In this document: positions 1 through 39,231 of the stretch, one piece after another
Layout of the letters: each line of letters starts with the position of its first letter
Numbering within the stretch: the first letter of the stretch is position 1
IMG/VR virus record: IMGVR_UViG_3300009068_003024
Span: 1-39,231 of that record
DNA: 39,231 nt
Strand: one strand, 5' to 3'
Source: a virus
Made by a program: the position numbers and the translations under genes
The notes under the pieces: generated by a model
Database searches by the model: none
Told to the model about the DNA's origin: nothing
The model's input: only the letters and a program-made list of their open reading frames with translations

Positions 1-476
1 TCAGCCAATGCGTTGTGTAGACTGCTCTGTATGCTCTTTCTAGGATCCTGTGGCATCAAATCAAACAGTGTGCGACTGTCTCTGATTTGCCAATAGTTGA
101 AAGGCACAGGAGTGCGAGCTTGGTCATATAAATTTTGTATGATGGCATAATCAAACAATGGACCTTGACACCACAGCTGATCCAATCCCACACACCATTT
201 GTTGAATTCTTTGGCAAAGTCTGCTATGATCACACGATCTGTGTCTCCCAATGCCTCATCACGTATCTCAGGTGCCTGTCGGCCCCACCATTCAATGGTA
301 CCTTCGTCCACTGTTCTACCCAATGCTGTTTGTTCATCTACATTTAATCTCCAATATCTACCTTCGTAGGGTTCTGAGTCTGAATGTGGATCAAACTTGA
401 TAGCACCCACAGTCAATATGGCAGCATCTGGTCTTGTGCCTAATGTTTCCAAATCTACCATGCCGTATCTTGCCAT
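1..476 (-). CDS. dexA: DexA-like 3'-5' exonuclease, N-terminal 158 residues (C-terminus beyond window)
   Basis: DEDDh-family 3'-5' DNA exonuclease resembling T4 exonuclease A. Translation of the minus strand from the ATG at 476 is open to the window edge, so only the C-terminus is missing. The first catalytic box is near residue 8 (VDLETLGT, with the metal-binding D-x-E), followed by a TVGAIKFD strand. Further on come W-W-G-R-Q-A, typical of this phage subfamily, a FDY segment that fits the second box, and near the edge H-N-A-L-A, which fits the start of the H-x(4)-D third box. The start lies directly against the stop codon of the DNA polymerase gene, so the two are probably cotranscribed and act together in DNA turnover or replication. 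T4 dexA has the same role in host DNA degradation. Confidence in the family is high; the exact in vivo role is inferred. Confidence 0.85.
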   Translation of the reverse strand, partial: MARYGMVDLETLGTRPDAAILTVGAIKFDPHSDSEPYEGRYWRLNVDEQTALGRTVDEGTIEWWGRQAPEIRDEALGDTDRVIIADFAKEFNKWCVGLDQLWCQGPLFDYAIIQNLYDQARTPVPFNYWQIRDSRTLFDLMPQDPRKSIQSSLHNALA

Positions 477-3149
477 TTAATCTCCAAAGTCAAATAATGT
501 GTTGAATGTGTTGCCTGTTTCTGTGCTTTGAATATCCCAATCCAGCACTCCCAACAGGTTGCCCAATTTACTATCGATCACTGTGGTTTCCATGGCTGAG
601 TGATCAAAAGGTAATTCTTTAAACCATTGAGGTATTCTCAATTGATCTGTGGGATAGGCCACACTGGTGTACTCCAAAGGATTGTTTCTGAGTTTACACA
701 CAATCACTTTCATGCCATCCACAATTTCCAAACTGTAACGATCATTGTTCATACGTTTTAATGTGTTCCAATTGATTGAAGCTCGCACGTGTCCTGGCAT
801 GTTGGCTTTGCCTTGTGCTTTTTCTTTTCTTTGATAATCTGCCACATTGTTGGCACGTTTGGGAGAACCTTTTTCCCAACCTGGACGCAATTTAAATTCA
901 TTTCTAAATGTGCTGATTCTTTCCAATACTGCTTTTTCGTCTGATTTGGTCAGCACCATCAGTAATATTTCACTTAAAAAATCCTGCACAAACACCGGAG
1001 TGTCTGAACGTTTAAGATCCAATCCCATGGCTTTTACCTTGCCTGGTTTACCATTCACATCCATACGATCGCCTTCCAATTCATATATCAACACAGCATA
1101 TCTTTTTTTAGTGATAAACAATCCTGTTTCACTGATGGATTCACGTCCTGCTTGAATCACTTCTGCTCTTGTTTTGGGACAATGAAATGCTTCACCCATG
1201 AATGCTTTAAAACTGTTGTTGACTTCTTCAGCCACTTGATCATACAGTTTGATCACACTCTCTTTGGTCCATGGAATCAATCCAGCATCAATGTCTTTCT
1301 TTAAAACTTTATAAGCACTGAAATAAGCAGAGTCTGTATCACCATATATCACAGCATCTCCCAAATGATCGTATGTGCCTGTGATCACTTCATTTATTTT
1401 TGCTGCCATGTGTTTGCTGATGGTTCTACCTGTGAGTGTGGTTGATTGTCCTATGCGTTTGTCAAAGAATCTACAGCCTGGATTAAGTATGGCACCATAC
1501 AGTGAGTTCAAATTAATTTTTTTAACCAATTGTCTTTTGTCCCAAAATTCTATCTCTGCTTGATTGCTGGCACTTTGTGCTTTCTTTTTCATGGCCTGCA
1601 TCTCAGTTCTTTCTTGATACCATGTTTTTAATAATCCAGGAATCACACCTTCAAACTCTGTGGTAAACATGGTGCCATTGGCACTGATCATGATGGGCTT
1701 GTGGCTGTCAAATATCATCTTGTAAATCTCTGCGCCACTTTTTTCTTCTGTGGTACCATTCTCCCAATCTATTGTGATAGGCATGTCTCGTCTTTGAGTC
1801 ATCACATATTCATACTCCAAACTGCCAAACTTATTCTCCCATGCTGCCGCAAATGATTTGCCTTGTAGATTTATTTGATCCTGTAGAAATGATTCTGTGT
1901 AGGTGTTACGCAATTGCCCCACCACACATTCAGGAGCCATGTTTAGAGCTCTGATCACACTTGGATACAGTGAATTCAAGTCCATGGATCCTATCCAATC
2001 ATGCAGTCCTTTTTTGGGAAATGCCACATAGGCACCTGCTGCTGTGGTGTTTTCTTCATCGGATCTGTGTGGTCTATTGGGAACCTGCAATCCTCTTTTG
2101 TGTGCTTCATTGATGATGGCTTGTTCGGTCACTGCCACAGCACCCATAGTGGTCTGCATCAGCACTGTGTTGGCATGAGCTAGTTCATTGCTGAGATCTA
2201 AAAATTTAAGTTTTTTATCCAAGTTGTTCAACAGTTGCACGTCTTGTCTGTTGTATTCTATAAAAGTTTTAAAGTCATTGTTGTACAGTTGATCCAACGT
2301 GCCTTCATACACAGTTTTTGTTTCTCCCAATTCAATTTCTCCTATGGCATCCAGTCTGTATGTGTGGCGTTCTTCATAGGTATATTTTCTATACAGTTCC
2401 AAACTGTCTATGTGTACTCTGCCTATTAAATCATAAGTTTCTTGTTCTCTGCCATACTTTTCAAATGTTCTTTTTTTAGGCATCTGTGACCATAAACAAA
2501 AACGTCTAGTGTCATCTTTACTCAATACTTTGCTGACTCTATTCACTAGATAAGGCATGTCATAACCTTCTGAGTTCCAACCGCTCAACACATCCACATC
2601 TTCTATTATGTCTAAAAATGCCTGCAACATGTCTGCTTCACGCTCATACAGATATAAATTCTTTGTGTCTTTGGTCTGATCCTTGGCTTGTTGAAGTGTT
2701 AAGGTTTTAGGAATCAGTGCAAAAGTCACCATGCTGTCTATCCATTGCAGATACACAGTGATAGCTGTGACTGGCATGAACGGATCTGAGGGATCAGCGA
2801 ATCCTTTTTCAGGATCAAAGTCTGCTTCTATATCAAAAAATGCCACATTCAGTTTGGGAGCATCGTGATTGAGGTAGTTGGCACTGAGACATTGAAATAT
2901 GGGATTGATGTCGGATTCAAATAATTTTTTGTTTCTATTGATGGCTAATTCTTTATGAAAGTCTTTGGTGCTCTTGCTGACAATTCTGCTGAGAGAATTG
3001 CCATATATGCTTTTGAATTTGCCATTGGCATCTTCATAAAAGAATGTGTATCTAATGGGATATTCTTTGTAGATTCTTTTGCCTTCTTTGCGTTCTACCA
3101 CACGAATAAAATCTTGATTTCTATCGAAGAATGCGTCTATGTAACTCAT
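477..3149 (-). CDS. 43: T4 gp43-type family B DNA polymerase with 3'-5' proofreading
   Basis: Replicative phage DNA polymerase, 890 residues against 898 in T4. The exonuclease domain shows Exo I (FFDIEAD, D106/E108), Exo II (NSEGYD, near 197) and Exo III (YNRQD, near 299-303). The polymerase domain shows motif A (DLNSLYPS, near 389-397), motif B (KKINLNSLYG, near 543-552), motif C (YGDTDS, catalytic aspartates near 604 and 606) and a later KKRYA box. All catalytic residues are present, so it should be active in both modes. I chose the ATG at 3149 over an in-frame TTG at 3158, because a GGA-rich Shine-Dalgarno-like stretch sits just upstream of it. It is preceded by a perfect sigma70 consensus promoter and a leader hairpin (listed separately), suggesting strong early transcription with possible translational self-control. 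Its stop abuts the dexA start. Confidence 0.98.
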   Translation of the reverse strand: MSYIDAFFDRNQDFIRVVERKEGKRIYKEYPIRYTFFYEDANGKFKSIYGNSLSRIVSKSTKDFHKELAINRNKKLFESDINPIFQCLSANYLNHDAPKLNVAFFDIEADFDPEKGFADPSDPFMPVTAITVYLQWIDSMVTFALIPKTLTLQQAKDQTKDTKNLYLYEREADMLQAFLDIIEDVDVLSGWNSEGYDMPYLVNRVSKVLSKDDTRRFCLWSQMPKKRTFEKYGREQETYDLIGRVHIDSLELYRKYTYEERHTYRLDAIGEIELGETKTVYEGTLDQLYNNDFKTFIEYNRQDVQLLNNLDKKLKFLDLSNELAHANTVLMQTTMGAVAVTEQAIINEAHKRGLQVPNRPHRSDEENTTAAGAYVAFPKKGLHDWIGSMDLNSLYPSVIRALNMAPECVVGQLRNTYTESFLQDQINLQGKSFAAAWENKFGSLEYEYVMTQRRDMPITIDWENGTTEEKSGAEIYKMIFDSHKPIMISANGTMFTTEFEGVIPGLLKTWYQERTEMQAMKKKAQSASNQAEIEFWDKRQLVKKINLNSLYGAILNPGCRFFDKRIGQSTTLTGRTISKHMAAKINEVITGTYDHLGDAVIYGDTDSAYFSAYKVLKKDIDAGLIPWTKESVIKLYDQVAEEVNNSFKAFMGEAFHCPKTRAEVIQAGRESISETGLFITKKRYAVLIYELEGDRMDVNGKPGKVKAMGLDLKRSDTPVFVQDFLSEILLMVLTKSDEKAVLERISTFRNEFKLRPGWEKGSPKRANNVADYQRKEKAQGKANMPGHVRASINWNTLKRMNNDRYSLEIVDGMKVIVCKLRNNPLEYTSVAYPTDQLRIPQWFKELPFDHSAMETTVIDSKLGNLLGVLDWDIQSTETGNTFNTLFDFGD

Positions 3150-3188
3150 ATGTTCCAATCCGTGTCATTTAAGGCTGACACATACCAA

Positions 3189-3210
3189 ATAATCGCTTAT
3201 GGCCGATTAT
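3189..3210 (-). promoter_or_regulatory. Hairpin in the leader of the DNA polymerase mRNA, candidate gp43 operator
   Basis: On the minus strand ATAATCG and CGATTAT form a perfect 7-bp stem around an 8-nt loop (GCCATAAG). It lies 39 nt upstream of the polymerase ATG and downstream of the consensus promoter at 3233-3261, so it would be in the 5' untranslated leader. No U-run follows, so it is not a standard terminator. T4-type gp43 is known to bind a leader hairpin with an 8-nt loop and repress its own translation. The assignment here is by analogy. Confidence 0.45.
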
Positions 3211-3213
3211 GCC

Positions 3214-3453
3214 TTATCTAATGTAATATAGTATTATACCACCAAAGCCCACACATGTCAACACAATGTTGGTCACAATCAGTGCAGGTTCTCGCCAAAT
3301 CAATGAAACTACCAACCAAAATACTCCACCCAAGGCCAACAGTATTGGTCCCACGGGATATAGTTCTGGAAATCCAGCATTAACAAATGTGCCCACAATC
3401 AATATGGCTGTGGCTATCCATTTGAGAATTAGATCAATTTTTATTTGTTTCAT
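3214..3453 (-). CDS. Small three-helix membrane protein
   Basis: 79 residues, very hydrophobic. Three likely transmembrane segments are visible, roughly residues 7-25 (LILKWIATAILIVGTF), 31-52 (VGPILLALGGVFWLVVSLIW) and 55-76. Charged residues are few and sit at the N-terminus and in short loops. I take the ATG at 3453; a TTG three codons upstream is also in frame. The start overlaps the 3' end of the GMP reductase gene by 20 bases, implying translational coupling in one operon. The polymerase promoter lies within its C-terminal codons. I do not recognise a characterised family. Similar small membrane proteins occur in marine T4-like phages, and an inner-membrane location is the only safe inference. 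Confidence 0.75.
   Translation of the reverse strand: MKQIKIDLILKWIATAILIVGTFVNAGFPELYPVGPILLALGGVFWLVVSLIWREPALIVTNIVLTCVGFGGIILYYIR
3233..3261 (-). promoter_or_regulatory. Perfect-consensus sigma70 promoter for the DNA polymerase gene
   Basis: Minus strand: TTGACA at 3256-3261, a 17-bp spacer, and TATAAT at 3233-3238. Both hexamers match the bacterial consensus exactly with ideal spacing. The promoter lies inside the last codons of the upstream small membrane protein gene. Predicted start near 3226 gives a leader of about 77 nt before the polymerase ATG, which contains the hairpin at 3189-3210. Confidence 0.85.
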
Positions 3454-4492
3454 ATCTGTCAAAAACTCTGTTGATCACATTGTTCACTCTCACGAAGTGA
3501 GCACACTTGGGCATGTCTTTGATTCTTCTTGCTCCTATATAAGTGCAAGTGCTTCTGACTCCACCCAATATCTGTTCCACAGTGTCTTTCACAGGACCTT
3601 TGTTGTCTAATTTTACTGTTTTGCCTTCAGTGCCTCTGTAGCCATCTTTTCTTGCGCCGTGTTTTTCAAATGCTGATTCGGAACTCATGCCGTAGAATAC
3701 TCTTTTGCCATCTTTCAATTCTAATTCTGATTCATCATGTGCTGCCAGCATGCCACCCAACATCACCATGTGAGCACCTGCAGCCAATGCTTTGGCTATG
3801 TCTCCTGGCTGTGTGCAACCACCATCAGCAATGATGTGTCCACCCACTCCGTTGGCAGCATCAGCACATTCTATGATGGCAGAAAACTGTGGCACTCCCA
3901 CTCCTGTTTGTGTACGAGTGGTACACACTGATCCTGGACCTATGCCCACTTTGACCACGTCTGCTCCATTGATGATTAATTCTTCCACCATCTCTGGTGA
4001 TACCACATTGCCTGCTATGATGGTCTTGTCGGGAAATTCAGATCTTATTCTCTTAACAAAGTCCACAAACTGTTCATGATAAGCATTGGCCACATCTATG
4101 GTAATCATGCTCACATCTGGATATTTCTCCATAACTTTTTTTAAAGTTTGATAGTCTGATGAATTGTTGTCCCACATGGCTCCTGTGCCTGTACACGCAC
4201 TCACATATTGTAATTTTAATCCTGTGCCTATTGCTCTGTCCCAATCCGCAATGGTGTAATGTTTTCTTAACACAGTTAAAAGTTTATATTCTTGTAATAC
4301 TCTGGCCATACTGAATGTGCCCACACCATCCATGTTGCTGGCAACCACAGGCACAAATGAGATCTGCTGTTTGCTGTTACGAAATGTGAAATCTCTAGTC
4401 ATGTCCACATCACGTCTTGAACTCAGTGTGGATCTTTTGGGTTTTAATAGTACGTCTGCGTAATCCAAATGTATGTTATAATCTATTCTCAT
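3434..4492 (-). CDS. guaC: GMP reductase (IMPDH/GMPR family)
   Basis: Probably catalyses NADPH-dependent reductive deamination of GMP to IMP. The 352-residue length equals bacterial GuaC (about 347) and leaves no room for the CBS domains usual in IMP dehydrogenase. Visible features: N-terminal DYADVLLKPKRS, the catalytic loop GIGPGSVCTTR with Cys190, followed by TQTGVGVPQ, then IIADGGC, the phosphate-binding VMLGGMLA, YGMSSESAF, YRGTEGKTV, and C-terminal LGGVRSTCTYIGA. The last three are closer to GMP reductase than to IMP dehydrogenase. It overlaps the upstream HAD gene by ATGA and runs into the small membrane gene. In a phage it could recycle guanine nucleotides from degraded host RNA or DNA into the adenine branch; this purpose is inferred. 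Purine-metabolism reductases of this type are uncommon phage cargo. Confidence 0.9.
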   Translation of the reverse strand: MRIDYNIHLDYADVLLKPKRSTLSSRRDVDMTRDFTFRNSKQQISFVPVVASNMDGVGTFSMARVLQEYKLLTVLRKHYTIADWDRAIGTGLKLQYVSACTGTGAMWDNNSSDYQTLKKVMEKYPDVSMITIDVANAYHEQFVDFVKRIRSEFPDKTIIAGNVVSPEMVEELIINGADVVKVGIGPGSVCTTRTQTGVGVPQFSAIIECADAANGVGGHIIADGGCTQPGDIAKALAAGAHMVMLGGMLAAHDESELELKDGKRVFYGMSSESAFEKHGARKDGYRGTEGKTVKLDNKGPVKDTVEQILGGVRSTCTYIGARRIKDMPKCAHFVRVNNVINRVFDRYETNKN

Positions 4493-4782
4493 TTAAAAAA
4501 ATCCTTTGCGTTTACTGCTCTGTCATCCACCCAAACATCATACACTGGTTTGCCCAAATTTACTGAATGGAATTTGCACCCCCATTCAGTCAACTGTTGA
4601 CGAGTTAACTCACTCCAGTCTTTGCCGGAGTTGCCACCTCTTGCTGTGTAATAATGAATCTCGTGTCCATCATCATACAACTGATTAACTCGGGCTATGC
4701 GTGTGATGTCAGGTGTACTGTTGACATAATCGCTGTCTTTATTATAGCAAATTGTGTTGTCAATGTCAATGATGTACTTCAT
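4489..4782 (-). CDS. Small HAD-superfamily phosphatase
   Basis: 97 residues. The N-terminal IIDIDNTI box is the HAD motif I with two aspartates (nucleophile and acid/base). A YYTARGG segment provides the motif II threonine, and VNLGKPVYDVWVDDRAV near the C-terminus carries a motif III lysine and a motif IV acidic pair. The compact size, without a cap domain, matches the capsular-biosynthesis-phosphatase-like or polynucleotide-phosphatase-like small HAD group seen in phages. Substrate is not predictable from sequence; a nucleotide or sugar phosphate is plausible given the GMP reductase directly downstream. The stop codon overlaps the guaC start (ATGA), so the two are translationally coupled. 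Confidence 0.85.
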   Translation of the reverse strand: MKYIIDIDNTICYNKDSDYVNSTPDITRIARVNQLYDDGHEIHYYTARGGNSGKDWSELTRQQLTEWGCKFHSVNLGKPVYDVWVDDRAVNAKDFFK

Positions 4783-4786
4783 AGGA

Positions 4787-5011
4787 TTACCAAATGTGTT
4801 TTGACCAATTGTACACTGCTATCACAGCAATGATAAGAAAATATATCTGTTGAGTTTGTCTAGCTCTGTCTTTGTCCAGTATGGCAATATAATACCATAA
4901 GGATATGGATGCTAGGCAGATCAGCCAACCCAACCATTGTAGGGAGATGATGGCCGTGGCATGAATGGTGGCTGCTGTGATACCAAACCCTGCTGCGACC
5001 CATCTAATCAT
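4787..5011 (-). CDS. Small membrane protein
   Basis: 74 residues with two or three hydrophobic stretches (about 5-25, 27-44 and 53-68) separated by one charged loop (LDKDRARQTQQ near 45-55). It lies 4 bases upstream of the HAD gene and 9 bases downstream of dsbA, so it is part of the transcript expected from the dsbA promoter. No family is recognised. It may modify the host inner membrane, but nothing in the sequence says how. Start ATG at 5011. Confidence 0.7.
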   Translation of the reverse strand: MIRWVAAGFGITAATIHATAIISLQWLGWLICLASISLWYYIAILDKDRARQTQQIYFLIIAVIAVYNWSKHIW

Positions 5012-5020
5012 CTTAATAGA

Positions 5021-5278
5021 TTACTTGTCTTTGCCTACTGCTATCACCAAGTTTTCTAAATTGTCAAACTCTTCAGCAACTTTGTTCCAATCACCTTTTT
5101 GAGCAATTTTGATTGCTCTGTTGATGATGGCTGGTTTAATTTCTAATTCTTCTGCCACTGCTTTGATAGTGTCTTTCAAACCTGTGCTTAAATCTTCAAT
5201 TTCTGAAAGCACATTAACACCTTCATCCACTATTTTTTTCAGTTTGGCTTGTTCTTCTGGGCCATATGTTCTTGCCAT
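5021..5278 (-). CDS. dsbA: DsbA-like double-stranded DNA-binding protein
   Basis: 85 residues, small, highly charged and helical. It starts MARTYGPEEQ and contains E-I-E-D-L-S-T-G-L-K-D-T and AEELEIKPAIINRAIK, which fit the T4 DsbA family as I recall it from marine T4-like phages. T4 DsbA binds double-stranded DNA near late promoters and supports late transcription. The ATG at 5278 is preceded by a strong Shine-Dalgarno (AAAGGAG), so I reject the 17-codon-longer reading. A near-perfect sigma70 promoter lies 30 bases upstream and would also drive the downstream membrane protein, HAD and guaC genes. Expression as an early or middle gene is therefore likely. Confidence 0.8.
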   Translation of the reverse strand: MARTYGPEEQAKLKKIVDEGVNVLSEIEDLSTGLKDTIKAVAEELEIKPAIINRAIKIAQKGDWNKVAEEFDNLENLVIAVGKDK

Positions 5279-5307
5279 TTTATTTCTCCTTTGATTTAGA
5301 TTGTTGT

Positions 5308-5336
5308 ATTGTAATCGATTATCACGCAATTGTCAA
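5308..5336 (-). promoter_or_regulatory. Sigma70-type promoter upstream of dsbA
   Basis: Minus strand: TTGACA at 5331-5336, 17-bp spacer, TACAAT at 5308-5313. One mismatch from consensus in total. Predicted start near 5301 gives a leader of about 23 nt that carries AAAGGAG before the dsbA ATG. It begins 4 bases before the stop of the upstream gene at 5340, so it lies in the true intergenic gap. Confidence 0.85.
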
Positions 5337-5339
5337 GGT

Positions 5340-5990
5340 TTATTTGTCTTCTTTTTTGGATTCTTTGTAAAAATATTCATCAGAATCACCAAACACCCAT
5401 TTGGCATTCTGTTCACAGTGCCAATATTTGGTACTCACTTTGAAATCGGGTGTTTTTAACTTGCCTGGATTGGCACTGGATTCATGCCAGATCATTCTAT
5501 TGTTGGGCTGAGCAAAAAATTGACCATTGTCCAATTGGCCTATGTTGTGTCCTTTGTGTTCAGATGGCACTTCTGATTCAGTCACATTGGGAGTGTTGGG
5601 ATCTGAATGAGCACTGTCCACTGTGAACAGATATACCCCTGACATCTTTTTGCCATCTTTGAGAATCACATCCACTCGGCTGTACTGTAGATATTGTTTC
5701 TCAATGATGGTGATATGATAGCTGAAGCCATCCCACAGTTGCAAGTAATCCAAAGGCAACTGTTCTTCTGGTTTGATATCTGTGCGCCAAACAAATGCAC
5801 TCAAAGGCAATTTGTCATACAGTGCACCATATTCTGGTAGATATGCTTCTATGTAGAATGCTCTGCGAGGAATAGACTTTAATGTGACCCAATTGCAAGG
5901 CACAAATTCTCCATGACCTTTTTGAAAGTCATACAGATATTCTTTTTTGATGTAGGCTTGAATGTATGGCGTGTTCACTACGAAATTCAT
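5340..5990 (-). CDS. Conserved phage protein of unknown function
   Basis: 216 residues, soluble, rich in aromatic residues (many Y and W), mixed alpha/beta appearance, no signal peptide or transmembrane segment. Recognisable stretches are RRAFYIEAYLPEYGALYDKLP, a W-D-G-F-S-Y-H segment, KDGKKMSGVYLFTVD, and a central HSDPN...EHKGHN segment that could bind metal but forms no pattern I can name. I take the internal ATG at 5990 (MNFVVN); an in-frame TTG two codons earlier is less likely. I recall similar proteins in marine T4-like phages but no function. It is separated from dsbA by the promoter at 5308-5336. Confidence 0.75.
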   Translation of the reverse strand: MNFVVNTPYIQAYIKKEYLYDFQKGHGEFVPCNWVTLKSIPRRAFYIEAYLPEYGALYDKLPLSAFVWRTDIKPEEQLPLDYLQLWDGFSYHITIIEKQYLQYSRVDVILKDGKKMSGVYLFTVDSAHSDPNTPNVTESEVPSEHKGHNIGQLDNGQFFAQPNNRMIWHESSANPGKLKTPDFKVSTKYWHCEQNAKWVFGDSDEYFYKESKKEDK

Positions 5991-6010
5991 ACACAATAGT
6001 TATCAATCAA

Positions 6011-6529
6011 TTATTTTATTTCGTTAGGATTGATTTGATATCTTTTGAATATTGGTTTATACTCGCTGTATATTTTGTCTGGCGTGATCTCTGGGTGTGT
6101 TGCGGATAAATGCTTGATTGCATTTATAAAATACTGTCTATCAGTGGGAAGTTGTCTATCTGATTGATACATGTTTGTCATTGCTGTGGTAATTTTTTGC
6201 TTGTCAATTTTTTTGCTCAAGGATTTATCCTGTAGCACATTTAACAGATCCTGAAATTGTGCATCTGATGATTTGTCACCAGCTCCATAGTCTTTAAGAC
6301 CTGGGCCACCACCTATGGTGGAAATATCAGTGGCTATTTTAGACATATTGTCGTCTTTTGACAAATAATTTTGAACACTTCCTGGAAAGTTTTTTACTGT
6401 TTGTTTAACGTCTTTGGCGCCTTGCTTTATTTGATTGGGGAAATTTTTTATGGCTTTGGTTGCTTGAGCAGGGAAACTTTTTAATGCTTTGACAAAAGGT
6501 GCTTCTGAAACTATTTCATTAATTTTCAT
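6011..6529 (-). CDS. Probable virion-associated protein with MKINEIVSE leader
   Basis: 172 residues. Starts MKINEIVSE-A, the first of a series of neighbours with the same leader pattern (see findings). The next 45 residues are basic with repeated A-I-K-N-F-P/V-K-N-F-P motifs that could form amphipathic helices. The remainder is hydrophilic (SKIATDISTIGGG..., DKQKITTAMTNMYQSD). No catalytic signature. Start chosen at ATG 6529, preceded by GGAG. If the leader is a prohead-protease substrate, cleavage after Glu9 would release a basic internal protein. That role is inferred from the T4 internal-protein analogy only. Confidence 0.7.
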   Translation of the reverse strand: MKINEIVSEAPFVKALKSFPAQATKAIKNFPNQIKQGAKDVKQTVKNFPGSVQNYLSKDDNMSKIATDISTIGGGPGLKDYGAGDKSSDAQFQDLLNVLQDKSLSKKIDKQKITTAMTNMYQSDRQLPTDRQYFINAIKHLSATHPEITPDKIYSEYKPIFKRYQINPNEIK

Positions 6530-6546
6530 TCCAGCACTCCAATTTT

Positions 6547-6924
6547 TTATTTTTTGTTATTTTTCTTCTCTGTGACTTTTTTATTTAAGATTTTAAAAAG
6601 AATCTCTTCGTAGGTTTCTATTTTGCCATCGGATTGTTTCGCAATGTCTTGCACAGGTATGCTGTCAATTTCAGCTTGATCAAATTTTTCATCATAATCC
6701 ATGTAATGATACACAGAACTGATGTAATCAGCAGCTTTAGTGATCTTGGCTTGAACCCAACCTTCCAGACCTTCTGCTTCCGAAACGTTCTTTAACAACT
6801 CATGCAGTTTGATGCTGTATTTGGCCAACTTGTATAGGTCAGCACGAGCCATTTGAACTTCGTGATCCAACTCAGCTTTGTGAGCTGCATCTCCTAAACC
6901 TTCTTTGATCTGTTTGTATTTCAT
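6547..6924 (-). CDS. Conserved marine-phage helical protein (MKYKQIKE leader)
   Basis: 125 residues, helical. It contains DHEVQMARADLYKLAKYSIKLH, then LKNVSEAEGLEGWVQAKITKAADYISSVYHYMDYD, a module I recall as recurring, sometimes fused to other domains, in T4-like phages of marine bacteria. The leader MKYKQIKE-G follows the pattern of the surrounding genes. The C-terminus is lysine-rich (KKVTEKKNNKK). A late-promoter octamer sits so close upstream (6929-6937) that its mRNA would start at or next to the ATG. Function unknown; a virion or internal protein is the favoured inference. Confidence 0.75.
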   Translation of the reverse strand: MKYKQIKEGLGDAAHKAELDHEVQMARADLYKLAKYSIKLHELLKNVSEAEGLEGWVQAKITKAADYISSVYHYMDYDEKFDQAEIDSIPVQDIAKQSDGKIETYEEILFKILNKKVTEKKNNKK

Positions 6925-6928
6925 ATGA

Positions 6929-6937
6929 GTATTTATC
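6929..6937 (-). promoter_or_regulatory. T4-type late promoter, abutting the start codon
   Basis: Minus strand GATAAATAC. Five bases separate the octamer's last A from the A of the ATG at 6924, so the expected transcription start coincides with the start codon. The octamer also contains the TAA stop of the upstream gene (6933-6935). No Shine-Dalgarno is present. Confidence 0.7.
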
Positions 6938-7133
6938 TTTTTAATGGGCCGCCGAATATGCTGACGTTTTTCATGTCCAGTGCATTATCAGTGGGTTTTT
7001 GTTTTTTGGGTTTGGCTTTGGCACTTTTGTGAGCATAAGGATTGGTCACGTGTGGATTGGCTATGCTGGCAATATTGCCCGCAGATGTGGATCCTACAGA
7101 TGCCACTTCTCTTATGATGTCTCTTATTTTCAT
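6933..7133 (-). CDS. Small protein with MKIRDIIRE leader and SAGNIASIANP module
   Basis: 66 residues. Leader MKIRDIIRE-V is followed by ASVGSTSAGNIASIANPHVTNPYA, a low-complexity module I recognise as recurrent in marine T4-like phages but without known function. A lysine- and proline-rich stretch (AKAKPKKQKP) and a short hydrophobic C-terminus (MKNVSIFGGPLKR) follow. Its stop codon is embedded in the late promoter of the next gene. A DNA-contacting internal virion protein would fit the small basic character, but this is inference. Confidence 0.65.
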   Translation of the reverse strand: MKIRDIIREVASVGSTSAGNIASIANPHVTNPYAHKSAKAKPKKQKPTDNALDMKNVSIFGGPLKR

Positions 7134-7150
7134 TGTGTTTCGCCTATGCT

Positions 7151-7159
7151 GTATTTATG
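7151..7159 (-). promoter_or_regulatory. T4-type late promoter upstream of the MKIRDIIRE gene
   Basis: Minus strand CATAAATAC, 17 bases before the ATG at 7133. The leader would be about 12 nt with an AGG that could act as a weak ribosome binding site. Confidence 0.65.
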
Positions 7160-7171
7160 TGGTGTTTGGGA

Positions 7172-7363
7172 TTATTTGTGAACTTTGGGCACAGTGATGC
7201 CCAGCTTTTTCACTGCTTTGCCACCTTTGTACAGTCTTGCGTGTGGTACTTTGAGATTTTTTGGACCGTATATATCGCCCACTTTGAATGTGTAGCTCAA
7301 CTGTGCTGGATCAATGCCGTAATGATAATCTGCTCGGGATTCGGTAATTTCTTTGATTTTCAT
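7172..7363 (-). CDS. Small basic protein with MKIKEITE leader
   Basis: 63 residues. MKIKEITE-S leader, then a Tyr-rich stretch (RADYHYGIDPAQLSYTFKVGDIYG) and a strongly basic C-terminus (LYKGGKAVKKLGITVPKVHK). No known domain. It follows the upstream 59-residue gene without a gap (stop at 7364-7366, start at 7363), so the two are cotranslated. Like its neighbours it could be an internal or packaged protein; no independent evidence. Confidence 0.6.
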   Translation of the reverse strand: MKIKEITESRADYHYGIDPAQLSYTFKVGDIYGPKNLKVPHARLYKGGKAVKKLGITVPKVHK

Positions 7364-7543
7364 CTATTTGCCTGATGGCACACAATTATCTACACGTTTG
7401 CCACCTTTCATTTTGGTGCCCATGCGTTTGTAGCCTTTCCAACACACTTTGCCGTCCACACCTTTTTGTTTTTCAGATTCAGACAGTGTTAGATAACTGG
7501 GATTACCACACAGTGAACAATTAAAAATTTCGTTGATTTTCAT
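7364..7543 (-). CDS. 59-residue Cys-containing protein (MKINEIFN leader, CWKGYKRMGTKM module)
   Basis: An open frame of 59 codons between two confirmed genes, too short for usual length cut-offs. After MKINEIF it carries C-x-x-C (CSLC) near residue 9 and two later cysteines (Cys34, Cys54). The C-terminal half, GKVCWKGYKRMGTKMKGGKRVDNCVP, is a module I recall as widespread in marine phage proteins, usually near a capsid or scaffold-linked block. The four cysteines could bind one zinc ion. Start ATG at 7543; stop TAG directly precedes the next ATG. Confidence comes from the exact fit between neighbours, the leader and the module. Confidence 0.7.
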   Translation of the reverse strand: MKINEIFNCSLCGNPSYLTLSESEKQKGVDGKVCWKGYKRMGTKMKGGKRVDNCVPSGK

Positions 7544-7550
7544 AGCACTA

Positions 7551-7754
7551 TTATTTAGTGCGTTTGCGACCTTGGCGCATGTTTATTTGCCAGTGTGCCA
7601 GTTGTTTCTTGCGTGCGGATGCTGTTTTAGAACTGCGTATCTTTTTTAATTGTGTGATGGTAGCACCTTTGGGTATGCCTGCTCGCTTGCTGTCACCTGG
7701 TTTGCCTGGACCTTTGCCATCTGCAAAATTTTCTGTTACTTCACGAATCTTCAT
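7551..7754 (-). CDS. Small basic protein with MKIREVTE leader and KPGDSKRAGIPKG module
   Basis: 67 residues, strongly basic. After MKIREVTE-N come FADGKGPGKPGDSKRAGIPKGA, then TQLKKIRSS, and ARKKQLAHWQINMRQGRKR. I recognise this arrangement (PGDSKR...IPKGA...AHWQ.NMR.G) as a recurrent module of T4-like marine phages, function unknown. The Arg/Lys content and single Trp would suit nucleic-acid contact. An octamer-like CTAAATAAT overlaps its stop (7550-7558) and could act as a weak late promoter for the next gene. Confidence 0.65.
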   Translation of the reverse strand: MKIREVTENFADGKGPGKPGDSKRAGIPKGATITQLKKIRSSKTASARKKQLAHWQINMRQGRKRTK

Positions 7755-7758
7755 GGTA

Positions 7759-8478
7759 TTAAACCAGTTTTAATTTTTTTGCTTGTCTGCGGATCTCACC
7801 TGGTTTGACATCTCGAGTGGTATTTTGTTTGGTAATGATGCCCACGCCTGCTGCATCTTCCACAGGTTCCAATTGTTTTTTATGATAATTTTCAAATGCT
7901 TGTGTGACTTTGCTCAATGGATCTTTGTTGGCTTGATACAGTATGCCATATCCACCTTTGGCACGCCACTTTTCAATATTGATAGGTCTATCGTCAATCA
8001 ATATGTTGCTCACACCATTCTTTGTGGCCCAACCTTCTTTGCTGCCTGTAACAATAATCTCATCAGGCTTGACTATGTTTTTACCTATCCAAATCTTTTT
8101 GTAATATCCACTGTTTTCAGTGTCACCTCTCAATGGAGATGTTAGTATGCTGTATTTTCCACCAGTGAATTTTTTAATCATTTCAATCAGTGTGTCAGTT
8201 GTGGGAAATTTAGGCAGATTAGCAAAGAAATCTGTGCCGGCTATTCTGTCTATCACTTCTTGTTTGAGATCTTTGGTTTTGTCAGAAGTCAATTGTTTCC
8301 AGTGATCCACACCGTACAATTTCTCCACTCCACCAAAAAAGTCAGCAATCACACCATCCATGTCCAAATACACAGTGGGTCTCACTTGATTTTGTTCTGT
8401 CATGCAAGTATTATTATACAACTTTTCGTTGTGCAAATCAAGTGTTATTTTGGTATGTGTGATTTCGGCTATTTTCAT
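7759..8478 (-). CDS. HAD-family 5'(3')-deoxyribonucleotidase-like protein, possibly with two start sites
   Basis: 239 residues. The nucleotidase core begins at TVYLDMDGVIADF (Asp38/Asp40, HAD motif I), with SILTSPL (motif II), then K-E-G-W-A-T-K (motif III lysine) and ILIDDRPINIEKW (motif IV), like deoxy-type 5'-nucleotidases. The C-terminus (AAGVGIITKQNTTRDVKPGEIRRQAKKL) is a separate module seen at the ends of other marine phage proteins. The N-terminus MKIAEITHT resembles the neighbouring leaders. An in-frame ATG at codon 26 (position 8403) lies just before the domain and just downstream of a consensus-like promoter at 8413-8441, so a short enzyme and a leader-bearing long form are both possible. 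It probably dephosphorylates deoxynucleotides; substrate not proven. Confidence 0.85.
   Translation of the reverse strand: MKIAEITHTKITLDLHNEKLYNNTCMTEQNQVRPTVYLDMDGVIADFFGGVEKLYGVDHWKQLTSDKTKDLKQEVIDRIAGTDFFANLPKFPTTDTLIEMIKKFTGGKYSILTSPLRGDTENSGYYKKIWIGKNIVKPDEIIVTGSKEGWATKNGVSNILIDDRPINIEKWRAKGGYGILYQANKDPLSKVTQAFENYHKKQLEPVEDAAGVGIITKQNTTRDVKPGEIRRQAKKLKLV
8413..8441 (-). promoter_or_regulatory. Internal sigma70-type promoter inside the nucleotidase gene
   Basis: Minus strand: TTGATT at 8436-8441, 17-bp spacer, TATAAT at 8413-8418. It lies within the first 25 codons of the long reading frame. The in-frame ATG at 8403 begins nine bases after the -10 box, so the transcript would have about 3 nt of leader. 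No Shine-Dalgarno precedes that ATG. Confidence 0.65.
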
Positions 8479-8639
8479 TACTCTTTGTCACATTTTGAAC
8501 AACAACAATTGCGGCATACTTCTATGGTCCATTCACGTGTGACTTTGTTATTGACAGTTTCGCTCTCTTTTCTTTTGAAAGTTTTACCACAATGAGTTGA
8601 CCCACCGCAGTTGACACAGTATGGTTTTTCTTTGATCAT
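8478..8639 (-). CDS. 53-residue zinc-knuckle protein
   Basis: Open frame of 53 codons fitting exactly between the 289-residue gene and the nucleotidase gene; its TAA overlaps the next ATG (TAATG). It begins MIKEKPYCVNCGG and contains C-x-x-C near residues 8-11, a third cysteine at 17, and a C-terminal CRNCCCSKC cluster, so eight cysteines in total and probably one or two bound zinc ions. The central part is basic (KTFKRKE). Unlike its neighbours it has no MKI-type leader. Probable nucleic-acid or protein-binding accessory protein; no characterised family recognised. Confidence 0.7.
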   Translation of the reverse strand: MIKEKPYCVNCGGSTHCGKTFKRKESETVNNKVTREWTIEVCRNCCCSKCDKE

Positions 8640-8643
8640 ATGA

Positions 8644-9513
8644 TTAAGATTTTTTTGGTTCTTGCTCTTTATCTTTGTCTTTGTTGTAATCTTTTATGGG
8701 TTGAACAATTTTTTTAGCAATTTTATCTTTGAAACTTTCGTCAGCAGTGTCAACATCTGTGGACTGAACCACTTGATCATAATCAGCCATGCTGATAGTT
8801 TTGTCTTTGATCTTTAATAAATTTGTGGTAACATTGTGTAGATCCATATCAGTCTTGGCATCTTCTCTGGCATATTCCATCAATCTAATAAACATAGGTA
8901 TGTCTATGGTCAGTGTGTCTGTTTTAGACACTTCTTCGCCCACTGTCTTAGGAGTAGAAGGTTTATAATCAGCTGGCATAAATTTTGCATATCTATCTTG
9001 TAATTGCTTTACAGTATTCAAATCTTTGCCTGAATCCAAACTTATTTTAGCCACATCAATATCTTGTTTTATGTTCTGTATCAATTGTTTGTCGCCTTTT
9101 TGATTAGCAACATCTAATGCTTTGTTCATGGCTTGTATCACTGGCACATTATTATTGATGGCATTATTGATGGAACCTATGCCTGCCACACTGCCCACAA
9201 TAATTCCAGCCACAGCCATTTTTTGTAACCAATCTTTTAAACCTTCGTCTAATTCTGTGCTTTCAAAATGTTTAGAGTAAGGACGACCTTTGGCAAATTC
9301 TCTGCCATAGCTGAACTCCTGTCTCTGTGCTAATTCTTTGGCTGAAAATCCTGGTGCTATCTTTCCGCCTCTGTGTTGTGCTGCAAAATCTTCTCTATTT
9401 TTAAAGAACGCTCTAATCTCATCTGGATTCATCATGTCCAGTTTAGATTTAGTTTTTACCATAGATGATGGCATTCTAGAACCCATTTCGTTGATGATGT
9501 GTCTTAGCTTCAT
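8644..9513 (-). CDS. Modular virion-type protein with MKLRHIINE leader and one membrane helix
   Basis: 289 residues built from distinguishable segments. MKLRHIINE-M leader; a basic helical part (residues 15-80); an ELDEGLKDWLQ segment followed by a hydrophobic helix (MAVAGIIVGSVAGIGSI, near 104-120); a linker with D-I-D-V-A-K; and a C-terminal module IPMFIRLMEYAREDAKTDMDLHNVT...ISMADYDQVV that I recall, alone or fused, in many marine T4-like phage proteins. The tail is lysine-rich. A capsid-inserted or ejected protein with a membrane-active helix is possible but inferred. It overlaps the next upstream gene by ATGA. Confidence 0.7.
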   Translation of the reverse strand: MKLRHIINEMGSRMPSSMVKTKSKLDMMNPDEIRAFFKNREDFAAQHRGGKIAPGFSAKELAQRQEFSYGREFAKGRPYSKHFESTELDEGLKDWLQKMAVAGIIVGSVAGIGSINNAINNNVPVIQAMNKALDVANQKGDKQLIQNIKQDIDVAKISLDSGKDLNTVKQLQDRYAKFMPADYKPSTPKTVGEEVSKTDTLTIDIPMFIRLMEYAREDAKTDMDLHNVTTNLLKIKDKTISMADYDQVVQSTDVDTADESFKDKIAKKIVQPIKDYNKDKDKEQEPKKS

Positions 9514-9728
9514 TTCTTTCTTCCTCTAAATTTACTGTCTACTGAACCAGTCATGTGTGGCAGACTGAACCACAGTTTGAACCAATCTGGATCACCTGGT
9601 TTCAAGCCTAATTTTTTTTCTTTGTCTTTTAATGCCTGTGCTGTGTGACTGATATTTTCCACTGATGGCATTGTGTGTGAAAGAGTGTCTATGCCTGCCA
9701 GTTTTTTTAATTTATCAATCTCGTTCAT
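9510..9728 (-). CDS. Small conserved marine-phage protein (MNEIDKLKKLAGI)
   Basis: 72 residues. N-terminal MNEIDKLKKLAGI and C-terminal LGLKPGDPDWFKLWFSLPHMTG are both modules I recognise as recurrent in marine T4-like phages; function unknown. It ends in basic residues (FRGRKK). The leader differs from the MKI series but keeps an E-I near the start. Its late promoter at 9732-9740 would start the mRNA within about two bases of the ATG. It is translationally coupled (ATGA) to the downstream 289-residue gene. Confidence 0.7.
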   Translation of the reverse strand: MNEIDKLKKLAGIDTLSHTMPSVENISHTAQALKDKEKKLGLKPGDPDWFKLWFSLPHMTGSVDSKFRGRKK

Positions 9729-9731
9729 ACA

Positions 9732-9740
9732 ATATTTATG
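9732..9740 (-). promoter_or_regulatory. T4-type late promoter, abutting the start codon
   Basis: Minus strand CATAAATAT. Four bases separate the octamer's last A from the A of the ATG at 9728. It contains the TAA stop of the upstream gene (9736-9738). No ribosome binding site is visible. Confidence 0.65.
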
Positions 9741-10302
9741 CTGTTTGCTTTAGGTTTTGACGTATTTTTTGATATATCTCGTTGCCAATTTTTTCATCTG
9801 CGGGAATGGTGCTTAAAAAGCTGCGTCTAGCACCTTGCACAGCATATTCACGGGCTTTGCTGGCACTCACACCTGCAGCACCTTCGGCATCTGGATCTCT
9901 CATGCCAGCATTCACAGTTCTAATACTGTCAAACTGATAATCTTTGCCATTGTATTTGCTCAGCAATTGATCAAATTGTTGTACTCTGTCTGAACCTGCC
10001 ACATATATGATATCTCGGTAGCCCATGCCTTGTAATTTCTTCATGGCATCAATGATGGTTTTAACTCCTGCATCTCCCACTGTGACTGTGGGGAACATTT
10101 TTTGAGCATACAGCACTTTGTCTTCAAAACTCAAAGGATTTGTTTTGGCATCTTGAGTGTGTGTTAAAAATAAAAAATGATCTCCTGGCTGAGACGCAAT
10201 GGTATCCACTAATTTTTTATGACCTGTGGTGGGTGGATTCATTCTGCCGTAAGCAAATGCGGCAATTTTAGGCGCTGGCTGACTTATTTCTATGAGTCTC
10301 AT
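9736..10302 (-). CDS. Nucleotidyltransferase of the NMNAT/cytidylyltransferase superfamily
   Basis: 188 residues. AFAYGRMNPPTTGH (residues 15-28) is the nucleotide-binding motif of this superfamily, with T-x-G-H in place of H-x-G-H. VSASKAREYA near residue 143 corresponds to the I-S-x-T-x-x-R box. In between is a DIIYVAGSDRVQQF strand typical of adenylyl/cytidylyl transferases. T4-like phages are known to carry related enzymes, some acting as nicotinamide-mononucleotide adenylyltransferase in NAD salvage. The substrate here is not settled by sequence. The first residues MRLIEISQ resemble the MKI-x-E-I leaders of the neighbours but with Gln instead of Glu at the predicted cleavage position. 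Start overlaps the upstream stop (ATGA). Confidence 0.85.
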   Translation of the reverse strand: MRLIEISQPAPKIAAFAYGRMNPPTTGHKKLVDTIASQPGDHFLFLTHTQDAKTNPLSFEDKVLYAQKMFPTVTVGDAGVKTIIDAMKKLQGMGYRDIIYVAGSDRVQQFDQLLSKYNGKDYQFDSIRTVNAGMRDPDAEGAAGVSASKAREYAVQGARRSFLSTIPADEKIGNEIYQKIRQNLKQTA

Positions 10303-10625
10303 TGTGCATTCTTGACCGGATGTTGTGCCAACCCTTTGGTAATCTTGCCCACAAGATTCACGCGATCATCTGCATTGATTATTTTTTCTGGTTTGGCTTT
10401 GATTTTAAATTTTTTAAAATATTCTTGGATGGCATTTTCCACACAATTGCTCCACATGTTGACATCTTTTTCAATCATATGATTGTCTGTGACTTGTTTG
10501 GCCACTGGAAAGAAATGTTTCCTAAAAAAAACACTGTCATTCAACATGAATTGATATATGTCCTCTACCACATCATATCCCATGTTGTCTCTGGTAATTG
10601 CTGTGAAATCTTTCATCTTGACCAT
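10299..10625 (-). CDS. Conserved T4-like phage protein of unknown function
   Basis: 108 residues, helical and soluble. The central YDVVEDIYQFMLNDSVFFRKHFFPV and the SNCVENAIQEYFKKF segment match a family I recall from T4-like cyanophages without assigned function. A C-terminal D-D-R-V-N-L-V-G-K-I resembles the family end. Start ATG 10625 (MVKMKDF), two bases after the stop of the upstream membrane protein gene; ATGA overlap with the nucleotidyltransferase gene downstream. Confidence 0.75.
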   Translation of the reverse strand: MVKMKDFTAITRDNMGYDVVEDIYQFMLNDSVFFRKHFFPVAKQVTDNHMIEKDVNMWSNCVENAIQEYFKKFKIKAKPEKIINADDRVNLVGKITKGLAQHPVKNAQ

Positions 10626-10627
10626 GA

Positions 10628-10903
10628 TTATTTTTCCAATCTTTTAATTCTTGCTTCTAATTCGTCTATCTTTTTGGCCGCACCAGGATTTGATTTTTTC
10701 CAAGCATCTGGATCTTGATTTAACCAAGTCCAACCATATCTATCACGCAAGAAATCAATGGCTCCGTCCCACTTGCTGTACACCCATAAGCCAATGCGAG
10801 TGTCTTTGATATAGGTCAGAAACAATGCACCAAATATTGAACCCATTATGCCTGTGTATATCCACAGACGATCTCCTACCATTCTTTCAATCATTTCCCA
10901 CAT
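10628..10903 (-). CDS. Small membrane-anchored protein with C-terminal coiled coil
   Basis: 91 residues. One hydrophobic segment near residues 14-31 (WIYTGIMGSIFGALFLTYI), then an amphipathic W-rich part (VYSKWDGAIDFLRDRYGWTW) and a short C-terminal coiled coil (AAKKIDELEARIKRLEK). I recall similar proteins in marine T4-like phages. A membrane-bound adaptor is plausible; nothing specific can be assigned. It sits one base from the upstream gene and two from the downstream gene, so it belongs to the same transcription unit. Confidence 0.7.
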   Translation of the reverse strand: MWEMIERMVGDRLWIYTGIMGSIFGALFLTYIKDTRIGLWVYSKWDGAIDFLRDRYGWTWLNQDPDAWKKSNPGAAKKIDELEARIKRLEK

Positions 10904-10904
10904 G

Positions 10905-11096
10905 TTATTTGATCTCCTCTGTTGTGATTTGTGTTTTTAACCATGCTTGTTTATCTTTCTCCACTGACTCATCTGAAAGATATACATTCTTGCCATCATA
11001 AACATCTTGTAATTGCTGTCCAATCCAATCGAATACTTCTTGATCTTCCTTGGAGATAGTTTTTTTATGAGTTTTGTAATCTGTAATTTTTACCAT
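10905..11096 (-). CDS. Small acidic conserved protein
   Basis: 63 residues, acidic and helical (SKEDQEVFDWIGQQLQDVYDGKNVYL...). No domain recognised. I choose the ATG at 11096 (MVKITDY), which has GGAG about 10 bases upstream; a TTG five codons earlier is in frame but unlikely. The start overlaps the end of the upstream gene (ATGGTAA), suggesting coupled translation. Confidence 0.65.
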   Translation of the reverse strand: MVKITDYKTHKKTISKEDQEVFDWIGQQLQDVYDGKNVYLSDESVEKDKQAWLKTQITTEEIK

Positions 11097-11677
11097 TTGC
11101 GACAACTCCAATAACGGGCCTTTGTTCTTGGACCTGGGTTAGCACAGTTGTGTCTTGCTCTAAAACTTCTACGTCTTGCTGGATTGGATTTTCTAATTCT
11201 CATGTTGGGATCACCAAAGTTCACTTTGACCACATTGCCGTTGGGTTTTCGCACATACACTTTAAACTTTTTTACGTCTCCCTGCATGGGTTTACCCAAA
11301 GGCACTTTGCGTCCTCTGTATTCTGCTTCATCTAAATTTTCATCTTCATTGAACCACATCACATCATAGGCTGAATGAAAATCGTCACCTTCCAGTGTTT
11401 CTTCATCCAATGTTTCGTCAGTGCTGATTTCAATGTCAAATTCATTCAATCCCATGGCTTTCAGTTTTTCGTTTAAACTTTCTGCCAATTCATCTGCTTC
11501 AGTCGAATCCAATGATCTGTGCAGTTCCACTCGCAATACCTGATTGTCATCTTCATCCTCAAAAATCTCATATGTGGTTTGGTCTTCCAACAATCCAATA
11601 GCGCTCTCGCTCATTGCTGTGTTCAACAATGATTCTGGATTGATGTCTTTGCCTATGATGCTGAAAAAATGTTGCAT
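11090..11677 (-). CDS. Conserved marine T4-like phage protein with C-terminal RARHNC...WSCRKW domain
   Basis: 195 residues in two parts. The N-terminal 115 residues are acidic (EIFEDEDDN, E-A-D-E-L-A-E-S, DETLDEETLEGDD). The C-terminal 80 are basic: YRGRKVPLGKP, then KKFKVYVRKPNGNVVKVNFGDPNM, then RRRSFRARHNC and ARYWSCRKW. The second part is a domain I recall in many marine T4-like phages, sometimes fused to other proteins. Three conserved elements (two cysteines and the H-N-C motif) suggest metal or nucleic-acid binding. The acid-base split would allow interaction with a scaffold or with DNA in the capsid; this is inference. Confidence 0.7.
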   Translation of the reverse strand: MQHFFSIIGKDINPESLLNTAMSESAIGLLEDQTTYEIFEDEDDNQVLRVELHRSLDSTEADELAESLNEKLKAMGLNEFDIEISTDETLDEETLEGDDFHSAYDVMWFNEDENLDEAEYRGRKVPLGKPMQGDVKKFKVYVRKPNGNVVKVNFGDPNMRIRKSNPARRRSFRARHNCANPGPRTKARYWSCRKW

Positions 11678-11678
11678 A

Positions 11679-12041
11679 TTAGTGATTCAGTTTGATTGAT
11701 GCTATATCGCCTGCTGTGTACACCACTTTGGCTCTGATCCACACAAAATTACCGGTAAAATTATAAAAAAAACTACCATCAGCATTTGCATGAGCATTGT
11801 TGGTGCTGGTGTGTGCAGTGCCTGTGACATCAAACCAATCTGTGGCAGTGGGTTCAGTGGCCAATGAGGCTTGTATCACTATGGTACCCACAAAATCAGT
11901 CACAGTCAACTGCACTGTGTGAAATCCATCACTGCGACCATAGTATCCGTCGCCTTTGTATTGCTGTCCTGTGACAGTGGTGGATGTGCTGTCATTGGGA
12001 TGGTTTTGTGCTGTTAATATTGTTTCGCTGTATGCTGGCAT
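11679..12041 (-). CDS. Beta-rich virion-type protein
   Basis: 120 residues with alternating hydrophobic/Thr-rich strands (TVQLTVTDFVGTIVIQASL, FFYNFTGNFVWIRAKVVY) and a Gly/Tyr-rich loop (YKGDGYYGRSDGF). It looks like a single beta-sandwich, as in phage decoration or fibre-accessory proteins. The family is not identified. A late-promoter octamer (12046-12054) places the transcription start on its ATG, consistent with late structural expression. Confidence 0.65.
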   Translation of the reverse strand: MPAYSETILTAQNHPNDSTSTTVTGQQYKGDGYYGRSDGFHTVQLTVTDFVGTIVIQASLATEPTATDWFDVTGTAHTSTNNAHANADGSFFYNFTGNFVWIRAKVVYTAGDIASIKLNH

Positions 12042-12045
12042 ACGT

Positions 12046-12054
12046 ATATTTAGT
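12046..12054 (-). promoter_or_regulatory. T4-type late promoter, abutting the start codon
   Basis: Minus strand ACTAAATAT. Five bases separate the octamer's last A from the A of the ATG at 12041. It differs from the TATAAATA consensus at the first two positions, so it is weaker than the others. An AAGGA lies upstream but is too distant to serve as a ribosome binding site. Confidence 0.55.
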
Positions 12055-12066
12055 CCTTGTATGCTG

Positions 12067-14325
12067 TTAGATGTTTGTGGCGATTTCTATGGTCTGCGAC
12101 GAATTCGACACTTCTAATACTATTTTATTGTCTTTGGCATTGATCACAAGTTTTCCACCCTTTTTTAAAGCACCAAACAGCAGTTCTCTTGACAATGGTT
12201 TTTTAATTTCTCTGTCAATGGTTCTCTGCATGGGTCTAGCACCCATTTTAGGATCAAATCCTTTGTCCACAAGATAATCAATGGCTTCATCAGACACTGT
12301 TACTTGAATATTTTTTTCAGTTAAGAATTTTTTTAATTCGGTCAAGAATTTGCCCACAATTTTGATCATGGTAGGTTTGCCTAATTTTTTGAATGTGACC
12401 ACAGCATCCAATCTGTTTCTAAATTCAGGCGTGAAGAATTTTTTTAATGCTGTGTCAGAATATGCTTCATCCATGTACTGAGCAAAACCTATACTGCCTT
12501 TTTCTGCCTGTTCAGCACCAAGATTGGTGGTTAATATCAACATAATGTTCCTGCAGTCAGCTACTTTGCCGTTGCTGCCAGTCACTGTGCCTTCATCCAT
12601 AATCTGAAGCAATATTTGTGAAATATCAGGATGTGCTTTTTCTATTTCATCCAACAGTAACACACAGTTGGGTGATTCTTGTAATTTTGTAATCAATGAT
12701 CCAGCATTTTCTTCATAGCCCACATAACCTGGAGGGGATCCAATCAGTTTGCTGATACTGTGTTTTTCTTGATATTCACTCATGTCAAATCTTATCAATT
12801 TTACTCCCAAATGTTTGCTGAGTTGCTTGGCTGTCTCTGTTTTACCACATCCAGTTGGTCCCATGAATATAAATGAACCTATGGGTTTATTTTCTGCTTT
12901 CAATCCTGCTTGAGCAATGAACACTTTGTCCACAATATTGTCAATAGCTTCATCCTGATCGTACACTTCAGATTTTAAATTTTTTTCAAGATGTACCAAG
13001 TTGCTGTTCTCTCTCTGTTGAATGTTTTCCACAGGCATGGTGATCAGTTTACTTAATTCAAATTCTACTTCAGCCACATCAATCTTACGATTTTCTTTGG
13101 GACTGATATTGAATCTACTGCCAGATAGATCTATTAAATCAATGGCCTTGTCAGGTAATTTCTTATCAGTTTGATATTTGCAACTTAATTTTACTGCTGT
13201 TTCAATGGCTGCATCTGTGATTTCAGCTTTGTGATAATTTTCATAATATTTTTTAAGACCTTTCAATATGTCTATGGCCACTGATTGACTGGGCTCATCC
13301 ACAGTGATTCTTTGGAATCTTCTCATAAGAGCACGATCTTTTTCAAAGTATTTTCTGTATTCTTCCCAAGTGGTACTGGCCACAACTTTTAGTGTGCCTT
13401 TGGTCAGCACTGGTTTTAATAAATTTGCTAAATCATTGGATCCTTTGTCTCCACCACCTGCTCCTGCTCCGCTGATATTGTGTGCTTCGTCTATGAACAC
13501 AATGGTTTTGCCTTTTTTCTTTAGTGCTTGCAACACCATTTTGAATCTTTCTTCAAAGTCTCCTCTGTATTTGCTACCAGCCAACATAGCACCAATGTCT
13601 AAATTATACACCTGATACTCTTTTAAAAAGTCTGGAACCTTATTGGTCACAATGTTCAATGCCAATCCTTCTGCTATGGCAGTTTTACCCACTCCTGGAT
13701 CACCCACTAATATCACATTGTTTTTCATTCTACGACCCAAAGCCAATGCAATTTGGTCCAACTCAGCATGTCGACCTATCACGGGATCTATTTTTTCTTT
13801 TTTTGCTTCTGCGTTCAAATTTGTGGTGTATAGATTCAATGCTCTTTGAGTGGCAGAACTGTTTTCTTCTGCTTCATAGTCAGTTTCTAATTCACTGTTT
13901 AAAAAATCAGCAAATTTGTCTTTGCTGATGTTGCTTTTGGCAATGTAATAATAACTCCAGCTCTTCTTTTCACTCATCATGCTTAAAAATACATCAGTCA
14001 GTTCAATCTGTTGACGACCACTGAACAACACCTGTGTGAATGCTCTGTTGAGCACTCGCTCCACAGCCACAGTCTTTTTGGGTTTGAATTTTACAGGCAC
14101 TTCCAACAGTTCAATCTCTTTTAGATTGTCCTTAAGATATTTTTCAAGATTTTTTTTGATTGATTCAGCATCTGAGCCAAAGTCAGACAAAGTTTTCACA
14201 AATTTATCATAGCACAGCATGGAGAACAACAGATGTTCCACTGTGATGTATTCATGTTTGAGTTTGGCAGCATTTTCTACTGCTTTGTCAAATATGCGTT
14301 GTAGTTCGTCGCTGGGTTCTACCAT
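12067..14325 (-). CDS. clpA: ClpA-like AAA+ unfoldase with an IGF ClpP-docking loop
   Basis: 752 residues, close to E. coli ClpA (758), with no middle coiled-coil insert, so not ClpB or ClpC. Order: Clp N-domain (about 1-140), AAA1 with Walker A GDPGVGKT (208-215) and Walker B IVFIDEAH (275-282), then AAA2 with Walker A GPTGCGKT (489-496) and Walker B LLLDEIEKAH, the Y-V-G pore loop (GYVGYEE), sensor TTNLGAE, and FTPEFRNRLD. The segment KGSIGFAQ near 612-614 matches the I-G-L/F loop by which ClpA and ClpX dock onto ClpP. No ClpP gene is in the window, so it may redirect host ClpP, or act as a stand-alone unfoldase. It lies two bases downstream of the peptide deformylase gene, in an operon with DnaJ. 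Confidence 0.93.
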   Translation of the reverse strand: MVEPSDELQRIFDKAVENAAKLKHEYITVEHLLFSMLCYDKFVKTLSDFGSDAESIKKNLEKYLKDNLKEIELLEVPVKFKPKKTVAVERVLNRAFTQVLFSGRQQIELTDVFLSMMSEKKSWSYYYIAKSNISKDKFADFLNSELETDYEAEENSSATQRALNLYTTNLNAEAKKEKIDPVIGRHAELDQIALALGRRMKNNVILVGDPGVGKTAIAEGLALNIVTNKVPDFLKEYQVYNLDIGAMLAGSKYRGDFEERFKMVLQALKKKGKTIVFIDEAHNISGAGAGGGDKGSNDLANLLKPVLTKGTLKVVASTTWEEYRKYFEKDRALMRRFQRITVDEPSQSVAIDILKGLKKYYENYHKAEITDAAIETAVKLSCKYQTDKKLPDKAIDLIDLSGSRFNISPKENRKIDVAEVEFELSKLITMPVENIQQRENSNLVHLEKNLKSEVYDQDEAIDNIVDKVFIAQAGLKAENKPIGSFIFMGPTGCGKTETAKQLSKHLGVKLIRFDMSEYQEKHSISKLIGSPPGYVGYEENAGSLITKLQESPNCVLLLDEIEKAHPDISQILLQIMDEGTVTGSNGKVADCRNIMLILTTNLGAEQAEKGSIGFAQYMDEAYSDTALKKFFTPEFRNRLDAVVTFKKLGKPTMIKIVGKFLTELKKFLTEKNIQVTVSDEAIDYLVDKGFDPKMGARPMQRTIDREIKKPLSRELLFGALKKGGKLVINAKDNKIVLEVSNSSQTIEIATNI

Positions 14326-14326
14326 A

Positions 14327-14821
14327 TTATTTTAGCAATCTCTGTTGTTTCTTAAGGGCCATATCTAATTTTAACTTGCTGACTCTGTCGATAAAGTTGA
14401 TACCGTACAAATGATCAAATTCATGTAAAAAAATTCTAGCATTTATTCTATCTAATTTTATTATACATTCTTTTTGATCACTGTCAATATATTTAACCAC
14501 TATGGTGTTTGGTCTGAGTATTTTAAGATATAATTTTGGAAAGCTCAAACAGCCTTCTTCCATCAGAACCAAATCTGTGGAAGCTTCCTGTATCACAGGA
14601 TTTATCACTGCAAATGGTTTGGTTTTTCCAAGCACACTGTGTGGTTGCATCACAAATATTTTGGCATCCAATCCAACCTGATTGGCAGACAGACCAATGC
14701 CCATTTCTGTTTGCATGGTTTGAATCATCTCATGCTCTATTTTTTTAGCATCCAAAGAATTGAAATCAAAATCTTTTACAGTCTGTTGCAGTCTCTGATC
14801 AGGATATTTAATTAAGTTCAT
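14327..14821 (-). CDS. def: Peptide deformylase
   Basis: Removes the formyl group from N-terminal methionine of nascent proteins. 164 residues, the normal bacterial length. All three family motifs are present: GIGLSANQ (41-48, Ala replaced by Ser), EEGCLS (88-93, metal ligand Cys91) and HEFDH (133-137, ligands His133 and His137, catalytic Glu134). It should therefore be active. Marine phages are known to carry deformylases, possibly to favour phage or photosystem protein maturation. The start lies 14 bases inside the DnaJ gene, so the two are translationally coupled, and it feeds into the ClpA-like gene two bases downstream. Confidence 0.95.
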   Translation of the reverse strand: MNLIKYPDQRLQQTVKDFDFNSLDAKKIEHEMIQTMQTEMGIGLSANQVGLDAKIFVMQPHSVLGKTKPFAVINPVIQEASTDLVLMEEGCLSFPKLYLKILRPNTIVVKYIDSDQKECIIKLDRINARIFLHEFDHLYGINFIDRVSKLKLDMALKKQQRLLK

Positions 14822-15644
14822 CTTTTAAATTTTTTATTTTTTGTAATAATTCTGCGTCATCCACTCGTGGCGTATCTGCCTGCACTGTGACATAGATGTT
14901 GCCTTTCTGTCTAGGATTATGCACATTGGGCAATCCTTCTCCTGTGACATTGAACACTGTGCCGTTCTGAGTGCCTTTGGGTATGCTGATTGAAAGGTTC
15001 TTGCCAGACAGTGTGTGTATTTCTTCCTTTGTGCCCAATATCAAATCCAATATATTGACTTTTATTCTTGTGAGTAGATGAGGGCCATCTCTTTCCCATG
15101 TTTTATGTCTTAGAATTTTTACTCTCACAATCAAATCTCCTCTGGGAGCATTGCTCACTGAATCAGAACCCAAACCATTAAATTTGATCATGTTGTTGTG
15201 TTCCACTCCTGGCGGAATGTCAATGTTCACACTCTCCTGTCGACCGTTGGGTAATCTATAACTGGCAATTAAGGATTTTCCATTTTGCACATCTACTAAA
15301 TCCAATGTGGCTTCTATGTTTATGTCGGCGTTGCGAGGTCTGTGTCTCGCACTGTTTGCTCTATTGAAACCACCACCAAAGAATGTGTTGAACACATCAT
15401 TGATATCACCATTAAAATTAAAATTTTGTGAATTCATTTGATTGGGATCTGCAGTGCCGTATCTGTCATAGGCAGCTTTTTTTTGTGGATCTTTCAGTAT
15501 GTCGTAGGCTTCGTTTAGTTCTTTAAATTTGTTTTCATCACCACCTCTGTCAGGATGATGTTTCATGGCCTTGCTCTTGTAGGCTTTTTTCAAATCGTTT
15601 TCGTTGATGTTGCGATCAACACCTAAAACTTTGTATGGATCCAT
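14808..15644 (-). CDS. DnaJ/CbpA-type Hsp40 co-chaperone
   Basis: 278 residues. J-domain at 1-65 with HPD at 30-32 (KHHPDRGG), which stimulates DnaK ATPase. A G/F-poor, Asn-rich linker with FNTFFGGGF follows. The C-terminal substrate-binding part shows DINIEATLDLVDV, VNIDIPPGVEHN, RGDLIVRVKI, and KNLSISIPKGTQNGTVF. No CxxCxGxG zinc-finger repeats are present, so it is a class B (CbpA-like) protein. It probably recruits host DnaK. A sigma70-like promoter at 15652-15679 ends seven bases before the ATG. There is no Shine-Dalgarno, so it may be translated from a leaderless mRNA. First gene of an operon with def and clpA. Confidence 0.92.
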   Translation of the reverse strand: MDPYKVLGVDRNINENDLKKAYKSKAMKHHPDRGGDENKFKELNEAYDILKDPQKKAAYDRYGTADPNQMNSQNFNFNGDINDVFNTFFGGGFNRANSARHRPRNADINIEATLDLVDVQNGKSLIASYRLPNGRQESVNIDIPPGVEHNNMIKFNGLGSDSVSNAPRGDLIVRVKILRHKTWERDGPHLLTRIKVNILDLILGTKEEIHTLSGKNLSISIPKGTQNGTVFNVTGEGLPNVHNPRQKGNIYVTVQADTPRVDDAELLQKIKNLKDELN

Positions 15645-15651
15645 ATGCTAT

Positions 15652-15679
15652 AATATAGTGTATTTTGATAAAAAGTCAA
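15652..15679 (-). promoter_or_regulatory. Sigma70-type promoter of the dnaJ-def-clpA operon
   Basis: Minus strand: TTGACT at 15674-15679, 16-bp spacer, TATATT at 15652-15657. Seven bases separate the -10 box from the A of the ATG at 15644, so the predicted transcription start is at or one base before the start codon. No ribosome binding site is visible. Confidence 0.7.
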
Positions 15680-15692
15680 GTGATTGAAAGGT

Positions 15693-16067
15693 TTATTTTT
15701 CTTTCAAGATATATTTGATGGGATATTCGGCTTTTACTTTGACTCTTTTTTTGGTGTCTGTGTCTTCATACTGTATCATATTGGGAGCCAATTCCACAAA
15801 ATCATCCACCTGCACCACATTCTGTACTCCATCATGCCAATAGGTCAATTCTGCTGGCACTTTTCGAAACATGTCTGCTATGATGTTGTAGATCCACATC
15901 ATGCCAGACCAAGTATTTTTGAAGATTATTACAGAATATTTGTAAATTGCACAAAATAAAATTTTGCATTGGCTGTATGCTTGTGTACTGAAATTCTTCA
16001 CACAAGGCCATGCATTTTTGGCAACGACAACTGTGGAATTAATTATTTGTTTTATTTTTTCCTTCAT
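15693..16067 (-). CDS. Conserved phage protein with hydrophobic N-terminal half
   Basis: 124 residues. Residues 25-70 are hydrophobic with several aromatic residues and cysteines (CKILFCAIYKYSVIIF, GMMWIYNIIADMF), possibly one or two membrane-associated helices. The second half is soluble, with Y-W-H-D-G and VDDFVELAPNMIQYED, a segment I recall in marine T4-like phage proteins. It directly follows the spanin-like genes and overlaps the lipoprotein gene by 29 bases, so a role in lysis (for example holin or antiholin) is conceivable but has no motif support. Weak confidence in any function. Confidence 0.65.
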   Translation of the reverse strand: MKEKIKQIINSTVVVAKNAWPCVKNFSTQAYSQCKILFCAIYKYSVIIFKNTWSGMMWIYNIIADMFRKVPAELTYWHDGVQNVVQVDDFVELAPNMIQYEDTDTKKRVKVKAEYPIKYILKEK

Positions 16068-16401
16068 AGTATTCTTTGTAGCGTTCCAGTATGTCCTGGG
16101 TCTGTTTTAGAGTGCTGCGAATTTGTGCAAAATTTTTAGCCAACAGCTCATAGTCTTCATCACTCAAACCAAACAGCACAGGATCCAATCCTTCTGCTTT
16201 CATTTTGGCAAATACTTCTGTGGCATTGTTGCTGGTGATCACTATCCATCTCAGCTTCTCCATCTCTTCCAGTGTGGGAGTCTTGAGATTAAGATTTTCA
16301 CGAGACTGTTCTTGTGTCAATACTTTGATCACTTTTTCTCCAAGGATGCTGCAATTGGTCAGCAACAAACTCAAAGCTATCACGGAAATTATTTTAATCA
16401 T
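16039..16401 (-). CDS. Lipoprotein, candidate outer-membrane spanin subunit
   Basis: 120 residues. N-terminal signal with a lipobox: IKIISVIALSLLLTNC, Cys17 being the predicted lipidation site. The rest is hydrophilic and helical (TLEEMEKLRWIVITS..., RSTLKQTQDILERYKEYYEGK). It follows the inner-spanin-like gene by one base, the usual o-spanin position. Typical Rz1 proteins are shorter and proline-rich, which this is not, so it is an atypical candidate. It would sit in the outer membrane and meet the inner partner across the periplasm to fuse membranes at lysis. Its end overlaps the next gene. Confidence 0.7.
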   Translation of the reverse strand: MIKIISVIALSLLLTNCSILGEKVIKVLTQEQSRENLNLKTPTLEEMEKLRWIVITSNNATEVFAKMKAEGLDPVLFGLSDEDYELLAKNFAQIRSTLKQTQDILERYKEYYEGKNKTNN

Positions 16402-16402
16402 A

Positions 16403-16888
16403 TTATTCGTTGTATGGCTTGTAAGCCGGGTTGGCTATGGCTGGACACTCGGAATTGATCTCTGATTTTTTAGTGGCTGTTTTTTCTGCTTCTGTCAGTT
16501 TGGCACCACCTGCGATCTCCACACATCTCAGTGCTTTGTCTGATGCTTTGTTGATAATTCTTTCCATGGCTTCGGGTCTTTCCATTGCTGTCTTGCCCAA
16601 GTCTCTGGTGCCTTTGTTGAATCTTTTGTCCAAATCATCGATATCTTTTTTCAGTGTGCCCACCAATTTGTTCACTTCTTGATTGGCTTTCATAATAGCC
16701 TCAAAGTCTCTCTTTTGATCTTCGATGAACTTGGTCTGTGTTTCCAAGGCCTGTTCCATCTTGACCTGATTGCCTTTGAGTGTGGCATTGTCCGCTTTGA
16801 GTTTGTACACATAACTAACTCCTCCAGACAATCCTATCACCATGATGCCTATCATGATTAATTTGGCTGATCCAAACAATCCAAACAT
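16403..16888 (-). CDS. Membrane-anchored coiled-coil protein, candidate inner spanin (Rz-like)
   Basis: 161 residues. One N-terminal transmembrane helix (LIMIGIMVIGLSGGVSYVY, near 10-28), then a long charged coiled coil (near 30-105: LKADNATLKGNQVKMEQALETQ...), ending in a cysteine-containing C-terminus (RCVEIAGG, NSECPAIANPAY). This is the layout of lambda Rz and its phage relatives. It overlaps the endolysin gene by one base and precedes the lipoprotein gene, completing an endolysin/i-spanin/o-spanin order. No sequence motif proves it, but the context is strong. Confidence 0.8.
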   Translation of the reverse strand: MFGLFGSAKLIMIGIMVIGLSGGVSYVYKLKADNATLKGNQVKMEQALETQTKFIEDQKRDFEAIMKANQEVNKLVGTLKKDIDDLDKRFNKGTRDLGKTAMERPEAMERIINKASDKALRCVEIAGGAKLTEAEKTATKKSEINSECPAIANPAYKPYNE

Positions 16889-17355
16889 TATTCGTACACT
16901 CCTAATCCGTTGCTGTAGATGGGTTTGCCATTCACAAACACTGCTGTGAGACTTTGTTTTCTATTCTTGCCTTCTTTGTAGCTCACATGCACCCAACCTG
17001 CTGCTGGATCATCTTTTTTGGCTGCTTCCAGTATCAGTTGATCATATTCACAATTTTGTTCAATCCATAGTGCCACATCATAGTTGGCCACTCCAGGCAC
17101 TTCTATATCAGCTGCTTCACCGTTGCAATGTTGACTGGTGGATGCACCGCCCACTGCTTTGTTCAGTGCTGCGCCTCTGTATCCAGAGTTAATAGTGGTG
17201 GCACCAAAGTGATCTCGCACTCTCTGTACCACATTTTCAAATAATCTTTTGGCATTTTCCAAATGCTCAGGTGTGGGCATGTTGTCTATACCCAGACGAG
17301 CTGCTGTTTGACTTTTGGTAAATTCTGTCACGGTAAAATTTTCTGATAGATTCAT
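16888..17355 (-). CDS. Endolysin, peptidase M15 family
   Basis: 155 residues. Zinc D,D-/L,D-carboxypeptidase fold of the M15 type. SGYRGAALNKAVGG, then STSQHCNGEAADIE with His76 and Asp83, and GWVHVSY with His123 give the expected zinc-ligand triad. It should cut peptide cross-links of peptidoglycan. It has no signal peptide, so release would need a holin, which I cannot identify nearby. As a free-standing single-domain protein of this size, next to spanin candidates, lysis is more likely than a tail role. Start ATG at 17355, one base after the stop of the upstream gene. Confidence 0.9.
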   Translation of the reverse strand: MNLSENFTVTEFTKSQTAARLGIDNMPTPEHLENAKRLFENVVQRVRDHFGATTINSGYRGAALNKAVGGASTSQHCNGEAADIEVPGVANYDVALWIEQNCEYDQLILEAAKKDDPAAGWVHVSYKEGKNRKQSLTAVFVNGKPIYSNGLGVYE

Positions 17356-17356
17356 G

Positions 17357-18067
17357 TTATTTTTCCAGTATCACACATTTGTTATCATTTTCAAATATGT
17401 ATTTGTTGCCATAGATACTTATGTTGTAATTTCCCATGTACTTGCTGAGATAGAGTATTTCAGGAAATTTGTTCAAATTATAACCTTCTTTGAGCTCTTG
17501 CAGTTTGTCCACTGTGATACCAAAATCCACAAATCTAAATCTTAATGGCTCAGCATATTTTTTACTGAACACAATGTGATCGCCTTCCATTATCACTTCA
17601 TCCACATAGCTGTTGGCAAAAAAGTTTTTGTAATTTTCCATTGCAGTTTCATTTTTGCGTATGCTGTACTCATTGCCATCCTTGGGCACAATGTTTTCCA
17701 GTGTGGCCTGATCTGCTGGTTGACTTCTAAAATTTTTGTAGTATCTAAATTTAAATTCTTTCAAATCTGATAATTTTTTTACACCATCCAGTACTTCCAT
17801 AATTTGCGCACCAATCTTTTTGCTTCTTTCAATCTCCACAAATACTCTGTAGTAACCATCAGATTGTTCACCACTGGTTTTGTCTGCATCCAACACAAAG
17901 TCGTAACCTTTTTCAATAAAATTTACCAAATCTTCTGCTGCTTGTGTGGGTTTGACTCTGAAACTCAACACCACAATCTTGTCATCCATGCCCATTTTGG
18001 ATTGATATGAATCCACTTCAAAAATATCATCCACGCAGTATTGAAGATCTCCTGTTTTGAGTGACAT
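17357..18067 (-). CDS. Conserved phage protein of unknown function
   Basis: 236 residues, soluble alpha/beta. Contains VLSFRVKPTQAAEDLVNFIEKGYDFVLDAD near the N-terminus, then YYRVFVEIERS. The C-terminus repeats short beta strands (NISIYGNKYIFENDNKCVIL). No catalytic motif or membrane segment. I recall homologous proteins in marine T4-like phages, possibly structural. It is one base downstream of the 169-residue gene. Confidence 0.75.
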   Translation of the reverse strand: MSLKTGDLQYCVDDIFEVDSYQSKMGMDDKIVVLSFRVKPTQAAEDLVNFIEKGYDFVLDADKTSGEQSDGYYRVFVEIERSKKIGAQIMEVLDGVKKLSDLKEFKFRYYKNFRSQPADQATLENIVPKDGNEYSIRKNETAMENYKNFFANSYVDEVIMEGDHIVFSKKYAEPLRFRFVDFGITVDKLQELKEGYNLNKFPEILYLSKYMGNYNISIYGNKYIFENDNKCVILEK

Positions 18068-18068
18068 A

Positions 18069-18578
18069 CTATATTTCTGGATCTATGGGTTGAACTGCAG
18101 CAGTGTCTTGAATATCAGTGATAGTATTGTTCTTGGTTGGCTCTTGATTAAAGTCCACTTGATTTTGCATGCCATCAAATATATTTTTCATAAGATTAAT
18201 TGGCATGGTGATTTCCACAATCCACACAGGCACAGTGTCCAACTTGCCTTTTTTAGTGCCTGGTCTCACATCATCAGGTTCCACAATTTTTCTAGCAGTG
18301 ACCAATTGATCTTTTTTATAAGTTACTCGGCAGTCATAATCCAATAATCTTTTGCCGCCCATGGGGTCTGGCATTTGCAGCATAGGCCACATAAATTTAC
18401 AGGACACATAATGTTTGGTCATGATTGGTCCTTCAATCAATTCACCATCCTGCCAATTGGCATACACATATAGATCCAATTCGTCCAGTACTCTTTCAAA
18501 ATCTTTAATAATAGCAAAAGCATTATCATTGCTGTAGATGCTTTCTATATTTTTTAAAATATCTGCTGTATCGTGCAT
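18069..18578 (-). CDS. Conserved T4-like cyanophage-type protein of unknown function
   Basis: 169 residues. MHDTADILKNIESIY, FERVLDELDLYVYANWQDGELIEGP, MPDPMGGKRLLDYDC and RPGTKKGKLD form a pattern I recognise from T4-like cyanophages, where it is annotated as hypothetical. I choose the ATG at 18578, which has AGGGA upstream; a reading 55 codons longer would run through the intergenic region and has no support. It is transcribed divergently from phoH. A late-promoter-like CTAAATAAT lies at 18597-18605. Confidence 0.8.
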   Translation of the reverse strand: MHDTADILKNIESIYSNDNAFAIIKDFERVLDELDLYVYANWQDGELIEGPIMTKHYVSCKFMWPMLQMPDPMGGKRLLDYDCRVTYKKDQLVTARKIVEPDDVRPGTKKGKLDTVPVWIVEITMPINLMKNIFDGMQNQVDFNQEPTKNNTITDIQDTAAVQPIDPEI

Positions 18579-18596
18579 ATTATATCCCTGATATAC

Positions 18597-18605
18597 ATTA
18601 TTTAG
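18597..18605 (-). promoter_or_regulatory. Weak T4-type late promoter, divergent from phoH
   Basis: Minus strand CTAAATAAT, about 18 bases before the ATG at 18578, with AGGGA between. It departs from the TATAAATA consensus at the first two positions and at the last, so it is a weak call. Confidence 0.4.
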
Positions 18606-18651
18606 CCATAGCAATAGGTATAACATGGTAGTTTTATAGACACTTAATCTC

Positions 18652-18660
18652 CATAAATAC
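18652..18660 (+). promoter_or_regulatory. T4-type late promoter of phoH
   Basis: Plus strand CATAAATAC, 30 bases before the phoH ATG. The leader of about 25 nt contains AAGGAG at 18680-18685. Confidence 0.65.
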
Positions 18661-18690
18661 TTGTACATTACCATTAACCAAGGAGCGTCG

Positions 18691-19410
18691 ATGGGTTCAA
18701 AAAATGCTTTCAAAAAGCAATCCAAGCACAATAATGTACTCAAAATTAATCAATATCAAATAGAAAAACAAAAAGATGTCCAAATAATACCCCGCAATAA
18801 GAATCAAGAATCCTACCTAATCAAACTGTTAGACCCCAGCAAAGACATTGTATTCGGTGTGGGACCTGCTGGCACAGGCAAAACATTGCTGGCAGTTCAG
18901 GTGGCCATCAAAATGTTCAAACAAAGACAGGTGGATCGCATCATCATCACCAGACCAGCAGTGAGTGTGGATGAAGACATTGGTTTTTTACCTGGCACAC
19001 TGGAAGAAAAAATGGCACCATGGACACGTCCTATATTTGATGTGTTTCAAGAATACTTTCGCACAGAAGATCTTAGAAGTATGATGTATGAAGGCGTGAT
19101 TGAAATAGCACCTTTGGCATTCATGCGAGGCAGGAATTTTGTACGAGCATTCATAGTGGCAGATGAGTGTCAAAATACCACACACAGTCAAATGAAGATG
19201 TTGCTCACACGTTTGAGTCAAGGATCTAAAATGGCTGTGACAGGTGATTTAAATCAAGCAGACAGACAGCACGATAATGGATTGTTGGATTTTATAGAAA
19301 AATTAAATAAAACAGACAAAGCTCAACGCATTGATATAGTGAGTTTTCACAAAGGGGACATTGAACGTCATCCTGCTGTGAAAGAAGTGTTGGATATTTA
19401 CGGAGATTAA
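18691..19410 (+). CDS. phoH: PhoH-like P-loop ATPase
   Basis: 239 residues. Walker A GPAGTGKT (58-65), a conserved TRPAVSVDEDIGFLPG, and Walker B AFIVADECQN, followed by KMAVTGDLNQAD. This is the PhoH family, very common in marine phages and often called a phosphate-starvation protein; its biochemical role in phages is not established, with RNA-related ATPase or helicase activity suspected. I choose the ATG at 18691 because AAGGAG precedes it; the longer reading begins at an unsupported codon. It is one of two plus-strand genes and its last four bases overlap the convergent parvulin gene. Confidence 0.95.
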   Translation: MGSKNAFKKQSKHNNVLKINQYQIEKQKDVQIIPRNKNQESYLIKLLDPSKDIVFGVGPAGTGKTLLAVQVAIKMFKQRQVDRIIITRPAVSVDEDIGFLPGTLEEKMAPWTRPIFDVFQEYFRTEDLRSMMYEGVIEIAPLAFMRGRNFVRAFIVADECQNTTHSQMKMLLTRLSQGSKMAVTGDLNQADRQHDNGLLDFIEKLNKTDKAQRIDIVSFHKGDIERHPAVKEVLDIYGD

Positions 19411-19718
19411 TTTTTTCGGATAATATGATATCCGTACACAGTGGGACAAACTCCACTGACTTCAGACACTTGTAATGTGTCAATAAAAGCAATAAAATCT
19501 TGATCCATTGTGCTGGGTTTGAATGTGCCTAAATTTCCTTGATTCTGTTTGCTGGGACAATCACTGTATTTCACAGCAGCATCTTCAAATGTGATCACAC
19601 CTTGAGCAATTTCATTTCTTATTCTTGCAGTTTCAAACATGGCTTCTTCCTGTGTTCTAGGACCTGTGTATCTCATTGCACCTTGATAACCGATTAATAT
19701 ATGACTGGCTCTGTACAT
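19407..19718 (-). CDS. Parvulin-type peptidyl-prolyl isomerase
   Basis: 103 residues, a complete free-standing parvulin domain. Typical features: ASHILIGY at the start, FEDAAVKYSDCPSKQNQGNLGTF (catalytic region with Cys and the G-N-L-G turn), and C-terminal VYGYHIIR. No signal peptide, so it acts in the cytoplasm, accelerating prolyl isomerisation during folding. It fits the phage's set of folding factors (DnaJ, GroES-like, deformylase, ClpA-like). One base downstream of the clamp-loader gene and convergent with phoH. Confidence 0.9.
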   Translation of the reverse strand: MYRASHILIGYQGAMRYTGPRTQEEAMFETARIRNEIAQGVITFEDAAVKYSDCPSKQNQGNLGTFKPSTMDQDFIAFIDTLQVSEVSGVCPTVYGYHIIRKN

Positions 19719-19719
19719 G

Positions 19720-20637
19720 TTATTCCATATGGGAAAGTTTGATCATGGTGGCAGCAAGATTTATTTCAGGATCTCCCACCAGTGTATGATCCACTAGTCC
19801 TTGTTTTATGATTATAATAGCTTTTTCTTGGCGTGTGTCATTACCAAACAATGTGATATTATCATACATCCATTTGTAAATGTCTTCCACTTCATCGGGT
19901 CTCACTTGACTGCATACCAACTTTCTTGCTTCAGTGATTTTACCTGCTTTGAATAATTCTACCATGCCCAGTTTGTAATCTGATTCTCCTGTGTCGCTTT
20001 TTTGTGGTTTTAATAACACGCCATTCTGTGCGTTCATTTGTACCACATTGATACACTTTCGAAGATCTGGATATGTGGCTTTAACATAAGTGTCCAATGT
20101 TTCTAAATCTGGAGTTACTCCTTCTTTCATTAATATTTCAGCCACTCTGGCTGTGAATTCTGTTTGATCCACACGTTCAATGTGGAATCCTTGACATCTG
20201 CTGTGCAGTGCTGGTATAACTCTGTTGGGATAGTTGCAAGTTAATATAAATCTTGATGTTGTGTGATATTCTTCCATCACACCACGCAGTGCTGCCTGTG
20301 CATTGGGTGATAGATAATCTGCCTCATCCAATAATACCACTTTAAAATCACCAAACGGAATCATTTGTACAAAGTTAACAATTTTAGCTCTGACATCATC
20401 CACAGAGTTTGTTCTGCTGGCGTTGATTTCCAACACATCCAGATCATTCACTTGTAATTCATTCAATAGTATTTTGGCCAATGTGGTTTTACCTATGCCA
20501 GCATTGCCGCTGAACAACAAATGAGGAATGCTCTTGTCTTTAACCCAAGTTTGAATTTGTTTTTTCTGATGTTCATCTCTAAACACATATTGATCCAGTG
20601 TTTTAGGTCTGTATTTTTCTGTCCAAAGTTCTTTCAT
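19720..20637 (-). CDS. 44: Sliding-clamp loader large subunit (T4 gp44-like, RFC small-subunit type)
   Basis: 305 residues. AAA+ ATPase that loads the sliding clamp for DNA polymerase. Starts MKELWTEKYRPKTLDQ, the RFC-type N-terminus. Walker A GNAGIGKTT (44-52), Walker B LLDEADYLS (D104-D107), sensor 1 TCNYPNRV, and SRCQGF with the arginine finger. I choose the ATG at 20637, which overlaps the stop of the small membrane gene (TAATG) and has AAGGAG upstream. The matching gp62 subunit and gp45 clamp are not in the window. Early expression is likely from the promoter at 20811-20839. Confidence 0.95.
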   Translation of the reverse strand: MKELWTEKYRPKTLDQYVFRDEHQKKQIQTWVKDKSIPHLLFSGNAGIGKTTLAKILLNELQVNDLDVLEINASRTNSVDDVRAKIVNFVQMIPFGDFKVVLLDEADYLSPNAQAALRGVMEEYHTTSRFILTCNYPNRVIPALHSRCQGFHIERVDQTEFTARVAEILMKEGVTPDLETLDTYVKATYPDLRKCINVVQMNAQNGVLLKPQKSDTGESDYKLGMVELFKAGKITEARKLVCSQVRPDEVEDIYKWMYDNITLFGNDTRQEKAIIIIKQGLVDHTLVGDPEINLAATMIKLSHME

Positions 20638-20804
20638 TAGCTCCTTTTTAAAAATTCTTGTCCCATGCCTGATAGTATCAAAGGTATGTATATCAACACC
20701 CACCACCATCCCATAAGATATCCTGTGATATGCAATATCATCAATGTGATACCCAACACACCAGTGGTGTTTAATCCAGGATTTCTAGTTTCAGGAAATT
20801 TCAT
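20637..20804 (-). CDS. 55-residue membrane protein upstream of the clamp loader
   Basis: Open frame of 55 codons between a consensus promoter and the gp44-like gene. After MKFPETRNPGL it has two hydrophobic helices (VLGITLMILHITGYLMGWWWVLIYIPLIL, near 16-44). The stop overlaps the ATG of the clamp-loader gene, and the ribosome binding site of that gene lies in its last codons, so it may serve as a translational coupler. The ATG lies six bases after the -10 box, so the transcript would be leaderless. No family recognised. Confidence 0.7.
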   Translation of the reverse strand: MKFPETRNPGLNTTGVLGITLMILHITGYLMGWWWVLIYIPLILSGMGQEFLKRS

Positions 20805-20810
20805 ACCATC

Positions 20811-20839
20811 AGTATATGACAGATTGTGTGGAAAGTCAA
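20811..20839 (-). promoter_or_regulatory. Sigma70-type promoter of the clamp-loader operon
   Basis: Minus strand: TTGACT at 20834-20839, 17-bp spacer, TATACT at 20811-20816. Lies in the 40-base gap after the GroES-like gene. The A of the ATG at 20804 is the seventh base after the -10 box, exactly the usual transcription-start position. Confidence 0.8.
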
Positions 20840-20844
20840 GTATT

Positions 20845-21204
20845 TTAAAGTTGATTTTCTTTGTTCACGTAGGATTCTTCTGGTTTTTCTTTTGCCCAAA
20901 TCATCACACTTTTGGCTTCCACCATCTGTAGCACCTGTTCTGTGTGGTTGGTTTTGATTTTGACACCTCTGGTCCATCTGCCGTGCTCCACCAAAATCCA
21001 ATCACCCACAGTGTATTCATCTGTGTTGTCTCGACCTTTGGCGTACACTTTGGCCCATCTAGGTTTGATACCATGCACCTTGCCATCATCTGAATTCAAT
21101 ATGATGCCACCTTTGGTGGTTATAGAATCGAAACTCATGTCGCTCACAATCACGCGATCCTTGATCGGAATCAATTCTCCCTCAAGAATCTTGTATGAGC
21201 TCAT
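20845..21204 (-). CDS. groES: GroES/gp31-like co-chaperonin
   Basis: 119 residues. GroES-type beta-barrel: IPIKDRVIVSDM, a mobile-loop region TTKGGIIL, then WAKVYAKG, YTVGDWILVEHGRWTRGV and VQ/VEAKSVM at the end. It should cap the host GroEL ring, as T4 gp31 does to fold the capsid protein gp23. The extra segment SDDGKVHGIKPRW is typical of the marine phage version as I recall it. It is three bases downstream of the 99-residue gene and precedes the clamp-loader promoter. Confidence 0.88.
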   Translation of the reverse strand: MSSYKILEGELIPIKDRVIVSDMSFDSITTKGGIILNSDDGKVHGIKPRWAKVYAKGRDNTDEYTVGDWILVEHGRWTRGVKIKTNHTEQVLQMVEAKSVMIWAKEKPEESYVNKENQL

Positions 21205-21207
21205 AGT

Positions 21208-21507
21208 TTATTTTTTCTTAACGAAATTACCTTCAGCATCTTCCACCCACTCTTCATTGGTGTTGTCTGCTTTTGCTTTTGCTCTTGTGGTAGGCACAGT
21301 CTTAGGATGATCTCTGTAATAATCAGCCAAAACTTCCTCACGTTTGCGAACAATTTTTCCACCAGCGCCTAATTCGTCACCGCGAGCATTCACTCTAGCA
21401 TTGCCCACAGCTGGAGTTAATTCGTTGCGTTGTCTCAACAGATCAATATCAATCTGTTTGCCCTGCATACTCTTGTAAACTTTGTTACCACTCTGTTTGA
21501 TAGCCAT
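21208..21507 (-). CDS. Conserved T4-like phage protein (probable virion component)
   Basis: 99 residues, very charged. MAIKQSGNKVYKSMQGKQIDI, then L-T-P-A-V-G-N-A-R-V-N-A-R-G-D-E-L-G-A-G-G-K and IVRKREEVLADYYRDHP. I recall this family from T4-like cyanophages as a hypothetical or structural protein. Start ATG at 21507 has GGAGAC upstream, and a late promoter octamer lies at 21531-21539, supporting late expression. No catalytic motif. Confidence 0.75.
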   Translation of the reverse strand: MAIKQSGNKVYKSMQGKQIDIDLLRQRNELTPAVGNARVNARGDELGAGGKIVRKREEVLADYYRDHPKTVPTTRAKAKADNTNEEWVEDAEGNFVKKK

Positions 21508-21530
21508 ATTTGTTGTCTCCTATTATGTGT

Positions 21531-21539
21531 GTATTTATC
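21531..21539 (-). promoter_or_regulatory. T4-type late promoter upstream of the 99-residue gene
   Basis: Minus strand GATAAATAC, with the TAA stop of the upstream gene inside it (21535-21537). The leader of about 18 nt contains GGAGAC. Confidence 0.7.
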
Positions 21540-22050
21540 TAAGGAACTCTCGCCAGTCCAAGCCATATTGGATGGAATCAATTCTGTGTACACCCAACAG
21601 ATACAGCACATAGGATGCCACTGAACTGCCTCGACCCACTCCCCAAAGAATTTGGTTCTCACGCATGTTTTGTACCAAATAATGCAAAAATTTCAATAGA
21701 TTCAAATAATTGTGTTGTTTGAATGCTGCCAATTCTTCCTGTACTCTCGCCTGAGCATGTTTGGGAGCAATGTTTAATATGTGTGATTCAATGTCAAATT
21801 TTTTCACACTGTCTGGCATGAACCATTCACTCTGCAGCAACTTGTCAAATTCTTTCACATCCACCAGCATGGACTTGTACACTCTCAAAGGTGTGCCCAC
21901 TCCTGTGAGCTGTGCTGATTGATTAAAAATATCGATTTCTTGATGAGATTCAAACTGAAGATCTGTGAGCACTGATAATTTATTTTGGTAAATTAAATCC
22001 ACAGCGTCATGATGATCGAATATGGGTAAACCTAAACTGTCTGTTCGCAT
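21535..22050 (-). CDS. DnaE-like fragment lacking the polymerase active site
   Basis: 171 residues. The last 37, ending with WGVGRGSSVASY, LLGVHRID and YGLDWREFL, clearly match the part of bacterial DNA polymerase III alpha (DnaE) that comes just before the catalytic aspartates (GRGSAAGSLV...ITxIDP...LFERFL). The protein stops exactly where DnaE would continue into the P-D-F-D-x-D active site, so it cannot polymerise. The N-terminal part (MRTDSLGLPIFD...) has helical content with no clear PHP motif. I recall similar short proteins in T4-like cyanophages, so it is a maintained gene rather than a fresh truncation. It may bind a replication partner or template; that is inference. A sigma70-like promoter lies at 22069-22097. 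Confidence 0.75.
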   Translation of the reverse strand: MRTDSLGLPIFDHHDAVDLIYQNKLSVLTDLQFESHQEIDIFNQSAQLTGVGTPLRVYKSMLVDVKEFDKLLQSEWFMPDSVKKFDIESHILNIAPKHAQARVQEELAAFKQHNYLNLLKFLHYLVQNMRENQILWGVGRGSSVASYVLYLLGVHRIDSIQYGLDWREFLR

Positions 22051-22068
22051 AACGGAATATTATGCTGT

Positions 22069-22097
22069 ATATTAATCGATATTGATGAGATTGTCAA
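22069..22097 (-). promoter_or_regulatory. Sigma70-type promoter of the DnaE-like gene
   Basis: Minus strand: TTGACA at 22092-22097, 17-bp spacer, TAATAT at 22069-22074. The -35 box lies in the last codons of the upstream 77-residue gene. Predicted start near 22062 gives a leader of about 12 nt, without a clear ribosome binding site. Confidence 0.6.
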
Positions 22098-22305
22098 GAT
22101 CTTTTCCGGTATCTTTTGCCATTTTCAATTGTTCTGCTGCCAATCTCTGTTTGAGCTCTTGATTGTACACTTCCACAAACACACCAATCTGCTGACGCAG
22201 TTGTGGATTGCGGCTTTGAAAATATTTGGTACGTAAATCCGATAGTTTGGATTCCAATTGACTGATGCTGTACTGATTAAGATCCTCGCTGAGTGGATGA
22301 AACAT
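22072..22305 (-). CDS. Small helical conserved phage protein
   Basis: 77 residues, almost entirely helical: SISQLESKLSDLRTKYFQSRNPQLRQQIGVFVEVYNQELKQRL. I recall a similar family (S-K-Y-x-x-x-R-N-P-Q-L) in T4-like marine phages, function unknown. It is nine bases downstream of the fibre-like gene at 22315-22878 and probably cotranscribed with it. Coiled-coil oligomerisation is likely. Confidence 0.7.
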   Translation of the reverse strand: MFHPLSEDLNQYSISQLESKLSDLRTKYFQSRNPQLRQQIGVFVEVYNQELKQRLAAEQLKMAKDTGKDLDNLINID

Positions 22306-22314
22306 GACAGTGAA

Positions 22315-22878
22315 TTAGTTGCTGAATGAACCCAAGTATTTGCCAAACACTGTGGCGCCCTGATTGTAGGTCCAAAATTCCACATACAAAGGATTTTGAT
22401 TGGCAGGCACTGTGAATGGTGTGGGGAAATCTGAGTCTTTGTAGATCAATCCTGCGTTCTCTGTGCTCCATACCACAGTTCTCAGTGTGCTATCACTTTT
22501 TAATTCCACAATGATGCTGGACAAGCCATTGGTTACTGTGGGCCAATCAGTGAAAGTCAGTGTTAAATTTGCTCCCACGATGAATGTTTGAAAATTTCCA
22601 TTCTCTATGCTGATATTTTGTGCAGTGGTTATGGTGCCTGCACTGTACACTGTGGTGGTGTTGTTGATAAATTTAGCACCTGTGATGCTGTTGTTGCCAA
22701 AATTATTGGCAGCATTCAGTTTGGCAGTATTGGTTTGTAATGTTTCTATTTCTGCTTTGGCTGTGACAAAATTACTTTTGATAGTGGTAAAATTATCTCT
22801 AAATCCTTGGCTGTTGTTGTCCTGCCCTGCCACAGGGTATGTCTGATCAATGCTGGTTGTGTTGATGTTGCTGGGCAT
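22315..22878 (-). CDS. Tail-fibre-type protein with shared N-terminal adaptor
   Basis: 187 residues. N-terminal SIDQTYPVAGQDNNSQGFRDNFTTIKSNFV is a distant member of the adaptor found in three larger fibre genes of this cluster (see findings). A short coiled coil (AKAEIETLQTNTAKLNAANN) follows, then beta-strand-rich repeats typical of phage structural proteins (LTLTFTDWP, SSIIVELKSDSTLRTVVW). No enzyme motif. It is expressed from the late promoter at 22900-22908, with AAGGAAA before the ATG. Confidence 0.75.
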   Translation of the reverse strand: MPSNINTTSIDQTYPVAGQDNNSQGFRDNFTTIKSNFVTAKAEIETLQTNTAKLNAANNFGNNSITGAKFINNTTTVYSAGTITTAQNISIENGNFQTFIVGANLTLTFTDWPTVTNGLSSIIVELKSDSTLRTVVWSTENAGLIYKDSDFPTPFTVPANQNPLYVEFWTYNQGATVFGKYLGSFSN

Positions 22879-22899
22879 ATTTTTCCTTACTGTTTGTAC

Positions 22900-22908
22900 T
22901 TATTTATC
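22900..22908 (-). promoter_or_regulatory. T4-type late promoter upstream of the 187-residue fibre gene
   Basis: Minus strand GATAAATAA. A leader of about 16 nt with AAGGAAA precedes the ATG at 22878. Confidence 0.65.
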
Positions 22909-22923
22909 TGTTTGCTTCATGCT

Positions 22924-25443
22924 TTAAATGTTATATTGATAATTGGGGAACATAACATACTGTTCTGTGCCGCTTTCAGTGGTGCTGTCTATGATGTACC
23001 TGTCTATTTCAAAATCTATCTGTTTAAAATCAAAATCATTGTTTTTTAATGCTGTCACAATGGCAGCACTGGTGCCTGGTTTGCAATAACACAATGGCAC
23101 TGCTGTGATATATCCCAATGGCTGTGTTTGTCCTTTCTGTGCTGTACGCATCCATAAGGGCAAAAACTCTGATTCTGTTTCACCTATCAATTTAAGATTG
23201 GCACGCATGTTGGTGGTATTGCTCACATATCTTTCGATGTCATTGGGATTGGCAATGTTTAATATGTTGCTGTCCACTCTGATCACACTGTGATTGGGTC
23301 TGAATCTAAATGCGTCTGTGGGATTATTCACCACTGTGCCCACATTCAACACGGTGCCATTCTGTAGAGTCACACTCAATATGCCAGTCACTGTGTTTAA
23401 AATAAGACTGCCTGTTCGGGCATAGATCTGCAGATTGTTGCCTATGGTGCCCACAGCAATGGGCAGATTATTGTTGGCATACAATGTATAGGTATTGCCA
23501 CCCACATTTAATTTGGTCACATCATCCAACACTTCAATTTCAGTTTGGCTGATGGTTATGATGTTGTTGTTTTTGATCTTGATCTTGCTGGCCATCTGCT
23601 GTGACGCATCATCCAGGGGATCCACAATTTCCACATACACCACTTCATACAGCACTGTGTTGGTGCCAGGTTCCTTGGCCTCTGCAGTCTTCACTGAGCC
23701 CAACTGATATCTTTTTCTGCGATGATTTTTTGCTGTGGCAGCCACGTAATAATTGATGGTCTTGGTTTCAATACCAGCATACACCAACATTTTTAATTGT
23801 TTTTGGATACCAAACAGTTCGTCATTGGGTCTATATATGGAACTGGGTTTAAAAATTTCTGGATCTCCTATCAATGCTAGATAAGAATTTCTTTGATCAA
23901 TTTTTAAAAAAGGTCTCACATAAAGATTGCTGTACAATAAATCACTGGCAGCTATCACTTTCAATGTGAAAGTTCTTGTGGTAGCACTGTATCCAAATTG
24001 ATCTCTGGCTTCCACTGTGAACACAAAAGTTCTGTCCACGCTGGTTTGATTGTTGTCCAAAGTTAAATCTCTGTTGTCAAATGTGGTGAGTCCCAATAAT
24101 CCATTCAAAGGAAACTGTCTCACTTTGCCTAATATTTCTCCGTCCAATGCCAATGTTAATCCGTTGGGCAATGCACCTGCAGTGATCACATATCTCAATT
24201 GAGCATTGGGCACTGTGGTGGTGGCTGCAATGAATAGAGTGCTCACAAAGTTGGCATTGATACTGCCCAAATCACTGTCAGTGTTCCAGGTGATCACACT
24301 GTCCACTTCTCCCAGTACTTTCACCACAAATGTTTTGTCTTTGATGGCTAGACTTTCATTGTTGGCTCCAAATCTTGTGGCTCTCACAGTGAATTTATAT
24401 TCTTTGGTCACTGCTGGTTGATAAGGCACTCGACCTGCCACTTCACCTGAAGTGCTGTCCAGTGTGCAACCTGGAGGCAGTGTGCTCACTGTGGCGTCAT
24501 CATTGGTGGGTCTCAGTGTGTAGGCCACATAACCTGTGAGGGTGTTGGGGTCATACAGTTCCAGATACAGTGTGACATAATTGTTGGCTCTTCTGTAGCC
24601 CAAATCTCTTGGAGTGAGCCACTGTGGAGTTCTGATATAAGTGCCATCCGAAGTGAATGTTCCGCCACCCACTTGTAATATGGTGTTGTCTGCTCGTAAA
24701 AAATCATCTCCCACCACAAATATTCTAAAAGTGCGTTTGACTACACTGTCACCATCACTCACACTCACTGTGAATTCATAATAACGATTTAATTTTTTGG
24801 GTGATCTGGTGCCTATGGCATAATCATAAAATTCCACGTCATAATAAAAACTTTCAAATCCACTGGCACTTCTCAATCCAAAATCATAAGGAAATGCACT
24901 GAAAGTATTGACATCATAATGACCACTGCTGGCTGCTATGTCCAAAGCCAACACAGGATCTATCACTCCGGTCAATCTGCCTGTTTTGGTGAGTGTGATG
25001 CCTGGTGGTAATTCTCCATCACCTCGGGCAATATAATATTCCAATTCATCACCAGCTGAAAGATCTGTATCAGTGGCTTCCAATTGATAATCTATGTAAG
25101 CACTGTCCAACACAAACAATGCATTGTTTTCACCCACAGGCAATTGACCTGATGGAGTGATCCAAACAGGATCATCTGGTCCTGCCACTGTGATACTGTA
25201 GGTTCTATCTTGAATATCGTTACCCAATCGAGCTCGCAGCACAAATCTTGATTGTGTGGTTCTAGCAACCTCCACTGTGGTGCCCACAATAGCAGTGCCC
25301 TGCAGTCTCAAACCACCAGGCAAAGTGCCTGCTATCACAAGTATGGAATCCACTGTGTTCACTGGCAAACTGATGGTGGTTACAGTTCTTTCAGCAATAG
25401 TGCCCAATGAATATCCGGTTGGCTGTGTCCACAAGTTGCTCAT
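22924..25443 (-). CDS. Large adhesin/fibre protein with repeated putative Ig (He_PIG/cadherin-like) domains
   Basis: 839 residues. At least three repeats of about 100-120 residues carry the pattern L-P-G/P-G-hydrophobic followed by G-x-x-x-G (LPGGLRLQGTAIVG; LPPGITLTKTGRLTGV; LPPGCTLDSTSGEVAG; LPNGLTLALDGEILGK), each ending in strands such as RTYSITVAG, RTFRIFVVGDD or RTFTLKVIAA, as in Ig-like and cadherin-like adhesins. The last 300 residues are beta-rich with other repeats (TKTINYYVAATAK..., NNIITISQTEIEV). It should be a virion surface protein binding host polysaccharide or protein. It starts MSNLWTQPTGYSLG with a late promoter placed directly at the ATG. No adaptor of the type seen in neighbouring fibre genes. 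Confidence 0.8.
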   Translation of the reverse strand: MSNLWTQPTGYSLGTIAERTVTTISLPVNTVDSILVIAGTLPGGLRLQGTAIVGTTVEVARTTQSRFVLRARLGNDIQDRTYSITVAGPDDPVWITPSGQLPVGENNALFVLDSAYIDYQLEATDTDLSAGDELEYYIARGDGELPPGITLTKTGRLTGVIDPVLALDIAASSGHYDVNTFSAFPYDFGLRSASGFESFYYDVEFYDYAIGTRSPKKLNRYYEFTVSVSDGDSVVKRTFRIFVVGDDFLRADNTILQVGGGTFTSDGTYIRTPQWLTPRDLGYRRANNYVTLYLELYDPNTLTGYVAYTLRPTNDDATVSTLPPGCTLDSTSGEVAGRVPYQPAVTKEYKFTVRATRFGANNESLAIKDKTFVVKVLGEVDSVITWNTDSDLGSINANFVSTLFIAATTTVPNAQLRYVITAGALPNGLTLALDGEILGKVRQFPLNGLLGLTTFDNRDLTLDNNQTSVDRTFVFTVEARDQFGYSATTRTFTLKVIAASDLLYSNLYVRPFLKIDQRNSYLALIGDPEIFKPSSIYRPNDELFGIQKQLKMLVYAGIETKTINYYVAATAKNHRRKRYQLGSVKTAEAKEPGTNTVLYEVVYVEIVDPLDDASQQMASKIKIKNNNIITISQTEIEVLDDVTKLNVGGNTYTLYANNNLPIAVGTIGNNLQIYARTGSLILNTVTGILSVTLQNGTVLNVGTVVNNPTDAFRFRPNHSVIRVDSNILNIANPNDIERYVSNTTNMRANLKLIGETESEFLPLWMRTAQKGQTQPLGYITAVPLCYCKPGTSAAIVTALKNNDFDFKQIDFEIDRYIIDSTTESGTEQYVMFPNYQYNI

Positions 25444-25448
25444 ATGTT

Positions 25449-25457
25449 GTATTTATC
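25449..25457 (-). promoter_or_regulatory. T4-type late promoter, abutting the start codon
   Basis: Minus strand GATAAATAC. Six bases lie between the octamer's last A and the ATG at 25443. No Shine-Dalgarno. Confidence 0.7.
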
Positions 25458-25464
25458 GAGAGAA

Positions 25465-26166
25465 TTATATAGCGCCGAAGTCAAACACAGTGGCGTTGGG
25501 AGATGCAATGGTGCCCATGTCCACTGGATTTTGGCTGAAATAAAGATCTAATAAGTTGGTGATATTCTCATTGTTGGCAGCATCCAGTTGAATCTCACCC
25601 ATGTCAAAACCAATGAATGAATTTCTATCACTCACATCAATATCATACACCAATGCATCCACATTGGCAGCTTGAATGTTGTCAATACCCACTATGTCAT
25701 TGCCAGCACCTGTAAGAGTGGCACTGAGTGTGGGATTACTTTCATTGGCCAACAAAGATTCTATTTCTAAAGTGGTTCCATTGCTGAGAGTTCTTGTGGC
25801 AGCACCACCGGTGCCAAACACTTCCAACATGCCCACGCTGTTGATGGTCAAATGAGGGCCTGTGTCACCAAACACCAATATGCTCACCACTCCTGATGAA
25901 GTGATGGTGATTTTGTCATTGTTGCTGGTGAATGATATATTGCTGCCTGCTTCTAAACTTTTGAATTGTAGATCCACACCTGATTTTTGATAAAATACCC
26001 CTTTGATAGAGTTGGTGTCTGTGAGTCTGTTGCTGACTGTGGTTGATTCAGGATCTCTTGCGTTGAGTTCAGCAAAGTTATTATTGACTTTGATAAACGC
26101 TTCGCGTAAATCATCACCTGTGCCGTCATTGGCAATGGTTCCTATGTTTATGTTGCTTATGGGCAT
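25465..26166 (-). CDS. Tail-fibre-type protein with NINIGTIANDGTGD adaptor
   Basis: 233 residues. N-terminal adaptor NINIGTIANDGTGDDLREAFIKVNNNFAELNA is nearly the same as in the genes at 30147 and 30968. The rest is a beta-rich structure (NDKITITSSGVVSILVFG, TLSNGTTLEIESLL) with a C-terminal segment related to fibre ends (GAGNDIVGIDNIQAANVDAL). It ends with VFDFGAI. It probably forms a short fibre or whisker bound at the same place as the larger fibres. A late promoter (26171-26179) puts the mRNA start at its ATG. Confidence 0.8.
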   Translation of the reverse strand: MPISNINIGTIANDGTGDDLREAFIKVNNNFAELNARDPESTTVSNRLTDTNSIKGVFYQKSGVDLQFKSLEAGSNISFTSNNDKITITSSGVVSILVFGDTGPHLTINSVGMLEVFGTGGAATRTLSNGTTLEIESLLANESNPTLSATLTGAGNDIVGIDNIQAANVDALVYDIDVSDRNSFIGFDMGEIQLDAANNENITNLLDLYFSQNPVDMGTIASPNATVFDFGAI

Positions 26167-26170
26167 ATCA

Positions 26171-26179
26171 GTATTTATC
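26171..26179 (-). promoter_or_regulatory. T4-type late promoter, abutting the start codon
   Basis: Minus strand GATAAATAC. Exactly five bases lie between the octamer's last A and the A of the ATG at 26166. No Shine-Dalgarno. Confidence 0.7.
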
Positions 26180-26190
26180 TTTCTGTGTTT

Positions 26191-28002
26191 TTAACCAAAT
26201 CTTCTGATCTTTGTTCTGGGGTAAGCAGCACCTGAAACAGGTCTTTTACCTTGTGTTTGATTTCTTTGAAAACTTTGAGCATTAAAAAATGCTCTTTTCG
26301 TAGTGGTTCCTGCCAGTTCTCCTAATCGAAATCCTCCATTGGGAGAGAAAAAATTATTTTGAATCCAATTTACATAACTTTTGAGGTTATAAAATGCTGC
26401 GACACTATAGTTAGTAGAGGCAGCTGGTCTGTTGTTCCATGTAGTACTATCAACATTCTCTACCACGGATTTAGCTTCTGAAAGTAATATAGTTTTTATT
26501 TGCGTATTCGTAGGCCATTGATTATTATAAAAGTAATATCTTTCCATCATACAGGCTGCTTTACCTACCACAGTGGGAGTAGCACAACTAGTGCCACTAA
26601 ACATTCCCCAACTATTACCATCAGCGTAAGTACTCTGTGGATATGCAGTCCAGGTACTTTCTCCCAATCCTACAATATCTATTCCTGGACCTCTATTGGA
26701 ATAAGCATCAAGTATTTGATATGTTTCTGAATTTTGTCCAGCAGCCACATCTATACTTTTATCTAAACCATTCGGACCATATGCTCTAAAAGGATAAGCT
26801 GTGGTTTGATTTGTTGTTGTGCGTGTAACAATTGTGGTACTAGAATAACTTATATCATATCTAATAATTGTACCACTGGAAGAACAAAAAGTGCCGCTCC
26901 ATCTTGGATCAGAATCTTTCACATACACTCCTCCATTGTTTCCAGCTGCATTAAAATTGACTATGCCAGCGTCCCAAGCAGCTTCTAAGGCAACTTTAAG
27001 TGGAGTGTTTTGTAAAGGGTAAGGAAATACTGCACACCATTCAAAATTTAATGTGTTAGGATCTTGAATTCTAAAAGGTATTATATTTCTTGATGTGAAC
27101 GGAGTTAAATCCACTCCCCAACTTGCTCCTGGTCTATTAACTGTTCCACTGGGAGTAGTTATACTGTTGATATCATCTATTTTAATTCCATAATTTCTAT
27201 CTACAAGATACTGATATTCACCTATCATGATGGTAGGATTAGGAACACCTGTGATAGGATTTACAGGTTTACTATTGTGCCAAGAAATTATGGCATTGAT
27301 ACATTCAACCGTTCCATCTTCGGCTGTTAGATATGCAACATAAAGATTAGATTTTTTAGCAAAACCACATATGGTTCCTGCAGCCGCACTGAGTACTCCC
27401 ATTGCATGTGAACTAAAAACTCTATTGGAAGATATTTGATTATTGCTAGTATCTTCTAAATCTGTCCAATTTTTAGCAATCACTCTGGGAGTTCCAGGAG
27501 ATTCTAAATTTGAAAAATCTGGATGAGTTGCATGTACTCCTTGCAAAGTATTGTTAACAGGTCCTACTTCAAGACTGACTATATCCACATTTTTTCCAGT
27601 CCATCTATTAAAATAAGTTGCATTATTTAAAGATGAAACTGGATCATTACTGCCTAATTTTTGCGAAGAATATATTATGTCTGTATCAAGATAAAACTGC
27701 ATGGGCATATAATTTGAACCACTTAAAAGTGTGCTAGGAGCAACAGCAGTAATAGTTTTAGTAGTTGTAAAAAAATCAGGCAATGAAGCAGGAACTGGCT
27801 TGAATAATCTAAAATCTATATTTTTTATTTGAGAATTATTAGAAAACTCTGTTATATAATCTTCATCTATATTGACAACAATTAAATTATCTATGGATTC
27901 CATAATGTTCCATAGTTCTACTTTATCATTATTAAATTGATCAATAAATTGTTGTTTATTTACATCATTATTTAAAATTACATCTATTATTTTTTTTGGC
28001 AT
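26191..28002 (-). CDS. Subtilisin-like (S8) serine protease inserted in the fibre cluster; catalytic Asp position is Glu
   Basis: 603 residues. Ser region FSGTSCATP (Ser472), His region SSHAMGVLSAA (His199), oxyanion Asn region NAAGNN (Asn355), and the S-N-R-G-P-G...D-I-V-G-L-G box (near 435-447) all match subtilases. The Asp region reads VDIVSLEVG, with Glu145 at the catalytic Asp position. The first 110 residues are a proregion-like beta-alpha domain (MPKKIIDVILNN...IVVNIDEDY). The C-terminus has K-R-P-V-S-G-A-A-Y-P-R, a fibre-associated type of ending. The DNA is more AT-rich and uses different codons from the fibre genes on both sides, which points to recent acquisition. It may be a virion protease that cleaves host surface proteins or matures fibres. 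No signal peptide. The upstream gap is only three bases, and it probably depends on the upstream late promoter. Confidence 0.85.
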   Translation of the reverse strand: MPKKIIDVILNNDVNKQQFIDQFNNDKVELWNIMESIDNLIVVNIDEDYITEFSNNSQIKNIDFRLFKPVPASLPDFFTTTKTITAVAPSTLLSGSNYMPMQFYLDTDIIYSSQKLGSNDPVSSLNNATYFNRWTGKNVDIVSLEVGPVNNTLQGVHATHPDFSNLESPGTPRVIAKNWTDLEDTSNNQISSNRVFSSHAMGVLSAAAGTICGFAKKSNLYVAYLTAEDGTVECINAIISWHNSKPVNPITGVPNPTIMIGEYQYLVDRNYGIKIDDINSITTPSGTVNRPGASWGVDLTPFTSRNIIPFRIQDPNTLNFEWCAVFPYPLQNTPLKVALEAAWDAGIVNFNAAGNNGGVYVKDSDPRWSGTFCSSSGTIIRYDISYSSTTIVTRTTTNQTTAYPFRAYGPNGLDKSIDVAAGQNSETYQILDAYSNRGPGIDIVGLGESTWTAYPQSTYADGNSWGMFSGTSCATPTVVGKAACMMERYYFYNNQWPTNTQIKTILLSEAKSVVENVDSTTWNNRPAASTNYSVAAFYNLKSYVNWIQNNFFSPNGGFRLGELAGTTTKRAFFNAQSFQRNQTQGKRPVSGAAYPRTKIRRFG

Positions 28003-28005
28003 AAA

Positions 28006-30099
28006 TTATGCTTCTAATTTTATCAAGGTCAATGTCACTGTGATAGCAGCAGTGCTGCCACTCTTATTGGTCACTCTCACAGGGATGGTGGTTGTGGGAG
28101 TATTTTCATTGTTGAATCCCATCACAGCTGGTGACATCAGTATGGTTTGATTACCTGTGGTGATCACTTCTGCTATCACTCCTGCATCCGGAGAAGGATC
28201 AACTCCTTCCAGTCTGCTTGAATCTGAGGAACGACTGGCAGTATCAGTATACAATCTTACCCAGGCAGCCACTGATGTTTGAATTTTTAAAAGAGCATAT
28301 CCTTTGAATCCTGTGATGTTTAAATCCGCTGAAGCTGTGTTGGCCAATGAACTGGTGGTGCCTGCGGCTGTGCTTCTGCTCTCCAATCCACTCACTGCTG
28401 TGGCAGCAATGGTGATGGTGTCTGTGCTGTCGTTGGTAGTGACAGTGATGCCTGAACCAGCTGCGATTGTCAGTGTGTCATTCACATTGTCTGCCAGCAG
28501 TGAATTCTGTCCTGCCACAGCAATGTTGGTGAATGTGTTGGGATGAGTGGCATTGATGGTCACAGTGTCTGTGCTGTCACTGGTGGTAATGGTCACATTG
28601 TTGCCAGCCACCAATGTTAATGTGTCTGTGCTGGTGTCTGCCACCACTGATGATTGTCCTGCCACTGCTATGGTAGTGAATACATTTTGTGTCACATTGG
28701 GAGCAGAGTTGGTGATGGTCAAAGTCTTGCTCAATGCTGTGGGTGCGATGGTTATACCTGTGCCTGCTGTGAAAGTGAATGTGTCACCCAAGGTTGCGGG
28801 AGTGATGGTCACTGCTGATCCTGTGGTGGCAATGATGCCAAAGGTATTGATGGGTACCACACTGTTGACCCAGGCTGCTCCATTGTATTTTAAAATCTGT
28901 CCATTGGCTGCTGAAGTGATAGTGACATCTGTGAGATCATCCAAAACCACTGCGCCTCCACCTCCACCACCTGTTTGATCCACAAAACTCAAAACTCCCG
29001 AACCATTGGTTTTGATCACTTGGTTGGGCGTGCCTCCTGTGATGCTGATGTTGGCAATGTTGACTTCTATGGGTCCTACCACTTTGCCAGTGACACCATT
29101 GATCATCTGTGTGGAATTGTCTGAATACACAGAACCTGTGAGATCTCCTTCTATACCTGCAGTGACTGACAGTGTGTTGCCCACATTCACTGTGGTCAAG
29201 TTGGCAGTGCCTGTGGAACTGATATTGAAACTGTAGGCAGTGCCGGACACTGTGGCATCTGTGACTGACACACCAGTGCTGCTGATCACTCCTGTGCTGG
29301 GATTGTAGGTATAACTTGTGTCGGTTCTGATGGATTCATTGCCAGTGGCAGAGTCCACAAAAATGGGAAAATGAGTGGCATTGGTGGTGTTGGTGGCTGT
29401 CAGTGCCACTGTGCTGGCCACATCTGCTGTGCCTATTAAATTTCCTGTGACATTGCCTGTGACATTGCCCACCACATTGCCTGTGAGTGTGCCATATAGA
29501 TTGGTGAAATGTCCTTCAGCCCATTTTACTGCACTGGATCCTATGTCTCTGGTGTTGTTGGTGTCTGCTATCACATCTGATTGAATACTGGTGTAACCTA
29601 TGATGGAATTTCCATCGCTGTTGCGTATGTCACCACCCGCTGGCAGAGTTAAATTGCCCACGCTGCTGAATTGCCAAGTTTTTACACCGCTGCCTGTGCT
29701 GCTGGTGCGTATCTCAGCAGTGACATTGATGGGTGCTTCCAATCTTCTAGCATTGATAAAATTAAATTCTACATCGTCAGTGGTGTTGAGACTTTGATCG
29801 TAGTTGCCCAATGTGCTCCAGCTGAGTACTCCGGTGCCATCTGTGGTCAACACCTGACCCACTGTGCCACCTTCTATGGTGAGACCTGACACATTGCCCA
29901 AATCAGCTGTGGTGTTCACAGTGATATTATTGCTGGTGAGTGTGCCAATGCTGCCAGTGGTAGTGGCCATGGAATTGGCTTGAATGCTGCTGGCACCACT
30001 GATGCCTGAGCCTGTGAGATCTAAATTATCACCTATGGGCAACTCTTTGATCTTGTTGCCGTCTCCGGTGTCTACTATGAGTGGTATTCTATTTGCCAT
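28006..30099 (-). CDS. Tail-fibre protein with tandem beta repeats
   Basis: 697 residues, low-complexity Thr/Gly/Ser/Asn-rich fibre. The N-terminus MANRIPLIVDTGDGNKIKELPIGDNLDL is a different adaptor from the N-I-G type. Near residue 180, a DIGSSAVKWAEGHFTNLYGT segment matches the end module of other fibres here. A poly-glycine hinge lies near 375 (TGGGGGGAV). Residues about 470-565 hold two tandem copies of roughly 45 residues (IAVAGQSSVVADTSTDTLTL... and IAVAGQNSLLADNVNDTLTI...). The C-terminal 120 residues (GYALLKIQTSVAAWVRLYTD...) form a distinct globular tip, probably the receptor-binding part, of a type seen in T4-like cyanophage fibres. Late expression from 30116-30124. Confidence 0.8.
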   Translation of the reverse strand: MANRIPLIVDTGDGNKIKELPIGDNLDLTGSGISGASSIQANSMATTTGSIGTLTSNNITVNTTADLGNVSGLTIEGGTVGQVLTTDGTGVLSWSTLGNYDQSLNTTDDVEFNFINARRLEAPINVTAEIRTSSTGSGVKTWQFSSVGNLTLPAGGDIRNSDGNSIIGYTSIQSDVIADTNNTRDIGSSAVKWAEGHFTNLYGTLTGNVVGNVTGNVTGNLIGTADVASTVALTATNTTNATHFPIFVDSATGNESIRTDTSYTYNPSTGVISSTGVSVTDATVSGTAYSFNISSTGTANLTTVNVGNTLSVTAGIEGDLTGSVYSDNSTQMINGVTGKVVGPIEVNIANISITGGTPNQVIKTNGSGVLSFVDQTGGGGGGAVVLDDLTDVTITSAANGQILKYNGAAWVNSVVPINTFGIIATTGSAVTITPATLGDTFTFTAGTGITIAPTALSKTLTITNSAPNVTQNVFTTIAVAGQSSVVADTSTDTLTLVAGNNVTITTSDSTDTVTINATHPNTFTNIAVAGQNSLLADNVNDTLTIAAGSGITVTTNDSTDTITIAATAVSGLESRSTAAGTTSSLANTASADLNITGFKGYALLKIQTSVAAWVRLYTDTASRSSDSSRLEGVDPSPDAGVIAEVITTGNQTILMSPAVMGFNNENTPTTTIPVRVTNKSGSTAAITVTLTLIKLEA

Positions 30100-30115
30100 A
30101 ATTTTTTTCTTTTTA

Positions 30116-30124
30116 ATATTTATT
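30116..30124 (-). promoter_or_regulatory. T4-type late promoter upstream of the 697-residue fibre gene
   Basis: Minus strand AATAAATAT within a 47-base A/T-rich gap. The leader is about 12 nt with an A/G-rich AAAAAGAAA that could serve as a weak ribosome binding site. Confidence 0.55.
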
Positions 30125-30146
30125 TTTAAATTTTTTTAATATCATT

Positions 30147-30965
30147 TTAAAATACCAGAGCAGTTACTACATGTTTAGCCGATATTCCACCTTGAACGAA
30201 TCTCCAACCATTGCCGCCTGTTTTTTTAGCCCACAATGCTATAGTTGTTGAAGAATTTGTTCCTGGTACAAAATTAAATGTATAAGTAGCAGGATATGCT
30301 GAGTAACTGGTTGGTGAATCATCAATATAGTTTATAAGTTCAGAAGAATCAACTGGTGAACCATTTACATATATTTTAAATCCATATCCAGCATCTTCTT
30401 GTCCTGGGTTAGCAACTATAGAAAGATTAAAAGTTACAGAAACAGGAGCAGAAGTTGAACTAGGTGTCACTGTTATAGAATAAAGTGTTGCCGCATAAAC
30501 ACTTCCTGGTGTAAAACTTTGATCATTGATCTGAAAACTTGCATTAACAACAGTTGGTATAGTTGGCTTTCCAGATAAATCAGCATAGTCACCTGAGGTA
30601 GCCACTGTGGCAAATGTGGGCTTGCCTGTGATGTTGGCCCAGGCTGGTGTGCTGCCAACCACTGTGCCGCCTGTGGTCAAATTGCCATTGCCATCCACTC
30701 CTATGGCCACACCACCTATGTAAATGGTGTTGTTGCTCACATAAAGACTGCGCCATTGTTTGCTGGCAGAACCCAAATCCACTGTGTTGGTGGTGGTGGG
30801 CACAAGACTTTGATCCACACTGAGTGGATTGAATATGGATCCATCAGCACCTATGGCACCATATATCTCATCAAAATTATCGTTGATTTTTCCAAACGCT
30901 GTGCGTAAAGGATCACCATTGCCCTTGTTCGCAGATGTGCCTATGTTCACTGTCTTTTTGGCCAT
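30147..30965 (-). CDS. Tail-fibre protein with N-terminal adaptor and a mosaic C-terminus
   Basis: 272 residues. Adaptor VNIGTSANKGNGDPLRTAFGKINDNFDEIYG at the start, then DLGSASKQWRSLYVSNNTIYIGG (shared fibre module) and ITGKPTFATVATSGDYADLSGKP (a frequent phage-fibre collagen-like hinge). From about residue 125 (position about 30600) the DNA becomes clearly more AT-rich with different codon use, and the protein is a globular beta domain (LYSITVTPSSTSAPVSVTFNLS, GFKIYVNGSPVDS, GWRFVQGG). This looks like a swapped receptor-binding tip. It lies two bases downstream of the 2185-residue gene. Confidence 0.8.
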   Translation of the reverse strand: MAKKTVNIGTSANKGNGDPLRTAFGKINDNFDEIYGAIGADGSIFNPLSVDQSLVPTTTNTVDLGSASKQWRSLYVSNNTIYIGGVAIGVDGNGNLTTGGTVVGSTPAWANITGKPTFATVATSGDYADLSGKPTIPTVVNASFQINDQSFTPGSVYAATLYSITVTPSSTSAPVSVTFNLSIVANPGQEDAGYGFKIYVNGSPVDSSELINYIDDSPTSYSAYPATYTFNFVPGTNSSTTIALWAKKTGGNGWRFVQGGISAKHVVTALVF

Positions 30966-30967
30966 GT

Positions 30968-33900
30968 TTATCTACCTATCGCAATCTCAATCACACCCAC
31001 CTGATCTGAATCATAATGCTCCAGTGATTTACCAATCACGGTGCCTATTTTAATTTCACCTTCAGCTGCACATGCCACACCTGGCACTGCACTGGCCACC
31101 AGCATGTCACCTTTGGCAATTTTTCCAATCACTTTGCATGGCACACGACCCTGCAGTGCCACTGCCACTGTGTTCTCTTCATTCAATTGATCATTCATCA
31201 AAAATGCTGGCGCTGTGGTCACCACACCTGCTATCTTGTTGGTGTTGGCTTCTGTGGTGATGGTAACTTCTTTGTCGCCACCAAACTGCAACACAGTGCC
31301 CGAATCATATTCCTGGTCTGCCAAATATTTCTCTGCCAAATCTGCGTACAATGCGTTGGTTGCTGTGCCGTGAAACACTTCAGCAAAAATTGTTTTGTAT
31401 CTGGCCGAAGCATTACCAATGGTGTATGTGTCAGTTGCGTCAGGATAAACTCCTGGTGTGGTGATAGTGGAATCGTCTGCGTCACCTGCAAATATGAATG
31501 GCACTGCTCCTGCCAACACAATGCTGATCTTGCCTGCACCAGCCAATGTGCTGCCACCTGCTCCCAGTGCTATACCTGTGCCGCCTGACTCTACTGAATC
31601 TGTTTCAATGAATTTTGTGAACAAGTGAGGTGTGGCTATGCCTCGGCCTTCATTCAATGCCGCGCTCTGCAGTGCATCAGCAGTGGGTGAATTGGGCACT
31701 GTGCTGCCACCAAATTGAAATTTTCTACCTGTGAATGTGAGTGTGGTGTTGGCAGTGGTATTGCCCACTGCTTGTAAGAAATTGATGCTGCCTCTGGTGT
31801 AGAACAGCGAAGTGTTGGTGCCAGTGTTGCTGTCTATCAACAGTTGTCCATCCAACTTCAATGCTGCCACATCCACAATGCCTGTGGCATCTGATTTAAT
31901 AATACTGTTCACTTCGCCTGAGGTGCTCACATTGGTTCGAGCATATGAAGTGGCACCTGTTTTGATCAGTGCTTCTCCTGGATCCAATGCAGCCAGTAAT
32001 TCTGTGGCAAAATCTCCATCTTCTAATCCTCCACCATCACTGATCACTGTGCTGAATGCTATGGCGCTGGGAGCTCCTGTGCCAGCTGCACTGCGACCTA
32101 TCACTGTGTCAGTGGCCATGTTCTCAATCTTGCTGATGGCCAAATCACCTGAATCAATCTGCACCCAGCCGTTGGTCACTGTGAAAGTGCTGGAATCAAA
32201 GCTGGCCAATCCAAGATCTGCCTGACTGATGCCTGTGGCGTTCACTCTGGTGGTGGCAGCTGTCATGGCCAACTTGCTCTGCTGAATGGCTGCGGCTGCG
32301 TTCACATCTGCATTGATGATGCTGCCAGCTACTATTTGTAAATTTAAATCTGTTTGTGCAGTGCTTCTTGTGGCTGTGATTGAAATATCTGTGCTGCCAC
32401 TCATCACTCCATTGGCCAATTCATTCATTGGACCATCAATTATTTGTGCTGATACTCCACCACCTGTGCTGATAGAATCCAATGTGCTGAAGCCAGGACC
32501 TGACACTGATGCAAAAGTTATGCGTCTTGCATTCAATGCGCCCGGCAATACCACTGATTCATAATCTACTATGGTGGCCACTGTGCCTGTGCTGCTGCCT
32601 GTGATAGTGTTACCCACCACAAATATTCCGCCTGTTTCTGGATTGGTGAATATTCTAAGTCTGCCATTGAACACCAATATCTGATTGGCAGCAAACCCTG
32701 CAATGTCCACATTTCTTAAATTTTCTACCTGATCACTGGCATACAATGTTTGATCCACATAGGCTTTGTTGGCAGCATCTTGTGATGAAGTGGGAGCGCC
32801 CAATGTGATCAGTTTGAATCCGCCTGCACTGATGTTGGCAGTGAATGAAGTGCTGCCGTCTCTGGCAATGACTCCTGCTCCTATAGGGTTGGCCACCAAT
32901 GTGCCTGCGTCGGTGTAGTGTAATCTGCGATCCACATAGCCTCTCACAGCTGATTCTGTGGGCACTGTGTCTGAAGCATTGTCAGTCATGGCAGAATCTG
33001 TTGAAAATTCTGCTGCCACCACACCTCGTTTGAATCCTAATCCGTCCAGATTGCTCAATGCAATGGAAGCAGCAAAAGTCACAGATCCTGTGCCTTGATC
33101 CACTGTGAAGAATCTTCCCACACGGAATACTCCGTCTTGGTCTGTGCTCACAAAGAATACTCTGCCCTTGCCGCGTTCTTCCACTTCATTGTCCTGCACA
33201 GGTGTGTTGGCTGATTCACCAAAAATAGAGTTGGGGTAATTGCTGCTGTTGAATCCACCTGAACCTATGTCCAAGAAATCATGTCCAGTGGCTCTGCATG
33301 TGGATATTTTAATAGTGATATTGGCGTCTTCTCCAGACAACAGTCCGCAACGCAGTGAAATATTTTCTGTGCCGGCTCCTCGCACCACTGGTGCATACAG
33401 TCCAACACCTGCATAGCCAGCTGAGTGAATATGGTTCAATGTGGTGATCTGCACAGTGGCATAGGTGGTGCGATCCACATAATTGCTCACTCCATGCACC
33501 ACTCCTGCCCATCCAAAGGCCATGTTGTTGTTGTTGATTCTAGTGATGTCTGCAGCTTCAGTCAATTGTTCAATGGCGATCACCACATCTCCCACTGTGG
33601 CTCCCATGGTTGTTCCAGCCCCTGCATGGGTGCTTGTTAATGCTGCCGCAGGTGCCACCTGCAATCTCACATTGTCGAATCCAGTGTCGAATCCTGCTAT
33701 CACGTTGTTGGCAGGCAACGCAGTGCCCACAGCGTCATTGATGCCGAAGGACACAGTTCTGTACACCGTGGTTGAATCGTTGGGGAACACCAAAGCAGTG
33801 CTGGGTCTTGTGGGAGCCACGTTGCCCACGCCGCTGAATCGATGGTTTGAATTGGATCTGATGGTCACAGTTTGATTGTTGCTCAATACTGCTTTGATTC

Positions 33901-36900
33901 CAGTGGTGGAAGCAGAAAGAGTGCCGGCAGTGCTGAGGTTAATTTTGTACACCCTGCCATCTCGAGTCACACTAGGGCCAACCACAGTGACCAATGGATC
34001 AGTCAACTCCACACTGGCTATTTCATATCTTTCCACACCCAAAAGTAAAGATGAATCAAGGGTGTCATGATCTATTTCAATTTCTCCTCGGTTGTTAGGC
34101 ACATATTCCAGATCATACACATACACACTGAGAGCCAACAGAGGATGATCATAAACTGCACCATCGTCGTAAACTTTACACACCTGCGTCATGTTGTGGA
34201 AAAGTGTCACATCATCTGGTTGTTCGTTGGGATCTGATCCTTCTGCAACCAATGCATAAACACCATTGGCATTGCTGCCGTTCAATGATCTGATCTGTGC
34301 TCCGTTCAATGCATAATAAGCCACATGACAGTAGTAGGTGAACATGGAAACTTGTTCACTCAAAGCACCGTTGGTGGCCAACAGTCCATAACCCAAATCA
34401 TTCACCTGAGTGAAATCATTGCTCAACAAAGATTTATTGCCTGCAGTCTGCAACACCAATGGATACGGTATGGGACTGGTGATGGTGAATCCTAATCCAC
34501 CATTGCTGCTGGCGTTCAGTAATAGAGTGGCAGTGCCGGCTGGTCCATCATAATTGCTCACAGCATCCACTTGATATCTTTGTCCACCGATGTAGAAACT
34601 TGTGGGAGTGAGTGGTTTTCTTATGAACAATCCTTCTCCTGGATCGCTGTCCACTTCCAATTCAAATGCACTCACCACATTCTGCACATTGACAGGCACA
34701 TTGCCACAAGATCCATCCACAAACATACCTCCTCGGAATGCTTTGGCATTGATGCTTTGTGAAAAACTGCTGGCTGTTTGTATGTAGGGTGATTTGTTCA
34801 AAACTTGTGATTCAGGATCCAACACACACATGAATCCACCGTGGCCTTGACAGGTCACATTTCTAATTATGGTAGCTTCTCCCATTAAAAACACATCCAT
34901 CTGTCTGTTGTTTTTGGGAGGATTATAAGATACATTGAAAGCAAAACTCACTGATGTGAGCATGTTTGTCACAATGCTTTTAATTGTGGCTGAAAAAGCT
35001 GCGATCACTGAAGCATTGATATATGTACCCACATAGGTAATTCCTTGTTTGCGTTGAGCGCTCAATGCCACTCCAAAAAATCCACCTTGTACTTCTAAAA
35101 TATTTTCTCGGCCACCTCGAATTAAATCATTGTAAATTGCATCCACAATCAATCCAGTGTCGCGTCTGCTGGCAGCTTCCGCTGTGGGACTCAACGAGCT
35201 GGGACTCAGCAATGAATTGGTGTAGGTCACCACTGCTGTTTGAATGGTGGGCTTGGCATCTAAAATTTGTTCAGCTGCTGCTGTGTATCCACCTACGTTG
35301 GTATAACTAGATCCAACATTCTTCAAAGCTGTGGGATCATTCAAGTATTGACGACCAAAGTTTGTGGTTGCAGTGGTTAATCCATCTATGGTTAAATCTC
35401 TGTAGAAATAAATGTCAGCCCAAGGTGATTGTGAAATTCTATTTTTGGGTCTAATAATCACTCGACGGAATTCATCTCCTTTGATAGAAACATTGTTGAC
35501 CACTTTTATGGGATAATCTTCCAAGTATGTGCCACTTTCCACTCTAATGGTTATGTTCTGATTTTTTATTGGAGCAGCAAATTCTAATTCCTCACCCACA
35601 TCAAATTCTCTTGGCTCTACCAGTATCATTCGCACAGTGTCCACAGCACCACCTGCTAGGATGCTCACCACACGGCCCAGTGCATTGCTCTGCTTGCCTC
35701 TGATCAATTTGCCTGGAATTAAATCTTGATTGTTGGGATTGTTCTGATCCACAAATCCAAAACTGCCATTGCTGATGGTGATGGTGTAGGTACTGCCTTC
35801 CACTTCAGGAGCAGCTGATGTGGGACCATTGCTGATGATGTTGGTAATGATATCGAACTTGGCAGCCACTGAAGCTCTGCCAGTTGAATCCACTGTGCTG
35901 GGTGCGTCAATGGTCTGCGTAAAACCTGCATCATAAGTGGGAGTCACTGTTAAATTTTGCAAAATAGTGTTGGTGATGCTTTTGGCATAGTTGATGCCAG
36001 CCAATGTCTGTGTCAACTGTTGGTTGATAGCAGTGGCAGCACTCACATTGCTGTAGTATCTCAATCCTGCCTGCAGTGATCTCACGTTGGAGTTCACACT
36101 GGCCAACACATCTATCACAATACCATCCAAAATTAAACCCAAATCACGTTCACAGATTGCTTCATCATAGATGAAATCAGGATAAGTGGTATTGATGAAA
36201 CCAATCATCTGTTTGATTATGAAAGTTCTATTGGCATCTATCAACAATTTTACATTGTTGTATCCACTGCTGCTGGTGACTCCTTCAGACACCACCAATG
36301 AATTGCTGGCTCCTGTATTGTAGGTAATGGTTTGTGTGTAAGGTCCTAGTGCCACAGGAGTGGTCAATATTAATTCTTCTGCTTTGCGAGCTGCAGCATT
36401 GATTGATTTATAAGCATAATTGAGAGCTCTGCCTTCTTTGCCTGGTGGAACTCCTTGCATACTGTCATCACCTGAGGTGGCCACATATAAATTAACCTGA
36501 GAACTGAAGCTGGTGTTGTCCACATAAAATTTTGTGGCTGCTTGAAGATCATCCACACCGTTGGGAGTGCCTTCACCTGCCAAATCTCCTGGATGGTCAT
36601 GCAGATAAAGAGCACCAGTCATGGTGTCTCCTTGACGTCTCACAATGGATTTTCTTGGCATGGCTTCTGTGCTTAAGAAATATCCTGCCAATGCGTCATC
36701 ATAGTCAGCATCCAACAAAGTCTGTGTGCCTGTGCCACCTGACACAGTGATTTTTACTCTGGTGCTGTCATCGTCATTGGTGGCTTGAGCAAACGAAGCA
36801 TGCATGCTCATCTGATTCACATTTACAAAACGCAAGTAATATGTAACACCATTGCTCAATCCCACAGCTGGAGTGCCTGTGCTGTTGTAGATGTAGGCAA

Positions 36901-37525
36901 TACCATTGGCACTGGTGTCAAAACCATGTGCAGTGATCACAGCATTGCCGGCACTGTAGCTGGCAATGGTGATGGTGTATTCTGATGCATTTGGTGGTTC
37001 ATCTCTCACTCGTATTTGTCCAGCAGTTCCACTGCCGCCACCACTTAATTTTAAATATCTTTGATCTGCGTAGCCTTTGGTGATTAATAATTCATCTATG
37101 GTGATGTTGGTTCCATGTGTGGAATTAAAATTGCTCACTGCTTGGCTGGTGACTTCTGCGTTGCCCACTGCAAACCCATTGGCATTGAGCGGACCTCCTA
37201 GACTGGGTGAAAGGTCATCCACCAACTCACTGCCGGTGTTGCTGATCACAATCTGACCTGCTGTGGCTAAACTCACAGAGATACCCACACCACCAGACAA
37301 TGATCTCATTTCTAATTCTGTGCCGGTGCTGTTGCTGATAGGCAGTTTGAATATGCCCAGTGTGTCAGGAGTGTCACTCAGTGATGTGAAAGCAATCTGT
37401 CCACCTTGTCCAAAAACTGCATAAAGTTCCGTGAAGTTTTCATTCGCTTTCCTAAACGCATCGCGAATACTATCGCCGGTACCGTCGTTACCTTCCACTC
37501 CGATATTGATATTCTGTTTGGCCAT
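30968..37525 (-). CDS. Giant tail-fibre/adhesin, 2185 residues
   Basis: N-terminal adaptor NINIGVEGNDGTGDSIRDAFRKANENFTELYA. Then beta-rich and short repeat regions. Residues about 620-720 (QNITIRVESGTYLEDYPIKV... KGDEFRRVIIRPKNR) look like a right-handed parallel beta-helix (pectin-lyase-like fold). Further segments resemble T4-like cyanophage long fibre proteins. The C-terminal domain from about residue 2060 reads TIGNASARYKTIFAEVFHGTATNALYADLAEKYLADQEYDSGTVLQFGG, then KIAGVVTTAPAFLMN, VAVALQGRVPCKV, KGDMLVASAVPGVA and GTVIGKSLE. I recall this end domain from many phage fibres and suspect trimerisation or self-processing. Start ATG at 37525 has GGAGAC upstream. It is by far the largest protein here and probably the main host-recognition fibre. 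Confidence 0.85.
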   Translation of the reverse strand: MAKQNINIGVEGNDGTGDSIRDAFRKANENFTELYAVFGQGGQIAFTSLSDTPDTLGIFKLPISNSTGTELEMRSLSGGVGISVSLATAGQIVISNTGSELVDDLSPSLGGPLNANGFAVGNAEVTSQAVSNFNSTHGTNITIDELLITKGYADQRYLKLSGGGSGTAGQIRVRDEPPNASEYTITIASYSAGNAVITAHGFDTSANGIAYIYNSTGTPAVGLSNGVTYYLRFVNVNQMSMHASFAQATNDDDSTRVKITVSGGTGTQTLLDADYDDALAGYFLSTEAMPRKSIVRRQGDTMTGALYLHDHPGDLAGEGTPNGVDDLQAATKFYVDNTSFSSQVNLYVATSGDDSMQGVPPGKEGRALNYAYKSINAAARKAEELILTTPVALGPYTQTITYNTGASNSLVVSEGVTSSSGYNNVKLLIDANRTFIIKQMIGFINTTYPDFIYDEAICERDLGLILDGIVIDVLASVNSNVRSLQAGLRYYSNVSAATAINQQLTQTLAGINYAKSITNTILQNLTVTPTYDAGFTQTIDAPSTVDSTGRASVAAKFDIITNIISNGPTSAAPEVEGSTYTITISNGSFGFVDQNNPNNQDLIPGKLIRGKQSNALGRVVSILAGGAVDTVRMILVEPREFDVGEELEFAAPIKNQNITIRVESGTYLEDYPIKVVNNVSIKGDEFRRVIIRPKNRISQSPWADIYFYRDLTIDGLTTATTNFGRQYLNDPTALKNVGSSYTNVGGYTAAAEQILDAKPTIQTAVVTYTNSLLSPSSLSPTAEAASRRDTGLIVDAIYNDLIRGGRENILEVQGGFFGVALSAQRKQGITYVGTYINASVIAAFSATIKSIVTNMLTSVSFAFNVSYNPPKNNRQMDVFLMGEATIIRNVTCQGHGGFMCVLDPESQVLNKSPYIQTASSFSQSINAKAFRGGMFVDGSCGNVPVNVQNVVSAFELEVDSDPGEGLFIRKPLTPTSFYIGGQRYQVDAVSNYDGPAGTATLLLNASSNGGLGFTITSPIPYPLVLQTAGNKSLLSNDFTQVNDLGYGLLATNGALSEQVSMFTYYCHVAYYALNGAQIRSLNGSNANGVYALVAEGSDPNEQPDDVTLFHNMTQVCKVYDDGAVYDHPLLALSVYVYDLEYVPNNRGEIEIDHDTLDSSLLLGVERYEIASVELTDPLVTVVGPSVTRDGRVYKINLSTAGTLSASTTGIKAVLSNNQTVTIRSNSNHRFSGVGNVAPTRPSTALVFPNDSTTVYRTVSFGINDAVGTALPANNVIAGFDTGFDNVRLQVAPAAALTSTHAGAGTTMGATVGDVVIAIEQLTEAADITRINNNNMAFGWAGVVHGVSNYVDRTTYATVQITTLNHIHSAGYAGVGLYAPVVRGAGTENISLRCGLLSGEDANITIKISTCRATGHDFLDIGSGGFNSSNYPNSIFGESANTPVQDNEVEERGKGRVFFVSTDQDGVFRVGRFFTVDQGTGSVTFAASIALSNLDGLGFKRGVVAAEFSTDSAMTDNASDTVPTESAVRGYVDRRLHYTDAGTLVANPIGAGVIARDGSTSFTANISAGGFKLITLGAPTSSQDAANKAYVDQTLYASDQVENLRNVDIAGFAANQILVFNGRLRIFTNPETGGIFVVGNTITGSSTGTVATIVDYESVVLPGALNARRITFASVSGPGFSTLDSISTGGGVSAQIIDGPMNELANGVMSGSTDISITATRSTAQTDLNLQIVAGSIINADVNAAAAIQQSKLAMTAATTRVNATGISQADLGLASFDSSTFTVTNGWVQIDSGDLAISKIENMATDTVIGRSAAGTGAPSAIAFSTVISDGGGLEDGDFATELLAALDPGEALIKTGATSYARTNVSTSGEVNSIIKSDATGIVDVAALKLDGQLLIDSNTGTNTSLFYTRGSINFLQAVGNTTANTTLTFTGRKFQFGGSTVPNSPTADALQSAALNEGRGIATPHLFTKFIETDSVESGGTGIALGAGGSTLAGAGKISIVLAGAVPFIFAGDADDSTITTPGVYPDATDTYTIGNASARYKTIFAEVFHGTATNALYADLAEKYLADQEYDSGTVLQFGGDKEVTITTEANTNKIAGVVTTAPAFLMNDQLNEENTVAVALQGRVPCKVIGKIAKGDMLVASAVPGVACAAEGEIKIGTVIGKSLEHYDSDQVGVIEIAIGR

Positions 37526-37528
37526 GTG

Positions 37529-37876
37529 TTATGCTGTCTCCTTTTCAAAACTGATGCTCTCACCACAACCACATGCGCTCTTGGCATTGGGATTGCGAAT
37601 GTCAAAATGTGATCCAAACACTTCAGTCACATAATCCAACTCAGTGCCTAGAATATACATCACACTGGCAGCATCTATAGTGAACTTGGCTCCATTGCCA
37701 AAGTTTAACAGCTCATCTGCAGGTGCAATTTCTGATTGATCAGCAAATCCCCAATCGTAGGAATAACCTGCACACCCACCACCTTTGATGCTGAGTCTCA
37801 CAGCATATTTGTTGTTGTGATGACACAACTCTTTGATCTTTTCGATTGCTCTTTCAGTGACAGTGATTACAGCCAT
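37529..37876 (-). CDS. A-type Fe-S cluster carrier (IscA/ErpA-like)
   Basis: 115 residues, the normal size. ITVTERAIEKIKEL at the start, GGGCAGY with Cys35, and SACGCG with Cys102 and Cys104 give the full three-cysteine signature for an Fe-S cluster. It should carry or deliver [2Fe-2S] or [4Fe-4S] clusters to target proteins. Phage copies of this family are known from marine phages. It is transcribed together with the giant fibre gene (3-base gap) but from its own late promoter-like element at 37898-37905. Which protein it matures is unknown; no Fe-S enzyme is evident in the window. Confidence 0.92.
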   Translation of the reverse strand: MAVITVTERAIEKIKELCHHNNKYAVRLSIKGGGCAGYSYDWGFADQSEIAPADELLNFGNGAKFTIDAASVMYILGTELDYVTEVFGSHFDIRNPNAKSACGCGESISFEKETA

Positions 37877-37897
37877 GTGTTTCCGTTCTGTTTCAAT

Positions 37898-37905
37898 TAT
37901 TTATT
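37898..37905 (-). promoter_or_regulatory. T4-type late promoter upstream of the Fe-S carrier gene
   Basis: Minus strand AATAAATA, 21 bases before the ATG at 37876, in the 63-base divergent gap shared with the plus-strand zinc-ribbon gene. CGGAAA lies between it and the ATG. Confidence 0.5.
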
Positions 37906-37939
37906 AAAAAAACACAAATCCTAATGTAAATACAAGTAT

Positions 37940-38227
37940 ATGTTTTTAGAAAAAGTTGTGAAACAACATCTTACTGAACGCATCAGTAAACTGGGCACAA
38001 AACACACCTGTGTGCGTCACAAAACCTACTATAGGTTCCAGTGTGACAGTTGCAATGCACTGTTTGAAAGGGAGAAAGGCAGCATAGCCATCAAACGCAT
38101 CAGCAATGATTACAAGCATGTGTGCGGTGCATGTGATCCCAAGCGTTTTGCACAGCAACAAGGTGTGCGGCAACGCAAAATACTGGACATGAATGTCAGC
38201 AGTGATACACCTATAGATGAATTGTGA
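37940..38227 (+). CDS. Small zinc-ribbon protein
   Basis: 95 residues, basic. FQCDSCNALF (C-x-x-C near residues 34-37) and HVCGACDPKRF (C-x-x-C near residues 62-65) form a four-cysteine zinc ribbon. R-H-K-T-Y-Y-R precedes it. I recall a similar small protein in T4-like marine phages, function unknown; nucleic-acid binding is likely. One of two plus-strand genes here. Its TGA (38225-38227) and the stop of the convergent SOD gene (38228-38230) are directly adjacent. Upstream TGTAAATAC at 37925-37933 is a weak late-promoter candidate; there is no clear ribosome binding site. Confidence 0.8.
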   Translation: MFLEKVVKQHLTERISKLGTKHTCVRHKTYYRFQCDSCNALFEREKGSIAIKRISNDYKHVCGACDPKRFAQQQGVRQRKILDMNVSSDTPIDEL

Positions 38228-38797
38228 TTATTTTGTGTTCAAACGGTCGTTGATTGTAGACCAATTGATTATTTTAAAAATATTTGTAATGTAGCGTTTC
38301 TTGGCATCTTTTGCCGGCACATAATCCATAAATGAATGTTCCCACATATCTATGGGCATTAAAATATCAGTTCGATATGTTTGATTGGGAGTGGTTTTGA
38401 TCTCTCCTGATCGAGACAAGTACACCCATCCAGATCCTTGCAGTTTCATAGTGGTCAAAAGTAACGTTTCTTTAAAACTGTCATAATCTTTATGATGTTC
38501 GTTTATGAATTCTTTTATTGTGCCTTGAGGAAGATTGCTGCCTCGGGGTGCTTGCAATTGAGCCCAAAATAAATTGTGCAATTTAGCACCACCATAATTG
38601 AAATCAGGATCACCTTCTCCTGTGTTGTATCGATTCACATAACCTCGGCTCAATACTCCATAATGATATTCCACATTGGCACGGCTCAGCACAGGATCCA
38701 AATCACCCATGCCATAAGGCAATGTTTCCAACACTAGGGTTTTTTCACGTTTTTGTTTGGTTTCGAACAATTCGATCCACTGCTTCATGTCTTGCAT
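38228..38797 (-). CDS. Fe/Mn superoxide dismutase family protein
   Basis: 189 residues. Metal ligands are all visible: His45 (VEYHYG), His74 (LHNLFW), Asp150 and His154 (PIDMWEHSF). Gateway Tyr53 (GYVN) and GSGWVYLS are also present. The K-H-H after HYG in cellular enzymes is replaced by V-L-S, so part of the active-site funnel differs. Gly70 before the second ligand and Gln139 (PNQ) fit the manganese-type second-sphere pattern. An N-terminal extension of about 20 residues (MQDMKQWIELFETKQKREK) precedes the SOD start. The role may be oxidative defence or an evolved structural function; known phage SODs are rare. The late promoter at 38802-38810 places the mRNA start at its ATG. Confidence 0.85.
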   Translation of the reverse strand: MQDMKQWIELFETKQKREKTLVLETLPYGMGDLDPVLSRANVEYHYGVLSRGYVNRYNTGEGDPDFNYGGAKLHNLFWAQLQAPRGSNLPQGTIKEFINEHHKDYDSFKETLLLTTMKLQGSGWVYLSRSGEIKTTPNQTYRTDILMPIDMWEHSFMDYVPAKDAKKRYITNIFKIINWSTINDRLNTK

Positions 38798-38801
38798 GGC
38801 A

Positions 38802-38810
38802 GTATTTATT
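38802..38810 (-). promoter_or_regulatory. T4-type late promoter, abutting the SOD start codon
   Basis: Minus strand AATAAATAC. Exactly five bases separate the octamer's last A from the A of the ATG at 38797. It overlaps the TAA stop of the UvsE-like gene by two bases. No Shine-Dalgarno. Confidence 0.65.
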
Positions 38811-39231
38811 ACAGTAGACCCAGAGCTTGTGCCTGATTGTGCAGTTGTTCAGCTGCCAAGTTCTTGGCCTTTGCTTCCACCTGAATGTCCATGCATTCTA
38901 AAAATGACAGTGCCCATTCATTGTGTGCTGCATTGGGCAACAGATCACTGTGAGATCTCAATTTTACCTTTTGACAGCCCAACGTTATTAAGTCTTTCAT
39001 GGGCAACATATTTTTATGCATCATGTGCTGTGTGTCAGCATCAAATGCTGGCATTAAAGCTTCATCTCTAAAATAAGAATAATGCATGGTGGGTCGCACG
39101 CCTCTCCAACTGTCTATGACTCTTTTGACTCTGTCATCAGTGGGACGTATGTATTCTTCATCTCGTATAAGGTGATGATGTATGTCCAGCACCAATGCCA
39201 CATGTTTTTCCAACTGGAGTGTGGCATCCAA
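38809..39231 (-). CDS. uvsE: UvsE/UVDE-type UV-damage endonuclease, C-terminal part (5' end beyond window)
   Basis: 140 residues, open to the right window edge. LEKHVALVLDIHHHLI (metal-binding His cluster in a TIM-barrel strand), PTMHYSYFRDE, LGCQKVKLRSHSDLL, and DIQVEAKAKNLAAEQL match the second half of UV-damage endonuclease, including the E-A-K-A-K-N-L end. The family nicks DNA 5' of UV photoproducts and starts repair, useful to a phage in sunlit water. The internal ATG-like first residue here is not a start; the gene continues beyond the window. Its stop overlaps the late promoter of the SOD gene. Confidence 0.8.
   Translation of the reverse strand: MDATLQLEKHVALVLDIHHHLIRDEEYIRPTDDRVKRVIDSWRGVRPTMHYSYFRDEALMPAFDADTQHMMHKNMLPMKDLITLGCQKVKLRSHSDLLPNAAHNEWALSFLECMDIQVEAKAKNLAAEQLHNQAQALGLL

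Follow-up and report, generated by a model that had tools for sequence, protein, structure and literature searches.

A row of genes with a common leader

The window, a 39,231-nucleotide stretch of viral DNA, carries on its minus strand a row of nine neighbouring genes whose translated ORFs all start with the pattern M-K/R-hydrophobic-x-E/D/Q/H-hydrophobic. This leader spans about 8-10 residues of proteins whose bodies are unrelated, and in six of the nine it holds a hydrophobic-x-E site with the Glu at residue 8 or 9. An earlier note had proposed the nine starts from the sequence; all of them are ATG codons on the minus strand where it placed them, and its count of six sites was reproduced, the three misfits being starts 7543, 8478 and 10302. 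The features of the row are listed below, a slash following the Glu of each site.

6011-6529, minus strand: leader ORF, 172 aa, MKINEIVSE/APF; leader at 6503-6529
6547-6924, minus strand: leader ORF, 125 aa, MKYKQIKE/GLG; counterpart in record G002, MKHKDIKE/GLA
6933-7133, minus strand: leader ORF, 66 aa, MKIRDIIRE/VASVGSTSAGNIAS, leader plus a copied capsid-protein junction; PHROG 17311 match, E 0.0031
7065-7109, minus strand: junction-mimic stretch, residues 9-23 of the preceding ORF, E/VASVGSTSAGNIAS; ASVGSTSAGN in common with the L281 capsid protein
7172-7363, minus strand: leader ORF, 63 aa, MKIKEITE/SRADYHYG; G002 counterpart MKIRDIVHE/AWADYHYG
7364-7543, minus strand: leader ORF, 59 aa, MKINEIFN and a CWKGY...MKGGKRVDNCVP module with PHROG matches
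7551-7754, minus strand: leader ORF, 67 aa, MKIREVTE/NFADGKGPGKPGDS module
7759-8478, minus strand: leader ORF, 239 aa, MKIAEITHT without Glu site, 5'-deoxyribonucleotidase domain, C-terminal AAGVGIITKQN module
8478-8639, minus strand: Cys-rich ORF, 53 aa, no leader; G007 counterpart MMEIKSKDYCVNCG likewise without leader
8644-9513, minus strand: leader ORF, 289 aa, MKLRHIINE/M, hydrophobic stretch GIIVGSVAGIGS, widespread C-terminal module
9510-9728, minus strand: 72-aa ORF without leader, starting MNEIDKLKKLAGI, a motif resembling the C-terminal end of the protein that occupies the place of the gp22 scaffold
9736-10302, minus strand: leader ORF, 188 aa, MRLIEISQ without Glu site, cytidylyltransferase (PHROG 3041, E 2.1e-48)

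Two of the longer products resemble enzymes: besides the cytidylyltransferase, the nucleotidase domain of ORF 7759-8478 matches PHROG 2643 (E 8.7e-25) and Pfam NT5C (26.4 bits, cut-off 24.8). The Cys-rich protein, which the earlier note had counted among the leader-bearing cargo, has to be removed from that set; neither it nor ORF 9510-9728 gave a PHROG match at E 0.01. The tails compared with the start of the latter read ..IRRLAGL, ..IKRLAGI and ..LRRLAGIK. In G002 the positional counterpart of ORF 6011-6529 (MKINELVTP) keeps 5/7 leader residues and aligns over the whole protein at 39/163, and the counterparts of the ORFs starting at 8478 and 10302 are likewise missing the Glu site. At the DNA level, positions 6000-12000 matched 15 records of named phages, each over 1-3% of the query.

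An all-against-all BLASTP of the nine bodies from residue 11 on returned a best E of only 0.28, bearing out the earlier note's statement that the rest of each protein is unrelated. The nine genes are thus not a visibly duplicated family, and with no homologous bodies an origin by gene duplication was rejected. In a held-out set made up of the loci of the junction-mimic family described below, leader codons differ synonymously, so that conservation seems to act on the peptide and not on the DNA, which speaks against a nucleotide or translation signal as the leader's origin.

The confinement of the leader to this cluster was observed directly. With the leader core defined as M[KR][ILVMFY]x[EDQH][ILVMF] at ATG (or first start) within the first 30 codons, and with mechanically called ORFs of at least 45 aa passed through a non-overlap filter, false ORFs included, the core was found on 37 of 74 cluster ORFs and on none of 493 outside, in six related records of which three are close kin (G000, G002 and G003 are close relatives) and with cluster limits set after the matches were known. 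The core lies on 7/11 cluster ORFs in the window, where two opposite-strand ORFs displaced the leader ORFs 7172-7363 and 7551-7754 through the filter, and on 8/11 in G002, 7/11 in G003, 4/16 in G007, 7/16 in G008 and 4/9 in G038; the corresponding counts outside are 0/39, 0/120, 0/53, 0/109, 0/71 and 0/101. The earlier note had held that an equal presence on replication enzymes would count against its reading, and the window and G002 figures show no such spread. Internal Met residues matched the core in 2/2136 cases, and widening the start search to 60 codons added one match outside the clusters (G007, 100733). None of the four core leaders of G038 satisfies the Glu-site rule. Around the 76 held-out loci, 963 distinct ORFs include 100 with the core; these all lie on the same strand, and 62 of them have a Glu site. 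Comparison rates were 5/268 in T4, 1/245 in G010, 2/212 in G012, 1/234 in G014, 6/220 in G015 and 10/485 in Pseudomonas phage PA5oct. The leader DNA pattern was no more frequent than the reversed pattern in phage CBB (17 vs 23 matches), and the counts for Vibrio phage 2.275.O (14 vs 11) and for Phosso (14 vs 8) show little or no enrichment; with no clear enrichment in these three jumbo relatives, the dialect does not appear to be general in the jumbo T4-like supergroup.

Glu-bounded modules and a copied capsid junction

Several bodies are built from modules that recur in other contexts. The NFADG module follows hydrophobic-x-E in 38/48 contexts, compared with 73/960 control positions, and in the 28 contexts listed of 48 for the NFADGKGPGKPGDS module a Glu directly precedes the module's Asn every time. 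The CWxGY module is Glu-bounded in only 21/44 contexts; in relatives the leader can adjoin this type of module directly (MKYREILE/KCWQGY, MRIAEIITE/KCWKGY), and the window's copy matches 7 PHROGs at E below 1e-4 and 9 at E up to 1. VGIITKQN was dropped as a third Glu-bounded module, with 2/11 contexts. The C-terminal module of ORF 8644-9513 is widespread: of 335 stretches in viral contigs that fit the pattern, 330 code for a relative (the best 80 were kept). We count modules that begin right after a Glu as new.

ORF 6933-7133 is made up of a leader and a stretch that copies the junction at which the capsid protein is presumed to be cleaved, reading IRE/VASVGSTSAGNIAS against INE/SASVGSTSAGNVAT in the capsid protein. 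The word ASVGSTSAGN is common to the L281 capsid protein and this ORF, the next longest word among the 51 window ORFs being 7 residues, and in G038, which has both genes on one contig, the common word is the 10-residue ATAGATSAGN with a next longest of 6 among 109 ORFs. The L279 and L280 capsid proteins have only TSAGN in common with the window's stretch. All 8 aligned proteins have the Glu in front of the junction. PHROG 17311, to which the library assigns no function and no link with capsid proteins, fits both kinds of protein, matching a relative's capsid protein at E 0.0023. This small, widespread family, which we count as new, gave no match in named phages when one member (L332) was searched by tblastn against the phages collection at E 0.01.

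The window, a fragment, and records G001-G009 contain neither gp21 nor gp23. Among relatives in which head genes were found, the nearest carry genes for a gp23-type capsid protein and a gp21-type protease (Pfam PF03420). The protease occurs only in the more distant records G028, G029 and G031, which are 65-76% alike at one gene, interpreted as a baseplate gene, and in G038 (50%). The gp21-like protease for which the earlier note had suggested a search is therefore found in relatives and not in the window or G001-G009. The parts seen of a genomic study of jumbo phages (PMC7824862) hold nothing on prohead proteases.

The closest known kind of leader is the T4 capsid targeting sequence (CTS). The resemblance lies in a short N-terminal leader ending in hydrophobic-x-E on otherwise unrelated head cargo (IPI-IPIII, Alt); the window differs in its MKIxEIxxE form, in bearing nine such genes in one stretch and in having some without Glu. 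T4 IPII and IPIII begin MKTYQEFIAEA, and the window leaders depart from the residues of MKTYQEFIAE, which the earlier note had offered as the parallel; its assignment to the capsid-targeting kind is supported, and the nearest T4 string is instead the MAKINELLRE of gp24. T4 gp24, which is cut after residue 10, begins MAKINELLRES, nearly the same string as the window's MKINEIVSEA and MKIRDIIREV, although gp24 is a shell vertex protein whereas the window proteins are small and cargo-like. The short N-terminal propeptide of gp24 is described in PMC5694885 and the targeting function of the internal-protein CTS in PMC9026906, with further CTS facts in PMC5694885.

Virion association and probable cargo loading

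An association of the leader with virion-flagged proteins was observed in PA5oct, where the core occurs on 7/93 proteins flagged by mass spectrometry in the virion and on 3/392 other ORFs (Fisher p 5.7e-4). One flagged protein of 73 aa, MKINDIITEG, is encoded between portal and protease; most leader proteins there are annotated simply as structural, including one of 482 aa at 130473. The Glu site alone shows no enrichment among flagged proteins (12/93 vs 39/392, p 0.25) and was rejected as a virion mark in this phage. The PA5oct cytidylyltransferase lacks such a start and is not flagged, and our search found no proteomics of the window's own lineage.

Cyanophages supply a second line of evidence. 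Members of the cytidylyltransferase family are reported from virions of S-SM1 (PMC3037559) and of S-CREM2 and others (PMC10665884; PMC9602691), and PMC10665884 cautions that such proteins may enter virion proteomes through high expression. T4-GC190 (NMNAT-like) is homologous to the window's enzyme and, in the copies examined, carries a CTS-like leader, which in cyanophages resembles that of T4: cyanophage starts are MKSFSQFLTE, MKSFTSFFTE and MKNFHQFITE, so that the dialect is MKSFxxFxxE in cyanophages, MLLKELFE in the window's relatives and MRLIEIS in the window. The S-PM2 enzyme has no tag-like start. Among cytidylyltransferases with a short N-extension, 42/43 have hydrophobic-x-E in residues 6-16, compared with 390/1484 background ORFs. 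The passages covered of the virion reports make no mention of a tag.

We consider it likely that the row encodes prohead cargo and that its leader is a T4-type targeting sequence written in another dialect, which would be cut after Glu; the genes are probably cargo carried with the DNA of a bacterial virus. The capsid-targeting reading first put forward in the earlier note is well supported, indirectly, by the gp21 and gp23 of relatives, the junction copy, the PA5oct enrichment and the cyanophage virion enzymes. We infer that, while the shell is still open, the leader would attach each protein to the scaffold core. Subsequently, a prohead protease of the gp21 type would cleave behind the Glu of the hydrophobic-x-E site, near residue 8-10, and so release the cargo inside the head. 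The Glu-less copies (7543, 8478, 10302) may be packed uncut or cut elsewhere. Small basic proteins would probably lie beside the packaged DNA, and the junction-mimic protein would probably line the shell on its inner side; the nucleotidase and cytidylyltransferase would probably be ejected with the DNA and act early in the host.

The main competitor, which we regard as possible yet unlikely, is that the leader brings proteins into the prohead as core or shell assembly factors, which give the core its shape, are degraded and disappear, or remain attached inside the shell, rather than as injected effectors. The position of the PA5oct MKINDIITEG gene, the copying of a shell protein and the scaffold-tail-like opening of ORF 9510-9728 speak for such a role, whereas two members are enzymes, one from a family that the cyanophage papers report in several virions. 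Less probable is a pure docking tag that the protease leaves uncut, its Glu incidental: a site missing from three of nine leaders and the PA5oct enrichment of core but not of site alone would fit, but the near-constant site of extended cytidylyltransferases, the NFADG contexts and the invariant Glu before the junction argue for cleavage. That the leader sends its proteins elsewhere in the virion, for instance to the tail or baseplate, or to some structure of the host seems very improbable; most PA5oct leader proteins being annotated only as structural is compatible with it, and it is opposed by the copied capsid junction, the match to gp24 and the known place of T4 CTS proteins in the head. 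That the shared start is codon bias, a translation signal or gene duplication can be given hardly any weight: the leaders are A-rich and closely spaced, but their codons vary synonymously, the bodies are unrelated and the ORFs outside the clusters lack them.

Beyond prohead cargo loading itself, we raise tentatively, as something we doubt more than we believe, a modular system for head cargo that borrows the language of the phages' own shell maturation, with a junction copy, shuffled modules, polyproteins and perhaps a scaffold-tail signal. Here the trimmed junction-mimic protein would present the capsid protein's mature N-terminal arm and join the inner shell lattice. NFADG and CWKGY would be exchangeable units, placed now in short proteins with a leader and now in the interior of large ones, often keeping the Glu boundary, and the larger proteins would be polyproteins that the prohead protease cuts into packaged peptides. 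RLKKLAGI would serve as a second entry signal and may imitate the scaffold's C-terminal tail.

Neither the leader dialect nor the junction copy is described in the parts covered of the literature searched (including PMC5259590, PMC5694885, PMC9026906, PMC7824862, PMC3037559, PMC10665884 and PMC9602691), and we count a second leader dialect spanning a whole gene row as new. If the cargo reading is right, the family that copies the junction suggests that maturation of the capsid and loading of cargo are directly connected, and the tag would offer an explanation for the entry of NMNAT-like enzymes into cyanophage virions. The model yields predicted N-termini that proteomics can check. Many such genes of uncultured T4-like phages are without an assigned function, and a readable N-terminal tag would then mark packaged, and perhaps injected, cargo there.

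Leader-bearing genes in the window and its relatives

The earlier note had proposed that nine genes of the window share a short amino-terminal leader; all nine starts are present in the sequence, six of the nine leaders carry hydrophobic-x-E as claimed, with the Glu at residue 8 or 9, and the bodies behind them are indeed unrelated. The features concerned are as follows (a slash marks the presumed junction).

6011-10302, minus strand: the cluster, a gene row with nine leader ORFs
6011-6529, minus strand: leader ORF with a positional counterpart in the related record G002
6933-7133, minus strand: leader ORF MKIRDIIRE/VASVGSTSAGNIAS
7551-7754, minus strand: leader ORF MKIREVTE/NFADGKGP

With the leader core written as a protein start M[KR][ILVMFY]x[EDQH][ILVMF] and the Glu site as hydrophobic-x-E close behind, the core begins 37 of 74 mechanical ORFs within the cluster in six records (7/11, 8/11, 7/11, 4/16, 7/16 and 4/9) and 0 of 493 elsewhere (0/39, 0/120, 0/53, 0/109, 0/71 and 0/101, same order), counts in which the cluster limits were drawn post hoc with the hits already known, G000 (the window), G002 and G003 are close kin, and the ORFs are partly false, 2 of the window's 11 being opposite-strand ORFs that displace two of the nine leader genes. 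A wider start search gave one match beyond the cluster (G007, 100733). The core is found at 2 of 2136 internal Met residues used as a control, and at background rates of 5/268 in T4, 1/245 in G010, 2/212 in G012, 1/234 in G014 and 6/220 in G015.

A held-out test on the neighbours of the junction-mimic family, small proteins resembling ORF 6933-7133, sidesteps the post-hoc cluster limits. The scan, queried with an alignment of eight such proteins, gave at least 600 pattern-matching stretches, at least 83 of them encoding a relative; the best 80 of these were used, and removal of four loci of known or near-identical records, and of the family member itself, left 76 loci. Among these, 100 of 963 distinct neighbouring ORFs carry the core, all on the family member's strand and 62 with a Glu site; at least one core-bearing neighbour is present at 46 of the 76 loci and none at 30.

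A copy of the presumed capsid-protein junction behind the leader

In the nearest relatives with head genes (loci L189, L190 and L194), a gp21-type protease (Pfam PF03420, over the cut-off) lies near a 389-aa protein, whose L194-record copy has matches to major head proteins of phages, to PHROG 138 and, among others, to T4 gp23 chains (E 8e-39 to 5.5e-39). The presumed junction of this capsid protein reads KYINE/SASVGSTSAGNVATLN, and strings of this type occur in 14 distinct small-protein and 7 distinct capsid-protein contexts. In G038 a single contig carries both genes; a comparison of the capsid protein with 109 other ORFs gave ATAGATSAGN, in the small protein, as the longest shared word (next, 6 residues). 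The capsid protein of L281, in L194's record, shares ASVGSTSAGN with ORF 6933-7133 among the window's 51 ORFs (next, 7); those of L279 and L280 have no more than TSAGN in common with this ORF, and a word of 6 or 7 residues in common with a different window ORF. No junction copy was seen in Pseudomonas phage PA5oct, whose capsid protein (..FLVENASAGATQAGNIATINK) has no common word above 5 residues among 469 other ORFs. PHROG 17311, a profile made by others, matches both kinds of protein, at E 1e-4 to 3e-3 for the small ones and at E 0.0023 for the capsid protein.

HMMER aligns the junction stretch with T4 gp23 from about residue 79, which lies towards the N-terminus of mature gp23; the T4 propeptide is given as 65 residues (PMC5694885). 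By analogy with T4, and from the Glu itself, cleavage in these phages would probably follow the Glu, which is invariant in 8 of 8 aligned small proteins. The leader core starts the family member ahead of the junction at 70 of 80 loci (the best 80 of at least 83), a figure biased upward because the query alignment includes the leader. In G015, other leader kinds, MKLSELKQIIREE and RMKKIAGLITE, occur at 52.8-68.6 kb, upstream of the gp21 and gp23 genes; at 77135 a small protein contains TGGGTAGAAFSPGVG, a stretch that resembles the N-terminal part of that record's own capsid protein.

The window record (IMG/VR virus, linear, 39,231 bases) holds most of its genes on the minus strand, as read from translations, and these appear to encode a DNA polymerase of family B, an ATPase resembling ClpA, a clamp-loader subunit and long proteins of tail-fibre-like type. 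Among the phage DNA polymerases matched by the first of these, the best are from jumbo T4-like phages; at the DNA level 6000-12000 gives short matches to named phages and nothing longer. Relatives were drawn from viral contigs (G001, G002 of 116 kb, G003, G007 of 114 kb, G008), G001 matching the window at 99-100% at two proteins; G028, G029, G031 and G038 were reached via one G002 gene read as baseplate. Neither gp21 nor gp23 was found in the window or G001-G009 (31 to 116 kb, maybe fragments), and the protease tie to the window lineage passes through more distant records. Among the tail-fibre-like genes, a 603-aa ORF (26191-28002) reads like a subtilase-type serine protease, and past such genes in G002 (~44-62 kb; L100, L101) lies a run resembling, by reading, radical-SAM proteins and other modifying enzymes.

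Modules and cytidylyltransferases joined to the leader

Between ORF 6011-6529 and its G002 counterpart MKINE[IL]V is kept, and the rest aligns at 39/163 (BLASTP E 1e-5). In the G002 counterpart of ORF 7551-7754, ~80 additional residues separate the leader from VDE/NFADGRGP, and in relatives a CWKGY module directly follows the leader (MKYREILE/KCWQGY, MRIAEIITE/KCWKGY). Hydrophobic-x-E ends at most 5 residues ahead of NFADG in 38 of 48 distinct contexts from environmental loci versus 73/960 control positions, and precedes CWxGY in 21/44 versus 111/880 and VGIITKQN in 2/11 versus 10/220, many of these contexts coming from related phages and hence being non-independent; Glu is immediately ahead of NFADG in 28 of the 28 contexts displayed, out of 48. 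A C-terminal module at 11090-11677, ending RARHNCANPGPRTKARYWSCRKW, includes 205 bases 76% identical in DNA to a stretch in the Pelagibacter siphophages Kolga and Aegir, which in Kolga adjoins a CWKGY mini-protein gene.

For CYTIDYLYLTRANSFERASE, the loci scanned hold 47 distinct homologues with an FGRxNPP-type motif, 43 of them with at most 25 residues ahead of it; hydrophobic-x-E lies in residues 6-16 of 42 of these 43 cytidylyltransferases versus 390/1484 background ORFs. Two leader dialects recur, one as MLLKELFE/A, MFLREIFE/A and MRLRELFE/A, the other as MKSFLELVE/E and MTLRTFKEHLIKE/A. The cytidylyltransferase starts of cyanophages P-SSM2 (MKSFSQFLTET), P-TIM68 (MKSFTSFFTEA) and S-SRM01 (MKNFHQFITEA) and of marine virus AG-345-L05 (MKSFLNFISES) are all alike to T4 MKTYQEFIAEA. 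The window's own enzyme has YGRMNPP and is therefore not among the 47; Glu is absent from its leader and from that of L023, and no such leader stands at the annotated start of the S-PM2 enzyme or in that of PA5oct. In G007 (L108:2918-4099) one protein with the leader MLLKELFEA combines the cytidylyltransferase and the deoxyribonucleotidase, which the window encodes as two leader genes.

Virion proteins and a possible route for cargo

Virion flags in PA5oct are ESI-MS/MS marks in the notes of its sequence record. The core begins 7 of 93 flagged proteins versus 3 of 392 other mechanical ORFs (Fisher p 5.7e-4), a comparison that used annotated starts for the former and an ATG anywhere in codons 1-30 for the latter and so favours the latter. 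One is a 73-aa protein, MKINDIITEG, encoded between portal and protease, with positional equivalents MKLVELFEA in Vibrio phage 2.275.O and MLDEIFEA in phage CBB; the others start MKILEMAES, MKLFEVFTLYE, MRLDEIQSK, MKIKDILVES, MRLNEINLIET and MKILEFNLTEK. The Glu site alone is not enriched in flagged proteins (12/93 versus 39/392, p 0.25), and the cytidylyltransferase bears no MS flag. Against a reversed control, the leader DNA pattern is not enriched in CBB (17 versus 23), with 14 versus 11 in 2.275.O and 14 versus 8 in Phosso. Window ORF 5021-5329 resembles, by eye, the start of flagged PA5oct protein 216266-216541; in PHROGs it matches a family of unknown function (E 9.6e-16) and one named transcriptional regulator (E 2.7e-10). 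Elsewhere, the cytidylyltransferase family is reported in virions, as T4-GC190 in those of S-SM1 (PMC3037559), in those of S-CREM2 (3 unique peptides) and others (PMC10665884), and as NMNAT-like proteins in those of S-SCSM1 (PMC9602691); PMC10665884 cautions that high expression may account for such proteins in virion data.

In 13 head regions scanned, the protein at the position of scaffold gp22 has ..LAGL or ..LAGI at its end, to within three residues, in 11 (G010, G012, G015, G028, G029, G031, G035, G036, G038, G040 and PA5oct); G014 ends QKLANIIK and T4 KVASRF. Beyond these regions the ends are RRLAGIEK (Phosso), TKIAGIRK (2.275.O) and RNAGISKNR (CBB). Window ORF 9510-9728 starts MNEIDKLKKLAGI, and in G012 the motif also ends two other proteins. 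In PA5oct a loose form occurs in 3/93 flagged versus 2/392 other ORFs, the scaffold-position protein being one of the 2. At a guess, this scaffold-tail-like motif might dock cargo.

According to PMC9026906 and PMC5694885 on T4, the first 10 residues of IPIII are enough for packaging, positions 4 and 7 being important for targeting and positions 8 and 10 for processing; gp21 cleaves behind L/I-x-E, and with Asp as residue 10 processing stops while targeting is kept. Because that Asp-10 leader was targeted though unprocessed, the three Glu-less window leaders could, by analogy, still be packed. The nucleotidase and cytidylyltransferase may act early in the host, where they would supply nucleotides or NAD.
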